Assembly: GCA_015488615.1 (NCBI GenBank)
Contig: WFNM01000079.1
Span: forward strand, 1-43,081
Reading direction: 5' to 3'
Source: Sulfurimonas sp.
GTDB lineage: Bacteria; Campylobacterota; Campylobacteria; Campylobacterales; Sulfurimonadaceae
Length of the DNA stretch: 43,081 nt
Under the pieces are notes generated by a model. The model had not been told where the DNA came from and made no database searches. It saw only the letters and a program-made list of their open reading frames with translations. Made by a program: the position numbers and the translations under genes. Positions 1-43,081 of the stretch are shown piece by piece. Positions within the stretch are counted from its first letter, which is position 1, and every line of letters starts with the position of its first letter.

Positions 1-249
1 AATGCTAGACCATCTTTTCTACTTAAAGATGCAGAGGTTGTAGGCATAAAACTCATGGGTGCAGACAAGTCCCACTCTCGCATAGAAGTACGACAATATC
101 CTCATCAGAAAAAGACTTTAGAGATCATCGCGTTTCGTACAGTTTTTGAGATGCCAGAAGATAGAAAAATTACCTGCTCATACACTGTTGCAAAGAATGA
201 GTTTAATGGGAAAATCAATGTCCAACTCCTTTGTAACAAGATTTATTAA
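1..249 (+). CDS. recJ: RecJ single-stranded-DNA exonuclease, C-terminal fragment
   Basis: The frame is open from the first base, so the gene starts outside the window and only about 82 C-terminal residues are visible. They begin NARPSFLLKDAEVVGIKLMG and run to FNGKINVQLLCNKIY, which resembles the C-terminal OB-type domain of RecJ (RP.FLL.. followed by an iGf/aFn strand and a closing fnG..kiQl strand). RecJ is a 5'-3' exonuclease on single-stranded DNA acting in RecFOR recombination and mismatch and base-excision repair. The catalytic DHH and DHHA1 domains lie off the left edge, so identity rests on this tail alone. A Met at position 55 is internal and not the start. Confidence 0.7.
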   Translation, partial: NARPSFLLKDAEVVGIKLMGADKSHSRIEVRQYPHQKKTLEIIAFRTVFEMPEDRKITCSYTVAKNEFNGKINVQLLCNKIY

Positions 250-295
250 GCGATAACTTTGTAGAATAGTCTTACCTAATTACAGGACACTTCTT

Positions 296-346
296 ATGTA
301 TGCAACAGATCTTTTGAATTATAACAAACTTATAAGTAGATTTTAA
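296..346 (+). other. 16-codon ORF upstream of and in frame with the beta-propeller gene
   Basis: An ATG preceded by AGGA at nine-base spacing opens MYATDLLNYNKLISRF and ends at TAA 344-346. After only two more codons (aaa att) the ATG at 353 continues in the same frame. The downstream ATG has no visible ribosome binding site, whereas this one does. It is either a translated leader or the true N-terminus of the 353-2488 protein interrupted by a nonsense codon. Coding status is not proven. Confidence 0.35.
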
Positions 347-352
347 AAAATT

Positions 353-2488
353 ATGTTCTTAAGAGAGGAGTGCTATAAAGCACGTTCAGAAATCAGCACA
401 GCCACTATCTTAGAAGATGGTACTCTCGCGTTTATTACCAAAACTCATGGTGCAAAACTTTACTCTATATTAGAGTGTTCTACAAAAAAGAACCTCTCAT
501 TAGAGGAGCTCAACTACAAAACAACTGCAACTGCTTTTAACTCAAAAGGCGACCTTCTTGCAATTGCAAATGCCAATATCATCTCTATTATCGATATCAA
601 AAGTAAACTACTCTTACAAAAAATCCGCACTTTTGAAGGAGAGATCACCCTCCTCTCTTTTGTACCAAAGAGCAAGTATCTTGTTGCGGGTTCTACACAT
701 GGTCGAGTTGTGCAGTATCGCTATGATGGTCGTTCTCAACTCTCTAGACTCTGCTCCTTTGGCTACAACAAAACACAAGAGGGTACAAATAAAAAGAATT
801 ATGTAAGTGCCTTTGCTTTTAAAGATGAACTGTTTGCTTCTACAGGTTATGGTGGTGAGATTATCATCTTAAGGATGAACTCTTATGCCTCTCGCCAAAA
901 AATAGATGCTTCAAAAGTAAAAATAGTTGCCTTGGAGTTTCTGAACCGATCTCAAATCATCAGTGCAAATATCGATGGTATGCTCTCTATTCACTCTCTT
1001 AAAAAATACCAAGCAACAAAACATATAAGTACACCCTTTACAAAAATAAACTCTCTTATCGTGATGCCAAATCCACAATTTGTGTTAGTAAGTGGTCAGT
1101 CCAAAAGCATTGCTATTGTCGATACACTCCAAGCAAAAATCATTAAACCCTCTTACCTAGCCTTTTCCAAAGAGATCTCTCATCTCTCTCTTACAAAAGA
1201 GCATGAGCTTATCGTGATACTTGAAAGCCGAGAGATTCATAAGGTGAAACTCCCCACAACTGATGATCTCAAAAGTGCCCTCCTCCACAAACAACTAGAC
1301 AAAGCCTACAAACTTTTTGCACAAGACCCTATGCTTCTAGGCACTCGTGAGCATAAACGGGTAGAGGTGATGTATGAAAATCTCTACACCCAAGCTATAG
1401 CAGCCCTCATAAATCATGATACAAAAGAGGCAAGAAAACTTTTGAAGATGTTTGATGGCATAGAGGAGAAAAAAAGCGATATTAAAGCGATGTTTAGTGC
1501 CTTTGAGCACTACCAGCGTTTTACCAATCTCTATCTTGAAAAAAAGCATACACTTGCCTATGCCTTAGCGCACAAGCACCCTGCCCTCAAGCATACAAAA
1601 CAGTATAAAAAGATGGAAGAGAAGTTCAAAGAGGCTTATACTTTTGCACAAAAGCAGGTACTTATAGGGCGAACAGATCTCGCAAAAGAGATACTCTCTC
1701 CCTACATAACTGTACTTTGTAAACGCCCGATGATTAACCTTGTTCTAAAAAATAACAGTGAGTTTATCAGCTTCTTACAGGCTGTAAATGCCCAAGACTA
1801 TGAGACAATAGAAAAACTCAAAAAGAAAAATGAGATATTTTCACAAATACCGACACTCATTGCCCTCGAGAATGCAAATCAGAAAAGCTTAGAATCCATC
1901 GCACAGCTAATCAACCAAGGTAAAAGTGAAGAAGCAACCAAAGAGATAAAAGAATTACTGCATGTAACCCAGATAAAAGAGGAACTCCACTCGCTTTACC
2001 AGTGTACACTTCGCGTGAAAAACCTTAAGAATTATTATGAAAATGATGATTTTATCCGCTGTTATGAAGTGCTTGATGGAAGCTATAACCTTTATGACTA
2101 TAAACTGAGCCAACTACTAGAGAAACACTGGTCTAAACTGATGGAGCAGTGCGAAGAGGTAGCACTTAAAGGGGACATAAAAGCCATAAAAAAGATACTT
2201 GGTCCACTTATCCATGTACAAACACGGGTAGATAAGATAGGTGATCTCCTGCGCCTTGCCTTTCATGTCAAAATAAAAGCGAATATGGCAAAACGCAAGA
2301 TCAAAACAGCTGAGAGTTTCATCTACTCCTATATTGACATCTTTGGACAAGATAGTGAGATTCTTTTAGTTATGCAGACCTATGAGCAAGCCTTTGGAAA
2401 AAAACTCGCAATAACTATCAATGTAGATAAACGCCTTCCTCGAGATAACTGGAAGAACTCACCTCTCATCATGGAGATGGAGGAGTAA
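353..2488 (+). CDS. WD40-like beta-propeller protein with helical C-terminal half, function unknown
   Basis: This is a 711-aa protein without a signal peptide or membrane segment, so probably cytoplasmic. Roughly residues 10-320 are made of repeating beta-strand units (for example LAIANANIISIIDIKSK, KYLVAGSTHGRVVQYRYDG, QIISANIDGMLSIHSLKK), as in WD40 or similar propellers. Residues from about 320 to the end are helical and rich in Lys and Glu, with TPR-like pairs of helices (for example LLHKQLDKAYKLFAQDP). Such proteins usually scaffold other proteins, but no partner is indicated here. The ATG at 353 lacks a clear ribosome site; an in-frame start at 296 with a good site is cut off by one TAA. 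The gene converges on fliI with three bases between the stops. I do not recognise a named family. Confidence 0.75.
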   Translation: MFLREECYKARSEISTATILEDGTLAFITKTHGAKLYSILECSTKKNLSLEELNYKTTATAFNSKGDLLAIANANIISIIDIKSKLLLQKIRTFEGEITLLSFVPKSKYLVAGSTHGRVVQYRYDGRSQLSRLCSFGYNKTQEGTNKKNYVSAFAFKDELFASTGYGGEIIILRMNSYASRQKIDASKVKIVALEFLNRSQIISANIDGMLSIHSLKKYQATKHISTPFTKINSLIVMPNPQFVLVSGQSKSIAIVDTLQAKIIKPSYLAFSKEISHLSLTKEHELIVILESREIHKVKLPTTDDLKSALLHKQLDKAYKLFAQDPMLLGTREHKRVEVMYENLYTQAIAALINHDTKEARKLLKMFDGIEEKKSDIKAMFSAFEHYQRFTNLYLEKKHTLAYALAHKHPALKHTKQYKKMEEKFKEAYTFAQKQVLIGRTDLAKEILSPYITVLCKRPMINLVLKNNSEFISFLQAVNAQDYETIEKLKKKNEIFSQIPTLIALENANQKSLESIAQLINQGKSEEATKEIKELLHVTQIKEELHSLYQCTLRVKNLKNYYENDDFIRCYEVLDGSYNLYDYKLSQLLEKHWSKLMEQCEEVALKGDIKAIKKILGPLIHVQTRVDKIGDLLRLAFHVKIKANMAKRKIKTAESFIYSYIDIFGQDSEILLVMQTYEQAFGKKLAITINVDKRLPRDNWKNSPLIMEMEE

Positions 2489-2491
2489 AGA

Positions 2492-3799
2492 TTATGCTTG
2501 CATCATCTCTATTAGAGCTTCTGAACTTGCACTAAAAGCTTCGCTGTACATTGCTCCCTGAGAGATAAAATTCTGCATCTCCTCTTTTTTGTCTATAGCC
2601 TCATCAAGTTCAGGATCAGTTCCTTTTGTGTAAGCACCAATGCGAATAAGTGTTTCATTCTCTTTAAGTAGAGTATAGAGCCGGCGAAACTTCAGTACTG
2701 CCCTAAAGTGTTCAGGTGTAATGATGTCGTTCATAACACGAGAAGCAGAGTTGAGGATATGCACAGGTGGATAGATACCGAAGTCTGTCATCTCACGTGA
2801 GAGAACAATATGCCCATCCAAGATAGAACGCGACTGATCGGCGATAGGATCACTCATATCATCACCCTCTATAAGTACAGTAAAAAATGCTGTGATACTT
2901 CCTTTTCCTTCCTCTTTTCCAGCACGCTCCATGAGCTGAGGGAGTAGGGTAAGTGAAGATGGTGGATACCCCTTAGAAGTAGGGGGTTCACCAAGAGCGA
3001 GACCAATCTCGCGTTGTGCCATCGCAAAACGTGTCACGGAATCCATGATAAAGAGTACATCTTGCCCCTTATCTTTAAAAAACTCTGCCACACTCATAGC
3101 AGCAAATGCTCCATACTTTCTCATGAGAGGGCTATCATCACTTGTGGCAACGATAATGACAGTATTGGTAAGATCTCCACCAAGGTTTTTTTCTATAAAC
3201 TCCGGTATCTCACGACCACGCTCACCAATAAGGGCTACTACTTTTATAGGAGCTTCTGCTCCACGGACTATCATCCCCATAAGGGTAGACTTTCCGACAC
3301 CAGAACCTGCAAATATACCAAGTTTCTGCCCCTTTCCACAGGTAAGTAGTCCATCTATACTTTTCACGCCCACACTAAAGACTTCATCTATCATCCCGCG
3401 TTTCATAGCTGAAATAGGGGGTTTAATGATGGGAGAGAGCTTAGAGTTAGGGATATGACCTTTGTTATCTATAGGACGCATAAAAGGATCTACAACACGA
3501 CCAAGTAAGCCATCACCTATGGGAATATTCATACCCGTAGAGTCTAGAAAAACTTTATCCCCAGAGCGAAAACCATCCACAAAAGAGAAGGGTGTTATAA
3601 AGAAAGTAGGGCCATCTATCTCTGTGACCATTCCCACTATTTCTTGTGTTGTCTCATTTGAAACTATTTTGACCATATCGGAGATACTAACATCTAGTCC
3701 ACGAGCAGTGATTACTGTTGCATTTATCTTCACTACCTCACCAAAAGCTACAGCATAGCTTTTTGATGCTAGTCTCTCTTTAAGTGAAGCAAAAGGCAT
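2492..3799 (-). CDS. fliI: Flagellar type III export ATPase FliI
   Basis: FliI is the ATPase of the flagellar type III export apparatus at the cytoplasmic base of the flagellum; with FliH and FliJ it feeds rod, hook and filament subunits to the export gate. The 435-aa product has the F1-beta-like fold: an N-terminal barrel (about 20-90), Walker A AGSGVGKST at 164-172, the GERGRE signature at 192-197, Walker B VLFIMD at 248-253, and the conserved ALGEPPTSKGYPPS stretch at 268-281. Length is normal for the family. The ATG start lies three bases after the folE stop, so the two genes are probably one transcript. Other flagellar export genes are not in the window. I recall the same folE-fliI order in Campylobacter jejuni. 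Confidence 0.96.
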   Translation of the reverse strand: MPFASLKERLASKSYAVAFGEVVKINATVITARGLDVSISDMVKIVSNETTQEIVGMVTEIDGPTFFITPFSFVDGFRSGDKVFLDSTGMNIPIGDGLLGRVVDPFMRPIDNKGHIPNSKLSPIIKPPISAMKRGMIDEVFSVGVKSIDGLLTCGKGQKLGIFAGSGVGKSTLMGMIVRGAEAPIKVVALIGERGREIPEFIEKNLGGDLTNTVIIVATSDDSPLMRKYGAFAAMSVAEFFKDKGQDVLFIMDSVTRFAMAQREIGLALGEPPTSKGYPPSSLTLLPQLMERAGKEEGKGSITAFFTVLIEGDDMSDPIADQSRSILDGHIVLSREMTDFGIYPPVHILNSASRVMNDIITPEHFRAVLKFRRLYTLLKENETLIRIGAYTKGTDPELDEAIDKKEEMQNFISQGAMYSEAFSASSEALIEMMQA

Positions 3800-3802
3800 A
3801 AG

Positions 3803-4387
3803 TTAGTATCTTGTCCCAGCAGGGGAGTTTACAAGAGAGAAGAACTCAGCTCGCGTTTTCTCATCTTTTTTAAAGAGTCCACGAAGAGCTGAAGAGGTAG
3901 TAGTAGAGTTTATCTTCTCCACACCACGCATCTCCATGCACATATGCCGTGCTTGTACAACAACAGCCACACCTTTTGGTGCGATAGCCTCCATAATGGC
4001 ATCGGCAATCTGCTCCGTAAACTGCTCTTGAATCTGCATACGTCGTGCAAAAATATTTACCGTACGAGGAATTTTAGAGAGTCCAACGACCTTACCATCA
4101 GGAATATAAGCCACATGTACATGCCCAATAATAGGCAGAAGATGATGCTCACAAGTAGAATAAAATTCTATATCCTTTATAAGTACCATCTCATCATTTG
4201 AACTAGTAAAAAGAGCTTTATTAAGTATTGCTATTGGGTCTTCTTTATAACCGCCATAGATAAATTCAAAGGCTTTTCTCACTCGCTTAGGAGTCTCCAA
4301 AAGTCCTTCACGACTTGGATCTTCACCAACATAGAGCATCATAGTTTTTACTGCATTTTCAAACTGTTCGTTCTCTTTTTCTGCCAA
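3803..4387 (-). CDS. folE: GTP cyclohydrolase I
   Basis: It converts GTP to 7,8-dihydroneopterin triphosphate, the first step to tetrahydrofolate and also an entry to queuosine. The 194-aa protein has the type IA zinc-site residues C79 and H82 (in [11 protein letters not shown]) and C150 (in [11 protein letters not shown]), and the conserved [11 protein letters not shown] stretch around 98-108. The start is TTG at 4385-4387, chosen because AAGGA lies six bases upstream and the N-terminus is of normal length. It is the first gene of a pair with fliI. A short AT-rich gap of about 80 bases separates it from the regulator gene upstream. Confidence 0.96.
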
Positions 4388-4468
4388 AATAGTTCCTTTA
4401 TACTTTAATTATTGGAAGAGTATCAATAATTTGCTGAAAAGCTAATGGTATAAAATATTTATCTTGAA

Positions 4469-6118
4469 CTAACACCCTTCCACACAGTTACATTTTCTAT
4501 AAATCACCCTATTTCTCCCACTCTCTTTTGCTTCATAGAGTGCCTCATCAACTTTCTTAAGAAGTTTCTTTTTCTCTATATCTGCATCACAGATAGTTAT
4601 ACCTATGCTTACGGTGATATGTATCACTTTCTCAAACTCAAATGCTTCTATATCCTTACGAATCTTCTCAGCCAATATCATAACTCCGTCTAACGTTTCA
4701 TTTGGGGCAAGTAACATAAACTCCTCCCCTCCCCATCTTCCAAATATATCTGTATCGCGAATACCTTTTAGCACTATAGAACTAAACTCCTTGAGTACAT
4801 AATCTCCTACATCATGTCCATATGTATCATTTACCCTTTTAAAAAAATCTATATCAAGCATCATCAGTGCAAAAGCACCTTTGTAGCGTTTGGCACGTTT
4901 TATTTCATTCTCTATCTCATTGTTTACACTGTATCTATTTTTGATTCCTGTCAAACTATCGAGTGTAGCAAGTGCTTTCATCTTCTCCTGCATCTTTACA
5001 CTCTGGGTAATATCCTTACTTGTAGAGACATAGTACTTTATCGTGCCTTGGTCTTCATCTAAAATAGGAGTAATCACCTGATCTTCATAATACAACTCAC
5101 CATTTTTCTTTGCATTGATAAAAGTAGCGGCATAACTCTCTTTTTTTTCTATGGCTTCATACATTTTTTTATAAAAAGCTTCACTATGTTTGCCTGATTT
5201 TAAGAGTCTATTTGAATTACCTATAAGCTCACTCTTTTTATAGCCAGTATGTCGTGTAAGAGCTTCATTTACATAAGTTATATAACCATCTTTGTCAGTG
5301 ATACGAACCATTTCATCCATTTGTTCTATCGCTTGAGCTAGTTGTTTTAAATGCTCTTGGGTATGCAGTATATCCGTGATATCTAAAACTGTCCCAAGTC
5401 CGGCATAGTCACCCTCATGCTGTATAGTCTCTGTACTTACTCTACATATTATTTTATTGTTTTCTTTACTTATAAGTACAATGTCCTTGTAGAAAAGTGG
5501 GAAACTCTCTCCTTTAAGACGCTTTAGAATTGCTCGATGAATTAACTCTCTATCCTTTTGTTCTAGCAATTCCCAAACTTTCATAGTATAGAGTTCCTCT
5601 TTCGTATACCCTACAAGCTTTGCAAAAATATCATTGACATAGATAAACTTCTCTTTATAGATAAAGACCCCTAACTGCGAAGTCTCGAGAACTACTCTTG
5701 ATCTCTCTTCACTCTCTTTAAGTCTTTTTATAGCTTCTTTTGCCTGTAACTCGAGAATACACTTCTCTATCTGCACCTTGAGTTTATCTAAGTCCACCGG
5801 TTTTGCAACATAGCCATCTACTTGTAACTCTATAGCTTGAAAAAGGTACTCACTGTCTATATGTGCTGTCGTAAAGATAACTAGCTGTTCTGAACGAATT
5901 TTTTTTATCGCTTCGACCATCTCAAGACCACTCTTTTTTGGCATTTTTATATCTGAGATGACGAGGTCTACAGTTTGATTCTTATAAAGTTCTAAGCCCT
6001 CTTCTCCATTTTTTGCGATATAAAGAGTTTCACAAAAACGATTTAAAAACCTTGAGAGAGACTCTCTTGCTCTATCTTCATCCTCAACATAGAGTATTTT
6101 AATACCATTACTTTTCAT
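4469..6118 (-). CDS. Response regulator with two PAS domains and GGDEF diguanylate cyclase
   Basis: Domains in order: receiver (1-120, phospho-acceptor D56, conserved K106), two PAS domains (about 130-250 and 260-380), and a GGDEF domain (about 385-540). The active-site motif is GGEEF (463-467), with the inhibitory I-site RDTD at 454-457, so it should make cyclic di-GMP and be product-inhibited. I start it at the ATG at 6116-6118, which has AGGATGG just upstream, rather than at an in-frame GTG eight codons earlier; this gives 549 aa and an 11-base overlap with the kinase gene in front. The pair is presumably a two-component system: kinase signal in, c-di-GMP out, typically controlling motility versus attachment. 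The last eight residues carry C-x-C-x3-C, which is unusual for this family. Confidence 0.93.
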   Translation of the reverse strand: MKSNGIKILYVEDEDRARESLSRFLNRFCETLYIAKNGEEGLELYKNQTVDLVISDIKMPKKSGLEMVEAIKKIRSEQLVIFTTAHIDSEYLFQAIELQVDGYVAKPVDLDKLKVQIEKCILELQAKEAIKRLKESEERSRVVLETSQLGVFIYKEKFIYVNDIFAKLVGYTKEELYTMKVWELLEQKDRELIHRAILKRLKGESFPLFYKDIVLISKENNKIICRVSTETIQHEGDYAGLGTVLDITDILHTQEHLKQLAQAIEQMDEMVRITDKDGYITYVNEALTRHTGYKKSELIGNSNRLLKSGKHSEAFYKKMYEAIEKKESYAATFINAKKNGELYYEDQVITPILDEDQGTIKYYVSTSKDITQSVKMQEKMKALATLDSLTGIKNRYSVNNEIENEIKRAKRYKGAFALMMLDIDFFKRVNDTYGHDVGDYVLKEFSSIVLKGIRDTDIFGRWGGEEFMLLAPNETLDGVMILAEKIRKDIEAFEFEKVIHITVSIGITICDADIEKKKLLKKVDEALYEAKESGRNRVIYRKCNCVEGC

Positions 6119-8474
6119 TAAAATCCATCCTAAATTCAGCACCTATTTTAGTATTTACTACACTCAATTGTCCACCCATATTCTCTTCTATAATCATCTT
6201 AGACATATACAGACCTATTCCAGTCCCTTTGCCTTGTTCTTTTGTTGTAAAGTAGGGTTCAAAAATCCTATCTAAAATTCCCTCTGGTATTCCTCCAGCA
6301 TTATCACAAATTTTGACAACATTCTCTTCTAATACTATTGTTATTTTTGCATTCTTTATACCTTTTTGCAAAAGTGCATCTTTGGCATTATCAATAACAT
6401 TTAAAATCACCTGTAAAAACTCATTTTTACGACCATTGACTTCAAAACTCTCACCACTAACTGATACCGTAATATTATGATTTACAAGCTGTGCCATTTG
6501 TAGAGAAAGAGTAGAGTTAATCGCCTCTTTTACATCAAAGAGTTCTTTTGTTTTATCTAATCTATAGAAGTTTCTAAAATCATCAATAGTTGCTGACATA
6601 AATCTAATTATCTCTTTGTTTTTTTCAATAAAACTCTCTAAAAATTCCTTATCTATAAGCCCATCCTCATAGTCATATTTCAAATTCTGAATTGCAATGC
6701 CTATCTCATTAAGAGGCTGTCTCCACTGATGAGCAATAGCCCCTATCATCTCACCCATAGCAGCAAGCTTACTCTGCTGTGCAAGTAATTCATCGCGTTC
6801 TCGAAGTCTACTTATACCTAATGCAACTTTTTTTTCTAGTTCATCGTTAAGTTCAACAAGAGCGGTAATATCTGTCAAGTAGCCTATAAAGTGTGTAATC
6901 TCATCACTCTCCTCATCTCTTACGATAATAGTATAATCATTCACCCATTTTATTTTTTTCTCTTTTGTTATAAGTCTATAGGGCTTATGCTGAAAAAAGT
7001 AACTATGTGAAGATATAGCATCTTCAACCTCTTGTGTCACTCGACCTAAATCTTCTTCATAAATACACTTCGCATAGACCACATCATGAGATATAAACTC
7101 GCTGTCTCTATACCCTAAAAGTTTCTCCACACTACGTGAAACAGTTGATATACTCCACTGCTCATCATTGTTCCATTTAAAAAGAACTGCATCACCCTTG
7201 TCAAAGATAGAGAGTAAAATCTCTTGATCTTTTGTACGTTCCATAACATCTTCTTCGAGTGATATAGCAAGTTTCTCTAACTCCTCGTTAGAGCTTAAGA
7301 CTCTTGTAACCATATATTCCATTGATTCAGCAAGTTCACCGATTTCATCATTTGTTTTGATATCTTTAAAATGTATATGAGAGGCATCTCTACTTTGAGC
7401 CATCAGTTTAGCTCTCTCGCTTAGTTTAGAAATAGGGTTTGTTAGAAACTTCGTTAAAATCATAGAAAAGATTGCAATCATGATACTCACAAGTAATATA
7501 TAGATAAATATTTTTTTCGTATATGCACTAGATTGCTCTTTTAAGAAAACACCTGAAGAACTTTGAGCTAAGATGAGAAAACTGTCACCTACTTTTATTT
7601 TTTTTGCATAAAAAGCGACATTATTCTCTCCAGAGTAGCTAATATGCTCTGTATCCTTAGTAAATATTTTCAGAGTTTTAAAATCATTTTGAAGTCTGTT
7701 GTCTGCACTAAACTCAAAGCTGAAGGTTTTCTCTCCCTTACTATGAAAAAGATAGTATCCAGCACTATTTGTAAGGTAAACACTACTACCTTTAAGATTT
7801 TTATACTTGTGAAGATTAAAGAGAATATCTATTTTAGCATTTATTATAATGATACCCAAGACTCTATTGTGCATATCATACATTGGTGTTGCAACTCTAA
7901 TTGTAGGTACAGATGGAAGAACTATACTCCCTCTTTCCTTATTTAAATCAATTTTAGATATAAAAACTGCACCCTTTTTAAGAGCTATAGTATCTTTAAA
8001 GTAATATCTAGTCCCTTTAGACTGTAGATCATCTTTTGCTACTATTTTTAAAATTCCATCATTGCTATCAACTCTTAGTATCTCTTTTCCAAAATCTCGA
8101 ACACCTATAAGTCTAATCTGAGAATAAGCTCTATTTTGTTCCATATATATTGTAAAGATTTTCTCAATTTGCTCTCTCCAATTTCGTAGTTGAAGATTTT
8201 TGGCAGCATCATAATCAAACTTGTTTTGCGATGCACACATAACTTTCTGTATGTTTTCTGATTTAGAGAGTGTCAAAACATCATGAGTTATATTTTTTAT
8301 AGAGGATTCAATATCATTTGCATTATTTTCTACATCTACAGAGAGATATCTTAAAATATTTTCTTGAAAATATTTAGTAATTTGAGAGTAAGAAAGCAGG
8401 GCAAAAATTATTACTCCTATACATGCAACGACAAAACTTCCTATTGCTACCTTAGTTGAGAGTTTAATTTTCAT
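6108..8474 (-). CDS. Membrane histidine kinase with periplasmic dCache-type sensor, HAMP and PAS
   Basis: The 788-aa protein has one membrane segment at about 10-29, a periplasmic region of roughly 290 residues that reads like a double Cache ligand-binding domain (WREQIEKIF..., RVATPMYD near 193-200), a second membrane segment at about 322-343, HAMP (344-395), PAS (about 425-540), a HisKA domain with H582 in IAHQWRQPLNEIG, and an ATPase domain with N-box NVIDNAKDAL and G-boxes DNAGGIP and GKGTGIGLYMSK. The HQWRQPL form is common in Campylobacterota kinases. The overlapping gene downstream encodes a receiver-PAS-PAS-GGDEF protein, its likely phosphorylation partner. The ligand is not predictable from sequence; Cache domains usually bind small metabolites. 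Confidence 0.93.
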   Translation of the reverse strand: MKIKLSTKVAIGSFVVACIGVIIFALLSYSQITKYFQENILRYLSVDVENNANDIESSIKNITHDVLTLSKSENIQKVMCASQNKFDYDAAKNLQLRNWREQIEKIFTIYMEQNRAYSQIRLIGVRDFGKEILRVDSNDGILKIVAKDDLQSKGTRYYFKDTIALKKGAVFISKIDLNKERGSIVLPSVPTIRVATPMYDMHNRVLGIIIINAKIDILFNLHKYKNLKGSSVYLTNSAGYYLFHSKGEKTFSFEFSADNRLQNDFKTLKIFTKDTEHISYSGENNVAFYAKKIKVGDSFLILAQSSSGVFLKEQSSAYTKKIFIYILLVSIMIAIFSMILTKFLTNPISKLSERAKLMAQSRDASHIHFKDIKTNDEIGELAESMEYMVTRVLSSNEELEKLAISLEEDVMERTKDQEILLSIFDKGDAVLFKWNNDEQWSISTVSRSVEKLLGYRDSEFISHDVVYAKCIYEEDLGRVTQEVEDAISSHSYFFQHKPYRLITKEKKIKWVNDYTIIVRDEESDEITHFIGYLTDITALVELNDELEKKVALGISRLRERDELLAQQSKLAAMGEMIGAIAHQWRQPLNEIGIAIQNLKYDYEDGLIDKEFLESFIEKNKEIIRFMSATIDDFRNFYRLDKTKELFDVKEAINSTLSLQMAQLVNHNITVSVSGESFEVNGRKNEFLQVILNVIDNAKDALLQKGIKNAKITIVLEENVVKICDNAGGIPEGILDRIFEPYFTTKEQGKGTGIGLYMSKMIIEENMGGQLSVVNTKIGAEFRMDFNEK

Positions 8475-8608
8475 ACTTTCTATCCTCAGAAGATATTTAG
8501 TCTTTGCTTTAGCTCACAAAATAGAACTTGTTAAAAAAATTAGAGAAGTGTGTATTATCTATAAATTATCATTAAAAGCAACTAAAAGTGAATTATTTAA
8601 GAGGAGGG

Positions 8609-8635
8609 TACAAAAGTCATTTTAAGACTTTTGTA
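8609..8635. terminator. 10-bp inverted repeat between RNase J and the kinase gene
   Basis: TACAAAAGTC and GACTTTTGTA flank a seven-base spacer just after the RNase J stop codon. The hairpin could end the leftward RNase J transcript, but no U-run follows on that strand, so it might instead be an operator of the kinase gene or an RNA-processing site. Confidence 0.35.
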
Positions 8636-8643
8636 AAATTTGC

Positions 8644-10677
8644 TTAGTGAACTAACATATTTGGAACGATAAGAGGGTACTTCTTCATCTTTCTAAAGAT
8701 ATGCTTACGAACAACTTGGCGTACATCATTTTCAAGTGCACGTCCATTACCAATAAGACCTGGCTTGATGTTAGTTAAGAAGATCTCTAGTACATCTTCT
8801 ATCTCTTTAGCAAATGCTTTATCAAGCCTATCAGGAACGATACCAAAAGTTGTAACTTTTGGCTTTGCTAGCATTTTTGAGTTTTGCTCACTTACTTCTG
8901 CAACTATCATAACAACACCATCTGAAGCTAACTTTTGACGGTCAAGAATGATATCATCATCAATTTTATGGTTATTTTGGTTGTCGATGTAAGTTTTACC
9001 AGTTTTCACAGTTTTCACTTTTCTCATATACTTAGGTGCAACTTCTATCTGCTCACCATCAGTCATAAGAAGTATGTTTCTCTCCGGAACACCACACATC
9101 ATAGCAGTCTCACGGTGACGCATAACATGGTTATACTCTCCGTGAATTGGTAAGAAAAATTTAGGATTTACTAAACGCAACATAAGTTTTTGCTCTTCCA
9201 TAGAAGCATGACCTGAAACGTGAATATCCTTGCTCATCGCTACACTTGCACCGGCACGTTGGAGGTGGTTGAGCATAGTAGAGATAGATCCTTCATTACC
9301 TGGAATGGCACGAGAAGAGAGAACGATTAAATCAGTTGGCTTGATTTTAATATGTCTGTGCTCACCGATACTCATTCTAAAAAGAGCTGAATTAGCCTCA
9401 CCTTGAGAACCAGTTGTTACGATAAGAACTTCTTTGTCGTTAAGGCTTGCAACTTCATCTGGGTCTACAAAGATGTTTTTGTTAAGCTTCACATAGTCAT
9501 ACTGCATTGCAAGTTCGATGTTACGCTCCATAGAACGCCCGATTACACAAACTTTACGGCCATATTTTACACCATAAGCGATTGCTTGTTGTACACGGTG
9601 AATGTTTGAGCTAAAAGTAGAAAGAAGTACACGACCCTCTGCTTTACTAAAGATTCTGTCTAATGCTGGTCCAACTGAAAGCTCAGAACCTGTTGGAGTA
9701 GGGTTATGAGAGTTTGTTGAGTCAGATAAAAGACATAAAACACCCTTATCTCCATAATATGCTAAACGGTGAAGGTCAGCAGTATAGCCATCAACAGGAG
9801 TATAATCTATCTTGAAGTCACCAGTGTGAATAAGTGTTCCGGCATCAGTAGTAACAGCAATAGTCGAAGAGTCAATAATAGAGTGAGTCATGTGCATCCA
9901 CTCGATTTTGAAATCATTTCCTATCTCATATACTTGGCGTTTAACAATAGGATTAAAGTATTTTCTATGCTCTTTAATATGGTGCTCGTCAAACTTATTA
10001 CCAATCATAGCTAAAGGAAGTGGTGTTCCATAAATAGGAAACTGCATCTCTTTATAAAGGTAAGGCATAGCTCCGATGTGATCTTCGTGAGCGTGAGTAA
10101 TGATAACACCAACGATTTTATCTTTAATCTCTCTAAGATAAGCAAAATCTGGAATTAAAATATCAACACCGTGCATAGTTTCATCTGGGAAACTCATACC
10201 AACATCTATAAGAATAGCTTCATTATCAGTCTCCATAACCATGATGTTACCACCAATTTCACCAAGTCCACCAAGTGGAGTGATACGTACTTTTGCTTTT
10301 GACTCAAGGTCTAGTTTGAAGTGAGGATTAAGGCGCTGCTTATGTGCTTCTTGGTTCTTTGCTACAAAGGCTTTAAGATTTTCATCAACTGGAGTAGCTT
10401 GTCTACGATGACGATTACGGTTTTTATTGCGATTATTATTTGGCTTATTTCCTGCTGGTTTATCACCTGTTGGCTTGTTAGTATTTTGTCTGTTTTGATT
10501 ATTATTGTTATTTGGTTTTCTATTATTGTTGTTTCTTCTATTGTTATTATTTCTGTTTTGTGCTGGTTTCGCATCTGTTTGTGGTTTTGCATCCGACTGT
10601 GTATTTTGTGTTGTTGGTGCTGATTCTTGTTTAGGTACCGTAGTTGTTTCTACTGACCCTCTGTTTTCTTCTGCCAT
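8644..10677 (-). CDS. rnj: Ribonuclease J with Asn-rich N-terminal extension
   Basis: RNase J is a metallo-beta-lactamase/beta-CASP nuclease with 5'-3' exo- and endonuclease activity in mRNA decay and rRNA maturation. The zinc-binding motif HAHEDH is at 195-200, followed by the beta-CASP region (TFSSNIHRVQQ...) and a C-terminal RNA-binding part. The first ~95 residues form a low-complexity tail rich in Asn, Arg, Lys and Gln, absent from Bacillus RNase J. Extensions of this kind occur in Helicobacter RNase J, where the enzyme works with an RNA helicase. The codons of the tail give long spurious open frames on both strands. rsmA lies 18 bases upstream in the same direction, so the two are probably cotranscribed. 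Confidence 0.95.
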   Translation of the reverse strand: MAEENRGSVETTTVPKQESAPTTQNTQSDAKPQTDAKPAQNRNNNNRRNNNNRKPNNNNNQNRQNTNKPTGDKPAGNKPNNNRNKNRNRHRRQATPVDENLKAFVAKNQEAHKQRLNPHFKLDLESKAKVRITPLGGLGEIGGNIMVMETDNEAILIDVGMSFPDETMHGVDILIPDFAYLREIKDKIVGVIITHAHEDHIGAMPYLYKEMQFPIYGTPLPLAMIGNKFDEHHIKEHRKYFNPIVKRQVYEIGNDFKIEWMHMTHSIIDSSTIAVTTDAGTLIHTGDFKIDYTPVDGYTADLHRLAYYGDKGVLCLLSDSTNSHNPTPTGSELSVGPALDRIFSKAEGRVLLSTFSSNIHRVQQAIAYGVKYGRKVCVIGRSMERNIELAMQYDYVKLNKNIFVDPDEVASLNDKEVLIVTTGSQGEANSALFRMSIGEHRHIKIKPTDLIVLSSRAIPGNEGSISTMLNHLQRAGASVAMSKDIHVSGHASMEEQKLMLRLVNPKFFLPIHGEYNHVMRHRETAMMCGVPERNILLMTDGEQIEVAPKYMRKVKTVKTGKTYIDNQNNHKIDDDIILDRQKLASDGVVMIVAEVSEQNSKMLAKPKVTTFGIVPDRLDKAFAKEIEDVLEIFLTNIKPGLIGNGRALENDVRQVVRKHIFRKMKKYPLIVPNMLVH

Positions 10678-10695
10678 CCAAACTCCTTTTTATTT

Positions 10696-11469
10696 TTATA
10701 TTATTTTATAGAGTTGGTGATAGTCCTGAGTGCTCACTTGATGAGGGCGAATCATATGTGCCAGTTCGAGCTTCTCAAAAGCTTCCTTTAGAAGAGTCTT
10801 ATCATACTTCTGTGAGAGATTTTTCATAAGAGTTTTTCGAGGCTGCGTAAATGCAACTCTAAGCATGTCCTCGAACTCTTTGTCTGATCTATCAGCATTT
10901 TTTTGTATGAGAAAAACAGCAGAGTCTACTTTTGGCTGTGGGTCAAATGCAGTCGGAGGAACTTTTGTGACAATCTCTGCCGTTCCTACAGTCTGAGCAA
11001 TAATGCCCAAACTTCCAAATACTTTCTCACCAGCAGATGCACAAAATTTCTCTGCCACTTCTAACTGAACCATTACAAGTATATTTTTACACATTGGATC
11101 TGCGAGTGCTTTTAGGATTATGTTTGTAGCGATATAATAGGGCAGGTTAGCCACTAAATCGTACGGTTCATCCACTAAACTACTCTGCCAAGCTTGTAAA
11201 ACATCCCCACAGTTTATGTGGAGTCGCTTGGTAGCGATCTCTTCTTTAAATGTACTTTGTAACAGTTTACATAAATCGGTATCTACCTCAAAAGCTTCTA
11301 CACTTCTGACATCAACTAAAAATTTAGTTAAATCACCTAAGCCAGGCCCAATCTCTACGAGTTTATTCTCGTTTTTGGGCATCGCTTCGACAATTTTTCT
11401 TAAAACTGATTGATCTTTTAGAAAGTTCTGTCCAAACTTCTTCTTTGCTACAATACTTTCTATATTCAT
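10696..11469 (-). CDS. rsmA: 16S rRNA dimethyladenosine transferase RsmA (KsgA)
   Basis: It dimethylates the two adjacent adenosines near the 3' end of 16S rRNA (A1518 and A1519 in E. coli numbering) late in 30S assembly. The 257-aa protein shows the Rossmann SAM motif GPGLG at 41-45, the catalytic motif NLPY at 108-111 and the family N-terminus KKFGQNFL at 10-17. Length is standard. It is followed by RNase J after 18 bases, which joins two RNA-processing functions in one operon, as I recall in Campylobacter. Start: ATG at 11467-11469. Confidence 0.96.
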   Translation of the reverse strand: MNIESIVAKKKFGQNFLKDQSVLRKIVEAMPKNENKLVEIGPGLGDLTKFLVDVRSVEAFEVDTDLCKLLQSTFKEEIATKRLHINCGDVLQAWQSSLVDEPYDLVANLPYYIATNIILKALADPMCKNILVMVQLEVAEKFCASAGEKVFGSLGIIAQTVGTAEIVTKVPPTAFDPQPKVDSAVFLIQKNADRSDKEFEDMLRVAFTQPRKTLMKNLSQKYDKTLLKEAFEKLELAHMIRPHQVSTQDYHQLYKII

Positions 11470-11499
11470 AAATAGGAGTCTACAACAATTTTGCTTATA

Positions 11500-11533
11500 A
11501 GAAGATTTACTTATAGAATTCTTTAAATCTTCT
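11500..11533. terminator. 9-bp inverted repeat after selO
   Basis: AGAAGATTT and AAATCTTCT flank a 16-base loop in the gap between the selO stop and the rsmA start. It is positioned to end the leftward selO transcript or to lie in the rsmA promoter region. There is no U-run, so the call is tentative. Confidence 0.3.
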
Positions 11534-11554
11534 CTCTATAATAACTCTTTTAAA

Positions 11555-13252
11555 TCATGAAGAGCAGCTAATATACGATATTCCTGCAATTCCAAAGTGT
11601 TCATAAGGTTTTTGTCTGTAGTATTTTTCCTCAATCTCCTTAGACTGTTCAGCATAAGGATTTATCATTATATCCTGCATCTCTTTTAAAAGAGTATAGT
11701 CTCCAAGTTCGGCTTTCTTATATGCAGGTACTAATAACCACTCACGAAGTGTGTACTTTGGATTTACAAGTAGCATCTTTTTTGAGAGTTTTTCTTTAGA
11801 CCCTGATGAAGTTATGTGTAAGAAACTTCTCCATTGCTTGAGCCATTCTGTCCAGCGCTGTAAAAGTTGTTCATCTTGAGTATTCTTGTAAAAACTTTTT
11901 TTAAGTGGAGTAATTTCTTCTGGCAAGTAAGAAAGTTCACGAAAAAGAATAGTATAGTCAACAGCAGTTTCTATCATAAGTCCTTGAAGTTCATGAAAGA
12001 GTCTTGCATCAAAACTCTCAAGCCCTAGTTTACTCGCCCACATCTTTTGCATCTTCTCTTGCATCACTTTAGAAAAGTCATTTCTAATCTCATTGAGTTT
12101 TGTTAGTGCATCTTTATCTGGTTTGAGTAGTGGAGCTAAAGCCATACAAAAGACATGAAAATTTTTCTCAGCTGCGTTTGCTTGGTTAAAAAATGCGAAG
12201 TGTTGTCCTCCACCTGTCCAAGGCTGATAATTTGGGTCAAACATATCTATAAACCCAAAAGGACCATAGTCAAGAGTAAAACCTCCAGCTGCACAGTTAT
12301 CACTATTAAAATTTCCTTGGCAATAGCCAACACGAATCCAGTTTGCCACAAGTGATGTTAGGCGATCTCTAAACTCATTTGCAAGTAGAAGTACTTTTTC
12401 AACTCTTACAAGACTCTTATCAATAACTTCACTATACTCTCGTTCTATTAAATGTTCTACTATCATCTCTAACTCTTGCATAGCTTTTGGGTGTTCATTT
12501 TTACGAGCACGTCTAGCAAAAAGTTCCACTTGACCAACTCGAATGAACGAAGGAGCAACGCGAGTAGAGATAGCAACTGCTTCTTCTATCATCACTTCAG
12601 GATCTCTTGAGCGTGAGTTTTCATTAAACCATGGTCGTCTTACATACTCTTCATTTGATGCGTAGAGACTTAGTGAACGCGATGTAGAAATCCCAAGTGC
12701 ATGCATATGTTCTTGTGCTAAAAACTCACGAACACTTGAGCGAAGTACTGCTCGTCCATCTGCACCACGACAGTATGGCGTTGGTCCTCCACCCTTGAGT
12801 TGCATCTCCCAGCGTCTAGAATTTAAAACTCCCTCGTAAACAGACATAGCACGACCATCACCATAACCATTCCCAGTTCCAAAAGGACACTGCTGATAGT
12901 ATTCTGTTCCATATATAGAAAGAGCATAACCACAAGCCCAACCACTGCTATGCATTGACCCTGGAAGTTGTGACATATCTCCAGAGAACATACGCATAAA
13001 GTCAGGAGACTCGGCGAGAGCATCAGCAAAACCGAGTTCACTAAAAAGAGTCTTCGAGTGTGCAATGTATAATGGATTTGGAATAGGGCTTGGATTTACA
13101 GGAACATAGTGCCCTGAAAAAACTTCTCTCGAGATATGGTCTACTCCATCTTCCTTTGCACTAGGGTCAGAGTGAAGTGTATCTCTTAAAGAGTAGTCTG
13201 CTAAATTTGCTAAGTCATTAAGTGTTTCAACTTTTGTAGTATTTTTTTTGAT
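11555..13252 (-). CDS. selO: SelO-family protein adenylyltransferase (long form), non-canonical start
   Basis: SelO is a pseudokinase-fold enzyme that transfers AMP from ATP to Ser, Thr or Tyr of target proteins, linked in bacteria and mitochondria to redox stress. Visible here: LKGGGPTPY with the nucleotide-binding Lys, [16 protein letters not shown] and [13 protein letters not shown] with the metal and catalytic Asn and Asp, and a final CSS, matching the position of the selenocysteine in animal SelO. The first in-frame ATG is at 12997, but the frame stays open to a TAG at 13268-13270, and the upstream translation ([28 protein letters not shown]) is clearly SelO-like. No ATG, GTG or TTG occurs there. 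AAGGA at about 13259-13263 stands six bases before ATC (13250-13252) and three before ATT (13253-13255), so I place the start there tentatively (about 565 aa). Confidence 0.85.
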
Positions 13253-13464
13253 AATAATTCCTTCTATCTATATACTTCGTTCATATATTAAAAAGTATAA
13301 CATTTTTTACTTGTCAAATTAGTCACGATTATTTTGCTCTTTTTTTCTTCAATTAGCTAAAAGATTATTACTCTATTAAAGGATGTTTCACGTGAAACAT
13401 CCCTTACCAAAGTATAAGTCTAAAGTAGTATAATTCAAAATATATAATATAAGGTATCTAAGCA
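13253..13464. promoter_or_regulatory. Divergent selO / hisF promoter region with parS
   Basis: This AT-rich gap separates the leftward selO from the rightward hisF and must hold both promoters. It contains the parS palindrome listed separately. TATAAT at 13443-13448 is close to the hisF ATG (13465) and precedes an AAGG ribosome site, so it is a weak promoter candidate. No terminator or small gene was seen. Confidence 0.5.
13384..13399. other. parS centromere site (ParB binding), intergenic
   Basis: The exact sequence TGTTTCACGTGAAACA matches the widely conserved chromosomal parS palindrome bound by ParB/Spo0J. The symmetry extends three further paired bases on each side (13381-13402). It lies between selO and hisF, about 25 kb from dnaA, within the usual distance of parS from an origin. 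ParB loading here would recruit SMC and drive origin segregation with ParA. The parA and parB genes are not in this window. Confidence 0.93.
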
Positions 13465-14226
13465 ATGAACTATTTCGCAAAAAGAATTATTCCCTGTCTT
13501 GATGTTAAAGATGGACGTGTAGTCAAAGGTGTCAACTTTGTTGGCCTCAAAGATGCAGGTGATCCAGTTGAAGTGGCTCGCCGCTATAATGAAGAGGGTG
13601 CTGATGAGTTGACATTTTTAGACATCACCGCTTCTAGTGATAACCGCGATACTATAGTAGATATAGTTGCACAAGTTGCTCGTGAGATTTTCATCCCTCT
13701 TACAGTTGGTGGAGGAATACGTAAACTTGAAGATATCTACGGCCTGCTCAATGTTGGTTGCGATAAGGTAAGTGTAAACTCTGCAGCTATCAAACGCCCA
13801 GAGCTTATAGATGAGGGTTCTAAGCGTTTTGGCTCTCAGTGTATAGTGACTGCTATAGATGTCAAACGCACAGACTCAGGTAAGTACCATGTCTTTTTAA
13901 ATGGTGGTCGCGTTGATACTGGACTTGATGCAGTCGAGTGGGCAAAAGAAGTGGTAGATCGTGGAAGCGGAGAGATACTTCTTACCTCTATGGATGCCGA
14001 TGGAACAAAGGCTGGTTTTGAGCTTAACATCACAGAGCAGATAAGTAAGGCTGTAAATGTCCCTGTCATCGCTAGTGGTGGAGCTGGAACTATGGAACAT
14101 ATCAAAGAGGCTTTTGAGTGTGGTGCTGACGCTGCACTTGCTGCGAGTATCTTTCACTATAAAGAGATAGATATTATGGATCTTAAACACTACCTTCACG
14201 AAAAAAATATTCCTGTGAGAATATAA
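13465..14226 (+). CDS. hisF: Imidazole glycerol phosphate synthase cyclase subunit HisF
   Basis: HisF takes ammonia from HisH and PRFAR to make imidazole glycerol phosphate and AICAR in histidine synthesis, linking it to purine synthesis. The 253-aa (beta/alpha)8 barrel starts [20 protein letters not shown] with the catalytic Asp at 13 (D11 in Thermotoga), the second catalytic Asp in [12 protein letters not shown] (near 134), and phosphate-binding stretches VGGGIR and ASGGAG. Length and N-terminus are canonical, and AAGG precedes the ATG. HisH is not adjacent, so the gene is separated from the other his genes here. It faces away from selO with parS between them. Confidence 0.97.
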
Positions 14227-14350
14227 GTGTGAGGGCTCTCTGCCGAAGAGAACCTAGTGTTAACATAGATAAAGGGACGAGTTCCTTTGTCGTCATAAAT
14301 AATAGGGAAAAGGTTCCCTTAAATTTTGAAAAAATTAAAGGAAATGAATA

Positions 14351-14893
14351 ATGATCATCTGTGCAGGAAATAGCGAACAGTTTGAGTTCGCACAACCGAT
14401 GGGAGTAGGGCTTGTAGAAACGGCTATGAATCTTACTCGCCAGTGTCTTTTTGATAAACCTGAGTTTATACTCTTTGTTGGAAGTGCAGGAAGCTATGGT
14501 GATGCTAAAATATTTGATATCATCGAGAGTAAAACAGCAGCTAACATCGAGCTTGCATTTCTCTCAAATGATGCCTATACACCTCTTGATAATGTAGTCA
14601 CAACAAACACTACAAACAAAAAAGATATCGTAGTGAACTCCTCAAACTACATCAGTACTAACGCGGAGCTAACAAAAAACTTTTTGAAGTTTGGAGTAGG
14701 GATAGAGAACATGGAGTTCTTCGCTATTTTAAAAATAGCACAAGAGTTTAACATACCAGCTGGAGGTGTTTTTTGTATAACAAACTACACTAACGAGTCA
14801 GCACATGATGACTTTCTTGCCAACCATGAAAAAGCAAAAGAGTTACTAACGCAGCATGTAAAAAAACGTATAAAGGAACTTACAAGTAAATGA
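14351..14893 (+). CDS. Purine-nucleoside-phosphorylase-like protein
   Basis: This 180-aa protein has features of the PNP/UDP phosphorylase (MTAN) superfamily: FILFVGSAGSYGD around 37-49, where family members have the phosphate/ribose GxaG loop, and GVGIENMEFFAI, corresponding to the substrate-binding VxMExxA motif. It is shorter than typical enzymes (230-260 aa), so substrate choice (purine nucleoside, methylthioadenosine or futalosine) cannot be decided. Its stop overlaps the rlmN start by four bases (ATGA), which indicates translational coupling. A gap of 124 bases with small inverted repeats separates it from hisF. In Campylobacter I recall a similar gene before rlmN. Confidence 0.7.
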   Translation: MIICAGNSEQFEFAQPMGVGLVETAMNLTRQCLFDKPEFILFVGSAGSYGDAKIFDIIESKTAANIELAFLSNDAYTPLDNVVTTNTTNKKDIVVNSSNYISTNAELTKNFLKFGVGIENMEFFAILKIAQEFNIPAGGVFCITNYTNESAHDDFLANHEKAKELLTQHVKKRIKELTSK

Positions 14894-15990
14894 GTGAAAC
14901 ACTAAAACCCTCACTAATGGACTTCACTCGTAAAGAGTTAGAAGTCCTCATAACACCAAAGTTTCGTGCCAAACAGATTTATGGTTGGTTATACAATAAC
15001 TTCGCCTCAGACTATGATGAGATGAAAAATATCCCTAAGTCTATGAGAGAAGATTTAGCACAAAAGTATTTAGTTAATCCTCTTAAAATTGCTAAAAAAG
15101 AAGAGTCTAGTGATGGAACTATCAAGTATCTTTTAGAGCTTCAAGATGGTAAAACTATGGAAGCTGTTTGGCTTAAAATGAAAGATGAACAACATGATGA
15201 GTCTGGAAATATCTGCCAAGAAGCAAAATATACTATATGTGTTTCCACACAAGTTGGTTGTAAAGTAGGGTGTACCTTTTGTCTAACAGCAAAGGGTGGT
15301 TTTACGAGAGACCTAAGTGCTGGCGAGATAGTAGCACAAGTAGTTACACTCAAACGCGATAATAATCACAAACAGAATAGAAAGGTAAACATAGTCTACA
15401 TGGGTATGGGTGAGCCACTTGATAACCTCACTAACCTAACAAAAGCTATAGAGATTTTTAAAGAGACAGATGGGCTTGACATCGGTGGTAAACGCCAAAC
15501 TGTTAGCACAAGTGGTCTCAGTTCTAAGATAGATAAACTGGGAGAAATGGACTTAGGTGTGCATATTGCTATATCACTTCATGCTGTTGATGATAAGCTT
15601 CGCTCGGAACTCATTCCTATGAACAAAGCACATAACATTCAGTCTATCATCGATGCAGTCAAGCGCTTTCCTATAGATACTCGCAAGCGTGTGATGTTTG
15701 AGTATCTTGTTATAAAAAATAAGAACGATGACATCGGCAGTGCTAAGAAACTAGTCAAGCTACTTACAGACATAAAAGCAAAAGTAAACCTTATCTACTT
15801 CAATCCTTATCCAGGGACAGATTATGATAGACCTAGCCGAGCTGATATGGTCGCGTTTCAAGACTATCTTCTTAAACATGGTTTACTTTGTACTATACGT
15901 GACTCTAAAGGCATAGATATTAGTGCTGCTTGTGGGCAGCTCAAAGAGAAACAAGACCACATAAGTAGCAAAATTGAAGGAGATATATAG
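14890..15990 (+). CDS. rlmN: 23S rRNA A2503 / tRNA A37 methyltransferase RlmN
   Basis: RlmN is a radical-SAM enzyme that methylates C2 of A2503 in 23S rRNA and of A37 in some tRNAs. The 366-aa protein has the 4Fe-4S motif C124-x3-C128-x2-C131 (in GCKVGCTFC), the GMGEPL motif near 174-179, and the C-terminal resolving Cys in ISAACGQL. Length is normal. It overlaps the nucleoside-phosphorylase-like gene by four bases and is followed immediately by the 36-aa peptide gene, so at least three genes form one operon. No anomalies seen. Confidence 0.97.
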   Translation: MSETLKPSLMDFTRKELEVLITPKFRAKQIYGWLYNNFASDYDEMKNIPKSMREDLAQKYLVNPLKIAKKEESSDGTIKYLLELQDGKTMEAVWLKMKDEQHDESGNICQEAKYTICVSTQVGCKVGCTFCLTAKGGFTRDLSAGEIVAQVVTLKRDNNHKQNRKVNIVYMGMGEPLDNLTNLTKAIEIFKETDGLDIGGKRQTVSTSGLSSKIDKLGEMDLGVHIAISLHAVDDKLRSELIPMNKAHNIQSIIDAVKRFPIDTRKRVMFEYLVIKNKNDDIGSAKKLVKLLTDIKAKVNLIYFNPYPGTDYDRPSRADMVAFQDYLLKHGLLCTIRDSKGIDISAACGQLKEKQDHISSKIEGDI

Positions 15991-16101
15991 ATGGGTGATT
16001 TTACAGCGGTAGATATCGGAGAAGTAATTTTAATACTTTCAGTCTTTATTGTAGGTGTCGGTGGTTTCATGTATGCTGCACTTAAAAATGATGATAAATA
16101 A
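15991..16101 (+). CDS. 36-aa single-pass membrane peptide downstream of rlmN
   Basis: The ATG directly follows the rlmN stop and has an excellent ribosome site (GAAGGAG, eight bases upstream). The product starts MGDFTAVDIGE, then has one hydrophobic helix (about 12-30, VILILSVFIVGVGGFMYAAL) and a charged tail KNDDK. The acidic N-terminus and mixed-charge tail do not fix topology. I recall a small ORF in the same place after rlmN in Campylobacter jejuni (Cj1714), which would make it conserved. Function unknown; it may bind a membrane partner, as many one-helix peptides do. Confidence 0.75.
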   Translation: MGDFTAVDIGEVILILSVFIVGVGGFMYAALKNDDK

Positions 16102-16150
16102 TAATGGTAAATATGTTAAAATAACTCATATAAATTAAAGGAGCACTATA

Positions 16151-16387
16151 ATGGCAGAAAAAACAGACTCAGATCGTATCAGAGAAATATATAAACTCGC
16201 AAAAGGTCACTTTGGTGATGTTAAGTTCGTAGGTATCAAGTACCACAATAAAATAGGTTGGATGGCGAAAGCACAACTTGGTGAAGATTTTGAAAATCTT
16301 ACAGCTGATGGTAAAACAAGTAGCGATGCACTTAGAAATTTAAGAGGTCGTGTGAAAAAGATTATCAAGAGATATAACGGCGTTTAA
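16151..16387 (+). CDS. Conserved small protein, 78 aa, function unknown
   Basis: The ATG follows AAAGGAG, a strong ribosome site, 49 bases after the membrane-peptide gene. The protein is basic and soluble: a helix (DRIREIYKLAKGHF), a beta pair (VKFVGIKYHNKIGWMAKAQL) and a C-terminal helix (SSDALRNLRGRVKKIIKRY). The GW.A...L...G.T...AL.NL pattern faintly resembles HicB-like antitoxin folds, but no HicA partner is adjacent and I do not claim that identity. It is probably the last gene of the rlmN operon or has its own promoter in the short AT-rich gap. Confidence 0.8.
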   Translation: MAEKTDSDRIREIYKLAKGHFGDVKFVGIKYHNKIGWMAKAQLGEDFENLTADGKTSSDALRNLRGRVKKIIKRYNGV

Positions 16388-16733
16388 TAGCCAAAATGTA
16401 GACTAAACGACCAACACACCAGGGAGGTCGTTTATGAATGTAATAATACCCTAGTAATCTTATAAAAAACTAACAAAAAAACTTCCCACTCAAAACTTAT
16501 CTTTTTTACTCTAAACATTGTATCTTCAAAATTGCAAGCTATTCACACTGTGTTGTAACTTGTGAATAAACTACTCCTTTATCTAGATAAATTCAAAAAT
16601 TCTTTTATAAATTAAGAATTTATTTATATAAATGTTTGCTGAAATAGAAACTTTTATCTTGCTTAAGCCCCTATTTATAGGGTTTTAATGGAGTTAAGAG
16701 GAGTTTTTCACATTTGAAAAAGAAGAGGAGCAA
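16388..16733. other. 346-base gene-free AT-rich region with hairpin and DnaA-box-like sites
   Basis: No gene was found here. It starts with a 9-bp hairpin (16404-16434) after the 78-aa gene. Further on are CTATTCACA at 16539-16547, TTATTCACA on the minus strand at 16561-16569 and TTTTTCACA at 16704-16712; a further TTATTCACA at 16747-16755 lies in the end of the RluA gene. Between them is very AT-rich DNA (16590-16690). These match the TTCAC-core DnaA box proposed for this class, so the region may bind DnaA. It lies between the two parS sites. Confidence 0.5.
16404..16434 (+). terminator. 9-bp hairpin after the 78-aa gene
   Basis: TAAACGACC pairs with GGTCGTTTA across a 13-base loop, 17 bases past the stop codon. 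The position suits a transcript end for the hisF-side genes, but no U-run follows, so factor-independent termination is uncertain. Confidence 0.5.
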
Positions 16734-17663
16734 TTACTTAGAAAAGTTATTCACATTCATAGAGTCCATACAGACCTTTAAAAAATCTATTTTACTTTTT
16801 ATATTAAAGTACTCACCATAAAGTTCAAACTCTAACTCATTTGCATGCAACAGTAGTCTTGAAGCTCCACCATTTTTTATTCTATCTAATGGGCTTAACT
16901 CTTTGTCTAAAAACTTCACTAAGTTTGCATCCTCTTGACCATAAACAGGATCACCGACTATGGTATGTTTCACGTGAAACAAGTGCACTCGTATCTGATG
17001 TTGACGTCCTGTATGTGGTGAGCACTCAACAAAAGTCATATCCAACTCAGGAAAGTACTTTAATGGATTAAAAGTAGTCTTAGATGCTTTACCATCTTCA
17101 TCTACTTTCACTATCATCCGAACCATAGCTGAGCTTTGGTTTTGTGAACGCAGAAGAGGTGCTTCTACAACCATCTCTTCTTTCATCTCTCCATGAATCA
17201 TTGCAAGATACTTTTTCTTCATGTCTCGCTCTTGAAACATCATCTTTATCTCGCGTTCACTTACCTTGTTCTTAGAACAAAGCACTAGTCCACTTGTCTC
17301 TTGGTCTATTCTGTGAGCTATATTTGCATCCATTCCAAACTGAAACTTGAGATCATCTATGAGAGAGTAGGGTGTGCGTTTAGTTTGAGGATGCACAAGC
17401 ACTCCACTTGGCTTATCAAAGACAACAAACTCTTTTTCTTCAAAGCTAGGTACTAAGCCTTTTGTTATTGGCTCAAAGTGAATAAACTCTATCTCTCCCT
17501 CAATCTCTCCAGCAGTTTTAACCATCTTCTCTCCATCTACAAGTATACGACCCTTAGAGATGAAACGCTGAGACTCGCGTTGGGAGTAGCCTAACTCATT
17601 CATAAGGAAGAAAACAGCCCTCTGTTTTTTGTCTACTGTATATTTATTTTTTACAAATGGCAT
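16734..17663 (-). CDS. RluA-family pseudouridine synthase
   Basis: The enzyme isomerises specific uridines in large-subunit rRNA (RluC/RluD type) or tRNA. The 309-aa protein has an N-terminal S4 RNA-binding domain (about 13-65, RAVFFLMNELGYSQRESQRFI begins it), then the catalytic domain with HRIDQETSG, catalytic D120, and the family motif TGRQHQIRVH. The target site cannot be assigned from sequence. It is divergent from purB with about 90 bases between. I recall the same RluA-purB-nrdA arrangement in Campylobacter (Cj0022c-Cj0024). Codons for L-F-H-V-K-H near residue 228 spell an exact parS site, so the protein sequence and the centromere function constrain each other. A DnaA-box-like TTATTCACA lies in its last codons. 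Confidence 0.92.
   Translation of the reverse strand: MPFVKNKYTVDKKQRAVFFLMNELGYSQRESQRFISKGRILVDGEKMVKTAGEIEGEIEFIHFEPITKGLVPSFEEKEFVVFDKPSGVLVHPQTKRTPYSLIDDLKFQFGMDANIAHRIDQETSGLVLCSKNKVSEREIKMMFQERDMKKKYLAMIHGEMKEEMVVEAPLLRSQNQSSAMVRMIVKVDEDGKASKTTFNPLKYFPELDMTFVECSPHTGRQHQIRVHLFHVKHTIVGDPVYGQEDANLVKFLDKELSPLDRIKNGGASRLLLHANELEFELYGEYFNIKSKIDFLKVCMDSMNVNNFSK
16966..16981. other. parS centromere site within the RluA-family gene
   Basis: A second exact copy of TGTTTCACGTGAAACA, read in the gene as part of the codons for Leu-Phe-His-Val-Lys-His. It is 3.6 kb from the first copy and about 21 kb from dnaA. Two perfect 16-base palindromes so close together are not expected by chance in AT-rich DNA. 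Intragenic parS sites are known in other bacteria, for example within spo0J itself. Confidence 0.92.
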
Positions 17664-17752
17664 TCTTAATTCCTCTATTATGATAGTTAGTGTAAAATGC
17701 TACACATATATAAAGCGAATTTTAACGCAATAATTAATATAAAGGTGTATAA

Positions 17753-19081
17753 ATGGTAGAAAGATATTCACGTCCAGAGATGGCAGAGAAATGGACACAA
17801 CATGCAAGATATGCTGCATGGTTAGAAGTAGAAAAAGCAGCTGTAAAAGCTTGGGCTAGACTTGGAAAGATTCCTCAAGAGGATGCAGATAAGATTGTTA
17901 AGAACGCAACATTCTCAGTTGAACGTATTGAAGAGATAGAAGCAGTTACTAAGCACGACCTTATCGCGTTTAACACAAGTGTATCTGAAAGCCTTGGTGA
18001 TGAGTCAAGATGGTTCCACTATGGTATGACTTCTTCTGATGCGGTTGATACTGGTGTGGCTATTCAGATGAGAGATTCACTTAACATTATCATCGCTGAT
18101 GTTAAGATGCTTATGGAGTCTATTAAAGTACGTGCACAGGAGCATAAGGTGACTCTTATGGTTGGACGTTCTCACGGTATCCACGGTGAGCCTATCACTT
18201 TTGGTCTTACACTAGCTGTTTGGTATGATGAGATGGCTCGTCACCTCTTAAACCTTGAGCAGACTATGGAAGTTATCGCTGTTGGTCAGATTTCTGGAGC
18301 TATGGGTAACTTCGCTCATGCACCACTTGAGCTTGAAGAGTATGCGATGGAAGAGTTAGGTCTTAAGCCTGAGCCTGTTTCTAACCAAGTTATCCACCGT
18401 GACCGTTACGCAAGACTTGCTACTACTTTAGCACTTATCGCTTCTTCAGTAGAGAAGTTTGCTGTTCAAGTAAGACACCTTCAGCGTACAGAAGTATATG
18501 AAGCTGAAGAGTTCTTTGCAAAAGGTCAAAAGGGCAGCTCTGCTATGCCTCACAAACGTAACCCAATCCTTACAGAAAACATCACAGGTCTTGCACGCAT
18601 CATCAGAACTTGTGTAACTCCTGCAATGGAAAATGTAGCACTCTGGCATGAGCGTGATATCTCTCACTCATCTACTGAGCGTTTCTGGTTACCTGATGCT
18701 TTCATCACTATGGATTTTATGCTTAACCGTATGAATGGCGTTATTGCGAACCTTACAGTATTTCCAGAAAATATGATGAAGAATCTAAACCTGACTGGTG
18801 GGCTTGTTTTTTCTCAACGTGTTTTACTTGAGCTTCCACTTCAGGGTGTAAGTCGTGAAGATGCTTACCGTATTGTTCAGAGAAACGCGATGAAGGTTTG
18901 GGAAGAGATCCAAGGTGGTCGTCCTACGACAAATGAGAATGGCGAGTCACTCTATCTTAACCACTTATTAGCTGATGAAGAGCTTCGTAACTCACTTAGT
19001 GAAGAGCAGATACGTGAGTGTTTCAATTACGACTACTACACAAAAAATGTAGATAATATTTTCAAGCGTGTTTTTAAATAA
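17753..19081 (+). CDS. purB: Adenylosuccinate lyase
   Basis: It acts twice in purine synthesis: SAICAR to AICAR plus fumarate, and adenylosuccinate to AMP plus fumarate. The 442-aa protein starts MVERYSRPEMAEKW, carries TSSDAVDTG, the active-site stretch GRSHGIHGEPITFG, and the fumarase/aspartase signature SSAMPHKRNP with the catalytic Ser loop near residue 262. AAAGGTG precedes the ATG. It stands alone between a divergent RluA gene and a terminator-like region before nrdA; AICAR is also released by HisF, encoded 4 kb away. Length and motifs are normal. Confidence 0.97.
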   Translation: MVERYSRPEMAEKWTQHARYAAWLEVEKAAVKAWARLGKIPQEDADKIVKNATFSVERIEEIEAVTKHDLIAFNTSVSESLGDESRWFHYGMTSSDAVDTGVAIQMRDSLNIIIADVKMLMESIKVRAQEHKVTLMVGRSHGIHGEPITFGLTLAVWYDEMARHLLNLEQTMEVIAVGQISGAMGNFAHAPLELEEYAMEELGLKPEPVSNQVIHRDRYARLATTLALIASSVEKFAVQVRHLQRTEVYEAEEFFAKGQKGSSAMPHKRNPILTENITGLARIIRTCVTPAMENVALWHERDISHSSTERFWLPDAFITMDFMLNRMNGVIANLTVFPENMMKNLNLTGGLVFSQRVLLELPLQGVSREDAYRIVQRNAMKVWEEIQGGRPTTNENGESLYLNHLLADEELRNSLSEEQIRECFNYDYYTKNVDNIFKRVFK

Positions 19082-19097
19082 CTAGACCGTCTGAAGT

Positions 19098-19144
19098 CGG
19101 TGTTACTTCTACTGTAACACCGGTTTTCACCGGTAACACTTTTT
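19098..19144 (+). terminator. purB terminator with alternative hairpins
   Basis: CGGTGTTAC (19098-19106) pairs with GTAACACCG (19114-19122). A second copy of GTAACAC (19133-19139), followed by five T, can pair with the same left arm, and ACCGGT repeats (19119-19124 and 19129-19134) can form their own small hairpin. One reading gives a classic stem plus U-run, so this very likely ends purB transcription; the competing folds are unusual. Confidence 0.75.
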
Positions 19145-19293
19145 ACTTCTTTCTAGTTAGTAAATAATCTCTCTTTTTAATCTTCTACACAAGATATTTT
19201 AGATAAAATCTCTATCCAAAAACAGACTTTTTACATAACTATTTTTTTGAAATATTTATGTAAAAAATTTCCAATATAATACGAAGGAATTCA

Positions 19294-21660
19294 ATGATTA
19301 CAGTTATAAAAAGAAATGGTCGAACAGAACCATTAGATATTTCAAAAATCCAAAAATATACCGAAGCAGCAGTAAAAGGCTTAGCAAATGTTAGTCAGAG
19401 TGAGCTTGAGGTTGATGCACAGATTCACTTTCGTGATGGAATTACTTCTAAGGAAATTCAAGAGACACTTATAAAAACTGCTGTAGATAAGATAGACATC
19501 GATGCACCAAACTGGACTTTTGTAGCCTCTCGTCTTTTTATCTTTAATCTCTACCACCAAGTAAATGGTTTTACCGGTTATAGTTCTTTAGAGAGCTACT
19601 TCATAAAAGGTGAAAAAGAAGGACGCATACTTTTTGGACTTAAAGAGATGTATGACCTTGATGAGCTAGAAAAGCACTTAGTACCTGAACGCGACTTTCA
19701 GTTTAACTACCTTGGTGTAAAAACTCTTTATGATAGATACCTTATAAAAGATAGAAACTCTAACCCTATAGAACTTCCACAACATATGTTTATGGCTATC
19801 TCTATGTTCCTAGCACAACGCGAAGAAAACCGTACTGAATGGGCTATCAAGTTTTATAACATGATATCTCAGTTTGAAGTGATGCTCGCTACTCCAACTC
19901 TCTCAAACGCAAGAACAACACGTCACCAACTCTCTTCATGTTATATTGGTTCTACTCCTGATAACATCGAAGGTATCTTTGATGCTTACCAAGAGATGGC
20001 AATGCTCTCTAAGTTTGGTGGTGGTATCGGTTGGGACTGGACACAGGTTCGCTCTATGGGTTCATTTATCGATGGACACAAAAATGCAGCAGGTGGAACA
20101 GTTCCATTTCTCAAAATAACAAACGACATCGCTATTGCAGTTGACCAGCTTGGAACTCGTAAGGGTGCTATCGCAGTTTACCTTGAGCCTTGGCACATAG
20201 ATATCAACGACTTCTTAGACCTAAAGAAAAACTCTGGTGAAGAGCGTCGTCGTGCTCACGATCTTTTCCCATCACTTTGGCTTAACGATATGTTTATGCA
20301 GCGTGTTCAAGAGGATGCGATTTGGACTCTTTTTGATCCTTATGATGTTCGTGAGCTCTCTACACTTCATGGAGAAGCTTTTAACAAACGCTACCTAGAG
20401 TTAGAACAAGATGAGTCACTTATAAAAGAAAAGCTCAAGGCAAAAGATCTTTGGAAAAAGATTCTTACTTCTTACTTTGAAACTGGTTCACCATTTCTTT
20501 GTTTTAAAGATAATGCTAACCGTGCTAACCCAAATGACCATGTTGGGATTATCCGTAGTTCAAACCTCTGTACTGAGATTTTTCAAAACACAAAGCCTAA
20601 CCATTACAAGATAAAGTTCATCTTTGAAAATGGTGAGAGTGTGAGTTATGAAGAGGATGAGATAGTTAAAGTAGATAGTGGCATAGAAAAACTAGCGAAG
20701 AAAGTAACTGCGTTAGACTCACTTGGTGGTCTTCCTATCTTCGTAGTAGAAAAAGAGAAAGTAGACGGGGATACGGCTGTTTGTAACCTTGCTTCTATAA
20801 ACCTTTCTCGCATAAATACAACCAAAGAGATAGACCGTATCGTTCCTACTGCTGTGCGTTGTTTGGATAACGTTATAGATCTTAACTTCTACCCTGTTGA
20901 GAAGGTAAAACGCACAAATATGAAGTCGCGTTCTATCGGTCTTGGTGTTATGGGTGAAGCACAGATGTTAGCAGAACAAAAAATCATGTGGGGAACACAA
21001 GAGCACTTTGACAAGATAGATGAGCTTATGGAATCTGTTTGTTATAACACTATCGCTGCGTCCTCTGAACTTTCTGTTGAAAAAGGTGCTTATCCTGACT
21101 TTGATGGAAGTAAGTGGAGCCATGGTATTTTCCCTCAAGACCATGCAAATGCAGAGGTAATCAACCTTGTAGATCGTGGTGGACTCTTTGCCTCTTCTTA
21201 TGAGTGGGATGAGCTGCGTACACGTGTTCAAAAGCAGGGAATGAGAAACGGTTACTTAATGGCTGTTGCACCTACGAGTTCTATCTCCATCTTAACAGGA
21301 ACTACTCAAGCTATTGAGCCGGTGTTTAAACGCAAGTGGTTTGAAGAGAATCTCTCTGGACTTATTCCAGTTGTAGTACCTAAACTCTCTCCAGATACAT
21401 GGAGCTACTACACACCAGCCTATGACCTTAACCAAACAGTGCTCATAAAAGCTGCTGCGATTCGTCAAAAGTGGATAGATCAAGGGCAATCACTTAACAT
21501 CTTTATCACTCTGGATAAAGCAAGTGGGCGTTACCTAAACGAGATTTATATGCTCGCATGGAAACTCGGACTCAAGTCTACATATTACCTGCGTTCACAG
21601 TCTCCAGAAGTGGCAAATGATGTAGAGGATAGAAGTATGGAGTGTGTTGGATGTCAGTAG
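19294..21660 (+). CDS. nrdA: Class Ia ribonucleoside-diphosphate reductase alpha subunit
   Basis: It reduces ribonucleoside diphosphates to deoxy forms, using a tyrosyl radical delivered by NrdB. The 788-aa protein has an N-terminal ATP cone (1-95, VIKRNGRTEPLDISKI), the redox-active Cys 216 (SSCYIG) and Cys 497 (AVCNLA), the radical site N424-x-C426-x-E428 (SNLCTE), and a C-terminal CVGC pair that shuttles electrons from thioredoxin. GAAGGA precedes the ATG. NrdB is not adjacent; separate nrdA and nrdB loci are also what I recall for Campylobacter. The gene overlaps the next ORF by ten bases, so nrdA heads a run of genes that includes a thioredoxin, its usual reductant. Confidence 0.97.
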   Translation: MITVIKRNGRTEPLDISKIQKYTEAAVKGLANVSQSELEVDAQIHFRDGITSKEIQETLIKTAVDKIDIDAPNWTFVASRLFIFNLYHQVNGFTGYSSLESYFIKGEKEGRILFGLKEMYDLDELEKHLVPERDFQFNYLGVKTLYDRYLIKDRNSNPIELPQHMFMAISMFLAQREENRTEWAIKFYNMISQFEVMLATPTLSNARTTRHQLSSCYIGSTPDNIEGIFDAYQEMAMLSKFGGGIGWDWTQVRSMGSFIDGHKNAAGGTVPFLKITNDIAIAVDQLGTRKGAIAVYLEPWHIDINDFLDLKKNSGEERRRAHDLFPSLWLNDMFMQRVQEDAIWTLFDPYDVRELSTLHGEAFNKRYLELEQDESLIKEKLKAKDLWKKILTSYFETGSPFLCFKDNANRANPNDHVGIIRSSNLCTEIFQNTKPNHYKIKFIFENGESVSYEEDEIVKVDSGIEKLAKKVTALDSLGGLPIFVVEKEKVDGDTAVCNLASINLSRINTTKEIDRIVPTAVRCLDNVIDLNFYPVEKVKRTNMKSRSIGLGVMGEAQMLAEQKIMWGTQEHFDKIDELMESVCYNTIAASSELSVEKGAYPDFDGSKWSHGIFPQDHANAEVINLVDRGGLFASSYEWDELRTRVQKQGMRNGYLMAVAPTSSISILTGTTQAIEPVFKRKWFEENLSGLIPVVVPKLSPDTWSYYTPAYDLNQTVLIKAAAIRQKWIDQGQSLNIFITLDKASGRYLNEIYMLAWKLGLKSTYYLRSQSPEVANDVEDRSMECVGCQ

Positions 21661-21998
21661 GTATAGACTTAGCACGCTTTAATAACTTCAAAGATGTAGA
21701 ATTTCGCTCTTTAGAGGTTCTCTCTCCGCTAGAAATAAATGCGACCTTTGCCGTCCAAGATGCGGCACGTGCTCACAACTGGATTACTATCACTCTCAAG
21801 TTTAGCGGTGTAAGTGATGCACGACTTGTAGAGAGTAACAAAATCTCTTTTATTGATCTCAGTGATGGGATAAGTATCATAAAAGATGAGAAGCTTATTG
21901 CTTTTGGAATAGGGGAGTGCTATAATATAGAGAACATAAAGAATTCTTCATGCTACATCTGTGCAAATAGTTTTAAGTATGAAGAGGGAAATTTCTAA
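21651..21998 (+). CDS. Conserved hypothetical protein, 115 aa
   Basis: The ATG overlaps the nrdA end by ten bases; an in-frame GTG three codons earlier is less likely. The product is soluble and mixed alpha/beta: MSVGIDLARFNNF, then ATFAVQDAARAHNWITITLKF, a DLSDGISII strand, and a C-terminal SSCYICANSF with two Cys three apart. The W-I-t-i-t-l-k-f pattern suggests a small beta-barrel or sheet. No family recognised. Position suggests co-expression with nrdA and fliW, but no functional link can be read from the sequence. Confidence 0.85.
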   Translation: MSVGIDLARFNNFKDVEFRSLEVLSPLEINATFAVQDAARAHNWITITLKFSGVSDARLVESNKISFIDLSDGISIIKDEKLIAFGIGECYNIENIKNSSCYICANSFKYEEGNF

Positions 21999-22011
21999 AA
22001 AAGGATTTTAA

Positions 22012-22395
22012 ATGAGTTATAAAGTACGAGGAGAACTGCTTGGTTTTCCTGATACATTAAATGTAGAGATCACAGAGATAGATGAAATGTTCTCAACTAT
22101 GAAAGATATTGATAATGAACATATATCATTCACACTCGTAAATCCTTATCTCCTACGCGAATACTCTTTTGATATTCCAAGTGATATTAAAGTACTTTTA
22201 GAGGTGAATGATAAGTCAAAGATAAATATCTATAACTTACTTGTAATACAAAAGCCTTTAGAAAATTCTGTTATAAACTTTTTAGCTCCTATAGTTATAA
22301 ATAGCGATAATAATAAACTCGCGCAGATAGTTCTTAACCCTATAAAATATCAAGATTTCGGCATAGCCGAGACTATAAAATCTTTTAGATCTTAA
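22012..22395 (+). CDS. fliW: Flagellar assembly factor FliW
   Basis: FliW binds flagellin and the RNA regulator CsrA; when flagellin is exported, free FliW captures CsrA and relieves repression of flaA translation. The 127-aa product matches in length and has the family strands ISFTLVNPYLL near 38-48 and VINFLAPIVINSDNNKLAQIVLNP around 87-110, typical of FliW. AAAAGGA precedes the ATG. csrA, its usual neighbour in Bacillus, is not beside it; instead a chemotaxis-type receiver and phosphatase follow at two-base and zero-base spacing. This places flagellar assembly control in a sensory operon. Confidence 0.9.
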   Translation: MSYKVRGELLGFPDTLNVEITEIDEMFSTMKDIDNEHISFTLVNPYLLREYSFDIPSDIKVLLEVNDKSKINIYNLLVIQKPLENSVINFLAPIVINSDNNKLAQIVLNPIKYQDFGIAETIKSFRS

Positions 22396-22397
22396 TC

Positions 22398-22751
22398 ATG
22401 AAGTATCTAGTAGTAGACGATTCTAAGTTAGCACGATTAAGCCTTATTAAGAGCCTTAAGTTATATACTGGTGAGAGTAAAATATTTCAAGCAACTAATG
22501 GGCTTGAAGCAGTTGCACTTATGGATCAAGAGAAAGCTGACATAGTTTTTTTGGATTTGACTATGCCTGAGATGGATGGATATGAAGCACTTCCTAAACT
22601 CCTAGAGAGTAATCCAAAAGCAAAAATTATTGTCGTTTCAGCAGATATACAAAAACAAGCACAAGAGAGAGTTATTGCTCTTGGAGCACAGATCCATGTA
22701 CAAAAACCTATAAATACAGAAAAAATGCAAGACATCTTAGAGATTATCTAA
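22398..22751 (+). CDS. CheY-like single-domain response regulator
   Basis: A 117-aa receiver domain without an output domain: acidic pocket D7 and D8 (LVVDDSK), phospho-acceptor D53 (VFLDLTMPEMDG), switch S81 and K103 (VQKP). All catalytic positions are present. The gene begins two bases after fliW and is followed directly by a CheC-like phosphatase gene, so phosphorylation is probably set by a nearby kinase (23300-24877 is the obvious candidate) and reset by CheC. Motor-switch binding cannot be judged; it may not be the main CheY. Confidence 0.95.
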   Translation: MKYLVVDDSKLARLSLIKSLKLYTGESKIFQATNGLEAVALMDQEKADIVFLDLTMPEMDGYEALPKLLESNPKAKIIVVSADIQKQAQERVIALGAQIHVQKPINTEKMQDILEII

Positions 22752-23345
22752 ATGCATATACTTACAGAAGATGAAAGGGATATACTTCAAGAACTTATGA
22801 ATGTGGCATATGGTAATGCTACTGCTGTAGTTGCCGATATGCTTGATGCCTTTGCTTCGCTAAGTATTCCCAAGATAAGTATCATGCAAACAGAAAAACT
22901 TCTTGAGACTTTTGATACACTCAAAAGCACAAGTTACTTCTTCTCAACGCAAGCCTTTAGTGGAGAGTTTAATGGTGAAAGTGCTTTTTTTATAAACAAA
23001 GAGAGTGCAGAGAACTTAGCAAAACACCTCGAACTAGAATCCCCAGAAGATATTGATGATGCTATCTTAGAACTCACAAATGTCCTTACCTCTTCACTTA
23101 CTACAAAGTTAGCAGAGGAGATGGATACAGTTGTCAGTTTTTCACTGCCAAATATTTCACAGGTTCCACTAGAAGAGATACATGATGTTGCAACTTTTAA
23201 ACAGTACTCACAGGTTATAGTTATAGACACAGATCTCAACTTCGAAGATCAGCAGATAAATGGTAAAATATTTATCCTCACAAAAGATGAATCAATCCAA
23301 TGGCTCAAAACGAAACTCAACACTATCCTCGAACTCTTGATATAA
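22752..23345 (+). CDS. CheC/CheX-like CheY-P phosphatase
   Basis: The 197-aa protein shows two copies of the CheC signature: E-L-M-N-V-A-Y-G-N-A near residues 14-23 and D-A-I-L-E-L-T-N-V-L near 97-106, in which the Glu and Asn act on the receiver phosphate. Two such motifs favour CheC over CheX, which has one. It starts at the base after the CheY-like gene stop, so the two are coupled. Its last 46 bases overlap the next kinase gene in a different frame. It should dephosphorylate the adjacent regulator; activity on other CheY proteins is possible. CheD, the usual CheC partner, is not adjacent. Confidence 0.85.
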   Translation: MHILTEDERDILQELMNVAYGNATAVVADMLDAFASLSIPKISIMQTEKLLETFDTLKSTSYFFSTQAFSGEFNGESAFFINKESAENLAKHLELESPEDIDDAILELTNVLTSSLTTKLAEEMDTVVSFSLPNISQVPLEEIHDVATFKQYSQVIVIDTDLNFEDQQINGKIFILTKDESIQWLKTKLNTILELLI

Positions 23346-24877
23346 ACAAAAAAGTTGTCGAAAACATCGACAATGGTATCTTAGTCTTAAATGACACGCT
23401 AGAGATACATCACTTCAATAGGTGGCTAGAACTTCATACTAACATGAAAGAAGATGCTGTTAGGGGTAAAATACTCAATACACTTTTTACAAACATCAAC
23501 ACAAAAACACTTATTAGAAAAATCAAAACTGCCCTGCGTTTAAACTCACCTACCTTTTATACAGCCAGTACCTCAAAATACCTCATACCAATAAAGATCA
23601 ACGAACTTACAAATTCTAGTTTTGAGTATATGCAGCAAGATGTGAGTATCATTCCCTTTGATTCAGAACAAAATTTAGTCGCACTCATCATAACAGACCA
23701 AACAAATATGGCTAACACTAACACACTACTTCACTCGCATATTCTCAAAATTAGAGAACTAAATACAGAGCTCCTAAAAGAACGAGAGACTATAGATAAA
23801 AAGGTACTCCTTCTCAAACTAGATAGGGAAGGTAAAATATCAGATGTCTCACAAGCACTCTTAGAACAGCTTTATTACGAAAAAGATGAGCTTTTAAATT
23901 TAGAGTATCTCCATCAAGAGCGTTACAACCTCAATAACTCATTGAAAAATGAGATTCTTCTTTGCATGCGAGAGAAAAAAGTCTTTGAGTATGAAGAAGA
24001 GACACAAACTTCCAATGGAGAAGAAATTATATTTAAAAGTACTCTCATTACTGAGTATAATGCAAGTGGAGAACATCTTGGATTTATTCTCTTTCGAGAA
24101 AATATAACAAATTCAAAACATCTTGCACAAACACAAGAAAAAATGTTAGCCACTTCAAGAAGTGCTGCTATGGGGGAAATGCTCTCAATGATAGCCCACC
24201 AATGGCGTCAACCTCTTTCACTTATCAACACCATTATGGCGACCCTTAAGATAAAAACACAGCTCAACAAACTTGATACAGATACAATGTTTAATTCTTT
24301 TGAAAAGATAGAATCGACAACAAAATATCTTTCTGAGACAATAGATGATTTTAGCGACTATTTCAAACCAAACAAGTTCGCATCAGAGTTTCTGCTTTAC
24401 GAACTTTTTGATAAGTCTATCTTTTTTCTCAAAGATGAGATGGAACAGCAAGGGATAACTTACAAGATAAATATTCCTCAAAATCTACATATCTATACCT
24501 ACAAAAATGAGCTCCTCCAAAGCATCATTAATATCATCAAAAACTCTGTAGATGCCTTTCACAAGAAAGAGACAACAAACAAACATATTAAAGTAATTGT
24601 AGAAGACCTAGAGTCACACCTCTCTATAAGTATAGAAGATAATGCAGGTGGTATTAAACCTGAGATACTCAAAAAAGTCTTTGAACCCTACTTTTCTACT
24701 AAAAGTAATAATGGCACAGGACTAGGTCTTTATATGTGTTATACCATTATAACAGACCATCTCAAGGGGAGTATTAATATGCGTTCACAAAATGCTACTA
24801 CAATAACCTTGTTAGAATTACCATATAAATTAATACAAGGAAAAAATCATGCGAGTAATCTGTCCACACTGTCTTAG
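23300..24877 (+). CDS. Soluble PAS-domain histidine kinase
   Basis: The 525-aa kinase has no membrane segment. Two PAS-like regions (about 18-135 and 165-270) are joined by a coiled coil near 140-165, then HisKA with H300 in IAHQWRQPLSLIN, and an ATPase domain with NIIKNSVDAFH, DNAGGI and the glycine loop NGTGLGLYM. It should sense a cytoplasmic cue, such as redox or energy state, and phosphorylate a receiver; the CheY-like gene two genes upstream is the nearest candidate. The ATG at 23300 lies 46 bases inside the CheC-like gene with only a weak ribosome site. The last 29 bases overlap the thioredoxin gene and add a short unstructured tail. Confidence 0.9.
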   Translation: MAQNETQHYPRTLDINKKVVENIDNGILVLNDTLEIHHFNRWLELHTNMKEDAVRGKILNTLFTNINTKTLIRKIKTALRLNSPTFYTASTSKYLIPIKINELTNSSFEYMQQDVSIIPFDSEQNLVALIITDQTNMANTNTLLHSHILKIRELNTELLKERETIDKKVLLLKLDREGKISDVSQALLEQLYYEKDELLNLEYLHQERYNLNNSLKNEILLCMREKKVFEYEEETQTSNGEEIIFKSTLITEYNASGEHLGFILFRENITNSKHLAQTQEKMLATSRSAAMGEMLSMIAHQWRQPLSLINTIMATLKIKTQLNKLDTDTMFNSFEKIESTTKYLSETIDDFSDYFKPNKFASEFLLYELFDKSIFFLKDEMEQQGITYKINIPQNLHIYTYKNELLQSIINIIKNSVDAFHKKETTNKHIKVIVEDLESHLSISIEDNAGGIKPEILKKVFEPYFSTKSNNGTGLGLYMCYTIITDHLKGSINMRSQNATTITLLELPYKLIQGKNHASNLSTLS

Positions 24878-25271
24878 CGTAAACAATGTCCCAAAAAAAG
24901 AGTCTTACAAAAAAGCTAACTGCGGTAAATGTAAGGAATCCCTACTTGATACAAAACCTATAGAGCTTAGTGCTAAAACTTTTGATGAAGTAATAGTTAA
25001 CAGTGATATTCCAGTCTTTGTAGACTACTGGGCACCTTGGTGTGGTCCATGTAAGATGTTTGGACCTACATTTGAAAAAGTGGCTCAGTCCTTTCCTCTT
25101 AAGGCACTCTTTACAAAAGTAAATACGGAAAAGGAACCTTCTCTTAGCTCTCAAGTAGGTATACGAAGTATTCCTACTCTCATCGTCTTTAAAAATGGAA
25201 AAGAAATAGAACGTGTGAGTGGTGCTCTCGATGAAAGATCACTAAAAGATTTAATCTTACGATTCATTTAA
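24849..25271 (+). CDS. trxC: Thioredoxin 2 (zinc-ribbon thioredoxin)
   Basis: The 140-aa protein has an N-terminal zinc ribbon, C5-x2-C8 and C25-x2-C28, followed by a thioredoxin fold with the WCGPC active site at 64-68 and the cis-Pro loop SIPT near 111-114, the layout of E. coli TrxC. It reduces disulfides in cytosolic proteins; NrdA, encoded at the head of the same gene run, is a known thioredoxin client. AAGG stands eight bases before the ATG, which lies inside the end of the kinase gene. TrxC-type zinc domains release zinc on oxidation, which suits an oxidative-stress role. Confidence 0.94.
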   Translation: MRVICPHCLSVNNVPKKESYKKANCGKCKESLLDTKPIELSAKTFDEVIVNSDIPVFVDYWAPWCGPCKMFGPTFEKVAQSFPLKALFTKVNTEKEPSLSSQVGIRSIPTLIVFKNGKEIERVSGALDERSLKDLILRFI

Positions 25272-25315
25272 TTTTCAACTTTTTTAGAGATACCAGAGCC
25301 AAATAAGGATGAGAA

Positions 25316-28300
25316 ATGAAACATCTAAGTTTTTTATATAATGATACAAAAAGCTACAAAATAGCAAAAAAAGAAGCTCAAAAGTCTAAGTATGTAAGTG
25401 CACTTATCCAGCTTTTTAGTAGTACTATGAAAAAGAAGCTTATCAAACAAAAACTCCTTACCCTTAAAAAAGATTTTCCAAATGCAACTATCATAGGTAC
25501 GACAACTGCAGGAGAAATTTCTAGAGCTAAAATGTACGAAAGAGAGATAGTAATAAGTCTCTCTCTTTTCAAAAATACAAAACTTTCTGCCTATAGAACA
25601 CAAAGCATTTCAAAAGAGTCAGGAAAAGAACTCTCTGCTAAAATTTCTAACAAAAAAACAAAAGCTGCAATTATCCTCAGTGAGGGGCTAAAGGGAGAAG
25701 ACTACGAAGGTTTCATCAAGGGTGTAAAAAAAAGGAATCCTCATGTTATCCTTGCTGGCGGTTTAGCTGGTGATAACTTCGCTCTGAAAAAAACATATAT
25801 TTTTATGAATAACAAAGTCTATGACTCAGGAGCAGTAGGTGTCGCCTTCTCTGGTAAAAATCTCACGGCAAGTAATGAGTACAATCTCAACTGGAACCCT
25901 ATAGGCAAAGAGTTCACTATCACAAAAGTAGAGGGCAATATGCTCCTCGAGATAGATAATAAAAATGCTATAAAAGTGATAAAACACTACCTAGGAAAGA
26001 CTCTTTTTGAGAACAATTGTGCCACACTTGCTGACTTTCCCCTTCTCTATAAAGAGGGCAATACAGTAGTTTCAAGAACTCCAATGGCTATAGATGGGAA
26101 AAAAATAATCCTTGCAGGACCTATAAAAGAGGGACAAAAAGTGCAGTTTGGTTTTTCAAATGCAACAAGTATCATCTCTGGAGCAAATGCCATAAGTACA
26201 AAACTCAACCAAAACCCAGCAGAAGCTATCTATATCTACTCATGTATCGCACGTAAAACACTTCTTGGTAAAAAACTAGAGTCTGAGTTTGCTCCTTTTG
26301 AACAACTTGCACCAACTTCTGGTTTTTTTACCTATGGGGAGTTTTATAGTACTGATATCAATAATGCACTCCTTAATTGTACAACTACTATCTTGCTCCT
26401 TTCTGAAACAAAAAAAAGAAAGAAAAGAAAGAAAAAAGAACTTTTCCAAAAAGATGAGAAGAGTCTCGATAGTATCACCTTTGATGCTCTTACCCACTTC
26501 ATCAAACAGACTTCAAGTGAACTTAAAGAGAATACTACCCTACTTGAAGAGTATAGGGATGTAGTTGATCAGTCTTCACTTGTTTCAAAAACAGATATAA
26601 AAGGGAACATCACCTATGTGAATGATACATTTTGCCGAGTGAGTCAATACTCAAGAGAAGAGCTTATTGGACAAAACCATAATCTTATTCGTGATCCTAA
26701 TATGTCAAAGTTCATCTTCAAAAAGCTCTGGAAAAAAATCACAAAAGGGAAAATCTGGCGTGGAATCATCTCTAATATCGCTAAAGATGGCTCATTTTAC
26801 TATGTCGCAGCCACTATCATGCCTATTTTTGATGCAAACCATAAGATTAAAGAGTTTATCGCTATTCGTCAAGATATCACGAAGCAGATAGAGTCAAAGA
26901 GACGTATACAAGAGAAAGAAAAACTTATAAAGGCTATCTTTGATAATCAAGATGCTATGGTCATTTATGCTTCAAAAGAGTTGGGTATGCTTAGTGTGAA
27001 TAAGAAGCTCTTTGAAACTCTCAACTTCAATTCTCTTGAAAACTTCAAAGAAAAACATAACTGCATCTGTGATCTCTTTTTAGAAGAAGAGGGATATGTA
27101 TATACAAAAAAATATCCTCATTGGCTAGAAGATATAGCTGAAGGTAGGCTTGAGACACAAAACAAGGTTAGAATGATTGTTAGAGATGGAACTAAACATA
27201 CTTTTACTATTCTTGTCAAAAAATTTGATGACCAATACATCATCAACCTTAATGATATTACACTCTTAGAAAGTGCAATGCTCAAGGCTTATGCTTCTGA
27301 ACAAGCTAAAACTATCTTTTTAGCAAATATGTCTCATGAGATACGTACCCCTCTCAATGGTATCCTTGGATTTACAGATATTTTAAGCAAAAAAAATTTA
27401 GGAAAAGAGGAAAAACGTTATATAGACATTATCCATAAAAGTGGGCAAACACTTTTACATGTCGTAAATGATATACTTGATTTCTCTAAGCTAGAGAGTG
27501 GTGAGCTTGCTCTTTATGAGACAGAAGCCGACCTTTTTGCCGAAATGGAAGCGACAGTTGCTACTTTTGCATCCGTATCAAAGAGTAAGCAAGTAAACTT
27601 CTATGTTTATATAGATACAACTCTACCAAAACTTCTCAAGTGTGATGTGCAGAGACTCAAACAAGTTGTAAACAACCTCATATCTAATGCTATTAAGTTT
27701 ACACCAAAAAATGGTGAAGTTCATGTAAATATCCTCCTTAAGTCGATAATAAACGACAAGGCAAAAATTCACTTTAGTGTCAAAGATAGTGGTATCGGTA
27801 TTCCAAAAGAGAAGCAAGGGACAGTTTTTCAAGCCTTTTCTCAAGCAGATGATTCCATCAGTCGTGAGTTTGGAGGGACAGGACTTGGACTCTCTATTAG
27901 TGGTCAATATGTCAATATGATGGGTACACAGATAGAACTAAAATCGGTGCAAGGAAAGGGCAGTGAATTTTTCTTCGATTTAGAACTTGCCGTTGCAGAT
28001 GAGAGTAGCTCTATAGAACAAACTGATAACCACAGTATTGAAATTGCTGTTATTCACTTTGATAATATGATAGGGTGTGCTATTAACAATATAGTCTTCT
28101 CCTATCTTGATGCTTGGCACTATAGTTATACAAAAGTCAATAAGATAGAAGATGTCTCCGATACAACAGATATTATCATAGTCTGCTCAAAAATCTTTGA
28201 TACAAATGCTTGTAAAGATGCTCTTGATAAGTATGAAAAACTACAACTTATTTATATAGAAGGAGTAGATGGACATTTTACCTGTAATCATGAGAAATTT

Positions 28301-29119
28301 CATCTCGTGGAGCAACCAATGACAGGTTCAGCCCTCTTTGACAAGATTGTCACACTCACACAAGATAACATACAACTATATCATAGAAAGGACACTTCAG
28401 ACAATATGACTTCACAATATAGCGGTCATGTACTTATAGCTGAAGATAATAAAACAAACCAAATACTTATCTCCATACTTCTTGAGGAACGTGGTTTAGA
28501 ATATACTATCGTAGAAAATGGACAAGAGGCAGTAGATGCTGCATTTCAAAATAACTATGATCTTATTTTTATGGATATAAATATGCCCATCCTTGATGGT
28601 GTAAGTGCCACCAAAGAGCTACGTAAAAAGAATTACACTGCGCCTATTGTATCTCTCTCTGCAAATGTTATAGAGAGTGATTTACTCTCATTTAAAGAGG
28701 CTGGGGTGGATGATTCGCTCAATAAGCCTATCGTCCATAAAGAGTTAGACAATATACTAACAAAGTATCTCTCCTCTCCTACCCCTCATGAAGAGCCAAA
28801 GCTTTACGATAAACTAGACTTAGAAAAGATAGCAACAGCACTCAAGATTGCTGATATAAATATAATTACTTCTTTAGTTAAAAGTTTTGCATCAAGTCTA
28901 GTAGAGATAAAGAAGAGTATAGAGGAGAAGGGTATCACAGGAGATATACTCCATAACCTTAAAGGTATGGTAGGTAACCTGCGTTTTAGTGAGTTTCAAA
29001 AGTTTATTGTTCGTGCTGAAAAGGAATATGGAGAGTGGAATATACAGGTCAAAGATAGAGAAACACAAGAGCTTCTCAGACATATTGAGCAGATACTCAA
29101 ACAAATAGACACACTTTAG
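25316..29119 (+). CDS. FIST/PAS/PAS hybrid histidine kinase with receiver and Hpt domains
   Basis: The 1267-aa sensor has no clear membrane segment. Order: FIST N (about 25-200, TIIGTTTAGEIS, VILAGGLAGDN), FIST C (about 215-365, EAIYIYSCIAR, GFFTYGEF), a basic linker KKRKKRKKK near 367-374, PAS 1 (about 410-525, Aer-like NITYVNDTFCRVS), PAS 2 (about 535-655), HisKA with H674 (MSHEIRTPLNG), ATPase (DSGIGIP, GGTGLGLS), receiver with D1087 (FMDINMP) and Hpt with H1213 (LHNLKGMVGNL). FIST domains are predicted to bind small ligands such as amino acids. All phosphorelay residues are present, so phosphate can pass H-D-H to an outside receiver. The gene converges on a response regulator, overlapping by four bases. 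Confidence 0.95.
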   Translation: MKHLSFLYNDTKSYKIAKKEAQKSKYVSALIQLFSSTMKKKLIKQKLLTLKKDFPNATIIGTTTAGEISRAKMYEREIVISLSLFKNTKLSAYRTQSISKESGKELSAKISNKKTKAAIILSEGLKGEDYEGFIKGVKKRNPHVILAGGLAGDNFALKKTYIFMNNKVYDSGAVGVAFSGKNLTASNEYNLNWNPIGKEFTITKVEGNMLLEIDNKNAIKVIKHYLGKTLFENNCATLADFPLLYKEGNTVVSRTPMAIDGKKIILAGPIKEGQKVQFGFSNATSIISGANAISTKLNQNPAEAIYIYSCIARKTLLGKKLESEFAPFEQLAPTSGFFTYGEFYSTDINNALLNCTTTILLLSETKKRKKRKKKELFQKDEKSLDSITFDALTHFIKQTSSELKENTTLLEEYRDVVDQSSLVSKTDIKGNITYVNDTFCRVSQYSREELIGQNHNLIRDPNMSKFIFKKLWKKITKGKIWRGIISNIAKDGSFYYVAATIMPIFDANHKIKEFIAIRQDITKQIESKRRIQEKEKLIKAIFDNQDAMVIYASKELGMLSVNKKLFETLNFNSLENFKEKHNCICDLFLEEEGYVYTKKYPHWLEDIAEGRLETQNKVRMIVRDGTKHTFTILVKKFDDQYIINLNDITLLESAMLKAYASEQAKTIFLANMSHEIRTPLNGILGFTDILSKKNLGKEEKRYIDIIHKSGQTLLHVVNDILDFSKLESGELALYETEADLFAEMEATVATFASVSKSKQVNFYVYIDTTLPKLLKCDVQRLKQVVNNLISNAIKFTPKNGEVHVNILLKSIINDKAKIHFSVKDSGIGIPKEKQGTVFQAFSQADDSISREFGGTGLGLSISGQYVNMMGTQIELKSVQGKGSEFFFDLELAVADESSSIEQTDNHSIEIAVIHFDNMIGCAINNIVFSYLDAWHYSYTKVNKIEDVSDTTDIIIVCSKIFDTNACKDALDKYEKLQLIYIEGVDGHFTCNHEKFHLVEQPMTGSALFDKIVTLTQDNIQLYHRKDTSDNMTSQYSGHVLIAEDNKTNQILISILLEERGLEYTIVENGQEAVDAAFQNNYDLIFMDINMPILDGVSATKELRKKNYTAPIVSLSANVIESDLLSFKEAGVDDSLNKPIVHKELDNILTKYLSSPTPHEEPKLYDKLDLEKIATALKIADINIITSLVKSFASSLVEIKKSIEEKGITGDILHNLKGMVGNLRFSEFQKFIVRAEKEYGEWNIQVKDRETQELLRHIEQILKQIDTL

Positions 29120-30006
29120 AGAAAACCGTAGTTGCCTCTATTTTTATCTAGCTCTTGTGCCTTTAACTGTATCTGCTTATACAAGGAAGGAACACTAAGC
29201 ATTCTCTCCTTTACATTGTAGAGTACAGCAGAGATATGGACTAACTGACTTAGGTTTTTATCCTTTGCAATCTCACTATAGATACTTTTATGAAGTTTTG
29301 TAATCTCTTCTTTAGAGTAATCTTTCACAAGTATACCAAAACTCACACCATAGAGTCTTGAGACAACTGCATTTGAGTAACTTTTACTTTTGAGTATAGC
29401 TGCAACTCGCTTAATAATTTTGTTTGAAGCATAAAAACCATAGAGAGCATTTATTTTCTCAAAATTATTGAGCTTAAAGTAGAGTATCCAAAAATCTTTC
29501 TTACCACTCTGTTGTATCTTTATTTGTGAATCAAAGTAGAGGGAGTTTGTAAGTTTTGTGAGTGGATCTGTTATACTTAACTGTGCAAGTTTTGACTGCT
29601 TATGTTTTATCTCTTCTAGGTAAGAGAGATTTTGTAACTGTGTTTTTACACGAGCTTTAAGCTCTACACCATTAAAAGGCTTAGATATATAGTCTGCACC
29701 ACCAACTTCAAATGCCTTAGAAATATACTCTATATCAGTCTGAGCCGTGAGAAAGATGATAGGAATATCTTTTGTCTTTAAATCCTCTTTGAGCATCTTG
29801 CAGACTTCAAATCCATCCATTTTAGGCATATTTATATCTAAAAGTATAAGGCTAATATCTTTTGCATAGATAATCTCGAGAGCTGCTTTAGCATGAAGAG
29901 CAAAAGAGACCTTATAGCCCTCTTCTTTGAGGTAAACTGCTGCAAGTTCTACATTAAACTTTTCATCATCTACTATGAGAATATTAAAGTTATTGTTTGT
30001 TTTCAT
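29116..30006 (-). CDS. Response regulator with degenerate GGDEF domain
   Basis: The 296-aa protein has an intact receiver (D57 in LLDINMPKMDG, K109 in ISKPF) and a C-terminal domain that starts like a GGDEF domain (SITDPLTKLTNSLYFD, near 143). At the active-site position it has Y-G-V-S-F (219-223) instead of GG[DE]EF, and no RxxD inhibitory site. It therefore should not make c-di-GMP; it may act by binding a partner. It follows ppnP at one-base spacing and faces the FIST kinase gene with a four-base stop overlap; it is a reasonable but unproven acceptor for that kinase's Hpt domain. Confidence 0.9.
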   Translation of the reverse strand: MKTNNNFNILIVDDEKFNVELAAVYLKEEGYKVSFALHAKAALEIIYAKDISLILLDINMPKMDGFEVCKMLKEDLKTKDIPIIFLTAQTDIEYISKAFEVGGADYISKPFNGVELKARVKTQLQNLSYLEEIKHKQSKLAQLSITDPLTKLTNSLYFDSQIKIQQSGKKDFWILYFKLNNFEKINALYGFYASNKIIKRVAAILKSKSYSNAVVSRLYGVSFGILVKDYSKEEITKLHKSIYSEIAKDKNLSQLVHISAVLYNVKERMLSVPSLYKQIQLKAQELDKNRGNYGFL

Positions 30007-30007
30007 C

Positions 30008-30319
30008 TTACTTAATGTAAGAGCAGCAGTAATCTGTTGGAGTTTTAATTTTTAAATCAAACGATGAGTTTGAAGGAACATTAAAAGTCTCAGGAGTGCT
30101 TAGTGTTTTCCAACCTTCACCCGGAAGTTTCACCTCTAACTCACCGCTCATTATCTCCATAATCTCTGCATCATTTGTCCCAAAAGTATACTCACCAGGG
30201 AGCATAATCCCTAAAGACTTGATAGACCCATCACTAAACTCTATTGTGCGGCTTGTTACCTTGCCATCATAATAAATATTTGCCTCTTTTACTGCTGTTA
30301 CATTTTCAAATTTACTCAT
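30008..30319 (-). CDS. ppnP: Pyrimidine/purine nucleoside phosphorylase PpnP
   Basis: The 103-aa small cupin (formerly YaiE/DUF1255) phosphorolyses several nucleosides to base and ribose 1-phosphate. The family pattern is visible: [16 protein letters not shown] at the N-terminus, [20 protein letters not shown] in the middle, and [11 protein letters not shown] near the end. Length is standard. It lies between pgi (11 bases upstream) and the response regulator (one base downstream), so the three form one operon. The link to sugar phosphate metabolism fits with pgi. Confidence 0.94.
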
Positions 30320-30330
30320 TTTTTACTTCC

Positions 30331-31533
30331 TTATTTTTTAAATTTATTTTTTAGTATGATTTTACCACTCTCAACACCTGGCTGATTGTAAGCATCTATG
30401 TACATAAACTTCGCACAAAGAGAGGTAAGAAGCTCGTACTCATACATAAGACCAGATATAGCACTCTCACAAACAGAGTCTATAGTGATCACATCACATG
30501 GGATATCTTTTTCATTGTTTATCGCCTCTATTGTCGCATCTGCTTGCATATTTATAAGCTTTGAGAACTCTAAATCATTAAGGTAGTCTAACTCCTCTAA
30601 ACCTTCTAAGGTAATAGGTGCAATCTTGAGTGGTTTCTCGAAGTCTTTTACTTTAACGACTGTAAGAGTTTTATCGCGTTTGCCCTGAATAACAAGCTGT
30701 AAAAAAGAGTGCTGATCTATAGGACCTACTATACCTATAGGTGTAAGCCCTTGATGTGAGTTATTCACATCTATTTTACCTAGAGACTCACCCCAAAGCT
30801 GGATATACCACTTGTTAAATCCCTCTAAACGCGAGGAGTAAGAGAAAAGAACATTGATATTAAACTTGTTTTTGTACTCCACAAAGAAACGTGCTTTTTT
30901 GAGGAGTGTCGAGTAAGAAGTTCCCTTAGAGAAAAAAGAGTCATGCATCTTTCTTGCACCCGCTAAAATATCATCTATATTTATCCCCACTATCGCAAGA
31001 GGAAGTAGACCAACTGCAGAAAATACAGAAAATCGTCCACCCACATCCTTAGGAATCTCAAATCTCCGCATCTGATGAATTTGTGCATAGGCATTAAGTT
31101 TTGAGTCAAACTCAGTTACTACTACAGTGTTTGACTTGTCTATTTTGACAAGCGAGTTTATATACTTAAAGATAGAGATAGTCTCCACCGTCGTTCCAGA
31201 CTTAGAGATAATAATAAAAAGAGTATCTTCAAGGTTTATTCCCTCTAATTTTGCCTCGATATCAATAGGGTCAGTAGTTTCTAAAAAGTGTAGTTTTTTC
31301 TTTAATTTTTTAGAATGTTTTAAAAACTTGTAGATAGCATAAGTTCCCAGAGTACTCCCCCCGATACCTATAACAACAACATCTTTTTGCTTTACAGTTT
31401 TTGCATACTTTTTAAAAGGTGTCGTATCCTGATTGACAAGATTATAGTAACCTATAGATTCTTTCTCTTTCACAATATCATTAAAAATTTTTGTGTCTGA
31501 GAGGCTTGGATTGTAGTTATCGCTATAGTTCAT
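30331..31533 (-). CDS. pgi: Glucose-6-phosphate isomerase
   Basis: It interconverts glucose 6-phosphate and fructose 6-phosphate. The 400-aa protein is of the shorter type found in Campylobacterota rather than the ~550-aa enterobacterial form. Conserved parts: GIGGSTLGTYA (56-66), the sugar-phosphate loop SKSGTT at 110-115, DVGGRFSVFSAVGLLP, and DQHSFLQLV toward the C-terminus. In a chemolithoautotroph it would act mainly in gluconeogenesis and wall-sugar supply; that is inference. First gene of the pgi-ppnP-regulator operon; the ATG is clear and the upstream gap of about 65 bases holds its promoter. Confidence 0.96.
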   Translation of the reverse strand: MNYSDNYNPSLSDTKIFNDIVKEKESIGYYNLVNQDTTPFKKYAKTVKQKDVVVIGIGGSTLGTYAIYKFLKHSKKLKKKLHFLETTDPIDIEAKLEGINLEDTLFIIISKSGTTVETISIFKYINSLVKIDKSNTVVVTEFDSKLNAYAQIHQMRRFEIPKDVGGRFSVFSAVGLLPLAIVGINIDDILAGARKMHDSFFSKGTSYSTLLKKARFFVEYKNKFNINVLFSYSSRLEGFNKWYIQLWGESLGKIDVNNSHQGLTPIGIVGPIDQHSFLQLVIQGKRDKTLTVVKVKDFEKPLKIAPITLEGLEELDYLNDLEFSKLINMQADATIEAINNEKDIPCDVITIDSVCESAISGLMYEYELLTSLCAKFMYIDAYNQPGVESGKIILKNKFKK

Positions 31534-31599
31534 ATTTTCTACTTTTTATTTTATTTGTTACTTTTGATGATTAATTATATCAAAGAAAGGATAATACTA

Positions 31600-32742
31600 T
31601 TATGAGCTTCTTCTTCTGCTCAAAAACCAAGCTAAAAAACCATATACCAAAGCCTGAACTGATAGGATAAGGTACTCCTCTTTCAGCATTGAAAAAGTGG
31701 CTCCCATTTGGTTAAGACTCAAAAATCCTTCTATCGCTGGAGTAGAGGGAGAGAGGTAAAAGAGATAGTAAATAGCTTTAGGCATAGCTTCCACTGGCCA
31801 GATAAAACCCGCACCAAAAACAAGAGGCAGAGAGCTAAAAAGGATTAGAGGGGTCGCAACCTCACGACTCCTAAAGAGTGAGCCTAAAAAGATACCCAAC
31901 ATGATAACAGCTAACAAGAACATAACACCAAATGTTAGTAACTCTAGTATATTTGCTACATGGGTGATATGAAAAGTTTCATAGGAGAAGCCAAAATAAA
32001 AGAGCATATGAGTGAAAAATATTGTACCAAAGATAATCACCCTAGAGAGTATAAGCTGATAAGGTTTTGCCTTATCGTAATAGCCTTGTATACCTAATCT
32101 TCTTCTCTCATTTATCCCTCCACCAAGTATACCTAAACCTATAAGAAGTGTCTGTTGCAAGATGATAATAAAGACAGATGGAACTACATACTCTACATAA
32201 CTATTGTCTTTGTTAAAAAGGTTAATAGTGTTAAGAGAGTAGGGAGTGAAGGCATCTTTTGCTTTAGGGAGTAGTACTTCAGCTTTAAGAAGTTCTGTTA
32301 CCTTTATTTTCGCCGATTCAGTAAATACTGTGTGCATAACTCCTTCTACAATAGCCCCATAAATAAGAAAATAACTCCCATCAGCACCAACAGCTATAGT
32401 AGGACTCATACCTAAGGCAATATCGTGTTTGAAGTGTGTTGGAATAACCACAATGCCTTTTATTTTTCCTTCTTTGAGTGCATTTTGTGCATCTCTTAGA
32501 CTCATATCATGACGGACTATATCTATCTGAGGTGTAGCATTTAACTTAAAGAGTATACTTCTTGATAGCTTACTTTTATCGAGATCTACTGCACTTACAC
32601 TCAGTTTACTTACACTCTCATTTGCATAGGGTTGAGGATAGAGAAAAGAGTAAAATATCACACCGCCTATGATAGTGAGTACTATGGCAATGTCGGTAAA
32701 GATAAGCTTTGCTTCACCCTTGAAAACATCAAAGAAACTCAT
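31600..32742 (-). CDS. ABC-2 type permease (YbhR/YhhJ-like), second copy
   Basis: This 380-aa inner-membrane protein has a first membrane helix near 17-36, a large periplasmic region of about 130 residues (SAVDLDKSKLSRSILFKLNATP...), then five hydrophobic helices from about 185 to the end, the layout of ABC-2 permeases of the YbhS/YbhR drug-export type. It overlaps the preceding permease gene by four bases. Sequence and layout suggest that the two permeases form a heterodimer. No ATPase gene is present in the operon. It is the last gene before a gap toward pgi. Confidence 0.9.
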   Translation of the reverse strand: MSFFDVFKGEAKLIFTDIAIVLTIIGGVIFYSFLYPQPYANESVSKLSVSAVDLDKSKLSRSILFKLNATPQIDIVRHDMSLRDAQNALKEGKIKGIVVIPTHFKHDIALGMSPTIAVGADGSYFLIYGAIVEGVMHTVFTESAKIKVTELLKAEVLLPKAKDAFTPYSLNTINLFNKDNSYVEYVVPSVFIIILQQTLLIGLGILGGGINERRRLGIQGYYDKAKPYQLILSRVIIFGTIFFTHMLFYFGFSYETFHITHVANILELLTFGVMFLLAVIMLGIFLGSLFRSREVATPLILFSSLPLVFGAGFIWPVEAMPKAIYYLFYLSPSTPAIEGFLSLNQMGATFSMLKEEYLILSVQALVYGFLAWFLSRRRSS

Positions 32743-33884
32743 GATACAAGTCTCTTACGAAATCTAAAAAAAACTGGAATAATAAGTAGAATAAATAGAG
32801 CAATACTTCCAAATTTCTCTAGCTCTAAGAAGATATTTGCACCATAATTTGCTTGAGATATTTGTATTTCCATATAGTAAGATATAGGTAGCAAATCTCG
32901 CCAAAAAGAGGCAAAAGAGTTCATACTACTCACAGGAAAAGTTATACCCAAAAAAGCAAATGCAGGAGCAGTATATACTGCACCTAAAGAGAGAGTACGA
33001 GAATAATCAAAACCTGTGACAAATAAAAAGAGTGCTACCACCTGATAAGCTATTACTGTGAGAAAAAGAGCAAAAATCATCACAGTAAAAGAACCTTCAA
33101 AAATCCACCCTTGTGTCCCATAAATATAAAATAAAAAGCTAACTCCTAGAAGTGTATAAACTATTGTATAGGGAAGCATCTTGCCTACTATCTTCATTTC
33201 TATATACCCCCCTGTAAAAAATTCTTTCTCCTTTTTTGCCTTAAAAAGTGTACCAAAACTAACAATAGTTGTAACCACAATAAAAATCTGCCAAACCGAG
33301 GGAAGCAAGGCAGAAACAAGGAACAAAAAGTAGTTCTTATAGGTGTCAAAAAAAGCGGTGACTTGAAGTTTAATGGGGGTAATTTTATGAAGACTGGTAT
33401 TTTTATTTTGTATTTTTATAAGATGCTGCACATATTCCACTTCCCCTGCTGAACTTGTAACACTCTTAAAAAGAGCAGACTTGATAATCTTACCAATAAG
33501 GATATACTGGGTGTTAAGCATCGCCGTAACTTTAGGGTCTGTTTGTAAAAAAACATCTCTTTGAAAATTTTGAGGTACTTCTACTAAGGCATAAGCATCT
33601 CCCTTTTGCACAAGTGCTATCGCCTCTTTTGTAGAGTTAACTCTATATTTTATATCCAGAGTTGGCGAGGCATTTATGTTAAAAAGAAGTTTTTTTGAAA
33701 GTTGACTTTTATCGTGATCAACTACAACTATAGGGAGTTTAAATGCTACTCCTTGATAAAATATACCCACTAAAAGTGCAGATGTTGTAAGAGGCAAAAG
33801 AGAGATAAGTAAGAGTTTATACCATGAAACCCATATCTCTTTTAACTCACGAAAAAAAGCAAAAGAGAGGGCATCTAACATCAA
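32739..33884 (-). CDS. ABC-2 type permease (YbhS/YhhJ-like), first copy
   Basis: The 381-aa protein resembles its downstream neighbour: one N-terminal helix (about 21-43), a periplasmic domain with VVDHDKSQLSKKLLFNINASPTLD, parallel to the DLDKSKLSR stretch of the other, then five or six helices. The pair probably arose by duplication and works as a heterodimer. It lies five bases after hlyD and overlaps the next gene by four. I recall two such permeases with HlyD and TolC homologues but no ATPase in Helicobacter pylori (HP1486-HP1489), so this arrangement seems conserved in the class. Confidence 0.9.
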   Translation of the reverse strand: MMLDALSFAFFRELKEIWVSWYKLLLISLLPLTTSALLVGIFYQGVAFKLPIVVVDHDKSQLSKKLLFNINASPTLDIKYRVNSTKEAIALVQKGDAYALVEVPQNFQRDVFLQTDPKVTAMLNTQYILIGKIIKSALFKSVTSSAGEVEYVQHLIKIQNKNTSLHKITPIKLQVTAFFDTYKNYFLFLVSALLPSVWQIFIVVTTIVSFGTLFKAKKEKEFFTGGYIEMKIVGKMLPYTIVYTLLGVSFLFYIYGTQGWIFEGSFTVMIFALFLTVIAYQVVALFLFVTGFDYSRTLSLGAVYTAPAFAFLGITFPVSSMNSFASFWRDLLPISYYMEIQISQANYGANIFLELEKFGSIALFILLIIPVFFRFRKRLVS

Positions 33885-33889
33885 GAATC

Positions 33890-34870
33890 CTAGTTAAGTT
33901 CTAAAAGAACACTCATACCAACACGAAGATTTTCTACTTTTTGTGTTGGTCGTAACTCTACTTCAAAACTCTTCATGTCAAAACCTTTGCCACTCTCAGT
34001 AGCTTTCCATGTAGCAAAGTCTCCCATAACAGCTATGTTAGTAACCTCAAATTCATAAGATTTTTCTCCAATTGCAGGTATTTTTACTTGAAACTTTTTC
34101 CCCTTTGTGAAGTCTTTAAGATACTCCTCTCTAACAGCAAACCTCGCCCATGAGTCCCCCATATCAATGATACTCACAACAGGAAATCCTGAAGGTGCCA
34201 ACTCTCCAGAACGAATCAATATCTCAGAAACCTCTCCCTTGTGAAAAGAGTGTGCCATAGTTTCATCTATATAGATATTAACTTCTTCAACTTTTGCAGC
34301 ATAGACTCTTTCTTGTGCATCTGCTGCATCTTTTACCTCTATTCGTGCTCCATCTTTAACCATCACAGCCATCTGCTTAGCTGCATTTGAAGTGTACTTA
34401 GCTGTCTTGTACTTCGTGTACACTTCATCACGTTTTTGTTCGGAGATTACACCCTCATCATAGAGTTTTTGTACACGTTTATAAGTTGTATACATAAGAG
34501 ATTCAGCTGCTTTTGCTTTTTGCCACTGATCATGTGCTGCTTGAATCTGCTGTTTTCTCGCACCCTTATTTACCTGCTCTTTTTGTGCTTGTGCCGCATT
34601 TTGTGCTGCTTTTGCCTGAGCTAATTTCGCCTCAACCTCTGGAGAGTTGATACTAAAGACATTATCACCAACATCTATGAAGTCACCTTTTTTCACAAAG
34701 ATTTCCCCTATGCGACCAGAGAGTTTTGAAGAGATACTGTAACTCTGAGCATCTATCTCTCCTTGAAGAATCAAGGCCTTTGGCTGGTATGCCATGTAGA
34801 AGGTATAAGTAACCCAAACAAAGAAAACAAGGAATATAGAGCCTATGCCTAAAAGTATCTTGTTGTTCAT
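33890..34870 (-). CDS. HlyD-family periplasmic adaptor (membrane fusion protein)
   Basis: The 326-aa adaptor has one N-terminal membrane anchor (about 5-28), a split lipoyl domain (around 42-75 and 190-240), a long coiled-coil hairpin rich in Ala, Lys and Gln (about 78-190), and a beta-barrel domain (GDSWARFAVREEYL...). It links the inner-membrane permeases to the TolC-like channel. Its ATG shares one base with the TolC-family stop, so translation is coupled. It resembles YbhG of the E. coli YbhFSR exporter in layout. Confidence 0.93.
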   Translation of the reverse strand: MNNKILLGIGSIFLVFFVWVTYTFYMAYQPKALILQGEIDAQSYSISSKLSGRIGEIFVKKGDFIDVGDNVFSINSPEVEAKLAQAKAAQNAAQAQKEQVNKGARKQQIQAAHDQWQKAKAAESLMYTTYKRVQKLYDEGVISEQKRDEVYTKYKTAKYTSNAAKQMAVMVKDGARIEVKDAADAQERVYAAKVEEVNIYIDETMAHSFHKGEVSEILIRSGELAPSGFPVVSIIDMGDSWARFAVREEYLKDFTKGKKFQVKIPAIGEKSYEFEVTNIAVMGDFATWKATESGKGFDMKSFEVELRPTQKVENLRVGMSVLLELN

Positions 34871-36216
34871 TATTGTATCTCCTCAGATCTGTTTGCTATC
34901 TCAAAAAAAAGCTCTCTTTTACCACTTAAAACACAGAGTTGTGAGACTTTTTGCACGAAGTTATAGGCTGCATTTAAACGTTTTGTTTGTACACCAAGTA
35001 GAAACATCTGTGCATCTACAAGATCAACTGAAGTTGAGAGTCCCTCTTTAAATGCTATCTTTCTAAGTTTATAATTTTCATGTGAAAGTTTTACTGAAGA
35101 GTTAAGAGCATAAAACTCTTCATAATCCGCGAGCATCTCTTTATAAGTCTTCTCAACCAAAAGTCGTAAATCTTCTATTGCTTGTGCTTTTAGGTGTCGT
35201 ACTTTGGCACTAAGAAGTTTTGCAGCTTGCACATCTTCACTTCTGTCTTTTCTTTGAAAAAGGTCTATTTTGACTACAACACCAGCAAACCATTTCGGTA
35301 TTGTCTGCATTAGGGAGCTATTATCTTTATAAAGATTATAATTTCCAAAAGCTGCTACTTCTGGCTGCCATGCTGCTTCTTTAACTCTTATCATAGACTT
35401 GGTTTGTGCCTCTTTTGCATCAAGAACCTTAAGTCCTGCATAGCTCTTTTGTGTTTCTTTTTTATAATACTCTTCATCTTGCATACTCTCGTTGACAAAG
35501 AGTTGTGAGGCTGGCTTATCTTGGAGTTTTGTAAGAGTTGCTAAAGCTGACAAGGCTATTTCATACTTATGCTTTGCCTTAGTTGTCTCTATACGAGCAG
35601 CATCAAGTTTAACCTCCGCATCTAAGAGTTCTATCTTAGCTATCTGTCCCTCTTTTTTTAACTTTTTCGCATTTTTATAGTGGAGTTCTAGGGCTTTTTG
35701 TGCTTTTTGGCGTGTTTTGAGAAGAGACTTACTCACCACTACACCATAATAATATCTTACAAGTTTTAAAAATTCCACATCTTTTTTCATCTCTTGTACA
35801 GCTTTTGCTTCGTGCACTTGTGCAGCATAAATATCCTGTGCTGCATCTATCTTACCACCTGTATAGAGTGGCCATAGTAGATGTAAATCTGCTAAGAAAA
35901 TATCTTGTTTAGAAAGCTCAAGTTCATTTGGAATCGTTTTAGCACCAATTTTACTTAAAATTGGATTTATATTACTACTTATATTATTTATATTAATATT
36001 CATTGAATCATTCAAGTGAGTATAAGTCCCTGTCAAAGTCACAGAAGGCAAATACATACTCTTAGCTGAACTTTTTTTGAGTTCTGAGTATTTTACATTA
36101 CTTCTATCAGCCTTCAAACCATCATTTTTATCCACAACACTCTGCCACGCATCTTCAATAGTTATACTAGCAAAAAGGCTCAAAGGTAGCAAATAAAATA
36201 GCAAAAATTTTCTCAA
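34870..36216 (-). CDS. TolC-family outer-membrane efflux protein
   Basis: The 448-aa protein starts at TTG 36214-36216, with GGAG eight bases upstream, and has a signal peptide (MRKFLLFYLLPLSLFA, cleavage near 16). Two repeats of long helices with LVRYYYGVVVSKSLL and EDLRLLVEKTYKEML mark the alpha-barrel, as in TolC. It forms the outer-membrane channel and heads an operon with an HlyD adaptor and two ABC-2 permeases, so export across both membranes is expected. Substrate unknown; lipophilic compounds, drugs or metals are possible. Confidence 0.93.
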   Translation of the reverse strand: MRKFLLFYLLPLSLFASITIEDAWQSVVDKNDGLKADRSNVKYSELKKSSAKSMYLPSVTLTGTYTHLNDSMNININNISSNINPILSKIGAKTIPNELELSKQDIFLADLHLLWPLYTGGKIDAAQDIYAAQVHEAKAVQEMKKDVEFLKLVRYYYGVVVSKSLLKTRQKAQKALELHYKNAKKLKKEGQIAKIELLDAEVKLDAARIETTKAKHKYEIALSALATLTKLQDKPASQLFVNESMQDEEYYKKETQKSYAGLKVLDAKEAQTKSMIRVKEAAWQPEVAAFGNYNLYKDNSSLMQTIPKWFAGVVVKIDLFQRKDRSEDVQAAKLLSAKVRHLKAQAIEDLRLLVEKTYKEMLADYEEFYALNSSVKLSHENYKLRKIAFKEGLSTSVDLVDAQMFLLGVQTKRLNAAYNFVQKVSQLCVLSGKRELFFEIANRSEEIQ

Positions 36217-36236
36217 AAACTTACTCCAAAAAATAA

Positions 36237-36258
36237 TTTTACTATTATAACAGTAAAA
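36237..36258. promoter_or_regulatory. Palindrome overlapping an extended -10 box upstream of the efflux operon
   Basis: TTTTACT and AGTAAAA flank eight bases. Read on the minus strand, the centre contains TGTTATAAT, an extended -10 element, about 25 bases before the TTG start of the TolC-family gene. A repressor bound to this palindrome would block the promoter. No regulator gene is adjacent, so the operator role is inference. Confidence 0.45.
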
Positions 36259-36277
36259 AGCTCTTCTAACATCTAGT

Positions 36278-36757
36278 TTATTTTTTTACTAGACGAACAC
36301 GCTGAGAGTGTGTAATAGCTACTGCCATTGCGTCTGAAATATCAAGAGGTTTTATCTCTTTTTTTATGTTGAGCAAGCGTTTAACCATGAAGTTTACCTG
36401 CTCCTTACTCGCCTTGCCTTTTCCTGTAAGTGCTTTTTTGACTTGAAGAGCAGTGTACTCGTGGAACTGTCCAAACTCCTGGAGGAGTTTGAGCATGATG
36501 GCACCGCGAAATTGGGCGAGTTTGATGGTAGTTGCAGGGTTATGTGCGTAAAATATATCTTCCATTGCCACTTCGTCTATGGTGTGGTTTGCAAAAATTC
36601 TAGAGACTCCCTCTACCATTTGAGGTATCTGAAATTGCAAATTTTCTGCTTTCATCTTTATGAGTCCTGCTTCTACTAAAGAGATTTTTCCGTTTTCTAG
36701 TTTGATGATGGAATAACCCATATTTCTAGTACCTGGGTCTATTCCTAAGATATTCAT
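36278..36757 (-). CDS. ruvC: Holliday-junction resolvase RuvC
   Basis: RuvC cuts four-way junctions after RuvAB branch migration. The 159-aa product has the four catalytic acidic residues D7 ([13 protein letters not shown]), E66 ([11 protein letters not shown]), D139 and D142 (PLDISDAMA), the standard set. Its ATG overlaps the end of the amino-acid permease gene by four bases, so it is coupled to it. Proximity of ruvC to dnaA-dnaN is described as typical of Campylobacterota origins, here with one permease gene in between. Confidence 0.97.
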
Positions 36758-38040
36758 GCTATATGTCCATGTTTAAAGAGATTTTTACGAATATATGTTC
36801 CATAAAGGAGTTCAAAAAGTATGGAGATTACTATAAATGATATAAAGATAATTATTGCCATAGGGTTTGATTTATAAGTATGATAAAGTAGTGTAATTAA
36901 TGCTAAAAATGTAGCTGTTATAGAGAAAAATAAAATACCAATATTTGCTCCAATAGTTTTTCTAAGTTTATAAGCACTCAGATTAACAATGAAGAATATT
37001 AATAAAAAACTTGCACTTCCAATGATAGCAATGGCATTTAAGTTTATGCTATTTGCTAGTATCAAACTCAATCCAAGAGTAACAATAACTCCCATAAAAG
37101 GAATTTCGCGTTTCTCTTTTCCCAAAAACTTAGGAAGTTCTCCCTCCGTTGCAATGATATAACCAAGTCGAGCATTTCCATAGATAGTCGCATTTATAGC
37201 TGAAAAAGTCGCAAGAAGTGCTGCTACTACAACTACAGTAAAACCAACTTGACCAAGTGCAGGTTTAGCAGCAACGGCTAAGGCATAATCTTTTGCTTGA
37301 AGAAGTTCTGACTCTGGAACTGTTCCCACACTAACCATAGCGATAAGAGTATAGAGAATGATAACAAACAAAACAGAGATATAAAATGCACGAGGGAGAT
37401 TTTTAGTAGGCTCTTTTATCTCCTCTGCGGCATTAGCTATAAGCTCAAATCCCTCATAAGCCACAAAGATAATCATACCTGCCACAACTACAGAAAGTGG
37501 TGCAAAATGATTTCCTAAAGAGAGTCTTTGTGCATCCACATAAGAAGTACTACTCACGATAATAACAACTAATAAAATAATTATTATAGAGAGTACAAAT
37601 GTCTCAAATTTACTTACAAATGAAGCACTCACGAGGTTTATAAGTGCAGGTGAAATAATAACTGTACAGATAAGAATATGATGTAAAAGTGGTGTTTTAT
37701 TCGTAAAAAAAGTCTCACCATAAGAAGCAAATGCAACCGCATAAAGTGAGATAGTCACAAGATAACTTAGCCACAACATAAAATTAGCAGAACCCGAGAG
37801 GAAATTATGCCCAAAAGCTTTATCTATAAATATAACTGTTCCCCCCTCACTCTGATAAGTCACAGAGAGTTTTGCATAGGAGTAAGAGGTCAGTAGTGCC
37901 ACTATCCCAGCTATAATAAATGCATACATTGTAGCAGAGTGAGCTATAGAAACAACATCTCCTAAAACAGCAAATATCGCCCCACCAACCATACCACCAA
38001 TACCTATAGAAATTGCACCTAGTAAACCTATTGTTCTCAT
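36754..38040 (-). CDS. APC-family amino-acid permease
   Basis: The 428-aa inner-membrane protein has about 12 hydrophobic helices, starting with [20 protein letters not shown] (3-22), which carries the [11 protein letters not shown] substrate-binding break of helix 1 in this family, and helix 6 [20 protein letters not shown]. It is probably a proton-coupled uptake carrier; the amino acid cannot be named. The ATG stands close to the oriC1 region, reading away from dnaA. It shares a four-base overlap with ruvC. Confidence 0.92.
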
Positions 38041-38213
38041 ATATTATTTTCCTTTTTTCTTTACGACACTTTAGTATAGTTTTGCTTTTTAAGCTCTTTA
38101 AAAAGTAAAATATTTGCAATATGTGAATAACTTTTTATTCACGTAGCTTTTTAACCCTATTTTATGGAAGTAAAGTGTATTATTCACACTATATTTAAAA
38201 AATAGGTTTTAAT
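38041..38213. other. oriC1: DnaA-box cluster upstream of dnaA, with divergent promoters
   Basis: This 173-base AT-rich gap holds DnaA-box-like sites TGTGAATAA at 38122-38130, TTATTCACG at 38135-38143 and TTATTCACA at 38180-38188; a fourth, TGTGAATAT at 38213-38221, includes the dnaA GTG start codon. The sites have the TTCAC core proposed for this class and alternate in orientation. They probably serve both as half of the origin and as the autoregulatory region of dnaA. Confidence 0.8.
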
Positions 38214-39521
38214 GTGAATATCGGACAAGAGATACTAGAAAATTTAAAAGAAGAGATAAGTGAGAGCGAGTATAAACGCTATATCCGCCATCTCGTTTAT
38301 GATGTGAAGAAGTCTACACCTGAACTGGCACTATTTTATGCTCCAAATGCACTTGTTGTGAACTGGATTAAAAATAAATACACTGAAAAAGTAGCACACC
38401 TCTTTGAAGTCAAGACTAACTCCAAGGTAACAGTGAAAATCACACTTAAAAACCTTGTAGATAAACGCAAGAAACAAAAAGTCGTTGAAGTAAAGCAGGG
38501 AAATTCTCTTTTGAACCCCTCACACTCCTTTTCAAACTTCATGGTAGGTGGCTCAAACCAGTTCGCTTACTCTGCAGTCAAAAGCATCAGTGAAAAACCG
38601 GGAATACTTTACAATCCTCTCTTTATCTATGGTGGCGTTGGACTTGGAAAGACTCACCTTATGCAAGCGGCTGGAAATGTCTTTCAAAATGAAGGAAAAG
38701 TTGTTATATATACTACTGTTGAGCAGTTTTTAAATGACTTCGTTCGCCATCTCAGAAACAAAACGATGGAACGTTTTCAAGAGAAATACCGTAAATGTGA
38801 TGTGCTTCTCATAGATGATATTCAGTTTCTCTCCAACAAAGAGTCTATCCAAGAGGAGTTTTTTCATACCTTTGAAGCCCTCAAAGGTGCGGGTAAACAG
38901 ATAATCCTCACAGCAGATAAACCACCAAAAAAGATAGGTGGACTTGAAGCAAGACTTCAAAGCCGTTTCGAGCATGGACTAGTTGCTGACATACAACCTC
39001 CTGAGCTTGAGACAAAGATAGCCATCATAGAGAAAAAGTGCGAGATAAATAAGGTTCAACTCTCTAAAGAGATAGTTAACTATATTGCCACTGTTATAGA
39101 CTCAAATGTCCGTGAGATAGAAGGCATACTCTCAAAACTCCATGCCTACTCACAGCTAATGCATGTAGACATAGACCTTGAGTTTACAAAAAATGTACTC
39201 AAAGATCAGATGGCTGAAAAACGCGAGAATCTTACTATGGATACTATCACTGAAGTGGTTTCAAAAGATCTCAACATCAAACCTAGTGAGATACGCTCTA
39301 AAGGTCGAAGTAAAAATATCGTCTATGCAAGAAGAATCGCTATCTATATCTGCCGTGAACTTACACAAAATACTATGCCTCAACTCGCACAATACTTTGG
39401 TATGAAAGACCACACTGCCATCAGTCATACCATTAAGAAAATAAATGAATTAATCAAAGATGATGAAGATTTTAAAACAAAAATAGATGAGTTAACAAAC
39501 AAAATAACAAATATCTCTTAA
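38214..39521 (+). CDS. dnaA: Chromosomal replication initiator DnaA
   Basis: The AAA+ initiator opens oriC and loads the replicative helicase. The 435-aa protein has the N-terminal helicase- and HobA-binding domain (1-85), Walker A GGVGLGKT (140-147), Walker B VLLIDDIQF (197-205), the sensor region, and the C-terminal DNA-binding domain with ARRIAIYICRE and the signature MKDHTAISHTIKKI. The start is GTG at 38214 after a weak AGG site; a DnaA-box-like sequence covers the start codon, so DnaA may repress its own gene at this point. dnaN and gyrB follow on the same strand. Length is typical. Confidence 0.98.
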   Translation: MNIGQEILENLKEEISESEYKRYIRHLVYDVKKSTPELALFYAPNALVVNWIKNKYTEKVAHLFEVKTNSKVTVKITLKNLVDKRKKQKVVEVKQGNSLLNPSHSFSNFMVGGSNQFAYSAVKSISEKPGILYNPLFIYGGVGLGKTHLMQAAGNVFQNEGKVVIYTTVEQFLNDFVRHLRNKTMERFQEKYRKCDVLLIDDIQFLSNKESIQEEFFHTFEALKGAGKQIILTADKPPKKIGGLEARLQSRFEHGLVADIQPPELETKIAIIEKKCEINKVQLSKEIVNYIATVIDSNVREIEGILSKLHAYSQLMHVDIDLEFTKNVLKDQMAEKRENLTMDTITEVVSKDLNIKPSEIRSKGRSKNIVYARRIAIYICRELTQNTMPQLAQYFGMKDHTAISHTIKKINELIKDDEDFKTKIDELTNKITNIS

Positions 39522-39680
39522 AAAAAGATATAATTGCAAAAGTGAATAGACGTGAATAGAGTTACTAAGACTCATCACGTCCTTTTTAGTCAAGTTTTAG
39601 GGTCTTTGGTGGAGGTTTTCACCTTTTCACATGCACCTACTACTACTTACTAAAAATTATATAATATATAGGGAATTTAC
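39522..39680. other. oriC2: DnaA boxes and AT-rich unwinding region between dnaA and dnaN
   Basis: Two GTGAATAG repeats (39542-39549 and 39552-39559) are spaced ten bases apart, about one helical turn. Facing them are TTTTCACC (39616-39623) and TTTTCACA (39624-39631), so four TTCAC cores converge. A run of nearly pure A and T at about 39649-39671 follows and could be the unwinding element. In this class, in vitro work has placed unwinding downstream of dnaA, in oriC2. The dnaN promoter must also lie here. Confidence 0.75.
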
Positions 39681-40748
39681 ATGATAATAACTATTGCTAA
39701 ATCAATACTTGAAAATATACTTATCCACTCTGGACCTTTTTTAGAAAAAAAAGATACTTCACAGATAACATCACATGTCTACTTAAATGCTATAAATAAC
39801 TCTCTTACTCTTAAAGCTACAGACTATGAGATAGGCTTTATGGTAAGTACATCTGAAGTACATATTGATAAAGAGGGTAGTATAACTGCTAATGGTAAAA
39901 AGTTCTTAGATATCGTTCGTATATTAAAAGATGGAAATATCAACTTAGAAGTAAAAGGTGATACTCTTCATATTTCTCAAGGTCACTCAAACTTTAAACT
40001 TCCTACTTTTTCTCATAATGATTTTCCAGAGTTTCCATCTTATGAAGGTAAGGCACGTATCTCAATAGAGTCTCACATGCTCATAGAGTCCTTAAAGAAG
40101 ATAACTCCAGCTATCGACACTAATAACCCAAAATTTGAGCTTAATGGAGCTCTCATAGACATTAAACATGATCTTATAAACTTTGCTTCTACAGATACTC
40201 GTCGTTTAGCTGTTGTAACACTTGCAAACAATAGTGAAAGTGAACTTAGCATCATCATTCCAAAAAAAGCTATTATAGAAATACAAAAACTTTTCTTTGA
40301 TAATATAGAACTTTATTATGATGATACAAATCTTATCATCCACTCTGAGCAGTATACTTTCTTTACAAAACTTATAAATGGTAAATTTCCAGAGTACTCA
40401 AGAATTATTCCTAAAGAGATAAAAAACTCACTTTTACTTCCTAAAGCGGTTATGATTGACTCTATCAAACAGATAACAACTATCTCAACAGATGTAAAGA
40501 TTACTTTTGTAAATGAGGTCATTACTTTTGAGTCTCTTAGTGATGATAATATTGAAGCTAAAACAGAAATAGGTTATGCAACAGGATTTTCTGAACCTTT
40601 TTCTTTAGCTATTAATTCTCGCTATCTTCTAGATTTTTTAAACTCTATAAACAACTCTGAGTTCACTATAGGACTTAACGAAGGAAACCTTCCATTTATC
40701 CTAAGTGATGATAATTTTAAAACAGTAGTAATGCCAATTGTAATTTAG
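39681..40748 (+). CDS. dnaN: DNA polymerase III beta sliding clamp
   Basis: The ring-shaped clamp tethers DNA polymerase III to DNA. The 355-aa length suits the three-domain clamp and the weak repeats are visible: LKATDYEIGFMV (53-64), NGALIDIKHDLINFASTDTRRLAV (about 154-177) and the C-terminal INSRYLLDFLNS ... FKTVVMPIVI, where the M-P tail closes the ring surface that binds partners. GGGAAT precedes the ATG. It sits in the dnaA-dnaN-gyrB order with oriC2 in front. No anomalies seen. Confidence 0.97.
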   Translation: MIITIAKSILENILIHSGPFLEKKDTSQITSHVYLNAINNSLTLKATDYEIGFMVSTSEVHIDKEGSITANGKKFLDIVRILKDGNINLEVKGDTLHISQGHSNFKLPTFSHNDFPEFPSYEGKARISIESHMLIESLKKITPAIDTNNPKFELNGALIDIKHDLINFASTDTRRLAVVTLANNSESELSIIIPKKAIIEIQKLFFDNIELYYDDTNLIIHSEQYTFFTKLINGKFPEYSRIIPKEIKNSLLLPKAVMIDSIKQITTISTDVKITFVNEVITFESLSDDNIEAKTEIGYATGFSEPFSLAINSRYLLDFLNSINNSEFTIGLNEGNLPFILSDDNFKTVVMPIVI

Positions 40749-40800
40749 TTTTTAGTAAAACTTAGATAGAATAAGCGTAATTATCTTTACGGAGTTATAA

Positions 40801-43081
<2,281 letters not shown>

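Follow-up and report, generated by a model that had tools for sequence, protein, structure and literature searches.

A receiver, CheC, and PAS kinase trio downstream of nrdA in Sulfurimonas as a candidate PdcABC-type phospho-switch

Seven tightly packed genes lie behind nrdA in a Sulfurimonas genome, and their products carry flagellar, chemotaxis, and redox labels. Do they form one separate signaling circuit that ties flagellin control to redox or metabolic state, as a first-pass annotation of this DNA suggested, or does a smaller unit within the run do the signaling? The window (the whole stretch of DNA that was analyzed, 43,081 nucleotides) is contig C79 of this genome (1.84 Mb; 86.5% complete). 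ORF listing and domain searches recovered all seven annotated ORFs at the coordinates below, which also include nrdA and the parts of the kinase.

19294..21660, + strand: nrdA, an ORF; 5' neighbor of the run, outside the proposed switch
21651-21998, + strand: U115, a 115-aa protein with no assigned function; linked to nrdA in Sulfurimonas; alpha+beta fold predicted
22012-22395, + strand: FliW (PF02623, E=1.7e-24); goes with U115, not with the proposed switch
22398-22751, + strand: CheY-like receiver, phospho-Asp D53 (PF00072, 1.7e-23); component 1 of the proposed switch
22752-23345, + strand: CheC phosphatase with two ExxN-x22-P sites (PF13690, 1.6e-10); component 2
23300-24877, + strand: predicted soluble PAS histidine kinase, H300 in HQWRQPL; component 3
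23333..23719, + strand: N-terminal CheC-associated PAS domain (alignment A2; AF2 and Foldseek); constant part of component 3
23819..24109, + strand: second, ordinary PAS domain of the kinase (PF00989/PF13426, residues 174-270)
24170..24826, + strand: kinase core, HQWRQPL phosphoacceptor helix and HATPase (PF00512, below cut-off; PF02518)
24849-25271, + strand: thioredoxin 2 (Trx2, TrxC; NCBIfam TrxC equivalog above cut-off); frequent 3' neighbor
25316-29119, + strand: FIST hybrid histidine kinase (PF08495, PF10442, PF00512, PF02518, PF00072); sporadic neighbor

Composition of the run

The run is a patchwork of an nrdA–U115–FliW block, a CheY–CheC–PAS kinase core, and a less regular pair of Trx2 and FIST kinase genes. 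Within the window the genes are physically continuous. The end of nrdA and the start of U115 share 10 nt, the PAS kinase gene starts 46 nt inside cheC, and a terminator scan found no + strand terminator-like site from 20257 to 28970, so the internal terminators named in the annotation as able to split the run were not seen. Promoter-like matches in the run occurred at the level of shuffled sequence and are therefore uninformative. The annotation had also called for a survey of this gene order in Campylobacterota. The whole order through the FIST kinase was found only in a few close relatives (L020, L023; L025 and L032 lack FliW but keep the FIST kinase), and it was the sub-blocks that were widely conserved. 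Because the blocks separate in relatives, we ruled out the seven genes as one operon-circuit.

U115 had no Pfam or NCBIfam match, and its AF2 model (pLDDT 88.7) had no significant fold match in the PDB. It adjoins nrdA in loci L020 to L044, and nrdA lies directly 5' of it wherever an nrdA-linked locus carries U115. U115 and FliW were adjacent in 14 Sulfurimonas genomes, 8 of which were without a CheC of this kind. FliW accompanied the trio in 15 of the 25 nrdA-linked loci and was missing from the other 10, and it was absent from every trio locus examined in Arcobacteraceae, Sulfuricurvum, and the f20 family. Since U115-FliW often occurs without CheC and the trio often without FliW, nrdA–U115–FliW is a separate block, a Sulfurimonas gene order also found without the rest of the run, and the trio sits beside this block in one clade. 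On the same grounds, FliW was ruled out as a member of the circuit. The first-pass annotation regarded FliW without csrA as non-standard; this view did not hold, since fliW and csrA normally lie apart in Epsilonproteobacteria (PMC4894983) and csrA sits elsewhere in this genome, on contig C66. A second FliW is encoded on contig C42. As in the FliW-CsrA partner switch (PMC4894983), FliW and CsrA are both encoded in the Sulfurimonas genome, but here FliW lies beside the proposed switch and yet is apart from it.

At the other end of the run, Trx2 lies directly 3' of the kinase in 11 to 12 of the approximately 16 nrdA-linked loci with sequence past the kinase, and just 4 of the 25 gave a strong match to the FIST kinase. 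The annotated FIST kinase is present; its annotated Hpt domain reached only a weak match below cut-off (PF01627, E=0.0066). The suggested tie to redox state comes down to the position of Trx2 and was not upheld. The flagellar and redox neighbors are loosely attached to the proposed switch. What stood of the annotated circuit is a non-standard one with its own receiver and CheC, present far beyond this strain; what fell away is the membership of FliW.

A conserved trio with an exchangeable output

GTDB species contigs were scanned with the CheC alignment, which gave 80 loci. One cultured species with the locus is S. indica (L021). The receiver lay directly 5' of CheC in 74 of these, and a third gene lay directly 3' in 73 of the 75 loci with room for it. 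We then compared a CheC profile with a profile of the N-terminal PAS domain (N-PAS), each searched on its own against one set of 249 Campylobacterota genomes. The CheC profile matched 26 genomes and the N-PAS profile the same 26, with the two genes adjacent in each, and in the phylum of the "Aquificales" MAGs (named as in the record titles) both matched the same 4 of 136 genomes, again adjacently; we give this co-occurrence without a P value because the genomes are related and not independent draws. The PAS model was built from genes adjoining CheC (alignment A2), but the genome-wide scan was free to match elsewhere and hardly did: in Campylobacterota it added one lone PAS cyclase without CheC (L211). 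In a mirror-tree comparison, CheC and PAS distances correlated most closely among the three proteins (partial r, 0.66 versus 0.35 to 0.37), which is suggestive of linkage between the two.

The second gene, annotated as CheC-like, is indeed CheC and can be described more exactly as a full-length, two-site form. Both sites (E14/N17/P40 and E107/N110/P133; ExxN-x22-P) are intact, the profile match to T. maritima CheC (1xkr) had E=1e-15, and the two copies of the ExxN...P motif place the protein, as judged from its residues, in the CheC phosphatase family. Among 76 full-length Campylobacterota CheC proteins, site 1 was intact in 75 and site 2 in all 76. The annotation described this CheC as lacking CheD, and we agree: no CheD was found in this 86.5%-complete genome, and with it the mark of a canonical CheC-CheD chemotaxis system is missing from that assembly. 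In the CheC-CheD systems of Bacillus and Thermotoga, CheC links CheY~P with a partner protein. The Sulfurimonas CheC would resemble these in coupling CheY~P to a partner, but CheD was not detected in its genome, and the partner here would be the PAS protein. CheC without CheD was the useful clue toward the switch.

The receiver does not look like a motor-binding CheY. The FliM-binding CheY residues given in PMC9321776 are W58, K91, K119, and Y106-T84. By these criteria Trp should follow the phospho-Asp and Tyr should occupy position 106. In the window, the residue after the phospho-Asp is Leu, as in 74 of 74 relatives, and the Y106 position is His (F, H, or M, not Tyr, in 72 of 74 relatives). 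With no motor-binding signature, direct control of the flagellar switch by this receiver is unlikely.

The part of the third protein that is shared among loci is an N-terminal domain of ∼130 residues (alignment A2). Pfam PAS models matched this domain of the window protein only below cut-off. Its AF2 model (pLDDT 86) has a predicted PAS fold, and the Foldseek matches were PAS domains. The output end varied. Among 67 typed loci, it was a histidine kinase at 39 and a diguanylate cyclase (GGDEF) at 28, the latter in other Sulfurimonas, Sulfuricurvum, part of the Arcobacteraceae, and the f20 family. The kinase or cyclase label switched at least three to four times on a tree of 81 loci, and the 46-nt overlap with cheC was retained nearly throughout the clade of the window kinase. 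The annotation had seen a private kinase as the partner of CheC and receiver; we ruled out the kinase as the constant partner once GGDEF ends appeared, and it is the PAS domain that is the constant element. As the catalytic end is either kinase or cyclase, a simple loop in which a private kinase feeds CheY and CheC does not describe these loci in general. In the window, the third protein is a predicted soluble histidine kinase with an HQWRQPL box, which has Gln at both H+1 and H+4. In one HisKA kinase, an acidic H+1 residue is needed for kinase activity and T/N at H+4 for phosphatase activity (PMC3510030); by this pattern, HQWRQPL would be an atypical HisKA box.

A PdcABC-type reading and its rivals

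We consider it probable that the genes at 22398-24877 encode a PdcABC-type phospho-switch whose output here would be the soluble HQWRQPL histidine kinase. In the pdcABC operon of Burkholderia thailandensis (BTH_II2363-2365), according to a review (PMC9899790, which cites Wang et al. 2022 AEM 88:e02529-21), PdcA is a PAS cyclase, PdcB a CheC/CheX phosphatase, and PdcC a receiver; once phosphorylated, PdcC acts as an inhibitor of PdcA, to whose PAS domain it binds, and PdcB relieves the inhibition. Because the receiver, CheC, and PAS domain are constant, the enzyme is exchangeable, and the PdcABC mechanism as described there agrees, we read the window trio as such a switch. The comparative evidence predates our reading of the PdcABC mechanism, and both point the same way.

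By analogy, the single-domain receiver would obtain its phosphate either from the partner kinase or from some other histidine or chemotaxis kinase. It would then bind the N-terminal PAS domain dedicated to it in the third protein, and binding would alter the activity of whichever enzyme that domain carries. The two-site CheC would strip the phosphate and reset the switch. The output would be the soluble HQWRQPL histidine kinase here and, in relatives, a diguanylate cyclase, another kinase class, or nothing. The receiver-PAS contact and its sign in the Sulfurimonas kinase version are inferred from PdcABC.

The window and PdcABC both have a receiver, a CheC/CheX-type phosphatase, and a PAS protein encoded together. 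This likeness is by published description; other Burkholderia plasmid trios with the same layout were recovered with the window PAS query and match the profiles. In contrast to PdcA with its GGDEF domain, the Sulfurimonas third protein is a histidine kinase (HisKA-like and HATPase domains) with a second PAS domain, so we file the window trio as a variant and not as PdcABC proper. The Burkholderia plasmid CheC, moreover, has a degenerate second site, whereas both sites of the Sulfurimonas CheC are intact. The closest parallel in design is the RsbQ-RsbP PAS module, in which a partner and a dedicated PAS domain are combined with interchangeable outputs (PPM phosphatase, histidine kinase, or diguanylate cyclase; PMC3183031). 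Its partner is an alpha/beta hydrolase, not a phospho-receiver with CheC, and the systems are unrelated; ORF and domain searches found no RsbQ alpha/beta hydrolase gene in the run. Geobacter EsnABCD, which combines MCP-CheW-CheA with a cyclase and has no CheC, was set aside as a precedent.

The main competitor is a closed two-component loop in which the PAS kinase autophosphorylates and then phosphorylates the receiver, CheC dephosphorylates it, the receiver acts elsewhere on another protein or a c-di-GMP enzyme, and the PAS domain is only a sensor. Tiny gaps or overlaps between the receiver, phosphatase, and kinase genes and a strong Pfam match for the HATPase are consistent with such a loop, and a separate phosphatase would be useful to a kinase whose box lacks the T/N at H+4 (PMC3510030). 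However, a loop of this kind does not account for the 28 of 67 typed loci in which the third gene is a cyclase without a kinase, for PAS proteins without any attached enzyme in Pseudomonas and Aeromonas, or for the PAS domain as the constant element, and we regard it as unlikely.

Both remaining alternatives are very improbable. The original idea, that FliW, the receiver, and CheC make flagellin control or motor switching depend on redox state by way of Trx2 and the kinases, draws on the physical run, with its small gaps and no + strand terminator-like sites inside. It is at odds with the independent occurrence of FliW and the trio, the lack of a FliM-binding residue pattern in the receiver (criteria from PMC9321776), the normal separation of csrA and fliW in the phylum (PMC4894983), and the inconstancy of Trx2 and FIST. 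As a chemotaxis accessory, a spare CheY/CheC pair would instead take up and drain off phosphate from the main CheA pathway. In Arcobacter, the same receiver-CheC pair, CheYc/CheC, was placed with the chemotaxis genes (Mo et al. 2022, PMC9321776), and the trios of Nostoc, Agrobacterium, Sphingobium, and Azospirillum adjoin cheA. As in the window, CheYc is without FliM-binding residues; the pair is treated there as chemotaxis, and the third PAS gene is not mentioned in the accessible part of that paper. An accessory role would leave the constant PAS protein unexplained, however, and most Campylobacterota trio loci are not close to che genes of the kind in the window, nor is the receiver of the motor-binding type. 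The PdcABC-type switch is our preferred reading.

Spread across phyla and meaning

Beyond these genomes, with examples drawn from plasmid records only, the trio was found on plasmids of four other phyla, including those of Vibrio, Azospirillum, Indioceanicola, Nostoc, Phytobacter, Caballeronia, Burkholderia, Acetoanaerobium (Bacillota), and Gemmatirosa (Gemmatimonadota). The window PAS query matched seven plasmid records, all seven with CheC and receiver adjacent, and PAS profile A2 matched the Vibrio, Azospirillum, and Nostoc trios at E values of ∼1e-15 to 2e-16. The attached enzymes differed. The kinase class was HQWRQPL in Campylobacterota, HEINNP in Vibrio, a hybrid kinase in Nostoc, and an HRVKN-type box in Azospirillum; the output was GGDEF in Acetoanaerobium, Phytobacter, Caballeronia, and Burkholderia. 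Pseudomonas (L227, L234) and Aeromonas (L229) have a receiver-CheC fusion, with a PAS protein standing alone after it. The Agrobacterium and Sphingobium trios have a PAS domain of another family and one Azospirillum CheC has a chemoreceptor as its next gene; thus, the PAS type is not universal. Salinivibrio has a related PAS kinase, with CheC absent within the stretch examined. Judged by profile matches and gene order, the receiver/CheC/PAS trio spans at least five or six bacterial phyla, and the enzyme attached to it varies.

Two versions are already known: the receiver-CheC pair in Arcobacter (CheYc-CheC, PMC9321776) and the trio with a cyclase output in Burkholderia. In the literature outside subscription papers, we found no published account of the kinase version, of the receiver-CheC fusion with a lone PAS protein, or of the multi-phylum spread. 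It is possible, if somewhat short of probable, that the PAS family is a reader of the phospho-receiver and CheC its eraser, together a portable write-read-erase cassette placed in at least five or six phyla on kinases, cyclases, or nothing, and that in Sulfurimonas a response regulator acts upstream of a histidine kinase, which reverses the usual two-component order.

Such a reading would turn an annotated "chemotaxis" pair (CheY-like plus CheC) into a general, testable switch. It suggests a role for CheC where the genome has no CheD, and it assigns a predicted function to a PAS family nearly invisible to Pfam. The spread of the family with exchanged outputs makes domain-swap tests straightforward. 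If the kinase version is true, a response regulator would govern a histidine kinase through a PAS domain.

U115, FliW and the neighborhood of the probable replication origin

The 115-aa protein U115 (window 21651-21998; relatives' loci L133 to L156) represents an uncharacterized family. Among the relatives searched, it was confined to Sulfurimonas and present in 22 of 41 genomes, and in this genus nrdA often lies directly ahead of its gene. Paralogues with 23 to 33% identity were found at other sites. The AlphaFold2 model of U115 was good, and comparing it with the PDB gave no match. Many Sulfurimonas carry two FliW copies, one adjoining U115 and the other elsewhere; in our genome these are at 22012-22395 of the window and at 12-335 of contig C42.

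Farther along, window 38214-43081 has a 435-aa ORF situated where dnaA would lie, a 355-aa ORF situated where dnaN would lie, and a gene that we take to be gyrB. This places the gene run ∼10 kb away from what is probably the origin of replication.

The FIST hybrid kinase and its convergent neighbor

29116-30006, receiver-GGDEF response regulator, convergent with the FIST hybrid kinase gene (25316-29119)

The stop codons of these two genes overlap by 4 nt, and the convergent arrangement is likewise present at the close relative's locus, L020. The regulator is possibly the partner of the FIST kinase.

The trio and its kinase

Some loci carry only part of the trio of receiver, CheC and protein with a CheC-associated N-terminal PAS domain. 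Locus L211 (contig G348:C18, 3415-4425) encodes an orphan PAS-GGDEF protein of this type with no receiver or CheC nearby; genome G348 also has a full trio. Salinivibrio L233 (2474-3805) keeps the PAS kinase, with no receiver or CheC genes within the stretch; the kinase gene is preceded by an HDOD gene and followed by an EAL gene, as at Vibrio locus L218. In Azospirillum oryzae L231 (3091-6147), genes for a chemoreceptor and CheW come after the receiver-CheC pair, in the place where a PAS protein would otherwise be encoded.

24197-24199, HQWRQPL phosphoacceptor of the trio kinase, with counterparts at related loci

In this box, common to the trio kinases of Sulfurimonas and Arcobacteraceae, the residues at H+1 and H+4 are both Gln. 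The usual rules for HisKA kinases do not extend to its kinase chemistry.
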